Below are positions 1-64,000 of a stretch of DNA of 64,000 nt, in pieces (position 1 is the first letter of the stretch; each line of letters starts with the position of its first letter). The stretch lies in contig NZ_JBBNAD010000005.1 of the NCBI RefSeq assembly GCF_037996765.1, positions 1,086,001-1,150,000 on the forward strand, read 5' to 3'. The notes beneath the pieces are model-generated. The model was given only the letters and a program-made list of their open reading frames with translations. It was not told the DNA's origin and did no database searches. Source of the stretch: Bdellovibrio sp. GT3 (lineage in GTDB: Bacteria; Bdellovibrionota; Bdellovibrionia; Bdellovibrionales; Bdellovibrionaceae). A program made the position numbers and the translations under genes.

Positions 1-1003
1 TTCCCAGGAAGCGATTTTTTGCGACCAAGGCCTCTTGAAGTTCCTGATGGGCTTGTTCCAAGTCATGAGTTTTATCGATGACCATTCTGGAGACGCGGCG
101 GTTTTGTTGCACCAGTACCCAGAAAAGGTAGGAGATAATCAAAGTTATCAGGACGCTCATCAGGCCGGTTATGGTGGAGGCGTTGGGGCCATCCGGCTTT
201 TGAAAATTAAAATGAAAGTGAACCTTCAGGGGGCTTTGCTGAGTTTCCCCGAGGCGAAGCGTTTGCAGAAGGGAGTCACCTTTTTTTGCCTTTGTTTCGC
301 CATCGCCGGTACGGATGGTTTTATTGGTTCCGTCGGATGAAACAATCCAGGATTTCGCGCTGGCGGTGTCCTCGATCTCCAGGGACTCCGTGGGGCGAAT
401 GTCAATTTTTTCAAAAAGGGAAACCAGCGGTGTCGAGAAAACAAAGTAAATATTTTCGCGGCTTCGTGATTGCAGAACATATGTCACCAGGGGAACGCCA
501 TCCCGGTCATGTAAAATAGCGCGGCTGTATTCCTTGTGCGCGATGATGTCAGCGATTCCCTTAAGGACGGCCTCGGAAGACATGTTTCTTCCTTTGGTCA
601 AAGGTACTTGCGAATTGGGCGTGTTGATCCTTGAAATCAGTCTCAATTTGGGAGGGGTTGCTGTACGTTTTCCGACAAGCTGAAAAATAGAGAAGCGTTG
701 GAAAACGGTGTAGCGCAAAGATTGACCCAAAAAAGCCATATCGCGATAATAGTCCATGGGACGGGTGCCGATGTACTCCTCATAGGACTGAATTCTAAGA
801 ACGCTGTTGGAAAGTAATAGATCCAGTGATTGAATCATCTCTCTGGAGCGTCTGATGGAGTCGGCTCTTTGATCCACATATTCACGTTCCGTCATACGTT
901 TGTGAATATAAAATGAAAGAGACAGCCCGCAGACGAGCGTCAGAACAGGTATCCAGAGAAAGAATTTACGGGCTTTTTTCAGAATGATATTAACACGTTT
1001 CAT
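1..1003 (-). CDS. Membrane sensor histidine kinase, N-terminal part
   Basis: The reading frame opens at the ATG at 1003 and is still open at the window edge, giving 334 visible residues. An N-terminal membrane segment (about residues 14-33) is followed by a roughly 240-residue extracytoplasmic sensor region, a second membrane segment (about 280-300) and a helical linker. The last visible residues, AKNRFLG, are the usual lead-in to the HisKA box (NRFL-NISHE-RTP), so the kinase core lies just outside the window. It is divergent from the Hpt gene at 1125, with the OmpR-type regulator beyond, which suggests a phosphorelay. The ligand is unknown. Whether the kinase is hybrid cannot be seen. Confidence 0.85.
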   Translation of the reverse strand, partial: MKRVNIILKKARKFFLWIPVLTLVCGLSLSFYIHKRMTEREYVDQRADSIRRSREMIQSLDLLLSNSVLRIQSYEEYIGTRPMDYYRDMAFLGQSLRYTVFQRFSIFQLVGKRTATPPKLRLISRINTPNSQVPLTKGRNMSSEAVLKGIADIIAHKEYSRAILHDRDGVPLVTYVLQSRSRENIYFVFSTPLVSLFEKIDIRPTESLEIEDTASAKSWIVSSDGTNKTIRTGDGETKAKKGDSLLQTLRLGETQQSPLKVHFHFNFQKPDGPNASTITGLMSVLITLIISYLFWVLVQQNRRVSRMVIDKTHDLEQAHQELQEALVAKNRFLG

Positions 1004-1046
1004 CTGTTACACTCTCGCAGATCTGGGTGAGAACGATGTTAATTGA

Positions 1047-1066
1047 GTTTGAAGGTTTCTTCAAAC
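1047..1066. repeat. Inverted repeat between divergent genes
   Basis: GTTTGAAG, four bases, CTTCAAAC: a perfect 8-base inverted repeat in the 121-base gap between the kinase start (1003, minus) and the Hpt start (1125, plus). It ends 16 bases before a TATAAT box. It could be an operator for either gene or a small hairpin. Confidence 0.5.
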
Positions 1067-1082
1067 CAATTTAAATTCAGCG

Positions 1083-1088
1083 TATAAT
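1083..1088 (+). promoter_or_regulatory. Possible -10 box for the Hpt gene
   Basis: Perfect TATAAT 37 bases before the GTG start at 1125. No good -35 box is visible at 16-18 bases upstream. The place where it would lie is occupied by the inverted repeat at 1047-1066, which would fit an activator- or repressor-controlled promoter. Confidence 0.45.
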
Positions 1089-1124
1089 CGCATTGTTATT
1101 GTAATGCTCATGAAGGAGCTAACA

Positions 1125-1532
1125 GTGGAAACAGATAATGACTTGGTGGGAGTCAGCAGGCAGTTGAAATCGCTGCGAGGGTTTGACTCACACGCATTTA
1201 ATCATTTATTGGAAGATACGACTCCTAATACCGTTTTGCGGATATTGGCGCGTTTTAGTGTATCGTTGAACGAATGCATTCCGGTTTTGGAGCAGGGAGC
1301 TACAACTGGGGACGCCGAGGCAGTGTGGAAGGCGGCTCATAAACTGGCCGGGTCTGCAGAGATGTTGGGGTTTAAGGAGTTTGGCAGAAATTCCAAAGAA
1401 CTAAGCTGGCAACTGAAGCAATCCGCGCATATCGGCGCAAGTCAGGAAGAGGTGAACTTCTACTTGATGCAAGCCCGTGAGTTGGCAAAACAGCTTACGG
1501 ATGTCTTTCCTAATCAGAAGCACTATCTCTAA
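1125..1532 (+). CDS. Histidine phosphotransfer (Hpt) protein
   Basis: A 135-residue protein with one Hpt domain. The phosphorylated histidine is His72 in AHKLAGSAEMLGF, which fits the HxLxGSA pattern of the family. Hpt proteins carry phosphate between a hybrid kinase and a response regulator in the cytoplasm. I chose the GTG at 1125 because AAGGAG (1113-1118) sits six bases before it. The ATG at 1104 would place that ribosome site inside the gene. It lies between a divergent sensor kinase and a convergent OmpR-type regulator, overlapping the latter by 23 bases at the 3' ends. The three probably belong to one pathway, an inference from position only. Confidence 0.85.
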   Translation: METDNDLVGVSRQLKSLRGFDSHAFNHLLEDTTPNTVLRILARFSVSLNECIPVLEQGATTGDAEAVWKAAHKLAGSAEMLGFKEFGRNSKELSWQLKQSAHIGASQEEVNFYLMQARELAKQLTDVFPNQKHYL

Positions 1533-2220
1533 CAGCGGCTTTGTATCCTGCGCTCAGCACAGTCTCCACTTTGACGGAGCTGTCGCTGATCTTCTTGCGC
1601 AAGTGACTGACGTGGGCGTCAACCGTTCTTTCGGTCACATACTTGCCAACACCCCATACTTGATCGATGAGTTGCTCTCGGCTGTAGACTTGCCCTGGGC
1701 GGGCGCAAAGGATTTTCAGAATTTTGAATTCAAAAGGTGTCAGTTCGATTTGAACTGTGCCTGTCTTGGGGTTGCGCAGTTCAACACACATGCGATTTGA
1801 GTCGATATATAGATCACCCAATTGCACTTGCTGAGTGTTTTGCTGATAGGATTTAACGGCACGAAGTCTGGCATCAACACGGGCGCGCAATTCACTGGAG
1901 TTTGGTGGTTTTGAGATGTAATCATCCGCACCGATACCGAAGGCCGCGACCTTGCTGATGATATCATCGTCCGTGCTCAAAATGATAATTGGAACAGGTT
2001 TCGCTTTAAAAGAATCCTTCAGATCCGGAAGGATTTTCATCCCGTTTCCGTCTGGAAGTGAGATATCCAATAATACCAAATCGAAACTATCCCGTCCTGT
2101 TTGCACGATATTGAAAGCATCTGCAATAGATTCGGCTTGAGTTAACGTGTGGTCTTTTAAAACCGAACTCAAGTAAATAAAAAACTCAGTACTATCTTCG
2201 ATGCACAGGATTTTTGCCAT
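1510..2220 (-). CDS. OmpR/PhoB-family response regulator
   Basis: A 236-residue two-domain regulator. The receiver domain (1-120) has the acidic pair E8/D9, phospho-acceptor Asp52 in LLDISLPDGNG and the conserved Lys104 in YISKP. The C-terminal winged helix (about 135-230) shows the typical LTPFEFKIL and REQLIDQVWG segments, and RTVDAHVSHLRKK matches the recognition helix. It is a phosphorylation-controlled DNA-binding transcription factor. The 3' end overlaps the Hpt gene tail to tail by 23 bases. Likely partners are the kinase at 1003 and the Hpt protein; its targets are unknown. Confidence 0.92.
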   Translation of the reverse strand: MAKILCIEDSTEFFIYLSSVLKDHTLTQAESIADAFNIVQTGRDSFDLVLLDISLPDGNGMKILPDLKDSFKAKPVPIIILSTDDDIISKVAAFGIGADDYISKPPNSSELRARVDARLRAVKSYQQNTQQVQLGDLYIDSNRMCVELRNPKTGTVQIELTPFEFKILKILCARPGQVYSREQLIDQVWGVGKYVTERTVDAHVSHLRKKISDSSVKVETVLSAGYKAAVRDSASD

Positions 2221-2318
2221 ACAGGTGGATTTAAGCAGTGTTTTGCGAAATCATCAAATCATTTTAGCACAAAGCCAATCTCCAGGCCCGATCATTAATA
2301 AATCAGCGGGAGGTAGCC

Positions 2319-2777
2319 ATGGAAAATTTATTGGCTCATGAGAACGAAAATATAGAGGCGATTCTTTCTAATATGATGTTGGATACGGAACCACGCCGAT
2401 TCTTGATTGTTGAAGACGACACTGGGCAGTGGCCTTTGTGGGAAAGTATAATTCGATCCGGATTTCCCAACGCTCGAATTGACTGGGAAACTTCGGAAGC
2501 CGGAGCAGAAGCGCTTTTGCGGCATTCATTTCACACCGAGAAGCCTTACGATTTGGTTATTTCAGACGTATTTCTTGACGGCGATGACACAGGTATAGAT
2601 TTGTGGTCCCGATATGGCGAAGCCTCGGATCATTTCGTTTTCGTCAGCAGTATGAGTCTGGGGAATTTTGACTCGCTCTTGCAGTCAGTTAGAAATACGA
2701 CAGACCAATTGCCGTTTTATCTGCAGAAACCTCTGCAGGTACAAAAATGTAAAGAAATTTTACTGGCACTTTTATAG
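2319..2777 (+). CDS. Receiver-only response regulator, paralogue 1
   Basis: 152 residues: a 25-residue lead and a single receiver domain with no output domain. The acidic pocket is E32/D33/D34, the acceptor is Asp83 in LVISDVFLDG, and the switch lysine is in LQKP near the end. A good GGGAGG ribosome site precedes the ATG. It closely resembles the protein at 3168: both share the pattern EDD, P-(L/I)-WE-I-(I/L)-R, F, DW, S, EA after the first strand. The two therefore look like tandem duplicates separated by the HPF-like gene. Single-receiver proteins often act through protein contacts or as phosphate sinks; the partner here is unknown. Confidence 0.85.
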   Translation: MENLLAHENENIEAILSNMMLDTEPRRFLIVEDDTGQWPLWESIIRSGFPNARIDWETSEAGAEALLRHSFHTEKPYDLVISDVFLDGDDTGIDLWSRYGEASDHFVFVSSMSLGNFDSLLQSVRNTTDQLPFYLQKPLQVQKCKEILLALL

Positions 2778-2806
2778 TTTAATTTTGAACCACAGGAGGA
2801 TTCAGC

Positions 2807-3124
2807 ATGACGAATGTAGAACTTAAAACAGACAAAATCGCCCTTCCCGAAAAGGATCAATTGCTCATCTCATGTGGTCGCATATTGGAGCGTCTGACTG
2901 CGACAGCGCCATCAGACAGCAGTATCAGCATGTCCATCGATTCACGTGGTGCTGACTTTATGGTCGATGTGGGAATTGTTTCCGGAGAACTGCGCTTTTC
3001 AATCAGCGCCGATGCAAAAAGTCCGTTCATCGCCTTGGAAAAAGCCAGTAAGGAAGCCTCAGAGCGCATCAAGAAGTGGTCGGCCACCAAGCAAGTGGAC
3101 ACGATGCCCGCAATAGTGGAATAG
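2807..3124 (+). CDS. Small HPF/RaiA-like protein
   Basis: A 105-residue soluble protein preceded by a clear AGGAGG ribosome site. The second half (VSGELRFSISADAKSPFIAL then EKASKEASERIKKW) lines up by eye with the last strand and helix of ribosome hibernation factors: a strand, an S-x-D/E turn, then an amphipathic helix with A-(I/L)-(D/E) and a basic end. The N-terminal half also gives helix plus strand. The similarity is at fold level and weak, so ribosome binding is only a suggestion. It is placed between two paralogous receiver-only genes on the same strand, with 29- and 43-base gaps, so co-expression is likely. Confidence 0.5.
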   Translation: MTNVELKTDKIALPEKDQLLISCGRILERLTATAPSDSSISMSIDSRGADFMVDVGIVSGELRFSISADAKSPFIALEKASKEASERIKKWSATKQVDTMPAIVE

Positions 3125-3167
3125 GGGCATCGATCACAGTAATTCAAATCATGGACAGGGAAGCGTC

Positions 3168-3575
3168 ATGAAAACAAGAATTCTGATTGTCGAAGATGAT
3201 TTATCATTGAAACCCATCTGGGAGCACATTCTGCGCCGGCAGTTTAATGACTTCCATTTGGATTGGTCCGTGAGCTGCGAGGAAGCGCAGAAACTTGTCA
3301 GCTCATCCATTGTGCGTGACGCACCTTACGCTTTAATTGTGACAGATTTATTCCTGTCGGGTGCGGGCACGGGCCTGGATCTGGTTCGATATTTGGCGCG
3401 CGCCGTGAAATCAAGCCCCATAATTCTTGTATCGGTTGTTGAAGAGACAGCACTCCGTGAAAAATACGGAGACTTGCTGTGCCGAATGCAGGTGCTGACA
3501 AAGCCTATCAGCGTTCCTTTGTGCGATCGCGCACTCGATAAACTATTCGGAGTGGACATCGCGTCCTCCAGCTAG
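3168..3575 (+). CDS. Receiver-only response regulator, paralogue 2
   Basis: 135 residues, one receiver domain. The acidic residues are E9/D10/D11, the acceptor is Asp60 in IVTDLFLSG, and the Lys-Pro switch is in LTKPIS. No output domain follows. It shares a distinctive N-terminal pattern (PIWEHILR, then DW, S, EEA) with the protein at 2319, so the two are probably duplicates. The downstream dehydrogenase starts only eight bases after the stop, suggesting the same transcript. Partner and output are unknown. Confidence 0.85.
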   Translation: MKTRILIVEDDLSLKPIWEHILRRQFNDFHLDWSVSCEEAQKLVSSSIVRDAPYALIVTDLFLSGAGTGLDLVRYLARAVKSSPIILVSVVEETALREKYGDLLCRMQVLTKPISVPLCDRALDKLFGVDIASSS

Positions 3576-3583
3576 GTTTAAAT

Positions 3584-4513
3584 ATGCAAAAGCATGCGAC
3601 CATTTTCAAGAAAGTGGTTTTGGTGACCGGATGCACTTCCGGTCTGGGCAAAGCCATATGCGAAAGTCTGATTCGTTCCAGTCGATATCGGGTGGTGGTA
3701 ACCGCACGGGGTCGCTCGTTCATGCGGCTGGCGGAAATTTTCCCTGAAAATGATGATACTTTGCACCTGCCTTTGGATGTCACAAGTGAAAGTGAGATTT
3801 CCAATGCAGTGAATGAGATCTGCCGGCGTTGGGGGAGGATTGATATACTTATTAATAATGCCGGTGTTTGTTTTCGGTCTGTCGTTGAACACATGGATGC
3901 CAATGCCGAAGACCTGCAAATGCGTACCAATTTTTTTGGGCCAGTTAACCTGATGAAATCTGTTTTGCCAATAATGCGTGAGCAGCGCTCGGGTCATATC
4001 ATAAATATCTCGTCAGTGAGTGGCATGGTTTCAATGCCTACGATGGCTTCCTACAGTGCCTCCAAACATGCTCTGGAGGGTGTCAGTGAGGCCTTATGGT
4101 ATGAATGTCGGCCCTACGGAATTCAAGTCAGCATTGTTCAGCCGGGATTTATCAATTCACCATCATTTCGCAATGTCATTTTGTCACGTAAAGCCCGACT
4201 CAGTTACGAGCTGCGCGGCCCGCATTCGGAATACTATGACTCGATGACTCCATTCATTGAAAACTTAATGGGTTATTCCATGAGTCGGCCTGAAGTCGTA
4301 GCCGCAAAAATTTTAAAACTGCTTGAGATGAAGAATCCACCGTTAAGAATCAAAGTGACCTTGGATGCGATTTTGTTTGGATTGTTGCGCAGATTGATTC
4401 CGGGATTCTGGTTTCACAAACTGATGTTCTATTTTTTACCAAGATCCGGACAGTGGGGAAATAAAAAATGGGCTCAGGAGGAGGGACCCCTGAGCCCACG
4501 GAGGAAAATATAA
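3584..4513 (+). CDS. Short-chain dehydrogenase/reductase
   Basis: A 309-residue classical SDR. The nucleotide-binding motif TGCTSGLG is at 15-22, NNAG at 91-94, the catalytic serine is in NISSVSG near 143-144, and the Y157-SAS-K161 motif is intact. These enzymes reduce carbonyls or oxidise alcohols with NAD(P)H. The long C-terminal tail (after about 250) has hydrophobic stretches (ILFGLLRRLIPGFW) that may bind a membrane or lipid, as in retinol- or sphingolipid-type SDRs. The substrate cannot be told. It is the last gene of the receiver cluster; its final codons also contain a terminator for the opposite gene. Confidence 0.85.
   Translation: MQKHATIFKKVVLVTGCTSGLGKAICESLIRSSRYRVVVTARGRSFMRLAEIFPENDDTLHLPLDVTSESEISNAVNEICRRWGRIDILINNAGVCFRSVVEHMDANAEDLQMRTNFFGPVNLMKSVLPIMREQRSGHIINISSVSGMVSMPTMASYSASKHALEGVSEALWYECRPYGIQVSIVQPGFINSPSFRNVILSRKARLSYELRGPHSEYYDSMTPFIENLMGYSMSRPEVVAAKILKLLEMKNPPLRIKVTLDAILFGLLRRLIPGFWFHKLMFYFLPRSGQWGNKKWAQEEGPLSPRRKI
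4462..4498 (-). terminator. Terminator for the coiled-coil gene, inside the dehydrogenase gene
   Basis: TGGGCTCAGG (4469-4478) pairs with CCTGAGCCCA (4489-4498). On the minus strand the hairpin is followed by a run of six T (4463-4468). It is therefore a rho-independent terminator for the gene ending at 4521, encoded within the last codons of the dehydrogenase on the other strand. Confidence 0.75.
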
Positions 4514-4520
4514 TCTGCGC

Positions 4521-5606
4521 TTAAGCTTGAGTCGGCGCTGTAGTTACTGTTGCAGTTGCAGTTGCAGGAGCAGCCTGTTTTTGGGCTGCGTGCATTTGCT
4601 GGATCTGATGAGCTTGCTGCTGAGCCTGTTGTTGCGCTTGAGCCGCTGACACCTGAGCGATCTGAGTTACCACATTCTGAGCATGTTGTGCTTGTTGGTG
4701 GTAGTAATTCAGTTTCGCAACGTATTCTTTCAATGAGATGTTCTCTTGTTTCAGAACCACGGATTGGCTCAGTGTCTGTTGCAGGTGACTGAAGTAGTCC
4801 TGTGCTTCCAGGGATTTCTTATCCAAAGCCACTTTCATCTCGACGATCTTGGTTTCAGCCACAGAAGTCAGATTCTGCAAAACTTCATTCTGCTGTTGCG
4901 CGGATGCCTCGACTTCGCTGAAGGCCGTGGAGATCTTTTCGATTTCCTCGTTCAGGGAAGTGACCGTGGTATCGCGCTCTTCAATTGTTGCCATCAATTC
5001 CGAGTTGGCTTGCTCAAGATCTGATTTGTCCTGCTTCAGCTTTTGAATCTCAGCCTGAAGTTTTTCGTATTGTTGTTCCCACAAATCCTGCTCACGCGCC
5101 CAGGCACTTTTTGCTTTGGCAAACTCCATGGCAGTTTCGTCTTTCAATGCACGAGTCAGATCCAAATCTCTTTGCAGAATTTTGCTTCTTTCAAACATGG
5201 ATTGAGAATATTTTTTTTCTTCGCCTTGAATTTGCAAAGCACGCGCTTTCAAACCTTGAATTTCAAGTTGCAGCTGCAAACTCAATTCTAACGATTTTGC
5301 AAGGTCCGAAGACATCTTGGCATTCGTTGCGCGTTCTGCGCTGAGTTGATCCGCCAACAGTTTCATCTGCGTATCCAACGTTTCAGATCCGTAAGAAAAG
5401 CTCTCTAGCGATTTGATTTTCTCGCGAAGATCTTCTTGTGAACCTTTCAAGTCAGAATTGAATTTCTTCATCTGCTCTTGCATTTGCTCGTACTTTGGCT
5501 GAGTTGGATGATTTTCATCCGCGTCACCATTGGTGCTGAGCTCGTTCAGTTTATTACAAATTTCATCAAATAATTTTTCGTGCTCTGGTACGGATGGATT
5601 TGTCAT
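4521..5606 (-). CDS. Long coiled-coil protein with Q/A-rich tail
   Basis: 361 residues, no signal peptide or membrane segment. Residues of about 40-300 are almost unbroken heptad-like sequence rich in E, K, Q, L and S. The tail (about 305-361) is rich in Gln and Ala, then Thr/Ala. No enzyme motif is seen. A structural or scaffolding role is likely but no family is recognised. A strong terminator lies just downstream. It is divergent from the polysaccharide operon starting at 5701. Confidence 0.75.
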   Translation of the reverse strand: MTNPSVPEHEKLFDEICNKLNELSTNGDADENHPTQPKYEQMQEQMKKFNSDLKGSQEDLREKIKSLESFSYGSETLDTQMKLLADQLSAERATNAKMSSDLAKSLELSLQLQLEIQGLKARALQIQGEEKKYSQSMFERSKILQRDLDLTRALKDETAMEFAKAKSAWAREQDLWEQQYEKLQAEIQKLKQDKSDLEQANSELMATIEERDTTVTSLNEEIEKISTAFSEVEASAQQQNEVLQNLTSVAETKIVEMKVALDKKSLEAQDYFSHLQQTLSQSVVLKQENISLKEYVAKLNYYHQQAQHAQNVVTQIAQVSAAQAQQQAQQQAHQIQQMHAAQKQAAPATATATVTTAPTQA

Positions 5607-5700
5607 AGACTTTATTCTGGTCTATGGACTGAAGTCCGTCATTGAAAAATATTGACAAGACTTATGGCTCTCGATTTAGGTCCAGTGTGTGGAGGTACTA

Positions 5701-6264
5701 ATGATCGTTGCGAAGTTGTTCCGATATGTCACAGCTCTGATTTTCGCTTTCAATTCCATTGCATTTGCGCAATCACATGATTCGCTTGGAATGAGTGATA
5801 TCAAACCACCAGCCCAGGCATCGGAATACATTTTCCGTTCATCGCCTAAAGAATCTCTTATCAGTGTACAGCTCTTGGGTGCGGTTAATCGCCCTGGTAT
5901 CTACTATGTGCCACCATCAACGGATTTGTTAAAGCTGATCACTTTGGCTGGAGGGTCCAGTTCATCCGGTGATATGTCAGAAATCCTGGTTAGAAAGTTA
6001 GAGCCCAAAACTTGGGCAGAAATCAAATCCAAGGCAGTGGAAGAGTATCAAGGTGCCTACGAAGTTGATGCTGAAAAGGTCATCAAGTATGGGGGAGGCA
6101 AACAGTTGAAGCTGGCTCAGGATGATTTCATTTATGTTCCCCAAAAATCCTACATGGTGAGCAGTGACACAGCGAGATCCATCACGATTGTCTCTTTGGT
6201 GCTTGGTATTGCGTTGACGGCGATCCTGATTGATAAGAATTCCGGACAAGGGCTTCACAAGTAA
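5701..6264 (+). CDS. SLBB-domain polysaccharide export-type protein
   Basis: 187 residues with a signal peptide ending near AFAQS. The core (about 45-150) looks like an SLBB/poly-export ligand-binding domain: VQLLGAVNRPGIYYVPPSTDLLKLITLAGG is the typical opening, with DDFIYVPQ closing it. A C-terminal membrane segment (about 160-180) anchors it. I chose the ATG at 5701 because GGAGG (5691-5695) lies five bases before it; the GTG at 5689 would put the ribosome site inside the gene. A TTGACA at 5652-5657 may be its -35 box. It starts a forward exopolysaccharide operon and its stop overlaps the next start by one base. Confidence 0.82.
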   Translation: MIVAKLFRYVTALIFAFNSIAFAQSHDSLGMSDIKPPAQASEYIFRSSPKESLISVQLLGAVNRPGIYYVPPSTDLLKLITLAGGSSSSGDMSEILVRKLEPKTWAEIKSKAVEEYQGAYEVDAEKVIKYGGGKQLKLAQDDFIYVPQKSYMVSSDTARSITIVSLVLGIALTAILIDKNSGQGLHK

Positions 6265-7604
6265 TGATTCACGCCAAAGACGCCCGTATTTTATTTCTGA
6301 TAAAATCTTTGGTGGCGTTAACTTTCCTGTGCAAAGTTTCATTGGGTGGGCTTTTGCCCATCCCGCGGGAGATTCCTTTTTTGATTTTTCAGCAAGGCAT
6401 GCATCCTTATGTAAATGTTTTGCTGACACTGCTTTTGGGAATTCCACTGCTGTTGTTGTGGTTAAGAGTTCCTGTCAGACAACATCTTAGTGGTTTCTAT
6501 AAGCTATTCGTCTTTTTCTTAATGATTATTCTGGCAGTACAAACTCTGCTGCAGATTCACTATGTGAATCCTGATGAGTCCGTGCTTTTTCAATTGGGAG
6601 CAATGTTGCTGTCCCTGTTTATGGTCGGAATATATGGGTTGATTATTCCCAGTTTGTGGAATGTTCAGGATTTTCTTAGGTTTGTGCAAAGGTGGGCGGG
6701 TGCACTAGTTCTACTTTCGTTGATTGTTTTGATCTTGTCTCCAGGATCAGCATTCAAGGGCGGCCGCTTTATTGGCGTCTTTAAGCATATTCCTCATATG
6801 GTTACCTGTGCGACGACGGCGTTCATTTTTTCTATGGGCACATTTCTTTTGGATCGAAAATTGAAACATAAGATTTGGGATGTGTTGATTTTGATCGCGA
6901 GTTTTACCGCCATTGTTCTGACGGGGACCAGGTCGTCAGCGGCAGCCGCAATGTTCGCTTTTCTGTTGACGATGATTCTGCATGAAACCAGAACCTCGCA
7001 AGGGCGCATGTTTAAGGTTATTGTCGTTTCACTGCTGACCACATTCACCTTGTTTTTCGGAATGCAAACCTACCAATTGGCTCACGAAATTGCCACCGGA
7101 CATGCTTCTCTGGGGGGGCGTCAGGCTCAGGATGGAGTGGCCTCGCGATGGGAAGAGGTGGAGCGTGGATCAGAAATCTTTCAGCGTGAACCTTGGTTGG
7201 GGCAAGGCTTGGTATCAAAGTTTGCGTCGGGCAATGAAGTTGATGTCGGTAACTATAACTCCTTTAAGGATCCCCATAATATTTTTGTCTCTGCCGGAGT
7301 GGTCGGAGGTTGGCCACTTTTGGTTTTGGCGGCAATTGCATTGGGATTAATGACCATCGGTGCACTGAAGGCAATTAGATCCTTCAGCATAGCAAAACGA
7401 CAGATTTCAATTTACCTCCTGGCACATGTACCTATTCTGGTTATTTATCACGTCCATCTGTCGATTGGTGGTATGGCGGATAGATTGTATTGGATGATCT
7501 TTGGCTTCGTCGCGGCTGCGGTCTTTGAGGAAGTTCGCTACAAGTCACTTTTAGGCCGCCCTTTTAAGTCTCTTGAACAACCTTTAGACAGTCAAAACGC
7601 ATAA
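6264..7604 (+). CDS. O-antigen ligase/polymerase family membrane protein (Wzy-like)
   Basis: 446 residues with about 11-12 membrane segments. The Wzy_C-type region is recognisable: TGTRSSAAAAM in a membrane helix, then a long periplasmic loop with SRWEEVERGSEIFQREPWLG, GQG and DPHNIFVSAGVVGG. The pattern R-W, P-x-x-G-x-G, H-N is typical of O-antigen ligases and polymerases. These join lipid-linked sugar repeats outside the inner membrane. The start overlaps the SLBB gene stop (TAATG), indicating translational coupling. Ligase and polymerase cannot be told apart from sequence; the neighbouring Wzz favours polymerase. Confidence 0.85.
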   Translation: MIHAKDARILFLIKSLVALTFLCKVSLGGLLPIPREIPFLIFQQGMHPYVNVLLTLLLGIPLLLLWLRVPVRQHLSGFYKLFVFFLMIILAVQTLLQIHYVNPDESVLFQLGAMLLSLFMVGIYGLIIPSLWNVQDFLRFVQRWAGALVLLSLIVLILSPGSAFKGGRFIGVFKHIPHMVTCATTAFIFSMGTFLLDRKLKHKIWDVLILIASFTAIVLTGTRSSAAAAMFAFLLTMILHETRTSQGRMFKVIVVSLLTTFTLFFGMQTYQLAHEIATGHASLGGRQAQDGVASRWEEVERGSEIFQREPWLGQGLVSKFASGNEVDVGNYNSFKDPHNIFVSAGVVGGWPLLVLAAIALGLMTIGALKAIRSFSIAKRQISIYLLAHVPILVIYHVHLSIGGMADRLYWMIFGFVAAAVFEEVRYKSLLGRPFKSLEQPLDSQNA

Positions 7605-7688
7605 AAAGGGTTTCTACCGGATTCTGACGGGGCATGGATTCTGCTTAAGTGGAAGCGTTGTTAATTATTTCGCTAAAGGATGCAAACA

Positions 7689-8843
7689 ATGAAAAAGCCA
7701 ATTGCTATGCTATTTGGGTTCGGAATGTTGTCACTTACTGCATGCAGTAATGGATTTGAAGCTGCTCAACTGGATGTTTCAAACGCAATTAAAGCCAACC
7801 AAGCGGCGGCAACGTACGATGCATGGCACGCTTCCGAAGACAGCCCGGAACATGTATTTGAAAAATGGCGCGAAGAGATCAGCAAAGAAGGCATGACGGC
7901 GGCCGATGTCTGTCAGGCGTTGAAAGAGATGGACGTTAAGCATTTGACTTTGTTTGAACAAGAGTTGGATGCGGAAGTGAATCAGGACATCGTCAAGGAC
8001 TGTGCAAGTGAACTTACTTCCAGATTGAATGACTACTATCGTGATGATCGTGCGACTTTGACGACAAATCTTGGAAACTTTTTTGACGGGGAAACCGTTT
8101 TCACAGCCCCAGGAAAACAAACTGTGGTTCTGCCGGGTGCCGGCGTTAATAAAACATCCCAATTCAAGTTCCAAACAATTGAACGTGCGATTGACACCAG
8201 AAACGGCTTTGATGGCACAGCAAGAGCCAACGGCAAACGTCTGCATGTGGGTCCAAAAGAAGTTGTATTGACGTTTGATGATGGTCCATCTCCTTATACA
8301 AAAACAATCCTGAAAACCCTTGCGGAAGTGGATGCCAAGGTCATGTTCTTTCATGTTGGCAGAAACGTGATTGCCAATAAAGAATACGTGAAAATGGTTG
8401 CTAATGACGGCCACGTTGTCGGAGGTCACTCGATGACTCATGCCAACCTGGGTAAGCTGGGTTTGCAAAGCGCGGAAAAGGAAATGTACGGCAGTTTGAA
8501 CGCCATCCAATCGGTTCTTGGTTGGGCTCACCCGGTATTCAGATTCCCATACGGCAGTTCCAGATCTGATTTGAAAAACTCATTGAAGACACACCATGTG
8601 GGTGAGTTTTTCTGGAATGTTGACAGCTTGGATTGGAAGTCAGGTCGTTCAAACTCTGAAATGATTGAATTCACAATGAAACAAGTGCGCGCCAACAACG
8701 GTGGAATTGTTTTATTCCACGATATTCAAAAACGTACTATGGAAAGCCTTCCGCAGTTCCTTGCGGTGCTCCATAAAGAGGGCTACAAGATTGCAGTTCT
8801 TAGACCTACCAATGTGATGATGAGTCCTATCAAGCTTCCATAA
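7689..8843 (+). CDS. Polysaccharide deacetylase lipoprotein (NodB domain)
   Basis: 384 residues. The signal peptide ends in lipobox LTAC, so Cys19 is the lipid site. A helical region (about 20-150) precedes a NodB deacetylase domain with all metal and catalytic motifs: TFDDGP at 195-200, HSMTH at 247-251, RFPYG at 285-289 and LFHDI at 342-346. It should remove N-acetyl groups from a GlcNAc-type polymer in the periplasm. Start: AAAGGA at 7675-7680 lies eight bases before the ATG at 7689. It is a paralogue of the gene at 10322. Substrate could be the polymer made by this operon or peptidoglycan; Bdellovibrio is known to deacetylate prey wall. Confidence 0.9.
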   Translation: MKKPIAMLFGFGMLSLTACSNGFEAAQLDVSNAIKANQAAATYDAWHASEDSPEHVFEKWREEISKEGMTAADVCQALKEMDVKHLTLFEQELDAEVNQDIVKDCASELTSRLNDYYRDDRATLTTNLGNFFDGETVFTAPGKQTVVLPGAGVNKTSQFKFQTIERAIDTRNGFDGTARANGKRLHVGPKEVVLTFDDGPSPYTKTILKTLAEVDAKVMFFHVGRNVIANKEYVKMVANDGHVVGGHSMTHANLGKLGLQSAEKEMYGSLNAIQSVLGWAHPVFRFPYGSSRSDLKNSLKTHHVGEFFWNVDSLDWKSGRSNSEMIEFTMKQVRANNGGIVLFHDIQKRTMESLPQFLAVLHKEGYKIAVLRPTNVMMSPIKLP

Positions 8844-8850
8844 AATGACT

Positions 8851-8877
8851 TCTGACTGCGCTGCGAGTGCAGTCAGA
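8851..8877 (+). terminator. Hairpin after first deacetylase gene
   Basis: TCTGACTGC (8851-8859), nine-base loop, GCAGTCAGA (8869-8877), then TTAATTT. The stem is strong but the T tract is poor, so it may only partly stop transcription before the Wzz gene. Confidence 0.45.
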
Positions 8878-8918
8878 TTAATTTCACCAAATTAATCCTC
8901 ATTACAGAATAGACACAG

Positions 8919-8940
8919 GCCATCCTTTTGAAAGGATGGC
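8919..8940 (+). promoter_or_regulatory. Perfect hairpin in the leader of the Wzz gene
   Basis: GCCATCCTTT, two bases, AAAGGATGGC: a perfect ten-base inverted repeat that ends 14 bases before the GGGGGG ribosome site of the gene at 8967. It is followed by AAAACT rather than a T run, so it is not an ordinary terminator. It could be an mRNA-stabilising hairpin or a regulatory leader. Confidence 0.45.
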
Positions 8941-8966
8941 AAAACTATGTGCTTGGGGGGATGAGT

Positions 8967-10325
8967 ATGCAGGATCCAAACTTGGAGCCAGAGCTTAGTG
9001 TTGGTGAAATTCTAAAACTATATTTGTCACACTGGCGGATGTTCGTATTCTTCACAGCGATTCTTTTCGGCCTGAGTGTGCTTGTTTATGCAGTTAAGAT
9101 CCCCTATATAGCCTCCACGACTGTGATCTTTAACGACTCACAGAACTCTTCAGTACAGGCCTTTACAACGCAGTACTTTGGCTTAAATAAATCCCTGCAG
9201 GAATCAAAAAAAGGCAGCAGCCTTTTGTCCAAACACATTGAGTATTTGAAAACCCGTGAGTTCTTTGAGGCGGTGCTAAGCAAGATCCCGGAACGGGGAG
9301 AATCCCCTCTTATATCAATGGAAGAGCGCAAAGGTTATGAAACTCTTCGCGACAAGTATTTAAGTAAAATTTCGACGACGCCAGAAAGCAAGATCGCCTT
9401 CCTGCAGAAGCTCGATGGCTGGATTCGCGCGCAACTGGATTCCGAGTTCGAAATCAAAATCACGGCGGCCACTCCCGATCGGGCGATGTCTTTGTTTTTG
9501 GTGAATACCGTTGTGCAAACCGGCAGCGAGCTTATGAAAAAGCGTGAAGCCCAGGAAATCAATCGCGTTGAGAACTTCATTATCGAACAGAAAAAAGACG
9601 CCGATTCAAAAATTGCAAGTCTGGGCATGGAACTGGCTGAAGTTGAAAATCGCGATCACAGCGTTGTGCCCTTGGCATCCAAAGACAAGATCAACGACTA
9701 TGTCAGTGAACTGCTGGTGCGTGGTAACGAACTGAAACTTAAAATTTCCCAGAATTCCAAAATGATTGCTTACCTTAAAAAAGACCGGACTGATAGTAAC
9801 GACAAAACCATGTACGGTGTTGGCGGTCAGATCGAGAATCTGAAAAATCAGAATGATATTTTGAAGGATCAACTGGGGCAGGTACAGGCTTCAATCAATA
9901 GTTTGAAGTCTGAATCGCGAGAGCTGCCGTACCAGGCGCATATGGCCGATGACTTAAGAAAGAAGTCCGAATTGGAGTTCGCAAGATACAAGGAACTCAG
10001 TACAGCTCTTGCAAAGCTAGAGTCCCAAAAGCTTTCGGTTGGAAATCGCTTTGAAGTCCTGGAACCGGCTCGTTGGGAGAACACCTCTCCGCAGATTGGT
10101 TTGATGGCCTTGGCACTGCTAAGCATTCTGGTCAGTCAGTTTGTTGGATCGTTGATTATCTATTTCCGTTACTTGTGGAATCCAAATGTTGTGACAGCTG
10201 AAGCCACTCGCAATCTTGTGGTGTTTGACAATCACTCCATGGATCCTCGCGTGATTATCGAGAACTCAAAAATCAAATTGAATCTAAAACAACCGGACAA
10301 GGATGAAACGGTGGATATCATATGA
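8967..10325 (+). CDS. Wzz/GumC-type chain-length determinant (no kinase domain)
   Basis: 452 residues. A first membrane segment (about 24-44) is followed by a beta/alpha start (YIASTTVIF) and a long periplasmic coiled-coil region (about 180-370). A second membrane segment (about 385-405) comes after the conserved proline-containing stretch EPARWENTSPQIG. This is the layout of polysaccharide co-polymerases that set chain length with a Wzy polymerase. There is no C-terminal tyrosine kinase, only a 45-residue cytoplasmic tail. Start: ATG at 8967 is eight bases after GGGGGG; the ATG at 8961 is too close. The 3' end overlaps the next deacetylase by four bases (ATGA). Confidence 0.85.
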   Translation: MQDPNLEPELSVGEILKLYLSHWRMFVFFTAILFGLSVLVYAVKIPYIASTTVIFNDSQNSSVQAFTTQYFGLNKSLQESKKGSSLLSKHIEYLKTREFFEAVLSKIPERGESPLISMEERKGYETLRDKYLSKISTTPESKIAFLQKLDGWIRAQLDSEFEIKITAATPDRAMSLFLVNTVVQTGSELMKKREAQEINRVENFIIEQKKDADSKIASLGMELAEVENRDHSVVPLASKDKINDYVSELLVRGNELKLKISQNSKMIAYLKKDRTDSNDKTMYGVGGQIENLKNQNDILKDQLGQVQASINSLKSESRELPYQAHMADDLRKKSELEFARYKELSTALAKLESQKLSVGNRFEVLEPARWENTSPQIGLMALALLSILVSQFVGSLIIYFRYLWNPNVVTAEATRNLVVFDNHSMDPRVIIENSKIKLNLKQPDKDETVDII

Positions 10326-11455
10326 AGCATGTATGCGTAAGATCTGTGATGGTACTGGGTATGACTGCATTGACCGCCTGTGGCGGCGGAATCAGTGAAC
10401 AGATTCTAGAAACCATCACTGTGAATAAAAATTCCACCTCATTGGCAGAGTGGGATGCCTCTCCGGCAAATCCGGAGCATCTTTTTAAAAGCTGGCGAAG
10501 TGAGAACACGGACATCAAGTCCCAGGAAAAGTTTTCTGCACAGCTGTGCGCAAAGCTAAAGGATCTGGATGGCTTGTCCTTAACAATATTTGAAAATGAA
10601 ATTCGCGAGGACATCAATCAGGCCCTGGTGAAGTCCTGTCGCAAAGATCTGATGGCACAACTTGAAAGGCATTACACTGCAGAGCGCGCGACTTTGAAGG
10701 TTCGAGTGAATGCCCTTACGACAGATCCTTCAGGCAATAGTTTTCAGTTTCCGGTAAATACCCAATATCGGGATGTTTCGAAGGGATACTTTGCCCGCGC
10801 CGGAGACGTTGCACCCAAAGAAATCGTCATTACTTTCGATGACGGTCCGAATGATGTTTACACTCGATCAGTGCTTAGAACGTTGAAAGAGGTCAACGCC
10901 AAGGCGCACTTTTTCCAGCTGGGAAAAAACGTTCGCCAGAATCCTGAAGTTGTTAAAATAGCGGCAGCAGACGGGCATGCGATGGGCAGCCACTCGGTGA
11001 CTCACTCCTGTCTGGCGACTACGGCTAATTGTGAGCGCATGATGTATAAAACGCTGTCGTTCACAGAGGCTGTTGCTGAAATCAAGGGCGGGCATCAGGC
11101 GGTTTTCGATACCTTGGGTTATGTTGAGCCATTTTTCCGCTTTCCTTATGGGGAGGTCGATCCCGAGCTTCGCAATTATTTGAATGCGAACTCTGTGGCT
11201 GAATTTAACTGGAATATCGATAGCGAGGATTGGAAGGCGCAAACCAACGAACAGCTATTGAAATTCACATTGGAAACTATTGAAAAAAAGGGACGGGGTA
11301 TTTTGCTTATGCACGATATACACCGTCGTACCGCAGAGGTTTTGCCACAGTTACTGGCTGAGCTTTACAACCGTGGGTACAGTATTGTATTACTCCAGCC
11401 CACGGACGCGGCCGCAAGATTCAATAGTAAACTGGTGAAAAAGCCCGTCCCATAA
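10322..11455 (+). CDS. Second polysaccharide deacetylase lipoprotein (NodB domain)
   Basis: 377 residues; the lipobox LTAC gives a lipidated Cys20. NodB motifs are complete: TFDDGP 171-176, HSVTH 224-228, RFPYG 273-277, LMHDI 329-333. Compared with the paralogue at 7689 it has an insertion after the histidine motif that contains two cysteines (C230 and C237), which may form a disulphide. The N-terminal region (WDASPANPEHLFKSWR) matches the paralogue (WHASEDSPEHVFEKWR), so they are duplicates. Its start is coupled to Wzz by a four-base overlap. It probably acts on the same class of GlcNAc polymer at a membrane surface. Confidence 0.9.
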   Translation: MKHVCVRSVMVLGMTALTACGGGISEQILETITVNKNSTSLAEWDASPANPEHLFKSWRSENTDIKSQEKFSAQLCAKLKDLDGLSLTIFENEIREDINQALVKSCRKDLMAQLERHYTAERATLKVRVNALTTDPSGNSFQFPVNTQYRDVSKGYFARAGDVAPKEIVITFDDGPNDVYTRSVLRTLKEVNAKAHFFQLGKNVRQNPEVVKIAAADGHAMGSHSVTHSCLATTANCERMMYKTLSFTEAVAEIKGGHQAVFDTLGYVEPFFRFPYGEVDPELRNYLNANSVAEFNWNIDSEDWKAQTNEQLLKFTLETIEKKGRGILLMHDIHRRTAEVLPQLLAELYNRGYSIVLLQPTDAAARFNSKLVKKPVP

Positions 11456-11460
11456 GGGAC

Positions 11461-11835
11461 ATGAAAACAGATAAAGACCGACCCTCTACCTGGAAATCCT
11501 ATAAACAAGGAATGTGCAGTGGTTGCCATGGCCACTGCTGTACCATGCCGGTGGAAGTTAAGCTGGCGGATCTGATTCGTCTGGGAGTCACCGACGAGGA
11601 TGAGGCTGCGAGCGGGGTCAAAAAGCTTTCCAAACGTCTGATCAAAGAAAAGATCGTCATCTCGTATCGAAGCGGTACGGAGTTCTTTATGCTGGCGTCC
11701 CGGCCTAATGGGGATTGCCATTTTCTTCATCCTATTACGCGCCTGTGTACCGTCTATGACAAGCGCCCTGATACGTGCCGGGAATTCCCCAGTATTGGCC
11801 CTCGCCCCGGGTTTTGTCCGGTCGGCCCCAAGTAG
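11461..11835 (+). CDS. YkgJ-family cysteine-cluster protein
   Basis: 124 residues with the zinc/iron cluster pattern of the YkgJ (CxxCxxxCC) family: CSGCHGHCC near the N-terminus, then C-HFL, LC-x-YD-x-RP-x-x-CREFP and a late FCP. The family binds a metal ion or iron-sulphur cluster; its exact role is unknown. It begins five bases after the deacetylase stop and may end the operon. Confidence 0.82.
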   Translation: MKTDKDRPSTWKSYKQGMCSGCHGHCCTMPVEVKLADLIRLGVTDEDEAASGVKKLSKRLIKEKIVISYRSGTEFFMLASRPNGDCHFLHPITRLCTVYDKRPDTCREFPSIGPRPGFCPVGPK

Positions 11836-11878
11836 GTTTGTCGATAGTATTGACAGGGTGGTGCGCGGTCACGGCACT

Positions 11879-11893
11879 GTCTCATATTGAGAG
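11879..11893. promoter_or_regulatory. TCTCA-N3-TGAGA palindrome, site 1
   Basis: GTCTCATATTGAGAG, 74 bases before the ATG at 11968. It is one of four exact TCTCA-N3-TGAGA sites in the window, all at similar distances before gene starts. A possible -10 (GCATAAG) lies 32 bases further down. It is probably a transcription-factor site; the factor is unknown. Confidence 0.6.
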
Positions 11894-11967
11894 ACGCCAG
11901 ATTCAACCAATTGCAGCTTAGGTGGCATAAGGGATGCTCTTGTAACCAGTAGGAACAGGAGTCTTTT

Positions 11968-13026
11968 ATGAAACTTAAAGACAACAAACTTGAAATTGCA
12001 ATACTGGTAGTCGCGGCGATCCTTATCGGCGGCGTGGGCAATCTGTTCAAAGCACCTGTTCAAAAAGCACTGCAAAACAGCGACATCAGTTTTGAGATGA
12101 TTCGTCCTAAATCAGTTTTGGCGGCCCTATTTGATCTTGGTGGTCGTGAAGTTTCCCGTAATTACGTGAATCCATTTGGCAATAAAAAGGCTGAAGATAA
12201 AGCTACGACGCCAAATGCAGAAGATAAAACCAAACAGGCAGCAGCGGCAGCTGCAAAAACGGCTGCAAAAAAAGCCGAAGACAAAAAGGCTGATGCTGAG
12301 AAGAAATCCGAGACTGAAGTTCGTGTCGTAGACGCGGGTCCTGGCTTCAAAGCGGGTTCCGATGATCTTTCCACAGGTGCCGGTGCTGGTGCTGTGGCTC
12401 AAGCGGGCGCAGGTGCAGCTACTGACAAGGCAAATAAAGAAGCTGATAAAAACGCAATGACAGCAAATCAATGGCGCTCTTTGGTTTTGGGTCAACCAAC
12501 CAAAGAAAACGTTAATAAAATGGTTGTGGCTTTCATGGAGCAGGAACTAACAGACGCTGAATTCTACGGGATTGTGAAAGAGCTTTTGCAAAACAGCAAC
12601 GCCGAAACACAAGCCTTGGGTTTGTCGGCAGCGAGCACCTTCTACACAGCGACAGCATTTAATACAGTGGCTTCCAGCTACAAGGGCTTCTCAGCTGATA
12701 TGCAAACCAAAGCAATGGCTTACCTTCTTGGTTACGCAAATGCAGGTCGCTTGAGTGCTTTGGCGTCCTCTTTGAAAAGCAGTGATGTCGAAGTGGTCAA
12801 CTTGGCAGCTCAAGTTGTTGTTAAAGGCTATAATTCTGCAAAAGAAGGTACCGCAACCAGCCAAGGCAACCGTTTCCGCGGCGATGCCTTCACGAACGCA
12901 TTGGGCAATTACACTCAGTTTGTAACCCTTTTCACGGAACTTTCTCAAAACAGCCAAAGTTCAGAGATCGCAAGCATCGCGAACTCTGCTTTGAGTCAAA
13001 TTCAATCGGGCGTTGCATCTCTATAA
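11968..13026 (+). CDS. Anchored protein with Ala/Lys-rich linker and helical repeat domain
   Basis: 352 residues. A single membrane segment (about 9-26) anchors the N-terminus. Residues of about 70-160 are a low-complexity A/K/E/D linker followed by a Gly/Ala-rich stretch. The C-terminal half (about 165-352) is helical with alternating small and hydrophobic residues, suggestive of ARM/HEAT-like repeats. A similar layout is seen in the gene at 50402. No enzyme motif is visible and no family is recognised. A TCTCA-N3-TGAGA palindrome lies 74 bases upstream of the start. The ribosome site AACAGGAG precedes the ATG. Confidence 0.75.
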   Translation: MKLKDNKLEIAILVVAAILIGGVGNLFKAPVQKALQNSDISFEMIRPKSVLAALFDLGGREVSRNYVNPFGNKKAEDKATTPNAEDKTKQAAAAAAKTAAKKAEDKKADAEKKSETEVRVVDAGPGFKAGSDDLSTGAGAGAVAQAGAGAATDKANKEADKNAMTANQWRSLVLGQPTKENVNKMVVAFMEQELTDAEFYGIVKELLQNSNAETQALGLSAASTFYTATAFNTVASSYKGFSADMQTKAMAYLLGYANAGRLSALASSLKSSDVEVVNLAAQVVVKGYNSAKEGTATSQGNRFRGDAFTNALGNYTQFVTLFTELSQNSQSSEIASIANSALSQIQSGVASL

Positions 13027-13058
13027 GAGCTGGACAGCCAAAGGTATTTGCGACGACA

Positions 13059-13802
13059 ATGATTCACATGAATTTCGGTCGTCGCTTTTTATTTTTAATC
13101 ATCGCATTCTTTTGTGCGCATTCTTATGCAGCCACACAGTTGCCTCGTAACTTGGATGTCGGTGATCAAAATAGAACTTTGGAAATCCTGGGTTATGGAT
13201 CATCCTCAAAAATTCTGGGCGACCCGTATCCTCTAGGTGGGTATTCGGGCGTTGAAGTCGGTGTTTCATCCCAATTCATTCCTGTGAGTGATCTTGCCAC
13301 TTTGGGCAGCGGCACCACTGAAAAGGGCGAGATGTCCTATTATACAATCACTCTGGGTAAGGGGTTGTTTTATAATATCGACACCTTCGTTTATTTTTCC
13401 CCGGCAATTCAGACAGAAGAAATGCAAAATTTTGGTGCGCAGATTCGTTGGGGATTTTACGAAGCTTCTTTTTTTCCGATTTCGTTTTCGACAATGATCT
13501 ATGCCGGCGGAGCTAACTTTCAGAATTTGGTTAATATCGCAACGACGGGTTGGGATTTGATCGGCACTGTGAATATGGAAAACGTGGCGTTGTATTTTGG
13601 CGGCGGCCGCGTGCGAGCACAAGGAACATTTATCGGTGGCAGTGCAGGAATTACGGCATCCGGCAATACGGAGTCCCGGGATATTACTGACAACCATACA
13701 TTCTTTGGTGTGAATATCGAGATTTCCAAGGCATTCATCGCCCTGGAAGTGGATCGTTACACAGATTCAGTTTATAGCGGGAAATTAGGATTTAGATTCT
13801 AA
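13059..13802 (+). CDS. Probable outer-membrane beta-barrel protein
   Basis: 247 residues. A signal peptide ([15 protein letters not shown]) is followed by alternating polar and aromatic strands, and the protein ends in KLGFRF, the terminal-Phe signature of barrels inserted by the BAM machinery. No specific family is recognised. The start could be 13059 or the in-frame ATG at 13068, which gives a neater signal peptide. The 3' end overlaps rfaE2 by 18 bases tail to tail. It follows the anchored protein by 32 bases and may share its transcript. Confidence 0.75.
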
Positions 13803-14264
13803 TTGAGCTTTTTCAATAAGCTTTGTGGTGGATTTGCCATCAATGAACTGCAAAGACATCACTTGGCCACCATAGCCCGCAACAAAAGTTCCACCCACGA
13901 TCTGTTCAATTTTCCAGTCGCCACCTTTTACCAGAATGTCGGGCTTAACTTTCTTGATCAGATTTTCCGGTGTGTCTTCAGTAAAGATCACAGAAAAATT
14001 CACGCAACCCAATGCTGCCAGAATTTCTGCGCGATCATTTTCAATTTGCACGGGACGAGTTGGACCTTTAAGGCGCTTTACGCTGGCATCAGAGTTCACT
14101 CCCACAACCAGAACGTCACCCAGGGCTTGAGCCTCCTGCAGGTAACGAACGTGACCCACATGCAGCAGATCAAAACAGCCATTGGTGAAAACAATTTTTT
14201 TGCCGGCAGAGCGAAGCGGAGCCAAGGCTTCAGAGATATCATCAAACTTACGAACTTGGCCCAT
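13785..14264 (-). CDS. rfaE2: D-glycero-beta-D-manno-heptose 1-phosphate adenylyltransferase
   Basis: 159 residues, a stand-alone nucleotidyltransferase of the HldE C-terminal type. [17 protein letters not shown] carries the HxGH motif, and GKSTTKLI is the family's late signature. The enzyme activates heptose phosphate to ADP-heptose for lipopolysaccharide inner core. The separate kinase half is not in this window. It is the last gene of a five-gene reverse operon, eight bases after the RDD gene. Confidence 0.9.
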
Positions 14265-14272
14265 AACGAAAC

Positions 14273-15082
14273 CTATACTTTCTTAAGAAGGCGCGCACCT
14301 GTGATCTTACCAGCAAAGTCTTTGTTGAAAAGAGCTGATATAACCGGAAATACAAAGAATCCAGTCGCGATCACCAAAAGGCTGCGAGCGGCAACTTTAA
14401 GGTAAAACAGACCTGAGTTAAGTTCTTCAGGTTTGCCTACGCGTTGATCGAAAGCCCACTCACCTGGAGTGGCACCCGTGAAGATGCGGTTCACAGTCAG
14501 GTAAATGAAAGCAACACCCGCGAAAATTCCGAACGTCGAGAAGTAAATCAGGAAGTTTTCATCCGGATTCGTCAAGTTTGCCACAAGATCGATGCGAGCG
14601 ATAGAGACCAGCAGGATCAGGCACAGAAGGCTGGCTGCGATAACAAGCATTCCATCCAGCAAGCCTGCTGAAAAGCTGAAATACGTGCTTTTGTACTCTT
14701 GTTTGGTTTGAGCTGTGATTTTGGTTTTTGATTTTGACTCATCAAATTCCAAGCGGCGGTTTTTTTGAAGAGTTTTAAGAATCTCATCAACCGCAGCTGT
14801 TGAAGAACTTGGGGAGGCATCGCCGCCCACTTCTGTCAGGTAACCCGGAGCAGAAGGAACTTGAGATTCGATACTGGACTTTTTGCGGGGAAGTGGTGGA
14901 CGAAGTGGATCCGTAGAACCTTCTTCCAGCAATTCCAAGCCTTGGTTTTTCAAAAGAGTCGGGGATGGAGTGGAAGCAAACGAGTCCACATCAGCATCAG
15001 CTTTTGCAGCCGCTGCCTTCTTTTTGTGGAAACCTAGACCATCCGTGAGGGGCTTAAATTCAAACTCTTCGAAAGGATCCAT
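14273..15082 (-). CDS. RDD-family membrane protein
   Basis: 269 residues. A long disordered N-terminal region (1-120) rich in S, P, K and E leads into an RDD domain with three or four membrane segments. The R and D signatures are visible: [19 protein letters not shown] and a late [15 protein letters not shown] proteins are poorly understood; some affect sodium exchange or recruit partners. It sits between rfaE2 and rsmE in the reverse operon, with gaps of only eight and ten bases. Confidence 0.8.
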
Positions 15083-15092
15083 TCCTTCTCCT

Positions 15093-15854
15093 TTAAACCA
15101 TCAGATCAAAGTCATACTTTAGGACTGATACCAAGGCCATGCAAGCCGTTTCAACTCGCAAAACTTGGGGTCCCAAGGTGACTGGATGAAGGCCTAGGTC
15201 CTGGAATTTTTGAACTTCGGAATGGGAAAAGCCGCCTTCGCTACCCACGATAATCCAAATGTTGGAGATACCTTGGGTGTGAGACGCTTTAACTTTGCTG
15301 ATGTATTCTTTAATGCTTAGCGTTGACGAGCCTTCATATGCAAATAGACCCACGGAAGAGTCATTTTGGTTAATGATGCCAGCAAGCTTATCAAAGTTCA
15401 CCGGTGCGTGAATTTTCATCAGATCACCACGCCCCGATTGTTGGGTCGCGGATTTCACGATTTTATCCCAGCGGTCCGTTTTGTTTTCAGAGATCTTTTC
15501 GCCGGAGCGAACGAAACTGAATTCAGAGAAAAACGGTTGAATGCTTTTTACACCCATTTCCACAGATTTTTCCATCACTGCATCCATGACGGGAAAACGT
15601 GAGACCGAAAGAGCCAGGTGAATGTGCGGAGTTTTTAATTGAGGAATATCACGTTCTTCGATGATACGCGCGACAGCGTTTTTTTTTGAAACCTGAGTGA
15701 CTTCGACAAAGTAAGCTTTGCTGTCTTCAGTAAGAACTTCGAATTTCGATCCTTCTTCCTGGCGACAAACATCGAAGATGTGATGAAACACATCTCCAGT
15801 GAAATTAACCTGATCTCCGAATAGATCTTTTTTGTCGATCCAATAGCGTCTCAT
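15093..15854 (-). CDS. rsmE: 16S rRNA m3U1498 methyltransferase
   Basis: 253 residues, matching the usual RsmE length. An N-terminal PUA-like domain (about 1-70) precedes a SPOUT knot domain with the diagnostic IVGSEGGFSHSEV and LGPQVLRVETA motifs, which bind S-adenosylmethionine. The enzyme methylates U1498 of 16S rRNA in the assembled 30S subunit. It lies 11 bases downstream of prmA, a very common pairing in bacteria. Confidence 0.95.
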   Translation of the reverse strand: MRRYWIDKKDLFGDQVNFTGDVFHHIFDVCRQEEGSKFEVLTEDSKAYFVEVTQVSKKNAVARIIEERDIPQLKTPHIHLALSVSRFPVMDAVMEKSVEMGVKSIQPFFSEFSFVRSGEKISENKTDRWDKIVKSATQQSGRGDLMKIHAPVNFDKLAGIINQNDSSVGLFAYEGSSTLSIKEYISKVKASHTQGISNIWIIVGSEGGFSHSEVQKFQDLGLHPVTLGPQVLRVETACMALVSVLKYDFDLMV

Positions 15855-15865
15855 CGAAATCTACC

Positions 15866-16774
15866 TTACGCGTTTTCTGTGGATTTTGCCCAGTAGCCAA
15901 CCCATTCGTCTTTTTCCAGACGACGAACGACTTCAAGGTTGGTTCCTTCAAAGAATTTTTCAAAGAAGTGATTGTCACGCTCTTCAAGGATACCAGTCAG
16001 CAAAATGTGACCGCCTGGTTTCAGTACGCGTAACAGGTCTTTTTTGATATTGATCAAAACGCCATCGATGATGTTGGCAACAACAACGTCATAAGTCCCG
16101 CGCATTTCATCCAGTTGAGTTTCCGGAACATCGATTTGCGGAAGTTTGTTCAGTTTCACATTTTCACGAGCCACGCGGCGCGCTTCAGGATCAATTTCGA
16201 TCCCTGCAACCAATCCAACACCACTCATCTGAGCCAGCATTGCCAGGATCGCAGTCCCAGTGCCGACATCAAGCAACGCCCAGTCTGCCAGGTTGGCTTT
16301 GTGTTTTTCAGCCAGCTTGTGGATGAAAAAGGCCATCATCTGTGTTGTTGCATGAGTGCCTGTACCGAATGCCATGCCCGGATCGATATAGATCGGGTGT
16401 TTGCATTCCGGTGGGGGAGTCAGCCACGAAGGCACAACCCAAAAGTCACCAATCAAGCGGAAAGGTTTGAAACCTTTTTTCCACTCTTCAAGCCAGTCTT
16501 TGTTTTCTTCTTCGTAAATCTGCCAACGGATCAAAGCACTGTATTCAGTCAGGCCTTTGAAAAAATCAGCTTCAGGGGAGTTGGGGAAGAATACATCCAA
16601 TTCGTGAGACGATACGTTCACGAGAGTTGGATCATAGGTTAAATCGGGTTGGGTGAAGACCAAAGCTTCAGTGACGCCGGAAGCGCCACAACTAAAGCTG
16701 TGTGTGGTAATAATGTCTTCAAGATCAGCAGGAACCTGGCTTAAACGAACGCGGAAATATTTATTGTCACTCAT
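15866..16774 (-). CDS. prmA: Ribosomal protein L11 methyltransferase
   Basis: 302 residues from the ATG at 16774. The methyltransferase core shows LLDVGTGTAILAMLA (SAM motif I), IEIDPEARRVA and the ANIIDGVLI motif that replaces NPPY in this family. It methylates ribosomal protein L11. An upstream in-frame start (16978) lies inside the preceding gene and gives improbable sequence. The true ATG overlaps the stop of the 17348 gene by eight bases (ATGAGTGA), indicating translational coupling. It is followed by rsmE. Confidence 0.93.
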   Translation of the reverse strand: MSDNKYFRVRLSQVPADLEDIITTHSFSCGASGVTEALVFTQPDLTYDPTLVNVSSHELDVFFPNSPEADFFKGLTEYSALIRWQIYEEENKDWLEEWKKGFKPFRLIGDFWVVPSWLTPPPECKHPIYIDPGMAFGTGTHATTQMMAFFIHKLAEKHKANLADWALLDVGTGTAILAMLAQMSGVGLVAGIEIDPEARRVARENVKLNKLPQIDVPETQLDEMRGTYDVVVANIIDGVLINIKKDLLRVLKPGGHILLTGILEERDNHFFEKFFEGTNLEVVRRLEKDEWVGYWAKSTENA

Positions 16775-17348
16775 TCCCTGAGTTGTTACCAGAATCCGCC
16801 ACTTTTTCAAGCTTTTCCCCTGTATTAACCACAGGTTGAGCAAGGGCCTTTTCTGGTGCTGGAGGAGCAGTCGGAGCCTGTAAAATAGCCACAGTGACCC
16901 CCGGAGTTGCCGGAGCGACTTCAGCCACTTTCTTCTTTTTAGGCTTTGAATTATCAATAAATGATCCGCGGGTTTCAATGCGATCCCCGGTCATAATGCC
17001 GATTTGTTCAAGCATTGGCAGGTCGTCACGGGAAAGCAGGGTGAATTCACGGGCTACAGCGACTTTGTCATAGATTGCAATGATCTTAAGCTGACCAACG
17101 GGAACCAGAATTTCACCAACAGCATTGGCGCCTGAAGCGTCGCGAACATTGAGTTTGCGAACTGCGGTAACCACCAGGTTCTTTTTAAGTCCGGAGCTGC
17201 CATCAGCGGCGATATAAAAATCTTTGTAAGGCTCTTCATCGTTGGCCAAGGTGATATTGCGACGGACATCCACGATCGTCATTGATGCGGGACCCGCGTG
17301 TGCCGGTGAAGATTGCAGCAGGCTTGCGAATAGTAAAGCTAGCAACAT
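16767..17348 (-). CDS. Exported protein of unknown function with Pro/Ala tail
   Basis: 193 residues. The signal peptide (MLLALLFASLLQSSPAHAG) is followed by a compact domain of about 110 residues rich in beta strands, containing KLNVRDASGANAVGEILVPVGQL. A basic KKKK patch and a disordered Ala/Pro/Val tail follow. The tail may span peptidoglycan. No family is recognised. It is the first gene of the prmA-rsmE-RDD-rfaE2 operon and is translationally coupled to prmA. Confidence 0.72.
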   Translation of the reverse strand: MLLALLFASLLQSSPAHAGPASMTIVDVRRNITLANDEEPYKDFYIAADGSSGLKKNLVVTAVRKLNVRDASGANAVGEILVPVGQLKIIAIYDKVAVAREFTLLSRDDLPMLEQIGIMTGDRIETRGSFIDNSKPKKKKVAEVAPATPGVTVAILQAPTAPPAPEKALAQPVVNTGEKLEKVADSGNNSGNE

Positions 17349-17440
17349 AAATAAACCCTTCCATGGTTTTCTTAATGGGCTTATCGGGTGTCTTATTTTG
17401 AAACTTAAATTTGGTCTAAGAAGCTGGACCTATATCCGGC

Positions 17441-17728
17441 CTATTGAGAAACAATGGCGCCCTGAATGGACGAATAGACTTTGTATTTACCGTTATCAGT
17501 GGTCTGCTCAATCTCTGACAGGTAGTTACCCACAGAGCTTTGCACACGATAAGTTGTGACGTTACCGGAGTCTTTGGCAACACCGTCCTGAGTGGATCCT
17601 GAAACCAGGCCCGTCGCTTTGGATGGCGCCTTCATGGAGATGACAGCCGAAAGATCTTCAAGGGAAGCTTCCAATGAACAACCCGAAGCAAGCATCGTAA
17701 ATGCAGCCAGCAACATGAGCTTTTTCAT
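17441..17728 (-). CDS. Small lipoprotein
   Basis: 95 residues with a textbook lipoprotein signal: MKKLMLLAAFTMLASGC, lipidated Cys17. The mature part is about 78 residues, rich in Ser, Thr and Val, with no recognised family. AAGGAGG precedes the ATG at a good distance. A perfect GTCTCA-N3-TGAGAC palindrome lies 70 bases upstream. Between them, TAATCATT and ACCGATAA, 11 bases apart, resemble a flagellar sigma-28 promoter, but only weakly at the -35. Confidence 0.8.
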   Translation of the reverse strand: MKKLMLLAAFTMLASGCSLEASLEDLSAVISMKAPSKATGLVSGSTQDGVAKDSGNVTTYRVQSSVGNYLSEIEQTTDNGKYKVYSSIQGAIVSQ

Positions 17729-17798
17729 AATGGCCTCCTTGGAAATAAACGAGCCAATCTGACTAACTTATCGGTTGAAAACAAGAAATGATTAAGTG

Positions 17799-17813
17799 GT
17801 CTCACTTTGAGAC
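17799..17813. promoter_or_regulatory. TCTCA-N3-TGAGA palindrome, site 2 (perfect GTCTCA arms)
   Basis: GTCTCACTTTGAGAC, perfect six-base arms with a three-base spacer, 70 bases before the lipoprotein ATG at 17728. It overlaps the last codons of the S74 gene, which read V-S-K-stop through it. Part of the set at 11879, 47984 and 53873. Confidence 0.65.
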
Positions 17814-20800
17814 GTTCCCTAATGCATCCAAACGTTGTTCAAGACGCTGAAGACGCTCTTCGCGCTTTTGATCGTTTTGTTTAAGGCGTGCATTTTCTTC
17901 TTTCAAAGAAGCGATTTCACGCTGCTGTTGTGTGATCTTCTGATGAATGTCTTGCGAGTCATTGAACCAATTGTGATAGAGGTCCTTGATGGCGTTTACG
18001 ACGGCCCAATGAATTGGATCGACATTCAATTCCAAGTAGCCATCCTTGCGTTTGGAAACGGCATCAGGAATTACCTTTTGAACTTCTTGTGCGATAAATC
18101 CAGTTTTTTGGAAATCAGAAGGAAGTTGCAATGGGTTGTCTTTTTTGTAGGAATAACGAACGGTGTGAAGTTTTAAAATTTCTTTCAGACCATATTCGTA
18201 ATCACCATGAATGTCCTTAAGCCTTGAATCGGAGGCATTTGTCCAGGCAGTTCCTGTTGAAAGACCGGCTGTTCCGACGACATGAAGTCGATAGGAAGGT
18301 GATATTGTACCGATTCCGACGTCACCATTATTGTTAATGGTCATTTTGGTTGAGGTCGGTGATCCGACTGAAAAATAAAGAAACCCTGTGGCTCCCGTGC
18401 CGGCATTGATACGGGATTTTTCGGTGCCATCAGAGTTGTACCAAACGAGGTCCCCTGAGTCATAGGTGGAGGTGGTGGGGGCTCTCATATTAATATTGCC
18501 TCCACCATTTGCGGTGATGGCACCATCCACATCCAATGTTGAGATCGGAGATGTGGTTCCGATGCCGACATTTCCAGAGGGCATTATGCGCATACCTTCA
18601 ATGGTGGTTGTTCCGCTATTCACTATAAATCTTAAACTTGCCGGAGTCGAAGTGGATGTCCAATTGGCTTCAGCAGCAGCTTGAACGGAGGCCGCAGAGC
18701 CAATCGTCGTTGCGCTGGACCAGCCGCGGAAATGAATACCACCAATCAAGTCAGCGCTGAGGAGTGGAGATGGAGTGTCAGCGGTGCCTCGTCCTCGGGT
18801 CATCAGAAATCCGGGAGTCGTTGTGGCACTGTAAGTGTGTATATTGATATCATCGTAGGTGTCTGTTTTGTTATCAGCAACCACGTTGAGGCCCGAAACG
18901 GGAGAAATAGTCCCAATACCTACAAATCCTGTCCCCTTTACGGTCAGAATCGGATTTGCCCGACGTGCTGTTCCGACATTGTAGGCCCCTGAAGACGCTT
19001 GGAAAACAGTTCCTGTCGTGGTGTCAGTGGCAACAACGAGCCCTTGTTCTCCTGCAGATGCAAATGATCCCGCCCAACCGATGGCGTCCTGTTGATACCA
19101 GTTAAAGGAATTGAATGTCATGCCCACAGCCAGATCACCGTAGTTTGTTGGTGTGTTGCTTAGGCGTCCAGTGACTGAAGTTGTACCAAGTGCCACCTGA
19201 TTTGTGGAAGTCACCCTAAGCGCAGGGTTTGTGGCACCGTTCGCGATCAGATCAATAGGGGCTGTGGTATTGGTGGTCAGTAGTAAACCATTCGAAGCTG
19301 TGGAATTGGCTGCCAGGATGAAACGATCCTGATACGCAGTCACCGAGTAGTCAGCCGGATAAGCAGCCAGCTGCCCACTGGAATCATTGGCGACGATCTG
19401 AAAACGTGCCCCAGCACTGGTGTTGCCGGTGGCAATCAGATTTTCAATTCGGCCCTCGGTGACAGAGTTTTGATTTTGATAAACGTGAAATTTGAAAAGA
19501 GGACTGATACCAATACCAACCAAACCAGCCGGAGTAACGGTGAGTGCAGAACTGCCACCGGCTTTCAGAGAAAAATTATTGGCGTCATTCGTGCCCACGG
19601 TTGCATTGGTTCCAAAGCTATTTCCACCGTTTACATAAACACCCGTGGCGCCCGTCAGTGGTAAATCAGTCGAAGCCAATGCGCGGAATGTTGGGGCAGC
19701 AGACCCTGTGGTCGGGCCCGCAAATACTGTACTCGCTGACTGTGAAGCAAAGTTCGAACCAGTTATCGTAATTGTAGAACACAAGAAAGAATCAGAAGCA
19801 GAGCTCCAGATGACGGCCTGACCTGCAGTACACGTGACCGATGGCCAAGGACTTGCAGAAGTGGAGTTAATCAAGTCCGTGTAAGTATGTTTGGTCGCAT
19901 TCCATGCGGAGCCACTCCAGCGCAATATTTGACCGGTGGCTGAACCATTTGAGATTGAAATAGCCGGTGTTGTGGTGCCCGTTGCAACACTTAATGGCGC
20001 AGTTGCTGAAACGCTTGTTACTGTTCCAGTTGTAGGAGTCGCCCATTTTAAACCACTGGATTGTGCACTGTCGGCAGTAAGGACTTGGCCATCAGCACCC
20101 ACTGATAAACGAATATTATTTGTGCCATCTCGGGAGATTAAATCACCTTTGGTTGTTAAAGGGCTTAAAGCATTGAACCCCAAAGTGGCAGTCGCTTGAC
20201 CGGTACCCCCTTTGGATACGGGGACAACCGTAGAAAGTGCAGAAGGATTTAAGTTGGTAAGGGCAGAACCATCAACGGCCGGTAGTTTTGATGAGGCATC
20301 AAGTTGGACTATTTGATTCGCACCCGTGCCGACATTGACAGCCAAGCTGACAGAACCGGAAGTGCCTCCACCAGTCAGGCCGGTACTTGCTGTAACGCCA
20401 GTGATAGTTCCACCAGTGCCAGAAGCAGAACCCACCAGATCCCAAGTCGTACCATTGTCGCGGTAGATTTCTTTGGTGTCGGTAGAGATGTGGATATTGC
20501 CAGCAGTTCCGGCTGCTCCTTTGGTAGCATTCGTTCCGGATTTAAACCCTGGTGTGCCTCCAAGGTTTCTGATGGCGTCTGTGATACCATAGCCAGTTAA
20601 CGTATTTGGTAAGCCTGAAGTAATTTTTGAAAAATCCAATGCAGGAATATCAGTCGCTGCTAAGGCACTTCCGGAAGTCACGCGGCCCTGTGCATCTGTT
20701 GTAACTTTAGAATATGTGCCAGCGGTCCCCACATTCGATAGTGAAATGACCGGCGTTGTTGTGCCCGTTGCAACCGAGATCTGCCCGGCAGTTCCACTGA

Positions 20801-21677
20801 CAGAGGTGACAGTTCCAGAGTTCGTAGAATCCGCTGCAGGAGCCCACTTGGAGCCGTCATATTTAAGGACCTGGCCCGTCGTTGGTGCTGTCGCATCGAC
20901 GCTGACGGATTGAATGGTTAGGGCGTTGCCAAAGCGCGAGTCATTACCTGCAGCGACGGTATTTGCTCCAGTTCCCACATTTAAGGTCAGAGCTGGTGCT
21001 GTCGTGCCATTGATTATCGTCAGATAGGAGTTGCCGGAAGTGACATTGGTCACGGTTCCACCTGCAGCACCTGTGACTCCGGCGCAGCTAAATGCTCCAC
21101 TTTGAAATGTTAAAAATGTATCAGCAGGACAAGTGGGGATCGTGATTTTCTCAATAAACTCAGTGGCAGTTTTACCGTTCAGAGTCTGTGCCGTGCTTGC
21201 AGACTTTGCATAAGCGGCATAAGGAACCGCACGAATTTCAGTTTCTGGTGTAATGGAATTCCAACCCACTCCGTCGTGGAATTTTACGAACAATAAACGG
21301 CCATGCAAAGCCGAAGGAGTATAAGAGCCTGAAACATTGTTTGATCCGTCTCCGCAATCCAGTGCTGAAGCGTTTGAGAAAACATCCAACAAGCCCACCG
21401 TAGGTGACGTTGGGAATAGCTTAATACCCGAGCCAATCGGCACATCGAATACACCGCCAGTACCGGTAAGATTAACACCATTTTTCTGTTCACGATAAAT
21501 AACGCAATTTCCATTTGGATTGGTTATTTCGAAAATGAAACTGACACTATTGTGTTCCAAGGGACTGCCGTCGGTCTTTAAGATGCGACCTTGATACGAC
21601 AGATGGTCCAGGCCTCCCAAAGCGGGAAGAGCCAGCATGGCTGTTAGAATGAGAATAAGGGACGTACGGGTTCTCAT
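17802..21677 (-). CDS. Giant secreted fibre-like protein with S74 self-cleaving chaperone domain
   Basis: 1291 residues from the ATG at 21677, which begins a clean signal peptide (MRTRTSLILILTAMLALPALG). The N-terminal domain (YQGRILKTDGSPL) is followed by about 1000 residues of Gly/Ser/Thr/Ala-rich repeats with phrases such as GTVTSVS and SVATGTTTP, typical of trimeric phage-type fibres and adhesins. At about residue 1149, SDSRLKDI starts a Peptidase_S74 intramolecular chaperone. In known members this Ser-Lys pair cuts the chaperone off after trimer folding. The last 50 residues are coiled coil. A degenerate TCTCG-N3-TGAGG site lies 91 bases upstream. Confidence 0.88.
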   Translation of the reverse strand: MRTRTSLILILTAMLALPALGGLDHLSYQGRILKTDGSPLEHNSVSFIFEITNPNGNCVIYREQKNGVNLTGTGGVFDVPIGSGIKLFPTSPTVGLLDVFSNASALDCGDGSNNVSGSYTPSALHGRLLFVKFHDGVGWNSITPETEIRAVPYAAYAKSASTAQTLNGKTATEFIEKITIPTCPADTFLTFQSGAFSCAGVTGAAGGTVTNVTSGNSYLTIINGTTAPALTLNVGTGANTVAAGNDSRFGNALTIQSVSVDATAPTTGQVLKYDGSKWAPAADSTNSGTVTSVSGTAGQISVATGTTTPVISLSNVGTAGTYSKVTTDAQGRVTSGSALAATDIPALDFSKITSGLPNTLTGYGITDAIRNLGGTPGFKSGTNATKGAAGTAGNIHISTDTKEIYRDNGTTWDLVGSASGTGGTITGVTASTGLTGGGTSGSVSLAVNVGTGANQIVQLDASSKLPAVDGSALTNLNPSALSTVVPVSKGGTGQATATLGFNALSPLTTKGDLISRDGTNNIRLSVGADGQVLTADSAQSSGLKWATPTTGTVTSVSATAPLSVATGTTTPAISISNGSATGQILRWSGSAWNATKHTYTDLINSTSASPWPSVTCTAGQAVIWSSASDSFLCSTITITGSNFASQSASTVFAGPTTGSAAPTFRALASTDLPLTGATGVYVNGGNSFGTNATVGTNDANNFSLKAGGSSALTVTPAGLVGIGISPLFKFHVYQNQNSVTEGRIENLIATGNTSAGARFQIVANDSSGQLAAYPADYSVTAYQDRFILAANSTASNGLLLTTNTTAPIDLIANGATNPALRVTSTNQVALGTTSVTGRLSNTPTNYGDLAVGMTFNSFNWYQQDAIGWAGSFASAGEQGLVVATDTTTGTVFQASSGAYNVGTARRANPILTVKGTGFVGIGTISPVSGLNVVADNKTDTYDDINIHTYSATTTPGFLMTRGRGTADTPSPLLSADLIGGIHFRGWSSATTIGSAASVQAAAEANWTSTSTPASLRFIVNSGTTTIEGMRIMPSGNVGIGTTSPISTLDVDGAITANGGGNINMRAPTTSTYDSGDLVWYNSDGTEKSRINAGTGATGFLYFSVGSPTSTKMTINNNGDVGIGTISPSYRLHVVGTAGLSTGTAWTNASDSRLKDIHGDYEYGLKEILKLHTVRYSYKKDNPLQLPSDFQKTGFIAQEVQKVIPDAVSKRKDGYLELNVDPIHWAVVNAIKDLYHNWFNDSQDIHQKITQQQREIASLKEENARLKQNDQKREERLQRLEQRLDALGNVSK

Positions 21678-21763
21678 ATAGCACTTATCGGAGTGCTCAG
21701 GGAACCGCAGTAGTTTCAAACCCCGAATGCGAGTGGAAATATCATAGGCTTAATGAAACAGAA

Positions 21764-22648
21764 TCAAGGTCTCGCTTTGAGGCGGGTATTTATGACTAGC
21801 ATCATGGAAATAATCAGCGCTCCGGTCATCTGCAACCAAGTGAGGGACTCTTTGAAAATGAACATTCCAAGGATGGCTGCGGTGATCGGTTCAATCATCA
21901 TCAGTAATGCGACTTCAGAGCTCTTCAACTTTTGCAAAGCGGCCAGTTCCAGAGTCAGAGGAATGATTGTTGAGATGATGGCAATTCCAAAAATAGCTGA
22001 GGCTTGAGTTGAAGTCAGATGCGGGATGTTTTCAAAGTGCGGATGATGGAACAGGGCCAGTGCAATCGCGCCAAAAGTGATGACGTACAGGCTGGAAGTA
22101 ACAGGTCGAACGTTTTTCTGAACTCTGCCTGAAACCAAAACATAAATAGCATAGCTGATTCCAGAAAGCAGACCGGCAAGCACAGCCCAGGCATTGCGAA
22201 CCTCGATGTGCCCCCATAATAACATGATCAATCCTGCAGAGGCCCCAGCCAGGCACAAAGCTTCGTTGCGGGAAATTTTATCATGAGTGAAAATATGCGA
22301 GAACACGTTTACCCAGAACGGATAGGTGTAAAGCAGCAGGGCTGCCAAAGTGATACTCAGTCCATCCACAGCTGTGAAATACAGAGTGGAAAACAAGCCG
22401 TAGCCGAAAATTCCCAATAAAGCCGCAATTAAAATCTGTTTTAAGGAAAGTCGAATCCATTGAGGTCGGAACAGGAGCATGAAGATCCACATCAACATCG
22501 CGGCCAGTGTGAATCGGTAGGTCAGGAATTCTCCGACATTCAATCCGGAGTTAAAGGCGGTTTTACCAAAGACGCCTAAAAAACCAAAACCCACGCTGCC
22601 AATGGAAATCTCTATAATTCCGCGGAGACGTGGGTTTAAGTTGTTCAT
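21764..22648 (-). CDS. EamA/DMT-family transporter
   Basis: 294 residues with ten membrane segments in two five-segment halves, the usual EamA layout (RhaT/YdcZ/RarD superfamily). The halves start near GFLGVFGKTAF and AWAVLAGLLSGISYAIYV. The end of the second half, LLMMIEPITAAILGMFIFKESLT, is the family signature. These proteins export metabolites or amino acids; the substrate is unknown. The start is two bases after the rluB stop, so it shares that transcript. Confidence 0.9.
   Translation of the reverse strand: MNNLNPRLRGIIEISIGSVGFGFLGVFGKTAFNSGLNVGEFLTYRFTLAAMLMWIFMLLFRPQWIRLSLKQILIAALLGIFGYGLFSTLYFTAVDGLSITLAALLLYTYPFWVNVFSHIFTHDKISRNEALCLAGASAGLIMLLWGHIEVRNAWAVLAGLLSGISYAIYVLVSGRVQKNVRPVTSSLYVITFGAIALALFHHPHFENIPHLTSTQASAIFGIAIISTIIPLTLELAALQKLKSSEVALLMMIEPITAAILGMFIFKESLTWLQMTGALIISMMLVINTRLKARP
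21769..21783. promoter_or_regulatory. Degenerate TCTCA-N3-TGAGA site, site 5
   Basis: GTCTCGCTTTGAGGC differs from the consensus at one position in each arm. It lies 91 bases before the S74 ATG at 21677, inside the 3' end of the transporter gene. On the minus strand it is followed at once by TTGATT and, 17 bases on, TGATAT, a fair promoter. Confidence 0.4.
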
Positions 22649-22650
22649 AA

Positions 22651-23589
22651 TTATTTTCTTTTCGGACCTTTAGGAGCGATCAATTTACCACCAGCATATT
22701 TCTTTTTGCCGGCGCTCATTTTCTTCTCGCGAGCTTTTTCTTTTTCAGCAGCTGTTTTCTTGGCATCTGCTGCCGCTCTTTGAGCCGGAGCTCTGCCTTT
22801 ATAAGAATTCTTTTTAACTTTTAAGTCTTCTGGATCATCCGCCAAGAACACACGGTTTGCAGCTACGTCATTGATGAACATCAACTCGCCAACTTTCATC
22901 GCACCCATGCGCAAGCGACCAATGGATACACGTTGAAGTCTCATCACGTCGAAACCGATTTTTGCGAACATCTGACGGATCTGACGGTTCTTACCCTCAG
23001 TGATCACGATTTTGTACCATTCGTACTTTTCAGATTTGTTGTCGCCGGATTTTTTAATTTTTTCGATGTGACGGGCAGAAACTTTACCGCCAACGATGGA
23101 CACGCCATCTTTCAGTTTTTGCAAGTGGCGAGGCTCTGGTTTGCCATCCAATTTAACCAGGTAAGTTTTCGTTACTTCCTCTTTTGGATGCGCCACTTTG
23201 TTGGCGTAATCACCATCGTTGGTCAAAAGAATCATACCTTCAGAATCCCAGTCCAGACGACCCACAGGGAATACGCGTGACGGAACATCACCAAGGTACT
23301 CAGCGATTGTTGGGCGGCCCTCAGGGTCGTCCATTGTCGTCAAAACACCAGCTGGCTTATTGAAGATAAGATAAAGTTTTTGAGTAAGTGGTTTGCGAAG
23401 AGGCTTGCCTTCAACCAGGATTTTGTCGTGCTGAGGGTCTACTTTCACGCCAAGCTCGTACACGCGCTTGCCGTTCACTGTGACCATGCCTTCTTCGATC
23501 ATTTTGTCGGCGTGGCGGCGGGAAGCCAAGCCACTGTCGGCAATTAGTTTATTAAGTCTAACTCTTTGAGAGGTGTTATCTTCAGACAT
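22651..23589 (-). CDS. rluB: Pseudouridine synthase of the RsuA/RluB group
   Basis: 312 residues. An S4 RNA-binding domain (RLNKLIADSGLASRRHADKM) precedes the synthase domain with catalytic Asp in GRLDWDSEGMILLTNDG. NRQIRQMFAKIGFDVMRLQRVSIG is the family's second signature. A Lys/Ala-rich basic tail of about 60 residues follows, as often in RluB. It converts a specific uridine of 23S rRNA (or 16S if RsuA-like) to pseudouridine. The ATG at 23589 is the only plausible start, so the gene overlaps its upstream neighbour by 46 bases. Confidence 0.88.
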   Translation of the reverse strand: MSEDNTSQRVRLNKLIADSGLASRRHADKMIEEGMVTVNGKRVYELGVKVDPQHDKILVEGKPLRKPLTQKLYLIFNKPAGVLTTMDDPEGRPTIAEYLGDVPSRVFPVGRLDWDSEGMILLTNDGDYANKVAHPKEEVTKTYLVKLDGKPEPRHLQKLKDGVSIVGGKVSARHIEKIKKSGDNKSEKYEWYKIVITEGKNRQIRQMFAKIGFDVMRLQRVSIGRLRMGAMKVGELMFINDVAANRVFLADDPEDLKVKKNSYKGRAPAQRAAADAKKTAAEKEKAREKKMSAGKKKYAGGKLIAPKGPKRK

Positions 23590-24593
23590 TCTTCATCAGC
23601 CTCAGGTAATTGTTGAGTGATCAATATATCACTGCTGAGGGCAGATGAGGAGTTATTCTTGCGATTGGCCTCAATCAGGGCGTGACGGAGGTCACGGGCC
23701 AATAAAGTGAGTAATTTATCCCCTAAAAACACGTTTTCAAGGGCTGTATCGGCCTTGCCCAAGACGATGGAAGACCATTTTGCGGCCTCGACATCACCCT
23801 GTTGAACCAGATTGCAGGTTCTCTCCAGCTGGCTGATCAGATCCTGATAGTAAGGATCTGTACGGCGGTCGATGAAGAATTGCTCCAAGCGTTTGATAGG
23901 GAACAAAATGCGAGTCTGATCTTGCAGAGGCTCGTTTTTGATTTCCATCAGTTTTTGGAAAACGTAACCGCGCAAAAGCACGCCGGAAACTTTGTCTTTA
24001 CTTACGCGGAATTGAGCCGTGATGTAAGGAGCCACTTCGATTTTATGATCGTGATGAGAGCTCAGCTCCAATTCAGGGTTGTAGTAAAGAACCAGATCCT
24101 TGCGAAGAGGTTCTAAAGTTCCGCCGCGAATCGTGAATTTACGATCAAAAGTACGAACTTCCAAAGATTTGTCGGCTCTCAAGACGATTGCGACGACTCT
24201 TTTGTTTTGATCCGGAAGGATGCGGAACTTGTCGCCTTCCTCGCATTGGGATTTAACGTGTGAACTCACCGCGTCAATTAGGTCGGCGAAGTGTTCAATC
24301 TCAATGATTTGCATGTTTTGCGGGAAACGGATCGGGGAAAGGTCGAATTTTTGTTGGTAAAGTCGGTTGAAGTTTTCCAACAGGAACTGAACTTCGTGAC
24401 CCAATTGCTGCTTGTTGGAAGCCCAATGCGGGTAATCCATGCAGTAATTGAAGAACATTTCGATCAATTCCGGCGTTAACGAATCGTCGGCGTGCGGAAA
24501 CCCCTTTAAAAAGTTATAAAATGACAAACGCGTGGGCGTATTTTGGGGATTTAGATCTGAAACGAACTTCAGCAGCTGGCCGACTTTTAACAT
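23544..24593 (-). CDS. Conserved-type cytoplasmic protein of unknown function
   Basis: 349 residues, no signal peptide or membrane segment. It reads as a folded, mixed alpha/beta protein, helical at the start (MLKVGQLLKFVSDLNPQ) and end, with a strand-rich middle (about 125-215). I do not recognise the family. It is the first gene of a reverse operon with rluB (46-base overlap) and the EamA transporter, so a link to RNA modification or translation is possible but unproven. Confidence 0.7.
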   Translation of the reverse strand: MLKVGQLLKFVSDLNPQNTPTRLSFYNFLKGFPHADDSLTPELIEMFFNYCMDYPHWASNKQQLGHEVQFLLENFNRLYQQKFDLSPIRFPQNMQIIEIEHFADLIDAVSSHVKSQCEEGDKFRILPDQNKRVVAIVLRADKSLEVRTFDRKFTIRGGTLEPLRKDLVLYYNPELELSSHHDHKIEVAPYITAQFRVSKDKVSGVLLRGYVFQKLMEIKNEPLQDQTRILFPIKRLEQFFIDRRTDPYYQDLISQLERTCNLVQQGDVEAAKWSSIVLGKADTALENVFLGDKLLTLLARDLRHALIEANRKNNSSSALSSDILITQQLPEADEECLKITPLKELDLIN

Positions 24594-24683
24594 GGGCCTA
24601 ACGTATGAACATTTGAATTTTCTGTCCAGAAAAAATATGATGTTTCTAAGAGCGTCACATCAGTACCCAAGGAGGGTCGGCTT

Positions 24684-25187
24684 ATGCATAAAGAATTAAA
24701 TCCCGAATTATTTGGTGAAAAGAAGATCAGCAAGAGCTCCGGCCTGGAAACAGCCTCCTCCATGGGTTCTACGGGTACTAACTATTTGAACACAGACCGT
24801 CAGATTTTCGAGTTGAAAGCTCAAAATCAGGCTTTGGCCGACCAAATGAACAAGATCGTTTCAACGGTCAACGAGCTGATCAAAAGCTCAAATATCAAGT
24901 TTGATCGCAGCCAGCAGCAACTGACTCGTCTGGAGCAAAGCCACAATGGCCTGGCGACAGAAGCTGGTCAAAAAATCACACAGCTTTCCCAGCGTGTGAA
25001 CGAGCGTAAGAGCCTGGATTTGAAGGTTCAGGAGATGGTGGATCGTCATAATAACATCATCAAAAGCTTCGAGGTTCGTATGAATCACCTGCAAAAGCTT
25101 TTGTCTGAAAAAGAGGCACAAATGATTTCCTGCCAAACGGCCCTTAACGAGGCGAAAATGGAAATCGCCCGCTTAAAACGCCTGTAA
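24684..25187 (+). CDS. Coiled-coil protein
   Basis: 167 residues, no signal peptide. Residues of about 40-165 are one long heptad-type coiled coil rich in Gln, Asn, Glu, Lys and Leu; the first 40 are polar and probably disordered. A strong AAGGAGG ribosome site precedes the ATG. The next gene starts two bases after the stop codon, so the coiled coil and the membrane protein at 25189 are likely made together and may work together. No family recognised. Confidence 0.75.
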   Translation: MHKELNPELFGEKKISKSSGLETASSMGSTGTNYLNTDRQIFELKAQNQALADQMNKIVSTVNELIKSSNIKFDRSQQQLTRLEQSHNGLATEAGQKITQLSQRVNERKSLDLKVQEMVDRHNNIIKSFEVRMNHLQKLLSEKEAQMISCQTALNEAKMEIARLKRL

Positions 25188-25188
25188 T

Positions 25189-25773
25189 ATGGAAAAACAG
25201 GAGCTGACTCGCCAAATTCCTTGGTGGACTTGGGTCGCTCCGATCATCATTCAGACAATGGCTCGGTTTACCGGGCCATTTGTTTTTATACAGCCTGGAT
25301 TTTACCTTATTTATCTTCCTTATCTCGTCGGCTCGGTCTTTGTGTTGTGGTGGGGGCCTCGTGTTGTCTTGGGTGCGGGGCTTGCCAGTTTAATTGGTTC
25401 GATGAGTGGTACTCACTTGGATTCGACTGGAGTCATTCTGTTGGCTTTAGCGGAGATGCTTAAAGTTTATTTGGGTTGGTGGTTCTGGAAGTATCTAAAA
25501 ATATATCAGCGAAATCTTAAGCGCGCAGGAGCCCTTTTTTATTTTTGGTTTATGGCATTTGTGATTCCGAATGTAATTGGCAGTTATATTTTAATGGCGG
25601 TGCTGACATTGGGTGGGGTTTTTACCGAGCAGCAGTTTTTGCAAGACTATTTGCAAATGATCTTGGCGGACACTCTGATGACATTGATCATCAGTCTTCC
25701 AGTTTTTATTTTTATGAGCCATTGGATGACACAGCGGGGATGGGTGCTTTGGCGAAAGTCTCCATTTGGCTAG
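25189..25773 (+). CDS. Multi-spanning membrane protein (MASE1-like?)
   Basis: 194 residues with six or so membrane segments and almost no soluble part. WWGPRVVLGAGLASLIGS and a late LADTLMTLIISLPVFIF recall the MASE1 sensory membrane module, but there is no output domain. A transporter component is an alternative. It starts two bases after the coiled-coil gene, which might supply the missing cytoplasmic part. Confidence 0.65.
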   Translation: MEKQELTRQIPWWTWVAPIIIQTMARFTGPFVFIQPGFYLIYLPYLVGSVFVLWWGPRVVLGAGLASLIGSMSGTHLDSTGVILLALAEMLKVYLGWWFWKYLKIYQRNLKRAGALFYFWFMAFVIPNVIGSYILMAVLTLGGVFTEQQFLQDYLQMILADTLMTLIISLPVFIFMSHWMTQRGWVLWRKSPFG

Positions 25774-25860
25774 AATGGATTCAGTATACGGTGGAACAAT
25801 GCTTGCGTTCTTGCTAAATGGTAAGGTGTTCGATGGGAGTTTTTGTCTTAAGAGTAATGA

Positions 25861-26595
25861 ATGCGTCTTGCTCTTTTTATCCTGCTTGGACTGTTAGCCA
25901 TTGATTCTTTGGGGGCGGCGGCTGCCGAATCTCATCGTCCCATCGCGCTTCGGTATCGTCAGCGTTCGCCTTATATAGAAAAAAAATGGGGTAAGCTTTC
26001 TGGAACCTGTGGAGATGTTGCCGTGGCGGCATTTAAAAAAGCGAAAATTGAAGTAACAGAAGTTGAGACACCATTTTTCAGACAGATCGCGCAGTTTGAA
26101 AGTGGCGAGCAAATTTGCTCGATTGCCTGGTTAAAAACCGTGAAGCGTGAACAAACTTTAAAGTTTTCAGAGCCCATTTGTGAAGATGGACCCTGGATTG
26201 TCGTGGGACACAAAGGCAGCGTTAAACCCACAACTCCTTCCGCGGAAGATCTGTTGAAAGATTCCAGTCTCAAGGTGCTGCGGCGTTCGCAGTTTTCGTT
26301 TGGCGAGGTGCTCGATAGTTTGATCGAGAAATACAAAACACCTTTGATTAGCGTTGAGAATTCGGACCTAAAACAGATTTTCGATATTATCCTTGCCGGG
26401 AGAGCGGATTATACTTTTTTGCCGGCGCGTGAGTTTGAACACCTGGTTGAAAAGCTTCAACTTCCAGAAAAGGAATTTGTGGTGCTAAGGCCCGATGACC
26501 TCAAAGGACCACATTATCGATATTTGATGTGCACAATGAGCGTGCCAGATGCAGTGATTAAGAAATTCAATAAAGCCATATCTAGTGCAAACTGA
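25861..26595 (+). CDS. Periplasmic solute-binding protein-like (SBP_bac_3)
   Basis: 244 residues with a signal peptide (FILLGLLAIDSLGAAAA). The mature protein has the two-lobe pattern of family-3 binding proteins: RQRSPYIEKKWGKLSGTCGDV, a middle FSEPI segment and a late ILAGRADYTFLPA, as in amino-acid binding or polar-amino-acid chemosensory proteins. No ABC permease or ATPase genes are nearby, so it may be a stand-alone sensor or carrier. The ligand is unknown. Confidence 0.75.
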   Translation: MRLALFILLGLLAIDSLGAAAAESHRPIALRYRQRSPYIEKKWGKLSGTCGDVAVAAFKKAKIEVTEVETPFFRQIAQFESGEQICSIAWLKTVKREQTLKFSEPICEDGPWIVVGHKGSVKPTTPSAEDLLKDSSLKVLRRSQFSFGEVLDSLIEKYKTPLISVENSDLKQIFDIILAGRADYTFLPAREFEHLVEKLQLPEKEFVVLRPDDLKGPHYRYLMCTMSVPDAVIKKFNKAISSAN

Positions 26596-26717
26596 AAGTT
26601 AACAAAATCTCAATAGCTTCCTGACAGGACTCTGACTTGGAATGCTTGTCTTCCTTGCAAAGCCTTGGTCCAATTTAATTCAAGCACATTGAAATGAATT
26701 GTACTGGAGGATCTGGG

Positions 26718-28064
26718 ATGGAGTTTCTTCGTCGTGACTTTTTGAAGTTAGGACTGACTCAAGCTATTGCCGCGACTGTCAGTGTACCTGCTTTGGCCAA
26801 TGGGGGACATGAATCCTTCACGTCTGATGGATTGCCTTTTCAGAATGTGATGCGCGGAACGCCTTCAATTCTTCAAGGTGTAACGGATGCCACACGAACT
26901 CAATTCTCCATTCAGCATCATAAAGGTTTGAACTTTAATGCCGTGGCTCGCGATCAGACCGGAAACATCTGGCAACCCGATAAGATCGAACAGATCACCC
27001 AAACGTTTAGCAATTATGCGATTACGAAAGTCTTTTTCTCGAATCTTCGTCTGGGAGAGATTTTCTTTTTGGATTTGCTGGATGCAAAAGATGCGGTCAT
27101 CGAGCGTCGCGAATTCAAAATGTTGGATTTAAGCAAACCGACTTTGCGCTATGCGATTGCCTCATGCATGGATGAAAGCCGCCATGAACCTAAAATCTGG
27201 CACAATATGTTTGAGCAGAATCCGGATATTATATTCTTTGTCGGAGATACGGTTTATTGCGACAAAGGAAGCAGTGAGTTCAAGGACGGCGACCCGCGCC
27301 GGTTGTGGGTTCGTCACAGCGAGGCCCGTCGCATACTGGAAGTATATTACTCAAAACGTCTGATTCCGATTTTGGCAACATGGGATGATCACGACTTCTC
27401 TGGGGATGATGCGAACTCTAACTCGGCAGAGTATATTCAAGCTTCACGGGCCAACTTCCTTTCCTTTTTTGCACAGGGCGAGGGACACGTTGAAGGTTAT
27501 GCTCAAGGTCCGGGTGTTTCTTCGGTTCTGCGCGCAGGCCAGCATCAATTTATTCTGATGGATGATCGTAGCTGGAGAATGAAAAAAGAATCTCCGGATC
27601 GTTACGCGCACTGGGGACGTGAGCAAGAGGAATGGGCTTTGGAGATGATTTCATCATTTGATGGCATCACTTGGATTATGAATGGCAGCCAGATCTTTCC
27701 ACAGATGATTTATAAGGAATCCATGTCCAAGCATAAGGGCCAGTTTGACGGCTTTATGAAAGCTTTGCGTGCGACCGGCAAGAAAGTCGTCTTCGCTTCG
27801 GGAGACGTTCATTTCAGCGAGGTTTCACGAATTGAATCAGCGATGTTGGGATACCAAACTTATGAAGTTACTTCGAGTGGTCTGCACTCCAAGTGCTTTC
27901 CGGGTATAGATATTATCTCTAAACATGAGCGTCGTATGATGATCACTACCAAGCAAAACTATGTGTTGATTGATTCGATTTATCAGTCAGATCGTTTTGC
28001 GGCGAATGTTTATTGTTGTTCTGCGCAAAGCAAAGTCAATTTTACCGCGCAGATCACCGTTTAG
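26718..28064 (+). CDS. PhoD-like alkaline phosphatase/phosphodiesterase, Tat-exported
   Basis: 448 residues. The N-terminus MEFLRRDFLKLGL is a twin-arginine signal, cut near VPALA. The catalytic PhoD/metallophosphatase domain shows FVGDTVYCD, TWDDHDFSGDD and ASGDVHFSE, the residues that hold the calcium/iron centre. It should release phosphate from phosphodiesters or monoesters outside the cytoplasm. I chose the ATG at 26718, eight bases after GGAGGA; the in-frame ATG at 26694 would add eight improbable residues before the Tat signal. It is convergent with the giant lipoprotein at 28069, with a four-base gap. Confidence 0.88.
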   Translation: MEFLRRDFLKLGLTQAIAATVSVPALANGGHESFTSDGLPFQNVMRGTPSILQGVTDATRTQFSIQHHKGLNFNAVARDQTGNIWQPDKIEQITQTFSNYAITKVFFSNLRLGEIFFLDLLDAKDAVIERREFKMLDLSKPTLRYAIASCMDESRHEPKIWHNMFEQNPDIIFFVGDTVYCDKGSSEFKDGDPRRLWVRHSEARRILEVYYSKRLIPILATWDDHDFSGDDANSNSAEYIQASRANFLSFFAQGEGHVEGYAQGPGVSSVLRAGQHQFILMDDRSWRMKKESPDRYAHWGREQEEWALEMISSFDGITWIMNGSQIFPQMIYKESMSKHKGQFDGFMKALRATGKKVVFASGDVHFSEVSRIESAMLGYQTYEVTSSGLHSKCFPGIDIISKHERRMMITTKQNYVLIDSIYQSDRFAANVYCCSAQSKVNFTAQITV

Positions 28065-28068
28065 GTTT

Positions 28069-31000
28069 TTACGGTTGAATCCACTTGGTCACGTCGATCG
28101 GCGTGTACCAAGAATGGAAGATACTATGATCCGGGAAGTTTGTCGAAGTACCCCAGCATTTCAAAGTTCCATCCGGAGCCACTGCACAGCTGGCATTGCG
28201 GCCGACGCCGACCACCGAGTAGTTTTCGCCACCCAAAACCGCAGTCGGATTGTAGGAATTGCTTCCGGTACCGTTACCACCTGTGCCTTGGGTGCCGTTA
28301 TCACTCGTTCCCCAACACCACCACGCATTATTAGAAACACGTTTTGCGCACATGTTCACACCATTGCCCGCAAGGTCGCTGTAAGCTGCACTAGCGGTGA
28401 TTTCAGTTGGAGTGGTTCTGTTTGAGCCCGTACCGTTTGTCGCGTGAAAATGGGAGCCCCAGCAATAAACCTTTTGATCGGTTGCAAGTCCGCAGGACGC
28501 CGCGGATCCGAATGCTGAGGAAGTAGCGGCATGGGTGAACTTCAAACCGCCGGAAACCAGAGTTGGTGAAGTTCGTTGAGTGCTGGTGCCATCGCCGATT
28601 TCATTATAGGAGTTGTAACCCCAGCAGTACATGTCGTTGCTTTGGGTGATGGCACAAGTGTGAGAAGAACCGGCTTTGACGGAAATATACTTTGTACCAG
28701 ATGTGATTATGGTCGGAATAGCTACTGCTGACGTTACAAATCCATGTCCTACCTGGCCGAAGCCGCTGTCACCCCAACATTTCAAATCATTGGCTACAGT
28801 AATTGCGCATGTGTGGTTGTTGCCGGCGGTCACGTCAGTATAGCGATTGCTTCCGTCGATGATAAATGGAGTGATTTTGTCCCAGGAAGCTCCTGAAGTC
28901 CCAGTTCCCAGCTGGCCATTGTGGTTCCTACCCCAACATTTAAGAGTCCCATCAGTTGTAATGCCGCAGGCGTGATTTTTTCCTACGGCCACTTTGGAGT
29001 AGGTTTGACCACGATCCAACATCACAGGACTTGGGCGATAAAGTTTAGTGTCATCGCCGATCGACCAATAAACACCGGAATCATCCACGTTTTTTCCCCA
29101 GCATTTCAGCTGGTCAGAAGTGGTAATTCCGCATCCGAAGCCACCCATAGATACGAATTTGTACTTTTGCCCCTTATCGGCTTCGCTAGGAGCCCAACGT
29201 GAAATTCCTGTGTCATCGCCGATACCAAGGAAGTCAATTTCACCCCAGCACTTCACGCGACCAGCTGTCGTGACTCCGCATGTGCTTTCACCGCTGGACA
29301 CTTGGGAATATGTCGCCGAATCAGAGATAGGTGTTGGTACCAGTGCAGTTGTCGTCAGCAGGCTGTCTCCAATTCCCAACAACCAGCCGAATGAAATATT
29401 GGATGAGTTGTTTGAGTTCGAACCCCAGCAGTTGATGCTGCCATTGTCTACGATCGCGCAGGCCGTGCTGGCGCCAACAATAATATCAGTGTATGTGGCA
29501 CTGCCATTCACCGGTGTTGGAGACGTTCTGGTGGTCGTGGAGTTGTCACCCAAATAGCCATAGTTATTGGCACCCCAGCAAGAGACCGCTCCCGTTGTAC
29601 TGAGTGCGCAGGCATGTGATTGTCCTGAGAAATTCCAATTGATAGAAAATTTTGAAACGTTTGTTGCGGAAGAAGAAGCGGCAGGAGGGTCCACCGCTGT
29701 TGTCGTTCCGTTACCCAGTTGGCCAGAGGAATTTCCGCCGAAGCAATAAAGTTCGTTGATGTTGTTCAGCGCGCAGACAGAATTATATCCAACATCCACG
29801 GAAACAAATGGATTTGCTCCACCCGGATTAATTAAGGTTGGCGTGGTCCAACTGCCACCTGCAGTGGTAATGTTCTGACCCCAGCAATAGACTTGTCCTG
29901 ATTTAACGGCACAAGTTGTGTTAACGCCGATTCCCAGAGCAGAAAAACCCGTACCAATAGTGACAGGAGACGCCGCTACTCCAGATGGATTGTTGTCGCC
30001 GACTCTGTAGCTGGATCGGTTCCCCCAGCATTGAAGGTCTCCGCCTGTCGTAATTCCGCAAACATGCCACTCACTAGGTGCAATGTGGGAGTATGAGGTC
30101 CCGGCATTGACAACTGCCGGCGCGGTTGTCCCGGCTTCAGAGCTTCCCGTTCCGAGCATGCCGGCGTAATTATTACCCCAGCATTTTAAAACTCCACCGG
30201 TGTAGATCGCACAACGAACTTTCTTTTTACCGGCCATTTTCAAAATGCTGGATGGGGAGGCGTTATCGACGTCATTAATCACGACACGACTTTGATAGTT
30301 TTTTGTGAATCTCGCAACCGGGGTGTCTGCGAAGCTGAAATTAATCTGGAAGTACTTACTATTCGTACTGGCGTTCGGGGATACGGTAAACGGAACAGCC
30401 ACCGTTGTTGTGTTCGCAGCCAGGGTTATGGTGCCGGAATCGGCTAATGTGTGGTCGACCCCGGAAGTCGCGTCGCCACTCACAGAATAAGTCAGGTGAA
30501 TATCATATGGTTTTGAAACCGAAGAAGTGATGGTGAATTGTTTTGCTGCGCCATCGTCTTCGTCGATAATTCGTTCAGTTTCTGTCACGGTTAGATTCGT
30601 AATTGTTGTATCGTAATAGAATACAGAACTTGATGGAGTATCAGTATTTGCCCAACCGGCAGTATCAGTGACTGCTGAAGTTTTAAGTGTGATTGATTTG
30701 GCGCCCTGTCCAGAAGGTGAGAATGACAAATAGTAGATACTTCCCACGCCAATAACAGTTCCTACGGAACCACCGACGACATCAAAGTCAGCATTGGTTA
30801 GTCCGGTCACGTTTTCACTAAAGCGAATCGTCAGTGGAATCGGTGATTCAAAGGCCGCGACACCAACGTCACTCGTGATCGTTGAAGTAGGGCGGGTGAT
30901 ATCATAAATGCTCGAATGCGTATTGGATACGGTGGAAGTATTTCCAAAACTGTCACTGGCTGCTCCGTTAGCAACTGTCACACTGAAGGTCCCTTCGGCA

Positions 31001-32757
31001 GAAGGAGTGACTGAGATCGTGTAGGTCGTACCGCTGCCGCTGACAGATGCTGTTGCATTGACCAGGGTAAGATCCGCATCTGTGAATCCTGTGACAGATT
31101 CACTAAATGTCGCAGTTACAGAAAGAGGTGATGTCGTTGAATAAGCACTCAGTCCAGTCAATGTTACTGAAGGACGTGTGCCGTCGTAGCTGACGTTTAA
31201 GGAGCCTGCTGTATTGTTTTTCCCAGCGCCATCCTGGAAGCTGCTTGCTGCAACAGAAATAGTGACAGTGCCATCGGCGGTTGGTGTGACATCCGCAGTC
31301 CAGTGAGTGCCGTCCACCGAAACGAAGTTACTTAAAGTACCATTCGTGACAGAGACGTCAGCAGAAGTGAAGCCAGTCACGGCCTCGTTGGTTTCAAAAG
31401 TCACTGCAATCGGTGAAGTGTTCGTGGATGGAGCTTGTGTTGAAGCGATGGTGATCGAAGGAGCTGCGGTATCGTAATACCAAGTCAAAGTATTAGATGC
31501 TGTGTTGTTGTTGGAAGCTGCGTCTGCAACGACTCCCGCGGGTAATTGAAGTGAAACGCTTCCTTCAGCATTAGCGGTCGCCGTCAATGTATAGGATGAC
31601 CCACTGCCGGTCAGTGAGCTTAACGTTAAGTTAGTAGTTGTAAAGTCCGCCAGAGCGAGACCCGTGACATTTTCGCTGGCTGTAACAGTAATCGTGATGC
31701 CAGCAACAGTCGTCGGACTGGATTCTGTTTTTGACAATGTCACAGTCGGTGCCGTGGCGTCGTAGTGAACAGTCAGTAAGTTGGAAGTCGAAGATTGATT
31801 CGAGCTTGCATCAACGGCTGCGTTGTTGTTCACACGAGCACTGAAATCACCAGGTGTAGTTGCAGTTAGTGTGAAGCTGTATGTGTCACCACTTCCGGTG
31901 AAACCAGTGACAGTTGCATTTGTTAGGGTCAGATCAGAGGCATCAAAACCCGTGACCGGAGCAGAAAAGCTCACATCAACTGTTATCGCCGCAGTATTTG
32001 TGTGAGTTCCGGCGGTCGTGCTTAAAGTTGGAAGAGGACGATTTGAATTGAAATCAATAGACAGACTGTTTGAAACGATATTGTTATTTCCTGCCAAATC
32101 CGTGGTTTGATTGGCGCGATATTGGATGCCGACTGTGGTTAGGTTTGATGACGGCGTGATTTCGGCTGAATAAGTTTGTCCACTGCCTGTGATATTGCCG
32201 ACAGTTCCATTTGTCACTTGGAAGTCAGCGGCAGTTGGTGCGATGACGTCTTCATCGAATACCAATTCAATTTCCAAGGGGCTGACGTTGGTTGGATTTG
32301 CCCCCAAGTAGCTAATCGTTGCCTGAGGTGCCGTGGTATCACTAATCAAAGTCAGAGTATTGGAGGCTTCGTTTCCAAGTGAAGAAGTTTGCCCAGTGGT
32401 GAAGCTTGCAGGCAAAGCTACGCTCACCGCACCTTCTGATGACGGAGTGATTTCAATATTCCAATGAGTCGCGTCCACAGGTGTGTACGCTGTGATCGTG
32501 CCATTAATCACCTGAATGTCTGCGGCAGTCAACAGAGCCAGTGGCTCTGTTGAGGTAAGTTGTACATTCCAGGTTGTGGCGTTGCTGTGACCCGAGACCA
32601 ACGAACTGAAAGTGAGTGTTGGTGCAGCCTTTGAACCGAATCCATCAAAGATTTTTGCAGTCATGGAACAAGCCGAAATAATCACGCTTCCTGCAATGAT
32701 TGCAAGTACATGTGCGAGCTTTCCAAAACATTCCGAAACGATTATTCGCTGACTCAT
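28069..32757 (-). CDS. Giant lipoprotein: seven Ig-like repeats, Calx-beta, 14 RCC1 repeats
   Basis: 1562 residues. The signal ends in lipobox ISAC (Cys30). Residues of about 45-720 hold seven Ig-like repeats of the Big_12 style (each with F-E/S-E-x-V-T-G-F/L and AD-x-x-x-x-N-G-T). A Calx-beta-like domain follows (about 725-835, TVTETERIIDEDDG). The rest holds 14 RCC1-like repeats, each with a C-A/G-I/L segment and a CWG (once CFG) motif; 14 is enough for two seven-bladed propellers. All this points to a surface protein that binds or adheres. The ligand, perhaps prey cells, is a guess. Confidence 0.88.
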   Translation of the reverse strand: MSQRIIVSECFGKLAHVLAIIAGSVIISACSMTAKIFDGFGSKAAPTLTFSSLVSGHSNATTWNVQLTSTEPLALLTAADIQVINGTITAYTPVDATHWNIEITPSSEGAVSVALPASFTTGQTSSLGNEASNTLTLISDTTAPQATISYLGANPTNVSPLEIELVFDEDVIAPTAADFQVTNGTVGNITGSGQTYSAEITPSSNLTTVGIQYRANQTTDLAGNNNIVSNSLSIDFNSNRPLPTLSTTAGTHTNTAAITVDVSFSAPVTGFDASDLTLTNATVTGFTGSGDTYSFTLTATTPGDFSARVNNNAAVDASSNQSSTSNLLTVHYDATAPTVTLSKTESSPTTVAGITITVTASENVTGLALADFTTTNLTLSSLTGSGSSYTLTATANAEGSVSLQLPAGVVADAASNNNTASNTLTWYYDTAAPSITIASTQAPSTNTSPIAVTFETNEAVTGFTSADVSVTNGTLSNFVSVDGTHWTADVTPTADGTVTISVAASSFQDGAGKNNTAGSLNVSYDGTRPSVTLTGLSAYSTTSPLSVTATFSESVTGFTDADLTLVNATASVSGSGTTYTISVTPSAEGTFSVTVANGAASDSFGNTSTVSNTHSSIYDITRPTSTITSDVGVAAFESPIPLTIRFSENVTGLTNADFDVVGGSVGTVIGVGSIYYLSFSPSGQGAKSITLKTSAVTDTAGWANTDTPSSSVFYYDTTITNLTVTETERIIDEDDGAAKQFTITSSVSKPYDIHLTYSVSGDATSGVDHTLADSGTITLAANTTTVAVPFTVSPNASTNSKYFQINFSFADTPVARFTKNYQSRVVINDVDNASPSSILKMAGKKKVRCAIYTGGVLKCWGNNYAGMLGTGSSEAGTTAPAVVNAGTSYSHIAPSEWHVCGITTGGDLQCWGNRSSYRVGDNNPSGVAASPVTIGTGFSALGIGVNTTCAVKSGQVYCWGQNITTAGGSWTTPTLINPGGANPFVSVDVGYNSVCALNNINELYCFGGNSSGQLGNGTTTAVDPPAASSSATNVSKFSINWNFSGQSHACALSTTGAVSCWGANNYGYLGDNSTTTRTSPTPVNGSATYTDIIVGASTACAIVDNGSINCWGSNSNNSSNISFGWLLGIGDSLLTTTALVPTPISDSATYSQVSSGESTCGVTTAGRVKCWGEIDFLGIGDDTGISRWAPSEADKGQKYKFVSMGGFGCGITTSDQLKCWGKNVDDSGVYWSIGDDTKLYRPSPVMLDRGQTYSKVAVGKNHACGITTDGTLKCWGRNHNGQLGTGTSGASWDKITPFIIDGSNRYTDVTAGNNHTCAITVANDLKCWGDSGFGQVGHGFVTSAVAIPTIITSGTKYISVKAGSSHTCAITQSNDMYCWGYNSYNEIGDGTSTQRTSPTLVSGGLKFTHAATSSAFGSAASCGLATDQKVYCWGSHFHATNGTGSNRTTPTEITASAAYSDLAGNGVNMCAKRVSNNAWWCWGTSDNGTQGTGGNGTGSNSYNPTAVLGGENYSVVGVGRNASCAVAPDGTLKCWGTSTNFPDHSIFHSWYTPIDVTKWIQP

Positions 32758-32823
32758 TATGAGTACTTGTCGGAGAATTCTGGGTGTTCCTTAAGGTTTT
32801 TGTGAGTAAATGACTTCAAAGAA

Positions 32824-34629
32824 CTACTTTGAAGCCCTATCCATTCTTTGCAAGAATTTGTCGGCTTTCTCAAATTGAGTCAGCGTCAAGGCGTCAATCC
32901 AAATGCCTTTGGGGTTATAGAAAATCACTGTAGGAAGGCCTTGGATGTTGTACTTCTTTTTCAATTCTTTTAATTGTGCAGTTTCTTTGGTGGCATCAAA
33001 TTTCAATAACACGAAATTTCCGCCCATGGCGCGCACGCGTGGATCAGTGAATGTGTTCTCGGCTAGTTCGTGACAAGCAGCGCACCATTCGGCCCAAAAG
33101 TCTATGATGACCGGGCGGCCATCTTTAATAGCCTGGGCTAAAGCTTCGTCGGAATAGTGCTGCCAGTTCATCATCTGTATCTGATTGATGGTATTGTCGG
33201 CCATCATGCGTCCTTTAATATAAGGACGTAAATCGAAAACAGAAAGCACGATGTAGCCAATACCCACAATCAGCACTGCCTGCATGATTCCTTTTTGCAT
33301 GTGTTTGAAAGGAGTGCCGCCATTTTTGGTCGGAAGAAATGCTCCATAGATGCTGGCCACAATAACCAAGCCCAGGCCTAAGGAAGCATCAAACCAACGA
33401 GCGGGCAGTAGTAGTTCCAGATAGTAATAGAATGCTGACAGCATCAAGGTGCCCAGGATGAATTTAAACCAAACCATCCAAGGACCCGAGCGTGGAAGAG
33501 TTTTAACCAATTGATTGGAAAGACCCAGGACGATAAAGATCAATCCCAATCCCAGGGCATAGACAAATAGAAACAGAAATCCAAACAACATGTTTTTGGT
33601 GGAAGCAACGTAAGTCAGAATTGCCACCAGCACCGGGCCGACGCAAGGGCTGGCCACGATTCCGGCGAACAATCCGGTCAGGTAAATTCCCAGAATACTT
33701 TGCTTGTGTTTTTTTCCGCCCAAGCGATTGCGTAAGAATGCGGGAACTTGCAAATCGTAGAGGCCGTACATGGACAACGCCATCGCCAAAAAGATCACAC
33801 ACACCACAGCAAGTACATATGGATTGCCCAGTGAAGCACCGAACATACTGCCGCTGCTTGCTGCTGCCAGACCTAAAAGAGAATAGGTGGTTGCAATGCC
33901 CAGAACATAAATACACGAAGTAAAGAAATTCTGCAGACGGGAGCGCTCTTCAGAATGGTTTCCCAGGACGGCCAGTGTAATGGGAATCATGGGGAATATG
34001 CAGGGAGTAAAGCTGGTGAAGATTCCCGCAAAGAAAACAAAGATCAAACCTGCGACCATGCTTGATCCCAGGTATTTTACAAAGTTAGCGCTGTCAAAGA
34101 AGCCGCTCGGGTTTTCCTGGGATTCCGTCGCGGAATGAATTTGTGCTTCACCCTCAACCATGGGGGTGATGATCGGAACTTCCAAAGTTTTCGTTGTAGG
34201 GAACAAACAGAACTGATCCGTACACGCTTGATAAGTCAGTTCCAGTTTCATTTTACTGTGTTTTTTTAGAAAGCGGGTCGGGGCTTCGATATTTGCGGTC
34301 AGTGTTCCATCGCCGACCAAGCCGGTTCTTTCACGTTTGGAAAACTTGTCATACCATTTGGTGATTGGATCCAATTTGAACGGCGCAATTTTGAAACCAT
34401 CTGGTTCAAAAATCACCACTTTAAATTGATCCTCATATGCGTGGTAACCTGCCGGAAGTTTAAGTTTGAATGTGAGGGAGCCACCTTGCCCCGGGCTCCA
34501 TTCATAGGGAAGCACTTGAGTCTCGACCAAGAGCGGGTCTGTTTCAGAGGCCGTAGTTTGAGCCCAAGACAAAAGGCCAGCGAAAAGGAAAGTAACTATA
34601 ATGAGGAGTTTCTGAAGTGTTGCTTTCAT
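32824..34629 (-). CDS. dsbD: Thiol:disulphide interchange protein DsbD
   Basis: 601 residues in the order of complete DsbD. The periplasmic N-terminal domain has CTDQFC, and the eight-helix membrane domain has its two redox cysteines in FTPCIFPM and SPCVGPV. The C-terminal thioredoxin-like domain has WAEWCAACHEL. It passes electrons from cytoplasmic thioredoxin across the membrane to keep periplasmic thiols reduced. A signal peptide ends near LSWAQ. It is divergent from motA with about 100 bases between them; gene order gives no further clue. Confidence 0.95.
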   Translation of the reverse strand: MKATLQKLLIIVTFLFAGLLSWAQTTASETDPLLVETQVLPYEWSPGQGGSLTFKLKLPAGYHAYEDQFKVVIFEPDGFKIAPFKLDPITKWYDKFSKRERTGLVGDGTLTANIEAPTRFLKKHSKMKLELTYQACTDQFCLFPTTKTLEVPIITPMVEGEAQIHSATESQENPSGFFDSANFVKYLGSSMVAGLIFVFFAGIFTSFTPCIFPMIPITLAVLGNHSEERSRLQNFFTSCIYVLGIATTYSLLGLAAASSGSMFGASLGNPYVLAVVCVIFLAMALSMYGLYDLQVPAFLRNRLGGKKHKQSILGIYLTGLFAGIVASPCVGPVLVAILTYVASTKNMLFGFLFLFVYALGLGLIFIVLGLSNQLVKTLPRSGPWMVWFKFILGTLMLSAFYYYLELLLPARWFDASLGLGLVIVASIYGAFLPTKNGGTPFKHMQKGIMQAVLIVGIGYIVLSVFDLRPYIKGRMMADNTINQIQMMNWQHYSDEALAQAIKDGRPVIIDFWAEWCAACHELAENTFTDPRVRAMGGNFVLLKFDATKETAQLKELKKKYNIQGLPTVIFYNPKGIWIDALTLTQFEKADKFLQRMDRASK

Positions 34630-34732
34630 ATAATTGTCTTATTCCCTCTCTCGACTATGGGCAAGATTATTTGCCGATGACTCAATTCTAACACGTATCA
34701 GCCCGATAGAGGATACTGAGAGGTCATATTCT

Positions 34733-35599
34733 ATGGGTTTTGTAGGTATATTGATAGTTTTCGCGACAGTATTCGGGGGCTATATTGCCGGTCACGGTAA
34801 GATGGGCGTCATCATCGAAGCTGCCGGTCTCGAGATGGTAATCATCGGGGGAGCTGCCTTCGGTGCATACGTTATTGCCAACCCAATGAAGATCGTAAAG
34901 ATGGGGATTAAATTATCCATCAAAGCGATGACATCGAAGGGTCCGCAAAAGTCAGACTATGTTGAACTTTTGCAAATGCTTTTCCAACTTTTCCAGGTCT
35001 TCAGAAAAGAAGGTCCGCAAGGTATTGAGAAGCACATCGAGGAACCGGATAAATCTGACATCTTTAAAGCTTATCCAAGCTTCATGCACAATCATCATGC
35101 CGTTGATTTTCTTTGCGACACGATGAAAGTGACATTGTCAGCCGAGCTTTCACCTTATGACGTTGATGATCTTTTGGATGCGGATATCAAAGGTATCCAC
35201 GCCGAAGAACATCTTGCTCAACATGCCATCGCCGCAGTGGCCGGGGGTTTCCCGGGTCTGGGGATCGTTGCCGCCGTACTTGGTATCGTTAAAACCATGG
35301 GTGTTTTGACGGCAGGTACAGAGGTGATCGGTGAGTACGTAGCCCATGCCCTCGTGGGTACGATGTTAGGGGTTTTCTGTGCGTACGGTTTGATCGAGCC
35401 GACAGCAACAAAAATTGCTGCCGATATCGAGGCGGAAGGTCGTTACTTGGGTTGTATTAAAGCAGCTCTGGTTGCTTTGCAACGTGGTGCACCTCCAATC
35501 GTGTGTGTGGAGTACGCTCGTCGTTCCATCATGCCGGAAGAAAGACCGACATTTGCTGAGATCGACAAAGCTACTAAAGAGATTAAAAAAGCTGCGTAG
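34733..35599 (+). CDS. motA: Flagellar stator protein MotA
   Basis: 288 residues with the four-helix MotA layout: two N-terminal helices (FVGILIVFATVFGGY, then EMVIIGGAAFGAYVIANP), a large cytoplasmic domain and the GGFPGLGIVAAVLGIVKTMG and GTMLGVFCAYGLI helices that hold the conserved prolines and line the ion channel. With MotB it turns proton or sodium flow into flagellar torque. GAGAGG lies nine bases before the ATG at 34733; the longer in-frame start (34634) is not supported. Bdellovibrio is known to carry several motAB pairs. Confidence 0.95.
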   Translation: MGFVGILIVFATVFGGYIAGHGKMGVIIEAAGLEMVIIGGAAFGAYVIANPMKIVKMGIKLSIKAMTSKGPQKSDYVELLQMLFQLFQVFRKEGPQGIEKHIEEPDKSDIFKAYPSFMHNHHAVDFLCDTMKVTLSAELSPYDVDDLLDADIKGIHAEEHLAQHAIAAVAGGFPGLGIVAAVLGIVKTMGVLTAGTEVIGEYVAHALVGTMLGVFCAYGLIEPTATKIAADIEAEGRYLGCIKAALVALQRGAPPIVCVEYARRSIMPEERPTFAEIDKATKEIKKAA

Positions 35600-35655
35600 T
35601 GATTGTTTAAAAGGAGTCAATGAACTGGCTCCTTGTGACTTAAGGAAGAAGAAAC

Positions 35656-36615
35656 ATGGCAGAGAAGAAACAGACAATCGTCATCAAAAAGATCATCGTC
35701 CAAGGTGGCGGTGGACACGGGGGCTCCTGGAAGGTTGCCCTTGCTGACTTTATGACGGCCTTGATGGCCTTCTTCCTCGTAATGTGGATCGTGGGTCAAT
35801 CTGATCAAACCAAAAAAGCGGTTTCAGATTATTTCTCCACACCTTCCGTGATTGAATACAATTTCCAAAACTTCGGGGTCGAACTGACTCTTGAAAAACT
35901 TTTCCTGGATCTTTTGAATGAGCCGTTGAAGGCTTTCCAAAGCTTCATGGAGCCAATGGACAAAACTCCAAATCTATTGGATATGGGTTCCGCAAAAGTT
36001 GTTGCTGCGTATATGGCTGACCAGATGAATGACGTCGCCAAAAACGTGGTGGTTTCCCCTGAAGGTTTTGATTTCGATATTCCGGATTATATGTTGTTTG
36101 AACGTGGCAGCTCGCAGCCCAACGCCAACTTTGTCCAGGTTATGGATAAAATCAAAGGTGTGACGGCTGGTTTGAAAGACGCAGAAATCAAATTGACCTC
36201 CGGATTGTTCATTGAATCAGTACCGGATGGAACTTTGATGTCAGCCAATCGCGTGGCTTCACAGCGATTGGATATCGTTCGTAATAAGATTGCGGCTTCA
36301 TTGGAAAGCAGCTCGGTTGCAGTCAATGGCGCGATCAGCGTGAAAGAAAAACGTGGTGAAGTGGACCCTAAGAAATTGGTGGGCTTTATTCGTGTAAAGA
36401 TCGCGCAAAAGGAACTTACTTCAGACGGTCAAAAACAGCGTAAGTTGGACTCCTTGTTTGGTGACCAACGTGTGGATATGTCAGTGTATGATAATTTTGT
36501 GCACCAGGTTTCCACTCGCCGCAAACAGGAAGCTCAGTCCAAAAAACCGCTTCGTGAGCAAGTGGATGATGAATTGAAAGACGCTGCTAAAAGCCCGTCT
36601 TCGCTGACAGAATAA
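35656..36615 (+). CDS. motB: Flagellar stator protein MotB
   Basis: 319 residues. The single N-terminal helix contains the ion-carrying Asp31 (ALADFMTALMAFFLVMW). A linker and an OmpA-like peptidoglycan-binding domain (about 145-280) follow; the latter is less canonical than in E. coli MotB, though NRVASQRLDIVRNKI is recognisable. It anchors the stator to the wall and couples ion flow with MotA. It lies 56 bases after motA. Its 3' end overlaps the reverse gene at 36587 by 29 bases. Confidence 0.93.
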   Translation: MAEKKQTIVIKKIIVQGGGGHGGSWKVALADFMTALMAFFLVMWIVGQSDQTKKAVSDYFSTPSVIEYNFQNFGVELTLEKLFLDLLNEPLKAFQSFMEPMDKTPNLLDMGSAKVVAAYMADQMNDVAKNVVVSPEGFDFDIPDYMLFERGSSQPNANFVQVMDKIKGVTAGLKDAEIKLTSGLFIESVPDGTLMSANRVASQRLDIVRNKIAASLESSSVAVNGAISVKEKRGEVDPKKLVGFIRVKIAQKELTSDGQKQRKLDSLFGDQRVDMSVYDNFVHQVSTRRKQEAQSKKPLREQVDDELKDAAKSPSSLTE

Positions 36616-37270
36616 AGTAAATATCGCCAGTGCCGTTCAGGTCGCCGGCAGCAGAGGTGCCGGTTACGGCACCTTCAAAAAAGATGACTCCCCAAGTGGT
36701 CCCGATTCCCGTTCTTAAATCAAAATAGCTGCTAATTGAATCGACGTCGGGTGTGTTGTATCCGGCTTCATTGTCCCAGATCCAACTTGTGAAGACTTGT
36801 GTGGATTTTCCAAAACCAATCCTTGCGGATTTTTTGTGGGTGCCTTCCCAGTTGCTGAAGGCTTCATACTTCACGCGGTAGGTTCCAAAATTCAGATGCA
36901 GGCCCAGGATGTTTCCGTTGCGCTCGCCATCCTGATAAAAAGTGCTGTGCGAATAGCTGAGGATGGCATTGGATTCCTGGGTGAAATTGATTTTAATATC
37001 CCCATTGGCGCGTAGATTGAAATTGTCATCGCCCACTTCATAGTTGGTATTCGAACCCCAAAGTCCCAGTCGGAACTGCGGGCCAAAGTTAAACCAGAAT
37101 GAACCTTGTAAAGCGGGAGAGCCATCGGTTTGGTTCAATCCGTTTTCAACGTATTGAGACAGTAAGGAAACCTGGCCGTCCATTTTAAAGGTCGGTGATG
37201 AATTCTCCGCAGCAAAGCTGTAGGAGTTAAGGCCAATGAATGTTATGATAAAACTGATGTATCTTCGCAT
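36587..37270 (-). CDS. Outer-membrane protein of the Gcw_chp (TIGR02001) type
   Basis: 227 residues from the ATG at 37270, which starts a good signal peptide (MRRYISFIITFIGLNSYSFA). SLLSQYVENGLNQTDGSPALQG followed by LGLWGSNTNYE strongly recalls the Gcw_chp family opening. Strand-like alternation runs to the C-terminal Phe, as in outer-membrane barrels. The function of the family is unknown. It overlaps motB by 29 bases, tail to tail. Confidence 0.78.
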   Translation of the reverse strand: MRRYISFIITFIGLNSYSFAAENSSPTFKMDGQVSLLSQYVENGLNQTDGSPALQGSFWFNFGPQFRLGLWGSNTNYEVGDDNFNLRANGDIKINFTQESNAILSYSHSTFYQDGERNGNILGLHLNFGTYRVKYEAFSNWEGTHKKSARIGFGKSTQVFTSWIWDNEAGYNTPDVDSISSYFDLRTGIGTTWGVIFFEGAVTGTSAAGDLNGTGDIYFILSAKTGF

Positions 37271-37365
37271 AGATAGTGCATTTGATTGTGAACGAAGAAA
37301 GTACAAAATAAAAGAAAAGCCGTCAGGGAGCTGGACCAACAGCCAAGCGGCAGGTATGTAAGGTT

Positions 37366-38193
37366 ATGAATTTAGATCTGCCTTTGGATGAATACACGTA
37401 TATTGCATTTGATACCGAGACCAGCGGAGCCTATCCGGTAGGATATGACATCGTGGAGTTTGGTGCGGTGAAGTTTCACAAAGGTCAGGAAATTGATCGT
37501 CTGCAGTTCCTGCTAAAGCCTCGCGAGTTGATGAGTGACTTCATCATCGGAATTCATGGCATCACAAATCTAATGGTTGCCGAAGCTCCATTAATGCCAG
37601 AAAAAGTTCAACAGATTCACGAGTTCTTCAAGGGCTCTGTTGTTATGGCTCATCATGCACCGTTTGATTTGGGTTTTTTGACAATTGATTTTGAAAAAGC
37701 CGGTTTGCCTTTACCAATTGAACCCGCATTGTGCACAAGTCTTCTTTCGCGCAAATGGATTCATGGTGTTGAAAATCATAAACTGCAAACATTGATCAAA
37801 CATCTGAACATAGATGGTGGTCAGGCGCATCGTGCCTATGATGATGCTAAGGCGTGCTTATATGTTGGCTTGGAATGCTTTAAAAAAATGGGCGAGGGAG
37901 CAACTCTTGCACAGGCAATTAAAAGCCAAGGCAAGCAACTGTGGTGGAAAGATTATTCCATGTACACGGTGAACAACAACAATCTTAAGACGATGATTGA
38001 ATCCATTCATACCAAAAAAGATTTGGATCTTGTATATGATGGGGGCTCAGCTAAGGGCGAGACTCGTCGTGTAAGTCCAATTGGAATAGTACGCAATCCA
38101 GATGGTGATTACCTTATGGCCCTTTGTCAGAGAGAGAACACCAATAAGCGTTATTATCTGTCCCGCATCAAAGATGTGGGAATTGTTTATTAA
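37366..38193 (+). CDS. DEDDh exonuclease fused to a WYL-like domain
   Basis: 275 residues. The N-terminal 180 residues are a DnaQ/epsilon-type 3'-5' exonuclease with all five metal and catalytic residues: D16 and E18 (FDTETSG), D101 (APFDLGF), H155 and D160 (AHRAYDDAKA). The C-terminal part (about 205-275) matches the WYL pattern: LDLVYDGGSAKGE, RRVSPIGIV, YLMALCQRENTNKRYYLSRI. WYL domains sense ligands such as single-stranded nucleic acid or cyclic nucleotides in repair and defence proteins. It is 79 bases before lon on the same strand. Confidence 0.82.
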   Translation: MNLDLPLDEYTYIAFDTETSGAYPVGYDIVEFGAVKFHKGQEIDRLQFLLKPRELMSDFIIGIHGITNLMVAEAPLMPEKVQQIHEFFKGSVVMAHHAPFDLGFLTIDFEKAGLPLPIEPALCTSLLSRKWIHGVENHKLQTLIKHLNIDGGQAHRAYDDAKACLYVGLECFKKMGEGATLAQAIKSQGKQLWWKDYSMYTVNNNNLKTMIESIHTKKDLDLVYDGGSAKGETRRVSPIGIVRNPDGDYLMALCQRENTNKRYYLSRIKDVGIVY

Positions 38194-38201
38194 CCCTCAC
38201 C

Positions 38202-38229
38202 TTGACGATAATTAAATCGGATACATGAT
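38202..38229 (+). promoter_or_regulatory. Possible promoter of lon
   Basis: TTGACG (38202-38207), 16 bases, CATGAT (38224-38229), 44 bases before the lon ATG. Four of six -10 bases fit the consensus. No heat-shock sigma-32 motif (CCCCAT) is seen. Confidence 0.35.
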
Positions 38230-38272
38230 TAACCTATGACCTTGCCATTCACGGCAGGGGAAAGGTGAAACC

Positions 38273-40648
38273 ATGTCATTCGTATCTGGTTACCTTCCTG
38301 TTATTCCGCTTAGAAATGCCGTTCTGTTTCCCGGTGTCAGCATGCCTTTGCGGGTTGGAAGAGACCGCAGTATTCTCGCTTTGCAAAAAGCACTAACCAA
38401 TCAAAAGTGGATCGTCCTCCTGACGCAGAAAAATCCCGAAAGCTCGCTGGAAAAGCTCGAGGATATGCACACAGTGGGCACGCTCTGCAAAATCGAATCG
38501 CATCGCAAGGAAGACGATGGCAGCTATACTATTTTTGTAAATGCCCATCAGCGTATACGTGCTCTGAATATGAGATTTGAAAACGGCATCTATGAGACTT
38601 TGACGGAAGGGGTTGAAGATATCCTGGTCGCTGACCGTAAGACCGAGGAAGCCTTGCTTGAAAGCCTCAAACAGATTGCCTATGAAACCGTGGATTTGCT
38701 TGGTAAACACATGCGTCGTGTGAAGGAGTGGATCGCCGAGATCGAAGAGCTTTCACTGCTGACCAATGTGTGTGCCGCTCACGCGGATTTCACTTTGGCT
38801 GAAAAACAGGGGATTCTGGAAACTGCAGATGTGCGTGAACGTGCGCTGAAAATTCTGGATCTTATGAAAGAGCAGAAAGAGCGTTTGAAAATTCAGCTCG
38901 ATATCCGTCAAAAACTCAGTGAAAACATCAACCAAAGCCAGAAGGAAAGCATCCTTCGCGAGCAGATGCGTGTTATTCGCGAGCAGCTGGGGGATGAAGA
39001 CAGCAATGAAATCACGGACCAGTATCGACAAAAAATTCAGGCGGCCGGATTGCCCGAAGAAGCTTTGGCGCTGGCAACCTCGCAACTGAAACGACTGGAG
39101 AACATCAATTCTGCATCTCCGGAGTATCAGATCATTCGCACGCATCTTGATTTGATGACTGAACTGCCGTGGAGCAAATCCTCGGTCGATCAGGAAATTG
39201 ATCTGGAAAAAGCCGAAACGATTTTGAATGAAGATCATTTCGGCATGGATAAAATCAAAAAAAGAATTCTGCAGCATCTGGCGGTTATGAAACTGCGCAA
39301 GACGCATCAGGGTTCCATTCTGTTGTTTGTGGGTCCTCCGGGAGTCGGTAAGACCTCCTTGGGTAAAAGCATTGCGCGCGCTTTGAATAAAAAGTATGTG
39401 CGTGTGGCCTTGGGTGGCGTGCGGGATGATGCGGAAATTCGCGGACATCGTCGCACCTACATAGGGGCAATGCCGGGACGGATTATTTCTGGAATTAAGA
39501 AAGCCGGTGAAAACGATCCTGTATTTGTACTGGATGAAATCGATAAACTTTCGCGCAGCTTTAACGGTGATCCTGCCAGTGCCCTTTTGGAAACTTTGGA
39601 CCCTGAGCAGAACAATTCTTTTCAGGATCATTACCTGGATACGGCATTTGATCTTTCGAAAGTTCTATTCATCGCTACGGCCAACGCGCTCGATACTATT
39701 CCAGGTCCGCTATTGGATCGTATGGAAGTCATTGAATTGACGGGCTACACGATAGAGGAAAAGAAAAACATCGCGAAACGTCACTTGTGGCCGAAACAAC
39801 TTGCTGAGCACGGTATCGAGGAATCGCAGTTGGAAATCACAGAGGGCGCATTGTCCAAAATGATCACCGACTACACCCGGGAAGCCGGCGTGCGTGAACT
39901 GCAGAGAAAAATTGCGACGATATGCAAATACATGTCGATCAAGATTTTGAAAGCCGAAGGTGAAAAGCTGATCGTCGATATCAATGATCTGGATGATATT
40001 TTCGGTGCGGAAAGATTTACTTCTGAACTGACGGAAACCTCATTGCCACCGGGAGTGGTGACGGGGCTTGCATGGACTCCGGTGGGTGGTGACATCCTGT
40101 TTATCGAAACGGAGGAAATGCCGGGCTCAGGACAGCTTTTGTTGACGGGGCAATTGGGCGAGGTGATGCAGGAATCCGCAAAAATTGCGATGAGTCTGTT
40201 GAAGGCCAGATTGCCATTGATGGATCCAACGGTTGATTTCACCAAAAAAGAGGTGCATGTCCACGTTCCGGCGGGTGCGATCCCGAAAGATGGTCCGTCG
40301 GCAGGTGTAACTATGCTGACATCGATAGCCTCCAAGTTGCTGAAAAAACCGGTCAATCCAAAATTGGCCATGACGGGTGAAATCTCATTGCGTGGAAGTG
40401 TTCTGCCAGTGGGTGGCATCAAGGAAAAAATCATTGCGGCTCACCGTGCAGGTGTGACCGAAGTGATCTTGTGCAAACGAAATGAAAAGGACCTTCGCGA
40501 GGTTCCAAGTGAGATCAAAGACAAGATGAAGTTTCATTTCGTCGATAACGTCAATGATCTGCTGAAGATCGCCTTGGAAATTGATTTCCCGGCGTACAAG
40601 TTGAACTTTGATAACAATACGCAGATGTTCCCACGAGCTATCAATTAA
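38273..40648 (+). CDS. lon: ATP-dependent protease Lon
   Basis: 791 residues, the usual bacterial Lon length. It has an N-terminal LAN substrate-binding domain ([14 protein letters not shown]), a helical linker and an AAA+ ATPase with Walker A GPPGVGKT at 354-361 and a Walker B in FVLDEIDKL. The protease domain holds the Ser676 nucleophile in PKDGPSAG and a lysine in GGIKEK. It degrades misfolded and short-lived regulatory proteins in the cytoplasm. A leader hairpin is possible just upstream (CCTTGCC, ATTCAC, GGCAGGGG). A clear terminator follows. Confidence 0.97.
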
Positions 40649-40677
40649 AGTACGGACACACTTTCGCCAAAAAAGAA

Positions 40678-40711
40678 GGCCATGAGGTTATACTCATGGC
40701 CTTTGTCATTT
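40678..40711 (+). terminator. Terminator after lon
   Basis: GGCCATGAG (40678-40686), GTTATA loop, CTCATGGCC (40693-40701), then TTTGTCATTTT. A good rho-independent terminator on the plus strand. Confidence 0.75.
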
Positions 40712-40743
40712 TGAAGAACGTGTGTCGTAACTTTGGCGCTAAC

Positions 40744-41670
40744 TTAATCTTTGAATTCAACGACGTTGACGGTGCGCTCAGATTTCATGGTACTGATGCG
40801 TTTGTTGATTTCTTCTGCCAGGGTTTCAAGTTCTTTGAACTCGTCGCCTTTACGCACTTTAAGTGGCGGAATGGACTCGCCCTTCATGATTCCGTAGACA
40901 TATCTTTCAAAGGCATAGATGGGGCCGGCAATGCGATGGGAAAGGACTTTTCCGACTGCAAAAGTAATGGCACAAAATGCGATGCAGATAATAGTGAAGG
41001 TGATCACATAAGGCACCAGAAACTTATTCAAAAGAAATTGGTTATTGCCAACCAGCTCCTGAATGGTCACACGCAGATACGTGTAAGAGAAAACCAGACT
41101 GATCAGAGTAAGACTTAAACCCACGGCCATCATCAGAATGCAGTACTTTACCTGAAACGACAAATTGACCCAGAAACGTTTGCGCGAGTTGTTTTCCGGC
41201 CACAACAATTCTCCTTCGCGGATAATCGCATAGACGATCAAACCATAGCCAACCCATTGAAGGGCATCGGCGATATTGAAAGCCGGGCTGGACAAGGATG
41301 GAGTTCCGATAACAATGAAATCGACAACATATCCCCAGATGATTCGGTCGCCGACGTTGCCCAGAATCCCGCCGATTAATATCGAAAGGCCACAGCGCAA
41401 GGTCAGGGATTTGATGGGTAACAGGTATTGAATCAAAGCGTAAGTACACAGTAGGAATGCGCCGCCGGTGGAAAGTGAGACGATACGCAGCACTGATGGC
41501 AAATCTGAAAACAGGCCTAGCATTGCGCCGTGATTGTGGTGCAATACGAAGTGCAGTGGGCCGTGGGATATCACTGAAGTGATGTCCGTAGCCCACAGCT
41601 TAGTTACGCGGTCGACCAACCAGGTCGCAACAAGAGGAAGTATAACAATGAGCCATTCGCGCTTTTTCAT
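40744..41670 (-). CDS. lspA: Signal peptidase II (LspA) fused to a HAMP-like domain
   Basis: 308 residues; ordinary LspA is about 160. Residues 1-155 keep the family marks: D20-x-x-x-K24, HNHGA in 45-49, GGILGNVGDR with N105 and D108, and the catalytic aspartates D117 (YVVDF) and D135 (FNIADA). It cleaves the signal of lipidated prolipoproteins. After a short linker come two more membrane segments (about 175-197 and 218-242). A HAMP-like pair of helices (about 243-295, SHRIAGPIYAFERYV and RKGDEFKELETLAEEIN) ends the protein. This fusion is unusual. The gene stands alone on the minus strand between lon and dacB. Confidence 0.9.
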   Translation of the reverse strand: MKKREWLIVILPLVATWLVDRVTKLWATDITSVISHGPLHFVLHHNHGAMLGLFSDLPSVLRIVSLSTGGAFLLCTYALIQYLLPIKSLTLRCGLSILIGGILGNVGDRIIWGYVVDFIVIGTPSLSSPAFNIADALQWVGYGLIVYAIIREGELLWPENNSRKRFWVNLSFQVKYCILMMAVGLSLTLISLVFSYTYLRVTIQELVGNNQFLLNKFLVPYVITFTIICIAFCAITFAVGKVLSHRIAGPIYAFERYVYGIMKGESIPPLKVRKGDEFKELETLAEEINKRISTMKSERTVNVVEFKD

Positions 41671-41757
41671 GCACCTCAGTCTACCAAGAGAGGCTCTATT
41701 TGTTGCGAATTGATTTTTCGATCGCTACTATTGTCTAGGCATCATCAGGGAGGACGT

Positions 41758-43182
41758 ATGCGATATTTTTTTCTAGTAACAGCATTGATGACTAGTTTTT
41801 CAGCAAATGCGAATTTGGATGCAAAGTCTGCTGAATCAGAAATGCAAAATCTGGCAAAGAAGTACAAGGTCCAGCTGTCTGATGTGGGTATTTACGCCAC
41901 CACGGGTGAGGGTGACGGCCTGAAGGTTCTGCTTGATAACAATGGCTCCAAGATGATGATTCCTGCCTCCATCACAAAAGTGGTGACGGGATCCGCAGTG
42001 CTGGCAACGTTTCCGCCGGGGCACAAATTTAAAACTTCCATCTGGACTACGGGTGAAATAGTCAAAGGCACATTGAAGGGCAACGTTTACCTGAAGGGCG
42101 GAGGCGATCCGTCTTTTGTTTCCGAAAACATGTGGTTCTTGGTAAATGCATTTTTGCGAAATGATATCAAGCGTGTCGAAGGTGATATCATTGTGGACGA
42201 CACTCTGTTTGATAAAATGCGCTACGATGAAAGCCGCCAGAAGGCGCGCGTGGATCGCGCTTATGATGCACCAGTGGGCGCGATGTCCTTCAACTGGAAT
42301 TCGGTAAATATCTTTGTGCGTCCCGGTGCCAAATCCGGGGATGATGCCCGTGTGTATGTGGATCCTGAAAATGAATACATCCGCCTGGTGATGAAGGCGA
42401 AAACCACGAATGGCAACGACAACAAACTTCTTGCAGACCGCAAGGAAGACCCGAAGTTTGACGGGGATCTGTTGCATATCGGTGGCAGCATAGGAAAAAA
42501 CAATAAGGAGCTGGCGATTTTCAAGAACATCACGCAGCCAGACCTTTGGTCAGGGTATAATTTCAAAAACTTTCTTTCGCAAAGAGGCGTGACAGTGACG
42601 GGCGCGGTTAAAACCGGAGAGACTCCGAAAACTGCTGCCATGGCTGCGGAAACTGACAGCAAGGCGATTGAACAAATCGTTGCGGATATGAATAAGTTTT
42701 CCAACAACTACGTCGCTGAAATGCTGACGAAAAACATGGGCACCCTGAAGAAAGAAAAGGGTGTGACATTGGTGGATGGAATGACCGCTTTGCAGGAGCA
42801 TATTCAGTCTTTGCAAATTCCCAAAGAGCAAATTCACATCGAAAATCCATCAGGTTTGACTCGGGAAAACAAAATGTCATCGTTTGCCATGTGGAAAGTA
42901 TTGCAGCACCTGCGCAACGATTTCAGAGTGCAACCTGAGTTTCTTCAAAGTCTTCCCATTGCGGGAATAGATGGAACCCTCAAAAAAAGAATGAAGGGAA
43001 CAAAGGCCGAACGCTGGGTACGTGCTAAAACGGGATACTTAAATAGTGTTGTATCTTTAGCGGGTTACGCCGGGTTGGAGGATGGAAGAGTTATTACGTT
43101 CTCCTTCATTTATAATGGCTCGACTGATGAAGCAATGGTTCGACAATATTTTGATAAATTGCTCGAAAGTTTGGTAAACTGA
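41758..43182 (+). CDS. dacB: D-alanyl-D-alanine carboxypeptidase/endopeptidase (PBP4, S13 family)
   Basis: 474 residues with a signal peptide (MRYFFLVTALMTSFSANA). The penicillin-binding motifs are S71-I-T-K74, S-N-N in DMNKFSNNYVAEML and K-T-G in RAKTGYL; the inserted domain typical of S13 enzymes lies between the first two. It trims or opens peptidoglycan cross-links in the periplasm. GGGAGG precedes the ATG at 41758. From memory, Bdellovibrio has specialised PBP4s that round the prey cell and a further more ordinary one; which this is cannot be told from the window. A transglycosylase follows 31 bases later. Confidence 0.92.
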   Translation: MRYFFLVTALMTSFSANANLDAKSAESEMQNLAKKYKVQLSDVGIYATTGEGDGLKVLLDNNGSKMMIPASITKVVTGSAVLATFPPGHKFKTSIWTTGEIVKGTLKGNVYLKGGGDPSFVSENMWFLVNAFLRNDIKRVEGDIIVDDTLFDKMRYDESRQKARVDRAYDAPVGAMSFNWNSVNIFVRPGAKSGDDARVYVDPENEYIRLVMKAKTTNGNDNKLLADRKEDPKFDGDLLHIGGSIGKNNKELAIFKNITQPDLWSGYNFKNFLSQRGVTVTGAVKTGETPKTAAMAAETDSKAIEQIVADMNKFSNNYVAEMLTKNMGTLKKEKGVTLVDGMTALQEHIQSLQIPKEQIHIENPSGLTRENKMSSFAMWKVLQHLRNDFRVQPEFLQSLPIAGIDGTLKKRMKGTKAERWVRAKTGYLNSVVSLAGYAGLEDGRVITFSFIYNGSTDEAMVRQYFDKLLESLVN

Positions 43183-43213
43183 CTATGAAGAGAACACTAA
43201 GGGGATCATTCTC

Positions 43214-44386
43214 GTGAAGTACTTTGTCGTCTCACTTTTAGTCACAGCACTTATGGCTCCTGCCGCAAAGGCGCAGGATCTGAGTGATATATTCCCCAAT
43301 ATGGTTCCACGAGTTCTGCCGGAAACGCGTATGTGGCGTCCACCGATCTTCAAGAATCAAAACAAGTCATTGGGTTATAATTCAAATGCTTTTGCGACTC
43401 CGAAAGGAATGGAGAAGCAGGTGCAATTTTGGGTGGATGTGTACTCCAAGTACTCATCTGATCAGGGCATCCTTCATGATTCTGAAAACGTTGAAAAGGT
43501 TTATAAGATCGTTGATTTAAAAGGTCTGAAAACTGAACGTGAAAAACAGAAGAAAATCGATGAAGTAAAGAAAGACGTCATTGCCAAGGAAAAACTGAAT
43601 AAAGAGCAGGCAGCGAATCTGCGCTATCAGTTGGGTCAGAAAGACCGCATGCAACAGGCGATTTTCTATTCCGGAAGATACATTGAAGATATGGAAAAGA
43701 TTTTCCGCCAGGAACAGCTGCCGCTGGAACTGGTTCGTATGGTTTACGTGGAAAGCTCCTTTAATATCATGGCCCGCTCTAAAGTGGGTGCAAGCGGCGT
43801 TTGGCAGATCATGCCTTACACAGCAAGACCTTTCAGAATGATTTCCTCGTCGGTGGATAAGCGCAATCATCCAATGGATGCGACCCGAACGGCGGCGAAA
43901 CTTTTGAAATCCAATTATAATATGCTTCAATCCTGGCCTCTGGCGGTGACGGGTTACAATCATGGACCGACAGGAGTTGCCAAGATGACCAAATCCTACA
44001 AGTCCCGCGAGTTGGGGCACTTGATTGAGAACGTGGAGTCGCGAAGAAGCTTTGGATTCGCTTCCCGAAACTTCTATGCCTGCTTCCTGGCGGCTTTGGA
44101 AGTTGAAAGAAATGCGCAGAAGTACTTCGACACGGTATTGTGGTCGAAACCACTACCTGCACAGGATTTGAAATTGCCGGTTGCGATTAAGTACCGGGAT
44201 CTGGTGAAGTGGTTTGATGGGGATCACGATAAAGCTCAGGTTTATAATCCGCATCTGACTTACAATGTGATCAAAAAAGGATTCAAAATACCGTCGAAGA
44301 CGGTGATTTCGGTGCCCAAGGACAAGTACAACGTGGCGTTGATTTCTTTGTCCCACAAAGGCCGATCGATCGCTTCAGACAAATAG
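43214..44386 (+). CDS. Lytic transglycosylase (SLT domain, MltD-like)
   Basis: 390 residues from a GTG start, with a signal peptide (FVVSLLVTALMAPAAKA). A charged helical region (about 95-160) precedes the SLT domain: LPLELVRMVYVESSFNIMARSKVGASGVWQIMP with catalytic Glu180, and AVTGYNHGP further on. It cuts glycan strands to 1,6-anhydro products. The last 60 residues resemble the linker to LysM in MltD, but no full LysM is seen. It lies downstream of dacB, so the two wall hydrolases are probably co-expressed. A bidirectional terminator follows. Confidence 0.88.
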   Translation: MKYFVVSLLVTALMAPAAKAQDLSDIFPNMVPRVLPETRMWRPPIFKNQNKSLGYNSNAFATPKGMEKQVQFWVDVYSKYSSDQGILHDSENVEKVYKIVDLKGLKTEREKQKKIDEVKKDVIAKEKLNKEQAANLRYQLGQKDRMQQAIFYSGRYIEDMEKIFRQEQLPLELVRMVYVESSFNIMARSKVGASGVWQIMPYTARPFRMISSSVDKRNHPMDATRTAAKLLKSNYNMLQSWPLAVTGYNHGPTGVAKMTKSYKSRELGHLIENVESRRSFGFASRNFYACFLAALEVERNAQKYFDTVLWSKPLPAQDLKLPVAIKYRDLVKWFDGDHDKAQVYNPHLTYNVIKKGFKIPSKTVISVPKDKYNVALISLSHKGRSIASDK

Positions 44387-44410
44387 ATTCACAGCCTTTA
44401 AAAACAAAAA

Positions 44411-44437
44411 ACCCGGTTTCTCAACCGGGTTTTTTTT
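44411..44437. terminator. Bidirectional terminator
   Basis: ACCCGGTT (44411-44418), TCTC loop, AACCGGGT (44423-44430), T run to 44437, and an A-rich run on the other side. It serves the transglycosylase gene (plus) and the TetR gene (minus), whose stop codon touches it. Confidence 0.9.
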
Positions 44438-45080
44438 ATTCAGCTGTTTGAATATCAAGGTACTTCATGAACAACTTGGACATCTCACTGATGATTGTCG
44501 GGTCGTTGATGTAGTTTGGATTATCAATGGCCATGGTATTAGCCATGCCGATGAACGCGTTGACCATAATATAGGAAATCTTCTCCATGTCTTTACCTGG
44601 AATTTGCGGCAGATTGTACTTCACAGTTTCCTGGAAAAAACGGATGGATTCAGAGATATAAGAAGCGTCGGCTACGTAGTATTGAATTGTGGTCAGTTTG
44701 GCGCGCAGTTCGTACTGTCTGCGATAAGTTTCGAATGCCATTTCCAACATTGCGCGGACTCTTTGCTCCGGTGGCAGAGGGAAGATCGCACGCATTTTCT
44801 CGCTCATGATGCGTTTGTCTTCTTCCATCAGATTTTTTACCACGGCTTGAACCACAGATTCTTTGTTTCCAAAGAATTGATAAAGGGAACCAATGCTGAC
44901 TCCAGCTTCTTTGGCGATTTTATCAGTAGTAATGGAGTAAAAACCTTCAGATACCAACAAACGAGAACATGCATCTAGAATTGTAGATACTGTCTGGCGA
45001 GAGCGTTCTTGAGTAGGCGCCTTAACAATGATCTTAGTTTTCTTCGCTTTTTCTTTTGCCATTTCCGTAGACTGAATCAT
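44436..45080 (-). CDS. TetR-family transcriptional regulator
   Basis: 215 residues from the ATG at 45080, which has GGGAG ten bases upstream; the longer ORF start at 45158 lacks support and the ATG at 45062 is possible. The N-terminal helix-turn-helix is typical (ILDACSRLLVSEGFYSITTDKIAKEAGVSIGSLYQFFGNKESVV). The C-terminal helical domain should bind an unknown ligand. No divergent transporter gene is adjacent. Its own promoter region holds alternating GTCCT and AGGAC half-sites at 12-base steps, which suggests autoregulation. Confidence 0.9.
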   Translation of the reverse strand: MIQSTEMAKEKAKKTKIIVKAPTQERSRQTVSTILDACSRLLVSEGFYSITTDKIAKEAGVSIGSLYQFFGNKESVVQAVVKNLMEEDKRIMSEKMRAIFPLPPEQRVRAMLEMAFETYRRQYELRAKLTTIQYYVADASYISESIRFFQETVKYNLPQIPGKDMEKISYIMVNAFIGMANTMAIDNPNYINDPTIISEMSKLFMKYLDIQTAE

Positions 45081-45111
45081 CTGAATGATTCTCCCTTTCC
45101 TTTGGACGAGA

Positions 45112-45140
45112 GTCCTTAATGTGAGGACAGAATAGGTCCT
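45112..45140. promoter_or_regulatory. Repeated GTCCT/AGGAC half-sites, possible TetR operator
   Basis: GTCCT at 45112-45116, AGGAC at 45124-45128 and GTCCT at 45136-45140, each start exactly 12 bases from the last, so that each adjacent pair forms a 5-7-5 palindrome. More GGAC/GTCC elements follow (45189-45214). They lie 32-60 bases upstream of the regulator's ATG. Confidence 0.45.
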
Positions 45141-45285
45141 GCTGGACGCGACAATCAAGTCTGGATTTTTGCATTCGTGTAATCCTTTGGACTAAGGTCT
45201 AGGAAAACTGGTCCAAAAGCCCCTTAAATTCGATTTGGGGCATAAAGCTTGTAATGTTTGCGACACGAAGGAGGGGTGTGGGAAT

Positions 45286-45308
45286 AAAAAAAGGAGCCGC
45301 AGCTCCCT
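45286..45308 (-). terminator. Terminator after the small cysteine-repeat gene
   Basis: On the minus strand GGAGC, TGCG loop, GCTCC, then seven T. It follows the stop codon of the gene at 45313-45768 by a few bases. Confidence 0.8.
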
Positions 45309-45312
45309 TCTA

Positions 45313-45768
45313 TTAATTCAATTCATTCTCGCAGAATAATTGAGCTCGGTCTGAATTTGGTGGGTAGGCCATGGATTTGGCCAGTGTTTCACATTGCTTT
45401 TTACTGATTGTGGAACTGTACTCGCGAAGGCAATGCCACTTGGTTTCGTCTCCGGAGTCGGCATACTCCATTTGTTTGGCGATGGTTGCACAATCCTTCA
45501 GCGTTAGTTTCTTAAGATCATAAAGACAAACCAAGCGAGCTTCCTCGGCGTTGTTGGAGTATTCCATGGATTTAGCCACGGCCAAGCATTGGTTTGGAGT
45601 CAGCTCTGCCTTCTTTTTCTTCAGGCAGTTCGAGCGCCAGTTGTCTCTTTGATCCATGGCGAGCTTGGAACCACGAGGGGGTTCGCAGATGGAAGCCGAG
45701 GCCTCCACAGTATATATGGATACGATAGTAAGAACGGCAAAAATGATTTTCAACCAACGTGAGTTCAT
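45313..45768 (-). CDS. Small exported protein with three cysteine repeats
   Basis: 151 residues from the ATG at 45768. A signal peptide (WLKIIFAVLTIVSIYTVEASA) is followed by an N-terminal C-x-PPRGS segment and three repeats of about 32 residues. Each has the form C, then LAKSMEY-(5-8 residues)-W/R-x-x-C-L, ending before the next K-x-C. The cysteines probably pair in disulphides, giving an array of small helical modules. No family is recognised. It is secreted or periplasmic. A good terminator lies downstream. Confidence 0.75.
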   Translation of the reverse strand: MNSRWLKIIFAVLTIVSIYTVEASASICEPPRGSKLAMDQRDNWRSNCLKKKKAELTPNQCLAVAKSMEYSNNAEEARLVCLYDLKKLTLKDCATIAKQMEYADSGDETKWHCLREYSSTISKKQCETLAKSMAYPPNSDRAQLFCENELN

Positions 45769-45864
45769 GGCGAGTCCCTGTTGCAAAAGTAAAACCCCGT
45801 TAAACTAGCTTATATTTCATTTGAGTGGCAACAGCTTGTCTAAGAACCCGACAATCAACACATT

Positions 45865-45892
45865 TTGACGTTTTTATAATAGACCCTATAGT
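45865..45892 (+). promoter_or_regulatory. Promoter of the exported phosphatase gene
   Basis: TTGACG (45865-45870), 16 bases, TATAGT (45887-45892). Transcription would start near 45900, about 35 bases before the ATG at 45934. Confidence 0.6.
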
Positions 45893-45933
45893 TCTGGATG
45901 ACGCAGAGCAGGTGTTGGTAAGCAGAACGACTT

Positions 45934-46560
45934 ATGAAAATCCTAATTATCGCATTATCCCTTTTGGTTTTCTCGCCGGCATTTGCCAGCGACATCCTTG
46001 GCCCTAATTTTCACGAAGTTGAAAAGGGTGAGCTTTATCGTTCTGCTCAATTGGATGGCCTTGAACTAAAACGCTATATCAAAAAACATGGCATTCAAAC
46101 GATCATCAATCTGCGTGGTGCCGAGCCTTTGTCCTTCTGGTGGCAGCAGGAAACTTCTGTCGCTAAGGCGATGAACGTCCTTCACTACAACATCCCGATG
46201 ACCGCAGAGGAAATTCCTCACCGTAAAAATCTGATTCGTTTGATCAGTCTTTTTGATATGGTACCTCGCCCGATTCTGATTCATTGCCAAGGCGGCGCGG
46301 ATCGCTCCGGTGAAGCTGCGGCAATTTACCAGATGATTTATGCTGGTAAAAGCAAAGAGGAAGCTTTGAAACAGCTGACTTTTAAATATCGCCATATCGC
46401 CAAAGTAAAGCCTGCAAAAAGATACTTTATCGATCAGGTTTGGAAGGGTGATGATTGGATGATCGCGAATTACGATCCATGCAAAGCCAACTACAAGTAC
46501 TATAATAAAAAGAATTCTTACTGCAAAGACGGGGACGGGGAAGAAGACAGCGAAGAGTAG
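45934..46560 (+). CDS. Exported dual-specificity-type protein phosphatase
   Basis: 208 residues with a signal peptide (MKILIIALSLLVFSPAFAS). The active-site loop HCQGGADRSG has nucleophile Cys118 and Arg124, as in cysteine phosphatases. The LYRSAQL, TIINLRG and YNIPM segments fit the DSP/DUF442-like group that includes phytase-like and phosphoinositide phosphatases. It would act outside the cytoplasm, on an unknown phosphoester. A lysine/tyrosine-rich region and an acidic tail (DGDGEEDSEE) end the protein. It is single, with its own promoter. Confidence 0.85.
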   Translation: MKILIIALSLLVFSPAFASDILGPNFHEVEKGELYRSAQLDGLELKRYIKKHGIQTIINLRGAEPLSFWWQQETSVAKAMNVLHYNIPMTAEEIPHRKNLIRLISLFDMVPRPILIHCQGGADRSGEAAAIYQMIYAGKSKEEALKQLTFKYRHIAKVKPAKRYFIDQVWKGDDWMIANYDPCKANYKYYNKKNSYCKDGDGEEDSEE

Positions 46561-46574
46561 TCTTCGCCGCTGTC
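46546..46574. other. Hairpin between convergent genes
   Basis: GACAGCGAAGA pairs with TCTTCG and CTGTC across a three-base bulge. It covers the phosphatase stop codon and lies just past the murB stop. No T run follows on either strand, so it is a weak terminator at best. Confidence 0.35.
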
Positions 46575-46578
46575 ACTG

Positions 46579-47592
46579 TTACCAGCGAATCGGCTCAGGT
46601 TCCAACTCCACACCAAATTGCGCCTTCACATCGGCGCAAACCTGGGTCGCGGTCGTCCAGACATCATCGGCATCAGCGCCACCATGATTTACCAGCACCA
46701 GCGCTTGTTTTTCGAACATTCCCACAGGGCCGATGCTCTTACCCTTCCAGCCCGCTTGATCAATCAACCATCCCGCAGCTAATTTCACCATGCCATCCGC
46801 ATAGGGGAAGCTGACCAGTGTCGGATACTTCACCAACAACTGATCGCGCACCGGGACCGGTACAATAGGATTTTTAAAGAAGCTGCCGGCGTTGCCGATC
46901 ACTTCCGGATTCGGCAATTTGCTGGATCTTATTTCGCAGACTACTTTAGAGATAGTGCGAGGGTTGGCTTCCAATCCCTGGCGCTCCAGCTCTTTACGAA
47001 TATCACCATATTCAAGGTGCAGCTTGTTTGCTTTTGGAAGGCGGAAGGTGACTTCCCAGATGATGTATTTCCCGGCGCCATCCTGCTTAAAGAAGCTATC
47101 GCGATAGGAGAAACGGCATTCTGAATTATTGAAAGTTTTAAGATCGCCGCTGCTTAAGTCCACACACGTCACTTCGAAAATGGAGTCCTTAACTTCAGAA
47201 CCATAGGCGCCAATATTCTGAATCGGAGCAGCTCCAACAGTGCCGGGGATTAGCGAAAGATTCTCAAGGCCCCAATAGCCTTGATCCAAAGTCCAATGCA
47301 CAAATTCATTCCAGACTTCTCCGGCTTGAGCTTTGACGTACCAGGCTTCGTTGTCTTCATGAATCAGCGAACGGCCTTTGTTGGCCAAACGGATGGTCAA
47401 ACCACCGACTTTGGCTGGCAGAACCAGATTGGAGCCGCCGCCCAGAATACGCCACGTGATTTTCTTTAAAGCTTGGTCGTTAAGAAGGGCTTGTACGTCG
47501 GAAATAGCATGCAACTCTGTATAGAGTTCCGCCGTGGATTTTAAACCCAAGGTATTCAGCTTGCTAAGATCAAATTGTGCCTGAAGTTGCAT
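46579..47592 (-). CDS. murB: UDP-N-acetylenolpyruvoylglucosamine reductase
   Basis: 337 residues, type I MurB length. FAD-binding is shown by ILGGGSNLV and NLSLIPGTVGAAPIQNIGAYG; the catalytic Ser lies in GNAGSFFKNP and the C-terminal Glu in the last ten residues (ELEPEP). It makes UDP-MurNAc in the second step of peptidoglycan precursor synthesis in the cytoplasm. It is 14 bases downstream of the PilZ gene and so is probably co-transcribed with it, away from the dcw cluster in this window. Confidence 0.95.
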   Translation of the reverse strand: MQLQAQFDLSKLNTLGLKSTAELYTELHAISDVQALLNDQALKKITWRILGGGSNLVLPAKVGGLTIRLANKGRSLIHEDNEAWYVKAQAGEVWNEFVHWTLDQGYWGLENLSLIPGTVGAAPIQNIGAYGSEVKDSIFEVTCVDLSSGDLKTFNNSECRFSYRDSFFKQDGAGKYIIWEVTFRLPKANKLHLEYGDIRKELERQGLEANPRTISKVVCEIRSSKLPNPEVIGNAGSFFKNPIVPVPVRDQLLVKYPTLVSFPYADGMVKLAAGWLIDQAGWKGKSIGPVGMFEKQALVLVNHGGADADDVWTTATQVCADVKAQFGVELEPEPIRW

Positions 47593-47606
47593 TAGGGGAA
47601 ACTATA

Positions 47607-47909
47607 TTAAAAAACGCCAGCCTTGGCCATCATTCTTTCCAGGATGTCGTCTTTATGGATGAAACATATGCCAAGTCCCAATCCATTACTCCAGATTACT
47701 TCCGCGGCCACATTGTAGACGCGCTTTAAGGAGTTCAGTTCGACAGTGAGGTTTAGAAGGTCCCCTTTTCTTGGGACGTATTCGCCGTGGTTCACTTCGA
47801 GATAGGCGCCGGTCGCAGACAGATTACGCATTTTAGCCTCGGAGTTTCCGATATGGCCGTAAACCTCGAGCTTTGCGTTTTCTTTCGTCTTAAAGCGTTT
47901 AGCGCTCAT
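47607..47909 (-). CDS. PilZ-domain protein
   Basis: 100 residues, one PilZ domain. It opens with KRFKTKENAKLEVYG, where the early R could be in the c-di-GMP RxxxR site (only one clear Arg near the start, so binding is not certain), then NLSATGAYLEV, the D/NxSxxG part. PilZ proteins relay cyclic di-GMP signals. It lies 14 bases before murB. A TCTCA-N3-TGAGA palindrome is 74 bases upstream of its ATG. Confidence 0.85.
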   Translation of the reverse strand: MSAKRFKTKENAKLEVYGHIGNSEAKMRNLSATGAYLEVNHGEYVPRKGDLLNLTVELNSLKRVYNVAAEVIWSNGLGLGICFIHKDDILERMMAKAGVF

Positions 47910-47983
47910 TCTTCACCTCAACTAGAGTGCACACTCTTATTTTCGGGGCATTCTATGAAAACCCGAAGGGAAAAAGGTTGCAT

Positions 47984-47996
47984 TCTCATTATGAGA
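47984..47996. promoter_or_regulatory. TCTCA-N3-TGAGA palindrome, site 3
   Basis: TCTCATTATGAGA, 74 bases before the PilZ ATG at 47909 and just past the folA stop. A possible -10 (CATAGAAT on the minus strand) lies about 26 bases downstream. Confidence 0.62.
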
Positions 47997-48010
47997 TCAA
48001 ATTCTGGTCC

Positions 48011-48526
48011 CTACTTTTTCAGGTATGTAAGAAACGAAAAGGGAATAGGCAGTGAAACGTCTCGACGTTCAGTGAGTTTGAAAACACTTTCGTCAATTTC
48101 GGGATAATGTGTATCGCCCGGAAACTCGCGGTGGATCAGAGTTAAATACACTTTATCTGTGAGGTCCTTAACAAAAGCCTGTTTGTAAATCTCTCCACCA
48201 CCGATGATGAAAACTTCCTCGCCCCAGTGTGCCGTCAGGGGGCGAGCATGCTCGACCGCCTCTTCCAGACTGGAAACGAAGACCACCGGACTTTTTTCGG
48301 TTGAGGGAAATGAGAACTTGGACGGATCGCGCGTCACTACGATGTGGTAGCGATTCGGCAAGGCCTTGCCATTGAAAGAATCAAAAGTCTTGCGACCCAT
48401 GATCATGATGTGACCCTTGGTGGTGTCTCTGAAAAATTTCATGTCTTCAGGAAGCTCCCACGGGAGTCCGCCCTGAGTTCCAATAATTCGGTTTTCAGAG
48501 CACGCCGCAATCTGGGTCAAAATCAT
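48011..48526 (-). CDS. folA: Dihydrofolate reductase
   Basis: 171 residues with typical DHFR motifs: [34 protein letters not shown], a late [15 protein letters not shown]. It regenerates tetrahydrofolate, using NADPH, after the thymidylate synthase step. Its start overlaps the thyA stop by four bases (ATGA), so the two are translationally coupled. Confidence 0.96.
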
Positions 48527-49317
48527 ACTGCCACCGGAGCTTTGATTGCAGGGTGCGGGTCGTAGCCCACGATTTCGATATCTTCGTAAGTGAAATCAAA
48601 AAGATTTTTTACACTCGGATTCAATTTCAATTGTGGCAGTGGGCGTTCGTCACGAGCCAACTGTGTTTGAACTTGCTCGATGTGATTCGAGTAAATGTGC
48701 GCATCACCCAAGGTGTGAACAAAGTCACCGACTTCAAGGTTGCAGACTTGTGCGATCATATGCACTAGCAACGCATAGCTTGCGATATTGAATGGCACAC
48801 CTAAGAAGATATCAGCGCTTCGTTGATACAGTTGGCAGGAAAGTTTTCCGTTCGCCACGTAAAACTGAAAGAACGCATGACATGGTGGCAAAGCCATCTT
48901 TTCAACGTCGCCCGGATTAAATGCAATAACCAACAAACGGCGTGAATCTGGATTCTTTTTGATTTGTTCAACCACGTTCGTGATTTGATCAATCGTGCGA
49001 CCGTCAGCAGTTTCCCAGGATCTCCATTGTTTTCCATATACGGGACCCAAGTTGCCATTTTCGTCTGCCCATTCATCCCAGATCGTGACTTTGTTGTCTT
49101 TCAAATACTGGATGTTTGTTTCGCCTTTCAAGAACCACAAAAGTTCATGAAAGATCGAACGCGTGTGCAGTTTTTTTGTGGTCAAAAGAGGAAACCCCTC
49201 TTGAAGATTAAAGCGCATCTGATACCCAAACGTAGAGATCGTCCCTGTACCAGTACGGTCTTCTTTTTTGGTTCCGTTCTCTAAAACAAATTTCATCAGA
49301 TCGTGATACTGCTTCAT
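48523..49317 (-). CDS. thyA: Thymidylate synthase
   Basis: 264 residues from the ATG at 49317, the standard ThyA length. AGGAG lies five bases before it; the longer ORF start at 49377 adds 20 unlikely residues. The catalytic Cys is in [14 protein letters not shown], with [17 protein letters not shown] and [16 protein letters not shown] as further signatures. It turns dUMP to dTMP with methylene-tetrahydrofolate. It is coupled to folA. Confidence 0.97.
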
Positions 49318-49680
49318 CTTATCTCCTGCGCCTGATTTTAAGTTTAAGTGGGGGTTCATTATTGGTCCAGCAAGCACAATGCGGCAAATTTACTTTCTAT
49401 GTCGACATCACAGGAACGGGGGAAAGGTACGCCGTACCTTCCGGGGGTGCGCCGTGTTGACGATGACCTTTTGGCTGGAATGTAAGGTGATTATTACAAC
49501 TCAACTCTGCGGTGGTGGAGCTGTGCAAACATTCAGCTCTTTGGTCATAATTGCGGGTTCGCTGATATCTAGTTTCACCCTTATGTGGTCTACTTGAACC
49601 ACCAATCAGTCGTTCTCTTAGTTCATTAGATTCCCTTTTGTCCTTTATGAATGGCCCCTAGCTTTTTTAAGGAGGCAAAA
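49318..49680. other. Intergenic region between thyA and the RRM gene
   Basis: 363 bases between divergent genes. I see no convincing gene; the 72-codon ORF at 49379-49597 has no ribosome site and an odd composition. The notable element is AAGGTAC-GCC-GTACCTT (49424-49440), a perfect seven-base palindrome with a three-base spacer. The last 60 bases should hold the RRM gene leader. Confidence 0.6.
49424..49440. repeat. Palindrome AAGGTAC-N3-GTACCTT
   Basis: Perfect seven-base arms, spacer GCC, extended by CC/GG on the outside with one bulge. Possible operator or hairpin upstream of thyA or the RRM gene. Confidence 0.5.
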
Positions 49681-49983
49681 ATGGGAAAAAAAATATACGT
49701 TGGAAATCTTAGCTACAATACTGACTCTGATCTGTTGGCAGAGACTTTCAGTGCTTTTGGTACGGTTGAGTCTGCAAACATCATCACAGACCGCGAAACT
49801 GGTCGCAGCAAAGGTTTTGCTTTTGTTGAAATGTCCTCTGACTCTGAAGCTACTGCAGCAATTGAAAAATTGAACGGTATGGATTTGGGCGGTCGTGCGA
49901 TGAATATTTCAGAAGCCAAGCCTCAAGCTCCACGCACAGGTGGTGGTGGCGGTCGCAACTTCGGTTCACGTCGTTCTTACTAA
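49681..49983 (+). CDS. Small RNA-binding protein (single RRM, Gly-rich tail)
   Basis: 100 residues. One RNA-recognition motif with RNP2 KIYVGNL near residue 4-10 and RNP1 KGFAFVEM at about 44-51, then a short Gly/Arg tail (TGGGGGRNFGSRRSY). This is the form of bacterial Rbp proteins, often cold-induced RNA chaperones. AAGGAGG lies just before the ATG at 49681. A strong terminator follows, then infA. Confidence 0.93.
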   Translation: MGKKIYVGNLSYNTDSDLLAETFSAFGTVESANIITDRETGRSKGFAFVEMSSDSEATAAIEKLNGMDLGGRAMNISEAKPQAPRTGGGGGRNFGSRRSY

Positions 49984-50004
49984 TTTTTTAATAAAACACC
50001 GTAT

Positions 50005-50039
50005 AAATGCAGATCCATCTTGTTGGTGGATCTGCATTT
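50005..50039 (+). terminator. Terminator between the RRM gene and infA
   Basis: AAATGCAGATCC, 11-base loop, GGATCTGCATTT, then TTTTATTT. A strong rho-independent terminator ending eight bases before the infA ribosome site. Confidence 0.85.
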
Positions 50040-50057
50040 TTTATTTAAGGAGGAATG

Positions 50058-50279
50058 ATGGCTAGAGATGACTTGATTATGATCGAAGGAAAGGTCTCCG
50101 ATTTAAAAGGTGGCGGCATTTACTTTATCACTCTGCAAAATGGAATCGATATCAAGGCCAAGCTATGCGGGAAAATGAAGCGCTTCAATATCAAAGTGGT
50201 AGTGGGCGACAGAGTTACGGTCAGCGTTTCTCCTTATGACCCCACCCATGGCCTCATCACCCATCGCTTCAAAGCGTAG
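50058..50279 (+). CDS. infA: Translation initiation factor IF-1
   Basis: 73 residues, an S1/OB-fold protein of IF-1 length: DDLIMIEGKVSDL, then FKVRL-like strands and KMKRFNIKVVVGDRVTVSVSPYD, the family core. It binds the ribosomal A site during initiation. AAGGAGG is at 50047-50053, so the ATG at 50058, not 50055, fits best. It has no ribosomal-protein neighbours, unlike in many bacteria. There is a terminator directly upstream, so its promoter must overlap or pass through that hairpin. Confidence 0.92.
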   Translation: MARDDLIMIEGKVSDLKGGGIYFITLQNGIDIKAKLCGKMKRFNIKVVVGDRVTVSVSPYDPTHGLITHRFKA

Positions 50280-50401
50280 GCTTAAGGGACTATTCTCGCG
50301 CGTGTTTAAAATTTGTACATGATGCTTATTCCGTAGCCCCCCTAGGTTTGAGTACGGAGGGGCATGGGAGTTGTAGGTATAACGGCAGGAAGGAGCCGTT
50401 T

Positions 50402-51130
50402 ATGGAACGCAACCACGGACCTATAGTATTTATGATCGTTATCGCCATAGTGGGCGGTTTGATTTACGTTGCCGAAAAGACCAAGGCTCCGGCCATGGTG
50501 CCTTCAGAGCCTTTGCCTGGTGCAATTCTGATTGCGCAACAAAACAGCAAAATTCCTTTTTCTGAATCCCTGAAGTCCGCGATGCCAAAGCTTAAAAAAG
50601 CAAAGCATGATTCAGGTTTTGATATGACTCAGATTCTGATCGATCAAGTTGTTCAACGTCTTTCCGAGCGTCGCAACGACTGGGCCTTGTTTGAAAAACA
50701 AGTGCGCTCCCAAGTCGCAAGTCTTTCCTATAACGATTTGATGTCTTTGGCGGCTAAAGCCCTGAATTCCGAAGCTGAAATTCGAGAGCGCGACGTTGCC
50801 GTATATCTTCTAAGTTTGGCAGGTATGCCTGCGCACAACGCTCTTTTTGAAGTGGTGAAAGCCCCGATGGCGGTTCAGCATGGTCGAGGCAAGTCTTTGC
50901 ACCAATCTCAGGACGACTCTTTGAAGATGCGTGCCCTGGTTGCTTTGGATCAGTTGGCAGTTGCGAATCCGAACCAACTTTATAAGACGATGAACCTGGT
51001 TCGCAAGTCGAAGGCAAGTTCGCAAGTTAAAACAAATGCAATGGCAAGTCTTATAGGTATCTCCAAAGGCAAGCCGGGCAAATTGTCCCTTAAATTAAAT
51101 CAAACAGTGGCATCTGCGGAGGCGCAATAA
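50402..51130 (+). CDS. Membrane-anchored helical-repeat protein
   Basis: 242 residues from the ATG at 50402 (AAGGAG eight bases before). One N-terminal membrane segment (about 8-23) anchors a helical domain rich in Ala, Leu, Lys and Val that looks like ARM/HEAT-type repeats. The layout resembles the protein at 11968. No family recognised. The stop codon overlaps the next gene's start (TAATG). Confidence 0.72.
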   Translation: MERNHGPIVFMIVIAIVGGLIYVAEKTKAPAMVPSEPLPGAILIAQQNSKIPFSESLKSAMPKLKKAKHDSGFDMTQILIDQVVQRLSERRNDWALFEKQVRSQVASLSYNDLMSLAAKALNSEAEIRERDVAVYLLSLAGMPAHNALFEVVKAPMAVQHGRGKSLHQSQDDSLKMRALVALDQLAVANPNQLYKTMNLVRKSKASSQVKTNAMASLIGISKGKPGKLSLKLNQTVASAEAQ

Positions 51131-51264
51131 TGGAAACTATGAAGGGTAAAATCATTCTTTTGTCAGCGTATGTGATCACTTGCATGGCGCTGGGTTATTA
51201 CCACGCAAAAGTGAATGCGACGATGAAAAGCACGGCGACAGTCGCAGTTAGTAGTAAAAATTAA
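51130..51264 (+). CDS. Tiny membrane protein
   Basis: 44 residues. Residues 7-24 form a single membrane segment (KIILLSAYVITCMALGYY), followed by a short Ala/Ser/Lys-rich tail. Its ATG overlaps the stop of the 50402 gene by one base (TAATG), so it should be made by translational coupling. Its end overlaps the reverse DUF4105 gene by 17 bases. No family can be assigned to such a short protein; the coupling is the main support. Confidence 0.6.
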   Translation: METMKGKIILLSAYVITCMALGYYHAKVNATMKSTATVAVSSKN

Positions 51265-53143
51265 TCTCGGCCTTATATTCTTCATCGTTCTTTGCCCCCA
51301 AGCGAAGACCGATATCCTTGCTTAAATTAATCTGAGCACCCGCAAACAGATCGCGGTATTCATCAAGACTGCCGTGATTGTCATAGCGATACCAGGCTTC
51401 GCCCAAAAGACTGAAGCTGTCTTTTAGATTATAACGAATCAAGATGGCAGGGCCCGCACCCATGCGAAATTTATCATTCACAAATCCTTCGTCATAGGCA
51501 AATCCCGCGCGCAGCCAGGCACTGGCGGTGAAGCTATGGAATAATTCCTTGGAAATACCAATACCGCCTTGAAGCGACAAGGGCATGCAGTCATAGGCGC
51601 ACTCTGTCTGATAATCACGATCCCAGCCGACTTTAAGGCGCCATGAAGGCAAGTGACTGAATATTTCCCAATTGGACAGGGATACAATTTCAATCAAACC
51701 AATCTTTTCAAACTGCACACGACCCGCATCGGGGTTGTAACTGAAATCGGTTTGGATCATCTGCATTTCAGAATAAGCAGGGTAGCCACGTACGGGATCC
51801 AGTAAATCATGTAAAGCGAAGCGATGCCCCAGGGTCATTAGATCTTGTTGATTGCGGTGTAAGTAGCCACCCTTGGCGCGGAAGGAGCCATGGGCCTGAT
51901 GGGGAGCATCCAGCTCGGGTACAGGCGCAGTGAGTTCCGGAGAAACTCGATTCACTTCAGCACGTGCGATAAGAATTTCTTTTTTTAATTTAAACTGACC
52001 TTTTTGTTGAAGCACTTGATCAGCATAGCGAAAATCAACGTAGTCGATCGCCGTGTCTAATAATTCCTGGCGTTCTTTTTCATCCGAACTTTCAGTCAGG
52101 ACATCGACCTTTTCGCTCTGGATGAATTCCGCGAATTTGGATTTGGCAGAGTTGTCTAATGTATTCAGGCGAGCCTCAAAAGTGGCGCGACCAGAGGGAC
52201 GATAGTTGGTTTTCTGAACCAGCCCCTGGGAGGAGTAAACCAGAATCATGGTGTCCCCCGGCATCACAGCCCTTTTTGTTTTATCAATCAATCCCAGTGA
52301 AGGCCTGACGGCATCCAGAGCGGCGATAATTCGGTAAGAACAGTTCTCGGTGAAATACCAATAGTCAAAATGTGCCTGTTGAAGTTCGTAGATGTGGGCC
52401 ACCAGCAGATCGACTTCATCCTGGGAAAGATTCAAGTCGTATTCCCACAGATCGCGGCTCTCGAAATTATTGTATTCGCGAACTTTGAAATAGTAGGGGA
52501 GAACTTCGAAGCGGCCGGTGAACATCCCCAAGAGTCCCATGATGGCGTAACTGGAAGGAGTAGCCCCTTCGGGAATTCCGGAAAAGCCCACGCCAAAATC
52601 GATCAGTTCATATTTCTTTTCATTCAAAGAGGAGCTGCCGCGATTCAGACGTAAAAAAGAGTGACCATAGGCTGAGGCCGGATTGTTCATGTAGTAAGAG
52701 GAAAAGACATAAGTTGCGGAGTGTGCATCCAATATGCTGCGGAAATTTTCAAATCTCTGGCAGGAAACCTGAGGCCACGAAACCCCCGGCAATTTGCGGG
52801 TGAGATACAGAAATCTTCCCGGGAAAAGACATTGTGCACGTTCCTGCAGGTTTCCTTCAGGGGATTTGCGGGTGACGGCAGGATCAAAGATGGCCCGAAT
52901 AGTGGCTTCCAGTTCCATGCGTGGGGAGCGTTTGCCTTCCTCTGCAAAAAAGAACAAAGGAGAATCGGCCTGACTTTGTTTGGTAAACCAATCATCGCGG
53001 CGGTAATTCAAAAGATTCAGCCACTGAGGATCCTGGTCAAGATGCAGCTTCAGTGCTTCTTGTACAACGGAGTCCGGCAAGCTTGGTGATGCTTGCAACG
53101 GAAGATAGAAAAAAAGAGCGAACAATAAACTGAACAATTTCAT
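51248..53143 (-). CDS. DUF4105 periplasmic protein with barrel-like C-terminus
   Basis: 631 residues from the ATG at 53143, which begins a signal peptide (MKLFSLLFALFFYLPLQA). The DUF4105 (Lnb N-terminal periplasmic) domain spans about 110-330: NPASAYGHSFLRLN carries a conserved His and FTENCSYRIIA a conserved Cys, the two ends of an NlpC/P60-like catalytic site. The last 200 residues alternate like outer-membrane strands and end in aromatic FYY. The function of the family is largely unknown; in eukaryotic and bacterial Lnb proteins the domain is linked to lipid or amide hydrolysis. Confidence 0.8.
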   Translation of the reverse strand: MKLFSLLFALFFYLPLQASPSLPDSVVQEALKLHLDQDPQWLNLLNYRRDDWFTKQSQADSPLFFFAEEGKRSPRMELEATIRAIFDPAVTRKSPEGNLQERAQCLFPGRFLYLTRKLPGVSWPQVSCQRFENFRSILDAHSATYVFSSYYMNNPASAYGHSFLRLNRGSSSLNEKKYELIDFGVGFSGIPEGATPSSYAIMGLLGMFTGRFEVLPYYFKVREYNNFESRDLWEYDLNLSQDEVDLLVAHIYELQQAHFDYWYFTENCSYRIIAALDAVRPSLGLIDKTKRAVMPGDTMILVYSSQGLVQKTNYRPSGRATFEARLNTLDNSAKSKFAEFIQSEKVDVLTESSDEKERQELLDTAIDYVDFRYADQVLQQKGQFKLKKEILIARAEVNRVSPELTAPVPELDAPHQAHGSFRAKGGYLHRNQQDLMTLGHRFALHDLLDPVRGYPAYSEMQMIQTDFSYNPDAGRVQFEKIGLIEIVSLSNWEIFSHLPSWRLKVGWDRDYQTECAYDCMPLSLQGGIGISKELFHSFTASAWLRAGFAYDEGFVNDKFRMGAGPAILIRYNLKDSFSLLGEAWYRYDNHGSLDEYRDLFAGAQINLSKDIGLRLGAKNDEEYKAEINFYY

Positions 53144-53172
53144 AAAATAAAAGAGGGACCGTGAGGCCCCTC
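53144..53172 (-). terminator. Terminator between the DUF3015 and DUF4105 genes
   Basis: On the minus strand GAGGGGCC, TCAC loop, GGTCCCTC (one G-U pair), then TTTTATTTT that runs into the start codon of the DUF4105 gene. The DUF4105 promoter must therefore overlap it. Confidence 0.65.
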
Positions 53173-53208
53173 TCATATTTACCTTAAGCTTTGCAGCTTA
53201 GCAAAAAA

Positions 53209-53670
53209 TTAACCTTTAACAGAGCAAACTTTTTGCGCAGTTTCCATAACGCGCTCAGTGGATTGCTCGCCAGTGTAGATTGATTTGTAGTTGTTCTTCA
53301 AAGTTACGCCCAAAACGTCAGAGTTGCAGTTCATCATTTTGGAAAGAGTCATCAAAGTCTCGCCTTGGCCACGAACGATATCGTTTTCAAGAGCAACAGC
53401 GTTGTTGTCGATGAAAGCTTTCGTTTCGTTGGCTGCGAATACAGAAGGACCGCAGTTTGAAGTACCAGTGGACATACCGAAAGTTTGTACGCCTGTACCG
53501 TTCAAAGTTGAAGCGAAGATTTGGATTGGACCTGATTTGTTACCGAATGCCAAAGCACCCAAACCGCAACCCGCAGTTCCGTATGAACCGTTTGAAAGAT
53601 CGCCTTTAGAGAATGCGAAAGCTGAAGAAGTAGAAGCCAATACGATTGCTGCAAGAATCATTTTTTTCAT
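53209..53670 (-). CDS. DUF3015-type exported protein
   Basis: 153 residues from the ATG at 53670, starting a signal peptide (MKKMILAAIVLASTSSAFA). The mature protein has a Gly/Ser-rich start with GSYGTAGCGLGALAFG and a central TSNCGPS, with further cysteines at KMMNCNSD and VCSVKG; the pattern fits the DUF3015 family. Function is unknown; the four cysteines may form two disulphides. Its codon use (AAA, GCT, GTT-rich) suggests strong expression. Confidence 0.8.
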   Translation of the reverse strand: MKKMILAAIVLASTSSAFAFSKGDLSNGSYGTAGCGLGALAFGNKSGPIQIFASTLNGTGVQTFGMSTGTSNCGPSVFAANETKAFIDNNAVALENDIVRGQGETLMTLSKMMNCNSDVLGVTLKNNYKSIYTGEQSTERVMETAQKVCSVKG

Positions 53671-53983
53671 GTGGAATCCTTCCGTGATGTTAAACACTGA
53701 TGAAAAGTCTGAACGTGATTCTGCCATTGGGCAAATAAAATTCTATATAGATTCGTTATTGCAATTAGACCGTACAGAAGTCGTGACAAGCGGCATTGAT
53801 TTCTTCTGTGTTTGCGAATTAACACTTGAAAACAATATTTGTCTTCCGTGATTGGTGAGGGGTGTGGAGGCTGTCTCAATCTGAGAAAACACCGTCGCAG
53901 TCAGTTTAATTGAATTTCAAGCCTCATATTTTTACGGGGCTTGGTCTGGTCGTTGCATTATAGATCTGCATCAAGGAGTTTTC
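53671..53983. other. Intergenic region with divergent promoters
   Basis: 313 bases between the DUF3015 and outer-membrane protein genes. No credible gene. It holds a TCTCA-N3-TGAGA palindrome (53873-53886), a CAAGCC...GGCTTG inverted repeat near 53921-53946 and a CATTATAG that could be the -10 box for the gene at 53984. Confidence 0.6.
53873..53886. promoter_or_regulatory. TCTCA-N3-TGAGA palindrome, site 4
   Basis: GTCTCAATCTGAGA, 97 bases before the ATG at 53984. Same core and spacing as the sites at 11879, 17799 and 47984. Confidence 0.6.
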
Positions 53984-54784
53984 ATGAACAAGGCGACTTA
54001 TATTATTGCGGCTATGATTTTGGGTTTCACAATGTCTGCGCAGGCTCAGTCTTCAAAGGCACGAACCAAATTCAGACCACAATATGCAGCTGGGGAAATG
54101 CAGGCAGCGAATGAAATGGACAGCGTTCAAACCATGTCGCAACGTCAGGAAGTCCTTGCCACTCAAACTATTCCAAATCCAATGGTCACCTTGGAACCTA
54201 CAATTGGTTATGTCAGTTCCACTTTCACTGGTATTGAAGGCATTAATGGCTCCAGCGTTGATTCTGTATCTCGCATGCAAGGCGGAGCAGGTGTGCTGAT
54301 TGGTCGCGGTATGTGGCAATTTGAATCAGGCTTGTTGTACTCCCAGCGTGGAGGCAAGTTAAACATCAATGCCAATGATGTGGTGAAAGCCGGTATCGAT
54401 ATCACTCTGACTTATATTGATCTTCCGGTGATGGCGCGTTTTTCGTGGCCACACTCTTCCAGATCGCATTTCTTTGCACGCGGTGGTGCTGTAGTTGGTT
54501 TCCTGACTGAAGCAAATACGGAAGTAACCGCACCAGTCAATTATATGGGAGCAACGGCTTCGAATACCGCTTCCCAAGATTTGAAAGACAGCTTCAACTC
54601 CACCGACGTTCGCTTGGCCTTGGGCATGGGTTATGACTGGAAGTTCGCTCGTAAAATGGGCTTGGTGGTTCAAGCCGATTTCCAGGAAAGTCTAAACAAA
54701 GTAAATAAAGAAGAAATATTGCCAGGCAAGGACATGTTCAACATGGGCTTGATCCTAAGCGCCGGACTGTCTGTTAAAATGTAA
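53984..54784 (+). CDS. Probable outer-membrane beta-barrel protein
   Basis: 266 residues. A signal peptide ends near SAQAQ. After a short polar region, the mature part shows alternating strands of an outer-membrane barrel (PTIGYVSSTFTG, FESGLLYSQRGGKL, LPVMARFSWP, RLALGMGYDW), resembling the PorT/outer-membrane-beta-barrel group. It ends GLSVKM rather than in Phe. A TCTCA-N3-TGAGA palindrome lies 97 bases upstream. A bidirectional terminator follows. Confidence 0.78.
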   Translation: MNKATYIIAAMILGFTMSAQAQSSKARTKFRPQYAAGEMQAANEMDSVQTMSQRQEVLATQTIPNPMVTLEPTIGYVSSTFTGIEGINGSSVDSVSRMQGGAGVLIGRGMWQFESGLLYSQRGGKLNINANDVVKAGIDITLTYIDLPVMARFSWPHSSRSHFFARGGAVVGFLTEANTEVTAPVNYMGATASNTASQDLKDSFNSTDVRLALGMGYDWKFARKMGLVVQADFQESLNKVNKEEILPGKDMFNMGLILSAGLSVKM

Positions 54785-54820
54785 AGACCGCACTGGAAGC
54801 TATGGCTTTCTGAAAATAAA

Positions 54821-54846
54821 AAACCACAGAGGGTCGGCTGTGGTTT
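54821..54846. terminator. Bidirectional terminator
   Basis: AAACCACAG, eight-base loop, CTGTGGTTT, T run on the plus side and A run before it. It ends the outer-membrane protein gene (plus) and hpt (minus). Confidence 0.88.
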
Positions 54847-54870
54847 TTTTATTTTTGGGATTCGTTACTT

Positions 54871-55401
54871 CTACTGGAAGTTTTGAACTTGCGCGATATA
54901 TGGAAGATTGCGGTAGTAGCCTTGGTAATCCAAGCCGTAACCAACTACGAAATCATTCGGGATTTTGAAGCCGACGTGGTCCACTTCACATTTCACTTTC
55001 AAAGCTTCAGGCTTTTCAAGCAAAGCGATTGTCGTCAAAGATTTTGGTTTGCGCGACATGATGGAGTTTTTCAAATAGTTCATTGTCAGGCCCGTGTCCA
55101 CGATGTCTTCAACCAGGATCACGTGTTGGTTTTCAATCGGAGATGCAAGATCCAAAGTCACTTTCACTTCGCCAGAAGAGGAAGTGCCACCGTGGTAAGA
55201 GGCCACGCCGAAGAATTCGCAAGTGATGTCAGCGTTGATCGCTCTGATAAGATCAGAGTAGAACATGAAGGAGCCCTTCAGAACGCAGATCGCGATGACC
55301 TTTTCGTTTTTGAATTGTTTGGATAGAATTTCGCCCAGCTCTTTAACTTTGAGTTGGATTTTTTCTTCAGAGATATAAGGTTTCAAAGTTAAATTCGTCA
55401 T
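54871..55401 (-). CDS. hpt: Hypoxanthine phosphoribosyltransferase
   Basis: 176 residues, the usual Hpt length. The PRPP-binding loop is VILVEDIVDTGLTMNYL, with CVLKGSFMF and VVGYGLDYQGYYRNLPYIA as further family marks. It salvages hypoxanthine (and perhaps guanine) to nucleotides. It lies eight bases downstream of the UPRTase-like gene, so two salvage enzymes share a transcript, which would help use of prey bases. Confidence 0.95.
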   Translation of the reverse strand: MTNLTLKPYISEEKIQLKVKELGEILSKQFKNEKVIAICVLKGSFMFYSDLIRAINADITCEFFGVASYHGGTSSSGEVKVTLDLASPIENQHVILVEDIVDTGLTMNYLKNSIMSRKPKSLTTIALLEKPEALKVKCEVDHVGFKIPNDFVVGYGLDYQGYYRNLPYIAQVQNFQ

Positions 55402-55409
55402 GGGAACTC

Positions 55410-56201
55410 CTAAACAAATGAATTATTCATGATCTCGCCGAAACCGCCGCCGCCGGGAACGATATATTGTTGATCGTTCAGGCCGCGCTCTTGATCCCAG
55501 AATTGACCCGGCTTTGCATTTAAAACTGCCTGAGGGGACAGCCCACGGTCAAGTCTTAAGGCATAGATTACGACTTCGGGATGTGATCCTAACAAATTCT
55601 TTAAATACTCCGGAGTCACAATCAGGTTCAATGCGATAAATTTTTTAGCTGGTCCTGGGATGTGCTGCTTATAGTGGTTGATGGCGTGAACCATCGTATT
55701 ACCAGTGGCCCCCATTGGGTCGGGCAAAATCACACACGCATCTTTAACGTCGCCCCCGATTTTCATGCCGCCGAACTCAGCCCCTGTGACGTGATGTTTG
55801 CTGTCTGTCATGCGCGCTGAAAAGATATGATCCTGACGAACGTTGATGGCTGGAAGGGCGAAATGCAGGAAGTTGTAGCAGATATGACTTGGATACGTTC
55901 CAGCGCGCGCCAGGTTCACGCTGACCGCCTTTTGGGATTGAGCAATGCGATTGCTGTGCAAAAGCTGGTCTGGGTGGTGCTCGGTCATGCGGGTGGGTTG
56001 AGTGAAGTTTTCGCGCTCAAACTCATTGTTGACCGTGATTGAAATCAAATGCGTATACAAGACCTCCACGATGCGGTTGATTTCAGGTTGAAAGCAGTCA
56101 GGAGAGCAGGCCTTTGCCAGCAAACCATTCAAAAATGGACTGTCGATCAGATGAACGCGGGGGCCATATGCGTGTTCTAGTTCTTGCTGAAACTGAGCCA
56201 T
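55410..56201 (-). CDS. upp: Uracil phosphoribosyltransferase-like protein
   Basis: 263 residues, longer than ordinary Upp (about 208). UPRTase marks are present though divergent: LARAG, ILPDPMGATGNTMVHAI (the PRPP loop), ALRLDRGLS and GLNDQQYIVPGGGGFGE (uracil-binding end). Inserted segments (about 90-150 and 215-235) lengthen it. It probably makes UMP from uracil, or may have shifted to a related base. It is directly upstream of hpt. Confidence 0.82.
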   Translation of the reverse strand: MAQFQQELEHAYGPRVHLIDSPFLNGLLAKACSPDCFQPEINRIVEVLYTHLISITVNNEFERENFTQPTRMTEHHPDQLLHSNRIAQSQKAVSVNLARAGTYPSHICYNFLHFALPAINVRQDHIFSARMTDSKHHVTGAEFGGMKIGGDVKDACVILPDPMGATGNTMVHAINHYKQHIPGPAKKFIALNLIVTPEYLKNLLGSHPEVVIYALRLDRGLSPQAVLNAKPGQFWDQERGLNDQQYIVPGGGGFGEIMNNSFV

Positions 56202-56246
56202 GGTGGACCTTTCACGCGAACTCGGGTGGAAGGTCTTCGGGAATGA

Positions 56247-57233
56247 CTATTTGCTGTCGTATTCGACGAAGATCACGAATTCGCTTTCGCCTGCTCTAAA
56301 TTGAGGAGAGCGCAGAATTTTGTATACATCAAGCGCTGTCAGTTCGTCATCATTTTCAAGATTTGACTGAGTGGGCATAACACCGGCCATTAAGAACCCG
56401 TTTTCGCCGCCAATCTCAAATATAGCGGGGAAGGACTTTCTTTGGATTTCAAAACCACCACTTGCGGCCGGTTCGCGCCAGGTTCTTTGGATCTCAAGGT
56501 TTCCACGCAGACTGTTGCCGTCCACGTCGGACAGCTCGATGAACGTTGTCAATCCAATCTCAACTCCAGGAGTCGAGCGATTCTTGATGCCGTATGTCCA
56601 TTGCAGTGATTTTCCCACTTCAACCGGGCGCTCTTCCTTATGCAGAATTTTTATACCCGCCATCTGCATGCGTTTTTCCATTCCAGGGATGATGCCCGCC
56701 GAATAGTCCGTGAAAGTCATAAATTGGCCGGTATTGCGTGCGGATTCAATCAGGCGATTTAGTGACTGGCGATTGACCTCAGTATAAAACACAGTCACAT
56801 GAGGTCCGCTGCCCGCGGGTGCTGCATTGTCGGCAGAAAGTCCTCTTGCGGCTGCCAGCATTTTTCCAACATCCGCGTCTGCGCTGGTGCCTGCTGATCC
56901 CGCGGGAACTTCAGTTGCACTTCCGGCCACGGCCAATTCCATTTCCGGTGGAGGAGGTGGAGGGGGTGGTAAACTGTTGGAAGCGTTAACACGTACAACA
57001 GGGCGGGAAGTGCTGGCGACTTCCGCTTGATTGCTTTGTTTGTTTTTATAGATATAAAAACCACCGCCTGCGACCACCGTCACTAAAAGTGCGACATGCA
57101 GAGCGGGATTTTTAAAAAAGGTTTGCCACCATGGTTGAGCCTGCGGTTTAAAGCTTTCCATATCGACGCCACATTGAGCGCAATATTTATCTTGAGGTTG
57201 TTGGAAGCCACAACGCGGGCAAGTTACCATCAT
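56247..57233 (-). CDS. Zinc-ribbon membrane protein of unknown function
   Basis: 328 residues. It starts with a zinc ribbon (CPRCGFQQPQDKYCAQCG), then one membrane segment (about 44-61), a disordered region with a Pro run and Ala/Gly stretches, and a beta-rich domain (about 145-325) outside the membrane. The zinc ribbon would be cytoplasmic and the large domain periplasmic. No family is recognised for the C-terminal domain. It is divergent from rsmH at 57338 and 45 bases upstream of the UPRTase gene. Confidence 0.72.
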   Translation of the reverse strand: MMVTCPRCGFQQPQDKYCAQCGVDMESFKPQAQPWWQTFFKNPALHVALLVTVVAGGGFYIYKNKQSNQAEVASTSRPVVRVNASNSLPPPPPPPPEMELAVAGSATEVPAGSAGTSADADVGKMLAAARGLSADNAAPAGSGPHVTVFYTEVNRQSLNRLIESARNTGQFMTFTDYSAGIIPGMEKRMQMAGIKILHKEERPVEVGKSLQWTYGIKNRSTPGVEIGLTTFIELSDVDGNSLRGNLEIQRTWREPAASGGFEIQRKSFPAIFEIGGENGFLMAGVMPTQSNLENDDELTALDVYKILRSPQFRAGESEFVIFVEYDSK

Positions 57234-57337
57234 CGCAAATAAATCCTGTTAATATTCGAAAAAGCCTTGTAAATAGGCTAATTCAAAGCTTCTTGACGGT
57301 CCATCGAATTGTTCATACCTTGAAATTCTAGGAAGTA

Positions 57338-58327
57338 ATGATGAAGAAATATAAGCCCGGCACTGGTGAAAAAATCGAACGCACAGAGGAATTTATCCCG
57401 CCAAAGGTCGAGCTTCCTGTGGAGTTTTCTCCTGAACATTACCCGGTGATGTTGCAGGAAGTGCTTGCTGCTTTCTACCCTTACAGAGAGAAAAGTGATG
57501 CGACATACTTCGACGGAACTTTCGGTCGCGGTGGTCATTACATGGCAGTGAAATACACTGTTCCCTCGATGAAAGCCACGGTCATGGACCAAGATCTGGC
57601 TGCAGTGAAATATGCCAACGAGCGATTCAAGACTGAAGTCGAGAACGGTGCACTTCGCATAATCCATGGAAATTTCTCGCAGTTTTCAGATCATAATCTA
57701 AAAAACTTTGATATGATGCTCTTAGATCTAGGTGTGAGCTCACCGCAGTTAGACCAGGCCGAACGAGGCTTTAGTTTTTACCACGATGGTCCACTAGATA
57801 TGCGAATGAATCAGCAGCAAGGTTTGACGGCTGAGGTGCTTGTGAATACGGCAACAGAGGATGAACTCATTCGAATCTTCAAAGAGTATGGCGAAGTCTA
57901 TCGTCCTTCTCGTGTTGTCCGCGCGATCGTTCAGGATCGCAAAACAAAAGCATTTCAAACAACGGCAAGCCTGGCAGGTTTGATCGAGCGTGTGGATGGA
58001 TGGCAGGTGAAAGGCCATCATCCGGCGACAAAATACTTCATGGCATTGCGTTTGGCAGTGAATTCGGAATTGGAAGTTGTCGCAGAAACCATCCCCGCGA
58101 TGATCCAGGCATTGAAGCCGGGTGGTCGTTTGGCTGTCATCACGTTTCATTCGCTTGAAGATAGAATTGTTAAAAATATCTTCCGTGATTCAGAGGAATT
58201 TGGAAGATCTGTTTATAAGAAGGTTGTAGTTCCATCTCAGGAAGAGTTGGATTTGAACACTCGCTCGCGCTCTGCGAAGTTGAGGGTTTTCGAGAGGAGT
58301 GCTCAGGATGAGCAAGGAAAACTTTAG
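57338..58327 (+). CDS. rsmH: 16S rRNA m4C1402 methyltransferase RsmH
   Basis: 329 residues. A variable 25-residue lead precedes HYPVMLQEVLAAFYP, then the SAM site FDGTFGRGGHYMAV, MLLDLGVSSPQLDQAERGFSFYHDGPLDMRMN, and VITFHSLEDRIVK: all strong RsmH marks. It methylates 16S rRNA at C1402. It opens the dcw cluster here. mraZ, often directly upstream, is absent: the neighbour is a divergent zinc-ribbon gene. The ATG at 57341 is an alternative start. Its 3' end overlaps ftsL by 20 bases. Confidence 0.95.
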   Translation: MMKKYKPGTGEKIERTEEFIPPKVELPVEFSPEHYPVMLQEVLAAFYPYREKSDATYFDGTFGRGGHYMAVKYTVPSMKATVMDQDLAAVKYANERFKTEVENGALRIIHGNFSQFSDHNLKNFDMMLLDLGVSSPQLDQAERGFSFYHDGPLDMRMNQQQGLTAEVLVNTATEDELIRIFKEYGEVYRPSRVVRAIVQDRKTKAFQTTASLAGLIERVDGWQVKGHHPATKYFMALRLAVNSELEVVAETIPAMIQALKPGGRLAVITFHSLEDRIVKNIFRDSEEFGRSVYKKVVVPSQEELDLNTRSRSAKLRVFERSAQDEQGKL

Positions 58328-58643
58328 GCAGTTAAAACCGTTTTTCAGTATCTTATTGGTTATCTTTACATTGTTTTCCATCGTCTTCCTGCAAATGGAA
58401 GAGCGCCGTATGGGTTACGTCGTTTTGAAGCTGACCCGCGAGCATAAAAAAGTTCAGGAAGAAAAGCGCACCAAGGAAATCGCCTTGGCCAAAATCACCC
58501 GTCCTCAGTTGCTGGATCATATGGCACAGCAAAAATTCACTCTTAAAAAAATCCAGGCAAATCAGATCATTCATCTGACGGATGTTGAGGATATTCCTGT
58601 AGCCAAAGCGGCAGACAAGAAAATTGCACAAAAGGACCTGTAA
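58308..58643 (+). CDS. ftsL: Cell-division protein FtsL-like
   Basis: 111 residues with one membrane segment (about 13-29, FSILLVIFTLFSIVFLQ) and a periplasmic helical coil, in the place where ftsL stands in dcw clusters between rsmH and ftsI. FtsL sequence is poorly conserved, so the call rests on length, topology and position. The ATG at 58308 overlaps rsmH by 20 bases. The stop is one base before the ftsI start. Confidence 0.8.
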   Translation: MSKENFRQLKPFFSILLVIFTLFSIVFLQMEERRMGYVVLKLTREHKKVQEEKRTKEIALAKITRPQLLDHMAQQKFTLKKIQANQIIHLTDVEDIPVAKAADKKIAQKDL

Positions 58644-58644
58644 G

Positions 58645-60675
58645 TTGAAATCACGTATTGTTTTTCTTTTTGTTGGTATCCTATTTCTATGGTCTGCATT
58701 GGCAATGCGTGCGGCATATCTGCAGTTTTTGCCAAATGATCGTTTGAACTCCCTTCAAAACAGACAGTTCCAAACCAAAGTGACGTTGCCGGCCCGTCGC
58801 GGGGCGATTGTTGATCGCAATGGTCGCGATCTGGCAATGTCAGCAACCGCGTATTCTTTGTATGCGGATCCGAAGATCATCGAAAATCGTAAAGCGGCTG
58901 CAAAAAAGCTTTCAAAGGCTTTGGGTCAGTCCTACGAATCTGTTTATGCAAAAATCAAGGACGGCAACAAACGATTTGTCTGGATTCAGCGCATGCTGGA
59001 GCAGGGCAAAGCGGATGAAATCAAATCCTGGGAGATTCGCGGTCTGTCTTTTGTTGAAGAGTGGCGCCGTGTTTATCCGAATGAAACTTTGCTGGCGCAG
59101 ACTTTGGGGTTCATGGGCAGCGAAGGGCAGGGGCTGGAAGGCCTGGAGCTGGGTTACGATCAGCACCTTCGTGGCAATCAAAAGAAAGTCATGGTTAAAA
59201 GAGATGCCCGTGGCCGTCCGTTGATCAATGATGGTTTGATGTTTATTGAAAATCCGGAAGGTAATGAATTGCGACTGACAGTCGACTCGGATCTTCAGTA
59301 TACTCTGGAGTCGGAATTGGCCAATGCAGTTCAGGAATTCGACGCGGATCACGCCGTGGGTGTGGTCCTCGATGCAAAAACCTCTGCAGTGCTGGCTTTG
59401 GCGTCAGCGCCAACATTCGATTTGAACAAAGCCCTGAAGTCTTCGGCAGAACACCGCCGTAATAAGTCAGTCACGGATGCATTTGAGCCGGGATCCACGA
59501 TGAAAACATTGGTGATTGCAGCGGCTCTGCGTGAAGGTGTGTTGCAGCCAAATACCAAGTTCTTTTGTGAAAATGGTGCATACAGAGTTGGCAACAAAGT
59601 GATTAAAGAAGCTGAAGCTCATGAGAAGTTCGGTGACATCACTGCGACAGAGATTCTTGCGGTATCTTCTAATATCGGTACAACCAAGATCGGCTTTAAA
59701 TTGGGTGCTGATAAACTTCGTCAGGGTCTTTTGGATTTTGGCTTTGGCCAGCGTTTAGGAGTGGATCTTCCTGGTGAATCGCGAGGCATTGTGCAGGCTC
59801 TTCCATGGAAACCATTGGCTTTGTCCAATATTTCATTTGGTCATGGTATTTCCTCGACACCGATTCAGCTGGCAAATGCCTATGCAGCCATTGCGAATGG
59901 TGGGGTGTTGAATACTCCATACATCGTTCAAGGCGTGCGTGATTCCGAAACTGGTGAATTGTCTGAAACCAAAGTGAAGCCAATTCGTCGTGTGTTGACA
60001 CCAGAGCAGGCCGCGCAAATGCGCGCAATGCTTTTGGGTGTGACGACATTAAAAAACGGTTCCGGTAAAAATGCCCGAGTGGAAGGCTTCATGGTCGCCG
60101 GTAAAACGGGGACAGCGCAAAAAGTGGATCCTAATGGCCGCGGTTATCTTAAAGGCGCTTACGTTTCAAGTTTTGCAGGGTTCATTCCGGCGAACGATCC
60201 TAAGTTTGTGATTTATATCGCAGTGGATTCGCCTCGCAAATCATACTATGGAGCCAAAGTTGCGGCTCCGGTTTTTTCCAGAATCGCATCCTATGCAGTT
60301 CGTAAAGAAGGTATTGCACCACTTCACGGGACACTTGCCGAAACGAATGTAAAAAACTTGAATTCAATCAAAACGGCGATCAATCAAAAGGCGGCGTTGG
60401 AGAAAATCTCCCGCGAGATAGCCACTGAAACAGCAGTGAAGCCGGCAGAGCCACAGATTGTAACGGCGGCTCAACTGGATAAGGCTGTGGAAGTAAAGCC
60501 TGGGGAAGTTGTTCCGAACTTGATGAAGCTGACAACGCGGGAAGTTTTGCGGGAAGTCAGCGGGCAGAATATCAAGGTCAAATTCCTGGGTAATGGCAGC
60601 ATGGTTTCAGAGATGATCCCGGCAGCAGGTTCCACCCTTCCGGAAGATGGAAATATCACAGTGATTCTAAAATAA
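58645..60675 (+). CDS. ftsI: Septal peptidoglycan transpeptidase FtsI (PBP2B/PBP3) with PASTA domain
   Basis: 676 residues from a TTG start at 58645, eight bases after AAAGGA and one base after the ftsL stop. One N-terminal membrane segment, a pedestal domain with RGAIVDRNGRDLA, and a transpeptidase domain with the three motifs: S-T-M-K in EPGSTMKT, S-S-N in AVSSNIGT and K-T-G in AGKTGTAQ. A single C-terminal PASTA domain (VPNLMKLTTREV) is present, as in many non-enteric forms. It cross-links septal wall. The cluster stops here with a strong terminator. Confidence 0.95.
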   Translation: MKSRIVFLFVGILFLWSALAMRAAYLQFLPNDRLNSLQNRQFQTKVTLPARRGAIVDRNGRDLAMSATAYSLYADPKIIENRKAAAKKLSKALGQSYESVYAKIKDGNKRFVWIQRMLEQGKADEIKSWEIRGLSFVEEWRRVYPNETLLAQTLGFMGSEGQGLEGLELGYDQHLRGNQKKVMVKRDARGRPLINDGLMFIENPEGNELRLTVDSDLQYTLESELANAVQEFDADHAVGVVLDAKTSAVLALASAPTFDLNKALKSSAEHRRNKSVTDAFEPGSTMKTLVIAAALREGVLQPNTKFFCENGAYRVGNKVIKEAEAHEKFGDITATEILAVSSNIGTTKIGFKLGADKLRQGLLDFGFGQRLGVDLPGESRGIVQALPWKPLALSNISFGHGISSTPIQLANAYAAIANGGVLNTPYIVQGVRDSETGELSETKVKPIRRVLTPEQAAQMRAMLLGVTTLKNGSGKNARVEGFMVAGKTGTAQKVDPNGRGYLKGAYVSSFAGFIPANDPKFVIYIAVDSPRKSYYGAKVAAPVFSRIASYAVRKEGIAPLHGTLAETNVKNLNSIKTAINQKAALEKISREIATETAVKPAEPQIVTAAQLDKAVEVKPGEVVPNLMKLTTREVLREVSGQNIKVKFLGNGSMVSEMIPAAGSTLPEDGNITVILK

Positions 60676-60680
60676 TAAAA

Positions 60681-60706
60681 AAGGCACCTGAGAGGGTGCC
60701 TTTTTT
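60681..60706. terminator. Bidirectional terminator after ftsI
   Basis: AAGGCACC, TGAGAG loop, GGTGCCTT, then T run; A run on the other side. It ends ftsI (plus) and the DASS transporter gene (minus). Confidence 0.9.
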
Positions 60707-60712
60707 ATTTTA

Positions 60713-62179
60713 TTAATAATATCCAAGAATTTTCCACCAAACTGCACAAGCGCCACCCCATACAAGCAGGTTCATGACGCTGGTGATGAAACCGTATTTC
60801 CACCATTCGCCCATGGATACATATCCGGCTCCGAATAGTACCGGGGCTGATCCGGTTCCATAGTGAGTTAGTGAAGCGCAAAGTGAAGACACAAATCCCA
60901 GAAACAATCCGAACATCAATGGTGGCGCGCCTAAACCAACTCCGACGGCAAAAAAGCTCGCATACAATGCCGAGATATGTGCCGTATTGCTGGCAAAGAA
61001 ATAGTGTAGATACAGATAGACCGCGATCAAGAAGGCAGAGGCCGCGGGCCAGCCCCATCCCCAAGTGACGATCGAATCTCGAATGGAGGAGGAGAACCAA
61101 GCCGTGATTCCCAGTTTATTCAGAAAGGTTGCCATCATAACCAGGGAAGAAAACCAGGTGACGGTATCCCAGGCGCCTTTTTCTTTTAACAGGTCATCCC
61201 AAGTCAATACGCCACTGAATAAAAGAACCGCGAGTCCGATGAAAGCTCCGGCGGTAGCGTCGATTTGAAACCAGGGATGATCGCTTAAAATTTTAGATCC
61301 GCCAGCCCAGATGAACAGGAGAAGGAAAAACACGCCGACGACGATCCACTCTTCTTTTTTTATTGCACCAAGCTCGTTTAGTTTTTTTGAAGCAAAACCG
61401 GAAGCGTCAGGGGTGTGTTTAATTGTCGGGGGATACAAAAGGTAAATAATGTATGGAATTACCAATATCGCAGCAATTCCAGGAACGATCGCCGCCAAGG
61501 CCCACTGTCCCCAGGATATATCAATTTGCGCGACATCTTTAATGGCGGCGGTGATCAGAGGATTGGGGGCTGTGGCTGTGATGAACATGGCACAAGTAAT
61601 AACGTTGATTTGGTAAGCAACAAGAGTCAGGAACGCGCCCATTTTCCGGCGATGCTCTTCATCGGGAGTAGAGCCCATGGCTTCTGAGATCGATCGGTTG
61701 ATGGGATAAAGTACGCCACCACCGCGAGCCGTGTTGCTTGGCATGACCGGGGACAGGCACATTTCCGCAAAGCTCAATCCATAACTTATACCCAAAGTGC
61801 GTTTACCCAGAACTTTCACAAAGTGATAAGCGACGCGGGCCCCGAGGCCTGTCTTGATGAATGCTCTAGAGATGAAAAATGAAATCCCGATCAGCCAAAT
61901 AAGTGCGTTGGAGTATCCGCTCAATGCATCTGACATTGATTTTGATGGATTACCGGGTGCTGTGACCTGGGAAACTCCCACAAGCAGAATGCCAATCATG
62001 GCAGCGCCGCCGATAGGCAGAGCTTTTCCAATGATCGCAACTATGGTTCCTATAAAAATTCCCAGCAATCTCCAGGCATTGATGTCAACCCCATCCGGCG
62101 GGCTGATCACCACCCAGAAAAGCATGGTCGCGATGAATGCGGCAATAGCAGGACCGAATTTGACAGGAGTCAGTTCCAT
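60713..62179 (-). CDS. DASS-family dicarboxylate/anion:sodium symporter
   Basis: 488 residues, about 12 membrane segments. SPVMPSNTARGGG and the second-half equivalent near FFASNTAHISALYASF are the paired SNT motifs that bind sodium and carboxylate in DASS/CitT proteins. It imports succinate, malate, citrate or 2-oxoglutarate; which one cannot be told. It lies in reverse within the dcw region, downstream of the barstar-like gene but behind a terminator. Confidence 0.88.
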   Translation of the reverse strand: MELTPVKFGPAIAAFIATMLFWVVISPPDGVDINAWRLLGIFIGTIVAIIGKALPIGGAAMIGILLVGVSQVTAPGNPSKSMSDALSGYSNALIWLIGISFFISRAFIKTGLGARVAYHFVKVLGKRTLGISYGLSFAEMCLSPVMPSNTARGGGVLYPINRSISEAMGSTPDEEHRRKMGAFLTLVAYQINVITCAMFITATAPNPLITAAIKDVAQIDISWGQWALAAIVPGIAAILVIPYIIYLLYPPTIKHTPDASGFASKKLNELGAIKKEEWIVVGVFFLLLFIWAGGSKILSDHPWFQIDATAGAFIGLAVLLFSGVLTWDDLLKEKGAWDTVTWFSSLVMMATFLNKLGITAWFSSSIRDSIVTWGWGWPAASAFLIAVYLYLHYFFASNTAHISALYASFFAVGVGLGAPPLMFGLFLGFVSSLCASLTHYGTGSAPVLFGAGYVSMGEWWKYGFITSVMNLLVWGGACAVWWKILGYY

Positions 62180-62247
62180 CGAAGAATCTCCCAGGAAGTT
62201 GAGCGAAGGTTTCGCTGGCTATCTTCCAATGGTATTCTTCGATAAAG

Positions 62248-62273
62248 AAAAGGCATCGTTTCTGATGCCTTTT
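62248..62273 (-). terminator. Terminator after the barstar-like gene
   Basis: AAAAGGCATC, six-base loop, GATGCCTTTT; on the minus strand followed by TTTTCTTT. It separates the barstar-like gene from the transporter gene. Confidence 0.8.
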
Positions 62274-62293
62274 GTTTGAAATCAAATAGTTTG

Positions 62294-62719
62294 TTACATC
62301 CAAAACATGAAAGTATTCATGCGGTTTTGATCTTGGGCATCGTTTAGGGTGTCGATCAGAGTCTGCGTCTTTTGTTCACCCAGATTTTCATAAAGGTGCT
62401 TGCCACCGATAATGGTAATGTCCCAGTTTTTGGTAACTACTGATGGATCTGTCAGGACGTCATAAAGGGCATCGAAGTTCGCGCCGTAGGTATTTGGAAG
62501 TCTTAGACCATCAGCTACGACCGCGTGCAGCTGTTTTAGGGAATGAATTTCGCGACCTTGAATCAGGATTAAAATTTTATATTTGGATTCAAAGACCGTT
62601 GCGCCATAAAGACCTTCTCGCTCAACTGTTCTGTCGGGAGTGGCATTGCGAAAAGCATGGGCCTGAGTGGCACCGAAGCAAAGCAATAAGGCAGAGGCGA
62701 TTAGCAGCAACTTCTTCAT
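62294..62719 (-). CDS. Exported barstar-like protein
   Basis: 141 residues. The signal peptide (MKKLLLIASALLLCFGATQAHA) is clear. The mature part matches the barstar fold: LIQGREIHSLKQLHAVVADGLRLP, then the diagnostic NTYGANFDALYDVLTD and a late helix. Barstar normally binds and blocks a secreted ribonuclease (barnase) inside the producer. Here it is itself exported, which is unusual. No nuclease gene is nearby. The last residues (MNTFMFWM) differ from classic barstar, so binding is not assured. A terminator follows. Confidence 0.82.
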   Translation of the reverse strand: MKKLLLIASALLLCFGATQAHAFRNATPDRTVEREGLYGATVFESKYKILILIQGREIHSLKQLHAVVADGLRLPNTYGANFDALYDVLTDPSVVTKNWDITIIGGKHLYENLGEQKTQTLIDTLNDAQDQNRMNTFMFWM

Positions 62720-62805
62720 GGAAATCCCTTCGAAAGAGTTGCGGCACTATAGCATATCTGACTGTGTGTCTGCTCCTGTCAGGATTTTGTACAGTAAGAA
62801 CTACA

Positions 62806-62825
62806 GCAGGGGCTATGACCCCTGC
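62806..62825. other. Hairpin over the esterase stop codon
   Basis: GCAGGGG, CTATGA loop, CCCCTGC. The loop holds the TAG stop of the reverse esterase gene. No T run follows, so it is a weak terminator or an mRNA 3'-end hairpin. Confidence 0.4.
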
Positions 62826-63496
62826 CCATTGATGTATTGGCTGATCTTTTGAAGAACCACTGGTGGAATTTCATGGCCACCGCGGAAGTTCAGAAGTGAA
62901 CCCTTCATTCCATTCTGGGTCAGAAGAGTTTCCAGCTTTTGCGCCTGCTTATAGTTCAGAACCTGATCCATTTCACCATGGCTTTGGAAGAACTTTTGGC
63001 CTGCACGGTTGGGGATGTGCTTTTTCCATTCGTCCTGGCTGACAAGAGTGCCAGACATAATCACCAAACCCCGTGGAGTTTCAGGAGCGCGCAAGTAAAG
63101 ATCAGTCGCAAGCATGGCCCCTTGGCTGAATCCGCCCAGGATGATTTGGTTCCAAGGAACGCGCAACTGACGAATCATTTCCATCGCCATATCGCGGGCT
63201 TTGTCGAAGCCTTTTGGGATTTCACCGCTGAAGTCCCGAGGCACTCCCGTTTCCATAGCGCGTTGAATTTCCATCATGTCAATGGGCCACCAAGCGCGCC
63301 CTGTCCACGCTGGGCCAATGGGTACTTCCAAAATTCCGTTCGGAAAAAGCCAATTGTACGTCTTATTCGTCGGGATCATTTGTCCCAAAGAGAACAGATC
63401 GTTGGCGTCAGCACCATAACCATGGAAGAAGATGATCCAGGGTGCGTTATCGTCTTGATTAATTTCTTGGCAATGTATTTTTCCGAGTTGTCTCAT
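62813..63496 (-). CDS. Carboxylesterase/phospholipase-type alpha/beta hydrolase
   Basis: 227 residues of the Abhydrolase_2 (YpfH/carboxylesterase) type. FFHGYGADANDL gives the oxyanion strand, the nucleophile Ser is in GGFSQGAML, and the acid and base lie in GEMDQVLNY and GGHEIP. It hydrolyses esters of short or medium acyl chains, possibly lysophospholipids. No signal peptide, so it is cytoplasmic. It is divergent from murE with 25 bases between the starts. Confidence 0.88.
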   Translation of the reverse strand: MRQLGKIHCQEINQDDNAPWIIFFHGYGADANDLFSLGQMIPTNKTYNWLFPNGILEVPIGPAWTGRAWWPIDMMEIQRAMETGVPRDFSGEIPKGFDKARDMAMEMIRQLRVPWNQIILGGFSQGAMLATDLYLRAPETPRGLVIMSGTLVSQDEWKKHIPNRAGQKFFQSHGEMDQVLNYKQAQKLETLLTQNGMKGSLLNFRGGHEIPPVVLQKISQYINGQGS

Positions 63497-63515
63497 AGCT
63501 TTCCCATACTATACT
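63488..63515 (+). promoter_or_regulatory. Promoter of murE, apparently leaderless
   Basis: TTGTCT (63488-63493), 16 bases, TATACT (63510-63515). Transcription from it would start at about 63521-63523, at or within two bases of the murE ATG (63522). No ribosome site precedes that ATG. Confidence 0.45.
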
Positions 63516-63521
63516 GATCCC

Positions 63522-64000
63522 ATGAAACTACAGCATCTTTTTTCAACAATTCCAGGAATTCCCGAGCACGCTTTGCCAGATATCGAAGTGGCGGGGATTT
63601 TTAATGATGCTCGTAAGGTCGTTTCTGATGGACTGTTTGTCGCCATTCGTGGTGTCAAAGTCGATGGTCATTCTTTCATTCCAGATGCGATCGCAAAGGG
63701 TGCAACGGTGTTGGTTGTCGAAGACCCCAATCAGGTGCCCAATAGCTTCAAAGGTTTTGTCTTGCGCGTGGAAAACACTCGTGAGGCCCTGGATATTCTG
63801 TCATCGCATTATTACGGAGACCCGGCGCAGGAAATGTTTTGTGTCGGTGTGACGGGAACCAACGGAAAGACTTCTGTGACCTACATGGTGGAAGCGATCT
63901 TGAATCATGCCAGCATGCCGACGGGGGTGATCGGGACCGTTAATCACCACCTTTTGGAGAAAATCTGGCCGTCGGATATGACGACTCCCGATCCAATCTA
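63522..64000 (+). CDS. murE: UDP-MurNAc-tripeptide synthetase MurE, N-terminal part
   Basis: 159 residues visible, frame open at the window end. The N-terminal substrate domain (IEVAGIFNDARKVVSDGLFVAIRGVKVDGHSFI) and the ATP-binding loop VGVTGTNGKTSV are MurE marks, as is the following GVIGTV and MTTPDPI (TTP motif). It adds the third amino acid (mesodiaminopimelate or lysine) to UDP-MurNAc-dipeptide. It resumes the dcw gene order after three reverse genes that separate it from ftsI. Confidence 0.92.
   Translation, partial: MKLQHLFSTIPGIPEHALPDIEVAGIFNDARKVVSDGLFVAIRGVKVDGHSFIPDAIAKGATVLVVEDPNQVPNSFKGFVLRVENTREALDILSSHYYGDPAQEMFCVGVTGTNGKTSVTYMVEAILNHASMPTGVIGTVNHHLLEKIWPSDMTTPDPI

Follow-up and report, generated by a model that had tools for sequence, protein, structure and literature searches.

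What a WYL domain does at the end of a 3'-5' exonuclease is the question raised by one gene in the 64,000-nucleotide stretch of Bdellovibrio sp. GT3 DNA analysed here (the window). This gene, which we call exo-WYL, lies at 37366..38193 on the + strand and encodes 275 amino acids from an ATG start to a TAA stop, the stop codon included. The sequence-only reading of the locus had described a complete DEDDh exonuclease (D16, E18, D101, H155, D160) joined to a C-terminal WYL-like region, and the fusion and both domain names stood. Pfam assigned residues 13-167 (37402..37866, +) to RNase_T with an E value of 3e-30, and in this DEDDh (DnaQ/PolC-type) 3'-5' exonuclease domain none of the five motif residues varies among the 93 orthologues counted. 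NCBIfam also returned DnaQ/PolC-type exonuclease models, with TIGR00573 (DnaQ family) the only one over its cut-off among the matches listed. Residues 206-271 (37981..38178, +) match the Pfam WYL family, a Sm/SH3-like barrel, at 32.0 bits (E 1.2e-7) against a curated cut-off of 21.8. Searched by itself, this region scored 35.6 bits (E 9.1e-9). The C-terminal regions of 28 orthologues were likewise searched in isolation, and 23 gave a WYL match of their own. Since the score exceeds the cut-off and the isolated regions are recognized as well, the fusion is well above chance.

The two domains are joined by a linker (residues 168-204; 37867..37977, +) consisting of the end of helix 157-175 and helices 181-188 and 194-197, in which W194 is conserved within Bdellovibrionales. 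The signature site reads D248-Y249-L250, so that the literal W of WYL is absent. Pfam found neither an HTH nor a WCX domain in the protein, which is thus not built like the WYL transcription factors of the DriD/PafBC type. The clamp-binding peptide that would follow the exonuclease domain in a Pol III epsilon subunit is also absent. Inspection of the N-terminus revealed no signal-like hydrophobic stretch, and the earlier proposal that the enzyme recycles nucleotides from prey found no support.

To survey the fusion in other genomes we counted, by hand, matches that extend to residue 262 or beyond. Such matches occur in 54 of 59 genomes, that of GT3 included. Hence neither of the two outcomes named beforehand as speaking against the fusion, a lack of WYL matches in profile searches and loss of the C-terminal part in orthologues, was observed. 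Three of the remaining genomes contain fragments at contig ends (G031, G036, G055) and two contain only a WYL-less paralogue (G013, G042). G013 is 88% complete; G042, from the same order, is 99% complete and has apparently lost the gene. In a wider set, a hand count among the matches listed gave full-length matches (residue 262 or beyond) in at least 80 of 144 genomes: 41 of 41 from the order, 36 of 37 from family f17 (presumably Bacteriovoracaceae), two of two from f23 and one of 12 from f12. The fusion is therefore also present in three more families of the phylum Bdellovibrionota. Pfam reported WYL in 60 of these 144 genomes, a number below the fusion count because several WYL parts of the exo-WYL family fall under the threshold of that search. 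In the GT3 genome exo-WYL is the only WYL match detected by this Pfam search, which can miss divergent WYL domains; within that reach, the genome holds no other WYL regulator.

A single-query scan of genome contigs returned 19 loci, all Bdellovibrionota-like; two with other titles (L041, Streptomyces griseus; L037, Deltaproteobacteria) fall inside Bdellovibrionales on the tree. A1 and A4 contain 17 of these 19 loci, and A3 is A2 minus L068 and L070 (2 of 30 rows). For the conservation counts we left out L046 (broken frame, MAG), L049 and L074 (internal TAG, contig end) and L076 and L078 (contig ends). A redundancy cut at 85% identity reduced 71 rows to 53; for the residue counts these were joined by 40 newly fetched ones, giving 93 rows (56 Bdellovibrionales, 34 f17, two f23, one f12). 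In L046 (6001-6974) the exonuclease and WYL matches are about 170 bases apart and not in the same frame, which reflects either a broken gene or an assembly error. A single branch of the tree (support 100/95) separates 93 exo-WYL proteins from 27 paralogues, although the bootstrap values are not settled. With the root at the midpoint, the deep rows L108, L114 and L133 fall together with the paralogues, so that the fusion may, but need not, have arisen once.

The paralogues show what an exonuclease of this family looks like with another C-terminus. The GT3 genome encodes five RNase_T proteins: exo-WYL, a DnaQ-like protein, an oligoribonuclease and a PRK09182 exonuclease (both over their cut-offs), and a protein in which an exonuclease is fused to a part resembling the UvrC N-terminus (L095:376-1959). 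The C-terminal family of exonuclease I (PF08411) gave no match in this genome, with E. coli as a positive control, and is absent from the five Pfam rows of exo-WYL. The DnaQ-like paralogue (G000:C5:491581-492093, in a 214-aa frame) shares 30% identity with exo-WYL; it belongs to the same exonuclease family but lacks the WYL domain and ends in KQMDFFGV. A Q[LM]-type C-terminal peptide, which resembles the sliding-clamp motif (consensus Q-L-S/D-L-F), is present in 27 of 27 WYL-less DnaQ-like paralogues counted (7 + 20; L083, whose match lies in a longer frame without a clamp tail, was left out). Behind the WYL domain a tail of this type occurs in only three of 111 exo-WYL proteins (QTELF, QGTLF and QTTLF in L051, L058 and L061). 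Three or more such tails arose in one of 2000 tail shuffles, but the three are not independent, as two of them belong to the same family. In exo-WYL the WYL barrel occupies the position at which the paralogue carries its clamp-type peptide.

We modelled the full-length protein with AlphaFold2 from 18 sequences (the window protein and related loci). Both the exonuclease and a Sm/SH3-like barrel with the WYL fold were well modelled (pLDDT 94.7, pTM 0.89). The nearest Foldseek relatives of the exonuclease are DinG with ssDNA, PolC, DnaQ, ExoX and epsilon, with VIA Z scores from 24.2 to 19.4. Because this part filled the match lists of the full model, a WYL-only model (pLDDT 86.4) was made and searched. 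Its top Foldseek match is DriD bound to ssDNA (E 2.2e-6), and DriD is also the nearest relative by sequence (E 4.2e-6). By VIA, BrxR (Z 12.0), DriD-ssDNA (11.7, with rmsd 2.0 over 76 aligned residues), CapW-ssDNA (11.7) and PafBC (11.1) are tied, and Hfq-type barrels follow these WYL regulators at Z of about 8.5. DriD, PafBC, CapW and BrxR have the WYL fold in common with exo-WYL, and three of the four were solved with ssDNA or shown to bind it. Unlike exo-WYL, in which Pfam finds neither part, they are transcription factors with HTH domains (and WCX in PafBC and others).

For the WYL pocket the comparison was with PafB. There, R181, Y196, R204, R208, R211 and R214 were tested by mutation, and ssDNA binding was lost on mutating R211 with R214, or R204 with R181 and R208 (PMC11804915). 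By ungapped spacing these six positions correspond to R234, Y249, E257, K261, Y264 and R267 of exo-WYL; the sequence alignment with DriD places arginines at the columns of R234, K261, Y264 and R267. Position 234 is arginine in 89 of 93 rows (52 Bdellovibrionales, 34 f17, two f23, one f12), position 261 is lysine in all 93, and position 267 is lysine or arginine in 84 (47, 34, two and one, respectively). R234 and K261, together with Y224, are conserved across the phylum rows read. At position 249, Y or F is found in 53 of the 56 Bdellovibrionales, but mostly V or I in f17. The position of PafB R211 (264) is aromatic (Y/F/W) in 52 of 56 Bdellovibrionales, varied in f17 (mostly S/A/L) and arginine in three deep-branch rows, and the position of PafB R204 (257) carries an acidic residue in 46 of the 56 Bdellovibrionales. 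R262 (55 of 56) and R243 (51 of 56) are basic only inside the order. From this comparison the WYL pocket appears to be basic but remodelled relative to PafB. Since PafB R211 and R204 find no basic counterpart at Y264 and 257, ssDNA binding by this domain is not a given.

Rough dN/dS values of 0.006 to 0.04 for WYL among the closest relatives indicate that it is under constraint, with the proviso that dS saturates or is undefined for many comparisons. In more distant pairs (L012, L021) WYL evolves faster than the exonuclease (dN 0.37 versus 0.12-0.14), and its mean column identity is lower (0.51 versus 0.68).

The surroundings of the gene are those of a housekeeping gene. The order that recurs over 49 loci, many of them short and showing just part of it, is motA, motB, an outer-membrane protein gene on the opposite strand, exo-WYL, in some cases lon, lspA on the opposite strand, and dacB. 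The window and close relatives have lon directly downstream of exo-WYL; other relatives do not, so that lon is no fixed partner. The lspA gene of the window (40744-41670, -) encodes signal peptidase II, with a Peptidase_A8 domain at residues 14-150 followed by about 150 extra C-terminal residues, in which we recognized by eye membrane-like segments and a HAMP-like stretch but to which Pfam assigned no name. Three f17 loci (L150-L152) have other neighbours, among them a radical-SAM protein roughly 340 aa long (named by Pfam for L150) and, identified by eye, lpd- and acyltransferase-like genes. No defence-type neighbour and no signal gene was seen near exo-WYL at the loci read, and L150-L152 also show housekeeping genes. 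A LexA-like box pattern occurs 13 times in the window compared to 14.6 expected by chance, and not upstream of the gene.

One deep-branch genome differs. In G091 (f12; L147:5455-10933, G091:C378) three genes follow one another in a tight row, separated by 1 and 21 bases. The first encodes a WYL-WCX regulator of 390 aa that matches HTH only weakly, the second an exo-WYL of 266 aa in which KSFRLDR is canonical, and the third a protein of 1160 aa that combines RNase_H_2 with the SF1-helicase domains AAA_11/AAA_12. This row hints at a DNA-repair-like setting, albeit in a single genome. The best PADLOC helicase matches of the 1160-aa protein are the defence-system models MkoA and MkoC, and a defence role within this branch is possible.

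Based on these observations we propose that exo-WYL serves Bdellovibrionota as a cytoplasmic housekeeping exonuclease (DEDDh, 3'-5') in repair or recombination, most likely on ssDNA, and that its WYL domain is a strand-holding module. We give this proposal an even chance of being correct. The exonuclease would trim 3' ends, most likely of ssDNA, while the WYL barrel would bind the single strand on the upstream side of such an end and feed it to, or anchor it at, the active site, much as Pif1 has its ssDNA held by a WYL domain. The two sibling exonucleases would then reach DNA by two recruitment routes, the WYL barrel and the clamp peptide. A DNA substrate is favoured because the exonuclease is nearest to the DNA enzymes PolC, DinG-ssDNA, epsilon and ExoX, and a strand grip because the nearest WYL folds are DriD-ssDNA, CapW-ssDNA and BrxR and because Pif1-WYL provides a precedent. 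Conserved residues partly match the ssDNA-binding residues of PafB (R181 to R234, R208 to K261 and R214 to 267, by spacing). Further support comes from this being the only WYL domain detected in the genome, from the clamp-type tails of the paralogues and of three exo-WYL proteins, from the missing ExoI C-terminal family and from the G091 gene row. Counting against the proposal, DEDDh domains act on RNA too, two PafB arginines have no basic counterpart, no LexA-like box was found at the gene, and the nearly complete genome G042 seems to manage without it. The substrate, the direction of threading and the role in repair are what we infer from these relationships; among the roles proposed earlier (repair, recycling from prey, defence), the first is the most plausible.

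The same WYL domain could instead serve as a switch: on binding a signal, such as short ssDNA or RNA or a nucleotide, it would activate or shut down the exonuclease. Such a ligand-controlled nuclease is possible from the sequence, since ssDNA acts as the switch for the WYL domains of DriD and of PafBC (for PafBC, PMC11804915) and the basic pocket is partly kept; the pTM of the predicted model would also be consistent with a fixed interdomain interface. But the protein has no WCX or HTH part by Pfam, no signal gene was seen nearby, and its WYL domain is the only one detected in the genome, which leads us to consider this switch somewhat unlikely. Moreover, since the nearest solved WYL domains bind ssDNA, the likely substrate of the enzyme itself, a grip accounts for the domain no less well than a sensor does. 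A bolder version, in which exo-WYL is an ancient, phylum-wide, WYL-gated ssDNA sensor-effector doing what elsewhere falls to a WYL regulator and separate nucleases, with the G091 row as the ancestral two-sensor state, strikes us as quite improbable. If true, it would mean that one protein took over this role in lineages that have neither further WYL regulators nor exonuclease I. The fusion might also trim RNA 3' ends, with its Sm/Hfq-like barrel gripping RNA. The resemblance of the WYL model to Hfq, the fusion of WYL with a 3'->5' exoRNase listed in a passage of Makarova et al. 2014 (PMC4012209), and the binding of ssRNA by WYL1 described in an excerpt of PMC9122601 all point this way. Against it stand the DNA enzymes as nearest exonuclease relatives, the oligoribonuclease that the genome already has for short RNA, and the clamp-type tails of three orthologues, and we regard an RNA substrate as unlikely.

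An anti-phage or CRISPR-associated effector nuclease would fit the PADLOC matches, as DEDDh and WYL models both labelled CRISPR-associated recognize the protein; yet these are generic domain models, and one tree branch separates exo-WYL from its paralogues. Because the neighbourhood is conserved and the distribution is that of a core gene, we see a core gene rather than a defence switch. A pattern scan of a viral collection, which reaches only some relatives, found 11 loci with matches that end by residue 175 and no fusion. Long tblastn matches in phage and plasmid records (H1, H2, H21, H22) were considered as WYL fusions and rejected as PolC-type polymerases, H21 by annotation and the others by frame length and look; these four are the records opened out of 454 + 548. 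With housekeeping neighbours, core-gene distribution and no fusion in these viral loci or opened records, the defence role suggested by the sequence-only reading is without support, and an effector nuclease is very improbable. We are just as sceptical of a replicative proofreading subunit with an unusual tail. Although exo-WYL is a core gene with a DnaQ/PolC-type exonuclease, the DnaQ-type paralogue with its clamp tail in 27 of 27 cases is a better candidate than a family in which such tails are confined to three of 111 members.

Returning to the strand-holding module, we considered which known proteins resemble it. In E. coli exonuclease I (SbcB) a DEDDh exonuclease is followed by an SH3-like barrel, which is held to anchor or feed the strand. 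This enzyme appears in the Foldseek list for exo-WYL, but the two chains fail to superpose over their full length (rmsd about 12) and VIA aligned model residues 9-202 only. Homology was considered, and we retain the arrangement as an analogy only. The precedent closest in kind comes from the Pif1 helicases of Thermotoga elfii and Deferribacter, where a C-terminal WYL domain is an accessory ssDNA-binding module (PMC9964779; cited in PMC9122601). Like exo-WYL, these are DNA enzymes with a C-terminal WYL domain, which in Pif1 grips ssDNA; unlike exo-WYL, they are helicases, act on the 5' side of the strand, and share no homology outside WYL. As worded, the fusion listed by Makarova et al. is the same two-domain combination, so the type of fusion has been known since 2014. 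It is a single phrase (PMC4012209), and the passages around it give no distribution, structure or function. Our literature search, largely of titles and listings with some passages, found no account of this protein or its function, and exo-WYL is a new, uncharacterised case.

WYL domains have been studied mostly as sensors of transcription factors. A conserved nuclease with the sole detected WYL domain of its genome therefore offers a clean case for asking whether such a domain grips or switches. For Bdellovibrio, which replicates and repairs its own DNA while degrading that of its prey, exo-WYL is likely a second DNA exonuclease.

Follow-up and report, generated by a model that had tools for sequence, protein, structure and literature searches.

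What might a bacterium gain from a signal peptidase II (LspA) that continues into a HAMP-like tail? In the textbook account a small residue precedes the lipobox cysteine, and a single LspA handles every lipoprotein. The question arises from a window of 64,000 nucleotides of Bdellovibrio sp. GT3 (assembly GCF_037996765.1, contig NZ_JBBNAD010000005.1, positions 1,086,001 to 1,150,000), in which all coordinates given without a contig are numbered from the first letter. The ORF list and translation place a single reading frame of 308 codons on the minus strand, and the 308-residue product opens with an LspA domain and continues through two membrane helices into a HAMP-like pair of helices. In Bdellovibrio the gene stands alone, with dacB divergent on one side and lon convergent on the other. 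The features of the locus are as follows.

40744..41670, minus strand: LspA-HAMP fusion gene, 308 aa (ORF, Pfam, homologues, AF2)
41221..41631, minus strand: signal peptidase II domain, residues 14-150 (PF01252, PDB sequence search, Foldseek)
41320..41322, minus strand: catalytic Asp117 (invariant, 74 homologues)
41266..41268, minus strand: catalytic Asp135 (invariant, 74 homologues)
41245..41259, minus strand: residues 138-142 QWVGY, candidate specificity residues (fusion versus ordinary LspA alignment)
41143..41202, minus strand: conserved linker WPENNSRKRFWVNLSFQVKY, residues 157-176 (homologue alignment)
41050..41163, minus strand: tail helix 1, residues 170-207 (AF2)
40885..41040, minus strand: tail helix 2 and HAMP-like AS1, residues 211-262 (AF2, alignment, hhalign)
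40906-40941, minus strand: SHR-AGP-YAFE signature of tail helix 2 (alignment)
40837-40854, minus strand: RKGDEF, just ahead of the AS2 helix
40762..40833, minus strand: HAMP-like AS2 helix, residues 280-303 (AF2, hhalign, Foldseek)

The first-pass annotation had called this protein an LspA with Asp117, Asp135 and the other family motifs complete, fused to a tail, and both claims were borne out. PF01252 (Peptidase_A8/SPase II) matches residues 14-150 with an E-value of 9.8e-23 (81.4 bits against a cut-off of 25), a PDB sequence search also returns LspA, and Foldseek recovers the LspA fold (6ryp, E 2.5e-7; 5dir, E 1.9e-6). The conserved N, G, NxxDR and NxAD motifs and the catalytic Asp dyad are complete, and D20, K24, N46, G48, N105, D108, R109, D117, N132, A134 and D135 are invariant in 74 of 74 aligned homologues, an alignment with 41 invariant positions in total. 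The protein therefore shares with known LspA (PF01252, MEROPS A8; 5dir, 6ryo/6ryp) its fold, its Asp dyad and all conserved catalytic residues. It differs in an extra 150-residue TM-HAMP-like tail, in fixed Q138, W139 and Y142 near the catalytic Asp, in its linkage to non-canonical lipoboxes and in missing the TIGR00077 lspA equivalog threshold (46.9 bits against 73.95). These scores place it in the LspA superfamily but outside the housekeeping equivalog.

The chain runs on for about 150 residues past the LspA domain. In the AF2 model of the full chain (pLDDT 86.5) the LspA part is followed by helices 170-207, 211-262 and 280-303, and the tail modelled alone gives the same fold (pLDDT 88). R163, Q173, S244, A248, G249, P250, A253, F254, R273 and D276 of the tail are also invariant in the 74 homologues. 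Since invariant positions occur in both parts, the LspA part and the tail evolve as a single protein, and since the tail is collinear and conserved, it is neither a chance extension nor a frameshift. A start inside the gene would have made the tail a separate protein; we found no sign of one, and linker residues W157, P158, R163 and Q173 are conserved like the domains. Full-length relatives, nearly all in one open frame and mostly 40-92% identical, were found across the class Bdellovibrionia (about 120 of 144 genomes), which also speaks against a separate tail protein. The fusion is real, conserved and functionally constrained.

PF01252 is present in all genomes of the class, typically twice, as an ordinary and a fused copy. 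The search for a second lspA that the first-pass annotation had advised gave an ordinary 168-aa copy in the fusion's own genome (C5:112316-112747). Outside Bdellovibrionia the fusion is patchy among other classes of the phylum, while across the class, with its about 70 genera, it is vertically conserved. A divergent second fusion copy (G118, L088:5213-6133; about 31% identical) has intact LspA residues and an altered HAMP-like signature, and genomes of family f14 carry ordinary lspA genes as tandem pairs (L380, L387-L391). More than one LspA per genome is also found in Myxococcus xanthus, where two housekeeping LspAs are in tandem in an operon with lgt and the other two lie in an antibiotic cluster; no such tail is described for them (PMC8689077). 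The fusion could by analogy be an antibiotic-insensitive spare LspA, like Myxococcus lspA3/lspA4 for myxovirescin, and paralogues in such a role do exist (PMC8689077). However, the fusion is near-universal in the class, no biosynthetic cluster was seen among the neighbours inspected, and a spare enzyme explains neither the tail nor the link to lipoboxes described below. We consider this very improbable.

Of the HAMP-like helix pair proposed in the first-pass annotation, the fold and the register stood, while the Pfam HAMP model scored nothing and no output domain follows the tail. PF00672 gave zero matches among 40 fusion members (maximum E 10), a Pfam/NCBIfam search gave no HAMP above cut-off and only weak WalK/AdeS alignments, and a PDB sequence search with the tail gave no match. 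In the AF2 model, which treats the tail as a monomer, a TM helix leads into helix-connector-helix, and hhalign with HAMPs encoded elsewhere in the genome (a modest probability of 49% at a pairwise E of 2e-4, against 0.2-4% in control alignments) aligns P250 and D276-E277, placing the Pro and DE in HAMP register. Foldseek ranks WalK at the top for the tail (probability 0.94, but E 0.37), with weaker matches to VicK (0.30) and McpB (0.33) and TorS and NarQ also among the weak ones. The predicted fold and register support a HAMP-like tail that resembles HAMP (PF00672; WalK, VicK, McpB) in its second TM helix running into helix-connector-helix, and that differs in lying below Pfam detection, in its fixed SHR-AGP-YAFE signature and in lacking an output domain of its own, be it kinase, MCP or cyclase. 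Elsewhere in the same genome an 1841-codon ORF carries about a dozen tandem HAMP domains (G000:C6:98811-102017; L197-L216).

Within the phylum, relatives of the tail are also widely found as stand-alone TM-HAMP-like proteins. Two are encoded in the fusion's own genome (L174, G000:C6:230656; L175, C5:50154), neither with a Pfam HAMP match, and both begin with an RK..(V/L)N..(F/V)Q motif, as the tail does. The homology of these 2-TM proteins extends over the entire tail with its RK..VN..FQ.KY lead-in, and the second half of the linker WPENNSRKRFWVNLSFQVKY matches their N-terminus; unlike the fusion they lack an LspA domain and have about 145-240 aa. Most simply, the fusion would have arisen when a duplicated lspA acquired a stand-alone TM-HAMP-like gene. 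In the two f11 genomes (G141 and G142; L193:4988-7483, L400, L403) lspA, two lgt genes and, as the last gene, one for a stand-alone TM-HAMP protein form a single operon, which would again tie the module to lipoprotein maturation.

The neighbours of the fusion suggest what it may process. The published lipobox rule is [LV][ASTVI][GAS]C (PMC8689077). Our lipobox calls followed a rule made for the present analysis, not SignalP, and the locus sets come from different searches that share genomes, so the counts below are not additive. Asn, Gln or His stands at -1 in 23 of 32 lipoprotein candidates at loci of the phylum outside the class, and in 3 of 55 at Bdellovibrionia loci. In family f12 the fusion is often last in an operon with two lipoproteins, with lipoboxes such as SYTQ-C, SFNH-C and GYNQ-C, and an FQNC or YQNC lipoprotein gene directly adjoins the fusion at unrelated loci in G157, G208, G287, G306, G316 and G338. 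G316 has one [FY]QNCG match genome-wide, and it is the fusion's neighbour that carries it. Among 27 linked lipoproteins, which were chosen for N/Q/H at -1, position -3 is Y15 F11 L1, position -2 is N14 Q7 T6 and position -1 is Q12 H8 N7. The Cys belongs to the motif, since it comes next in 27 of 35 N-termini ending in [FY][QNT][NQH], a count that overlaps the linked set and comes mostly from the same genes. Predicted [FY]x[NQH]C lipoproteins were thus found linked to the fusion in independent families; some neighbours are canonical (outside Bdellovibrionia, L366 and L369) and some loci are without such a gene. The Bdellovibrio genome has only three [FY]QNCG matches and no FQNC gene linked to the fusion, and its candidate substrates would be unlinked (L256, L311:5854-7122, L319:19312-19842). 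A search of the accessible literature gave no report of an LspA-HAMP fusion or of a [FY][QNT][NQH]-C lipobox class, and the available portion of the paper on the Bd0875 lipobox does not give the lipobox sequence. The f12 genomes also hold a conserved exported-protein operon around LspA-HAMP (L186:12-7870 and relatives), with nearly all members lacking a Pfam match; among them are a CxxCH-containing lipoprotein, a Tat-type RRDFL protein, a CxxCH protein and a TPR-like protein.

Genome-wide counts were made with an [FY]QNCG DNA pattern, which leaves out the f12 variants YNQC/FNHC, and with the reversed pattern as control. The pattern is enriched in Bdellovibrionia, with 88 matches against 15 controls in 18 intact f9 genomes (51.1 Mb) and 21 against 6 in six intact size-matched genomes (12.1 Mb). 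Ten small genomes, in which the fusion is lost (G095, G096, G103, G104) or mutated (G102, G105, G123-G126), gave 4 matches against 8 controls in 15.6 Mb and hence no enrichment (p 6e-7 versus f9 and 4e-5 versus the size-matched set, values that ignore phylogeny). When one match was sampled per genome, it lay at the end of a signal peptide in 18 of the 20 intact Bdellovibrionia, in 0 of 4 lost or decayed genomes and in 0 of 5 f12 genomes, which use other lipobox variants; of the two intact exceptions, the G038 match was not N-terminal, and all that was missing in G066 was a start codon nearby. An earlier sample gave 19 of 30.

Lgt number follows the same division. Each of the ten lost or decayed genomes has one Lgt, while 98 of the 101 remaining genomes at >=90% completeness carry at least two (Fisher test on genomes at least 90% complete, 5.5e-7, phylogeny ignored). 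The single Lgt of the lost or decayed genomes is of the long type wherever a match is listed; several of the shorter copies adjoin lspA, and of the three intact genomes with only one Lgt, two (G097 and G128) have the short type beside lspA. Typically, a Bdellovibrionia genome carries two or three Lgt paralogues, in length classes of about 250, 260-300 and 355-440 aa. The intact fusion, its predicted [FY]QNCG substrates and the extra Lgt were lost together, and since the ten genomes belong to a few related lineages in the tree, this co-loss amounts to only one to three events and is confounded with genome reduction. Decayed genomes hold lipoproteins with Asn at -1 but without FQN, so their ordinary LspA may accept Asn. 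The -1 residue alone failed as a genome discriminator, and only the FQN triad separates the genomes.

Comparison of the fusion with 24 ordinary LspAs indicates where such a preference might reside. While every catalytic residue is retained, Q138 (Ile in all ordinary LspAs), W139 (mostly Val) and Y142 (Val) are fixed in the fusion, on a helix face shared with catalytic Asp135; other differences are I102 for Ala, L66 for Phe and G70 for Pro. We infer from this matching of pocket to lipobox that Q138, W139 and Y142 probably help to accept amide side chains.

Other neighbours bear on the tail. Among the genomes whose loci were fetched, 28 have a gene for an SBP_bac_5 peptide-binding protein upstream of the fusion in the same orientation; intact cases are lipoproteins, those next to Bdellovibrionia fusions have a canonical lipobox, and the orthologues form a clear, separate score class (>380 bits versus <=250). 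In about 14 genomes the gene immediately preceding the fusion encodes a REC-GGDEF diguanylate cyclase (receiver D54 and K105 invariant, GG[DE]EF motif). An intact copy lies between the SBP gene and the fusion in some of the 28 and not in others, and elsewhere only REC-GGDEF remains. The SBP_bac_5 lipoprotein-REC-GGDEF-LspA-HAMP operon is conserved in Bdellovibrionales families other than that of Bdellovibrio (L070:3507-5986, L067, L074, L075, L079 and others). The best match to the operon REC-GGDEF in the fusion's own genome, another REC-GGDEF whose gene adjoins a cation efflux-like one, was rejected as its orthologue. In G123-G126, where fusion and SBP genes are a linked pair, the active site has been destroyed while the tail signature persists, and so does the SBP, though without its lipobox cysteine; G102 likewise has a ruined active site, a kept tail and an SBP without lipobox, but the genes are not adjacent. 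The association of active-site decay with SBP lipobox loss (5 of 5, only one or two events by the tree) is at most suggestive. The SBP and REC-GGDEF neighbours, together with the decayed copies that keep the tail, hint at a possible second function of the tail. Two separable functions are suggested, with catalysis tied to FQNC lipoproteins and the additional Lgt, and the tail tied to a partner.

The same observations would fit a receptor in which the LspA part serves above all to dock a lipoprotein sensor. SBP_bac_5 would bind peptide and touch the LspA or TM part, the tail would signal to REC-GGDEF, c-di-GMP would change, and proteolysis would be ancestral or secondary. The recurrent upstream genes, the SBP score class and the decayed copies that keep their TM-HAMP residues and SBP are all in line with this. 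However, a pure receptor would not need the catalytic residues, which are strictly invariant elsewhere; the SBP orthologue is absent from Bdellovibrio's family, and no SBP was seen beside the f12 fusions; and the decayed cases go back to only one or two events. We therefore regard a receptor as rather unlikely.

The first-pass annotation had suggested that lipoprotein processing is sensed or controlled through the tail, perhaps at the switch between attack and growth. Sensing or control through the tail is possible. If the fusion were a second LspA of broad specificity, with the tail switching its rate over the attack/growth cycle, an intact LspA joined to a HAMP-like fold would be accounted for, but nothing found points to such a switch, an ordinary lspA is also present, the fusion is conserved vertically over the roughly 70 genera and its linkage indicates a particular lipobox class. 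The gene is moreover class-wide and patchy in other classes, and its neighbourhood points to substrate specialisation, often with a peptide-binding protein and a diguanylate cyclase. General processing of this kind seems improbable.

Based on these observations, we favour the fusion as a dedicated second SPase II for a new lipobox class, with a HAMP-like coupling tail, at a probability of about 0.58. The fusion, its conservation, its intact active site, the gene linkage and the co-occurrence were observed directly; for cleavage, specificity, lipidation and signalling we predict the following course. In candidate substrates an aromatic-amide lipobox, [FY][QNT][NQH]-C, would take the place of the standard [LV][ASTVI][GAS]-C, typically as FQN-C or YQN-C in Bdellovibrionia and YNQ-C or FNH-C in f12. 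The cysteine would be lipidated first, possibly by the extra Lgt of these genomes, and the LspA domain would then cut before it, with the polar or bulky Q138, W139 and Y142 (mostly I/V/V in ordinary LspA) probably aiding acceptance of the amides. The TM-HAMP-like tail, presumably a fused copy of the stand-alone 2-TM protein common in the phylum, would most likely dimerise the enzyme and couple it to a partner, in many genomes probably the operon-encoded SBP_bac_5 lipoprotein and REC-GGDEF diguanylate cyclase.

In exosortase/PEP-CTERM-type pairs a membrane enzyme has its own cognate sorting signal, which is C-terminal. The dedicated logic predicted for the fusion is similar, although family and chemistry are unrelated and its signal would be an N-terminal lipobox. 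We tentatively propose that Bdellovibrionota may have two parallel lipoprotein-maturation routes, the second with its own Lgt, the fusion as a HAMP-regulated SPase II and the lipobox [FY][QNT][NQH]-C. If so, a defined subset of envelope proteins could be matured or regulated separately, and control of lipoprotein maturation for such a subset would become directly testable. The fused and ordinary enzymes would give structure-function studies an LspA pair of switched specificity, and prediction tools that follow the textbook lipobox would be overlooking a class of surface proteins in predatory bacteria.
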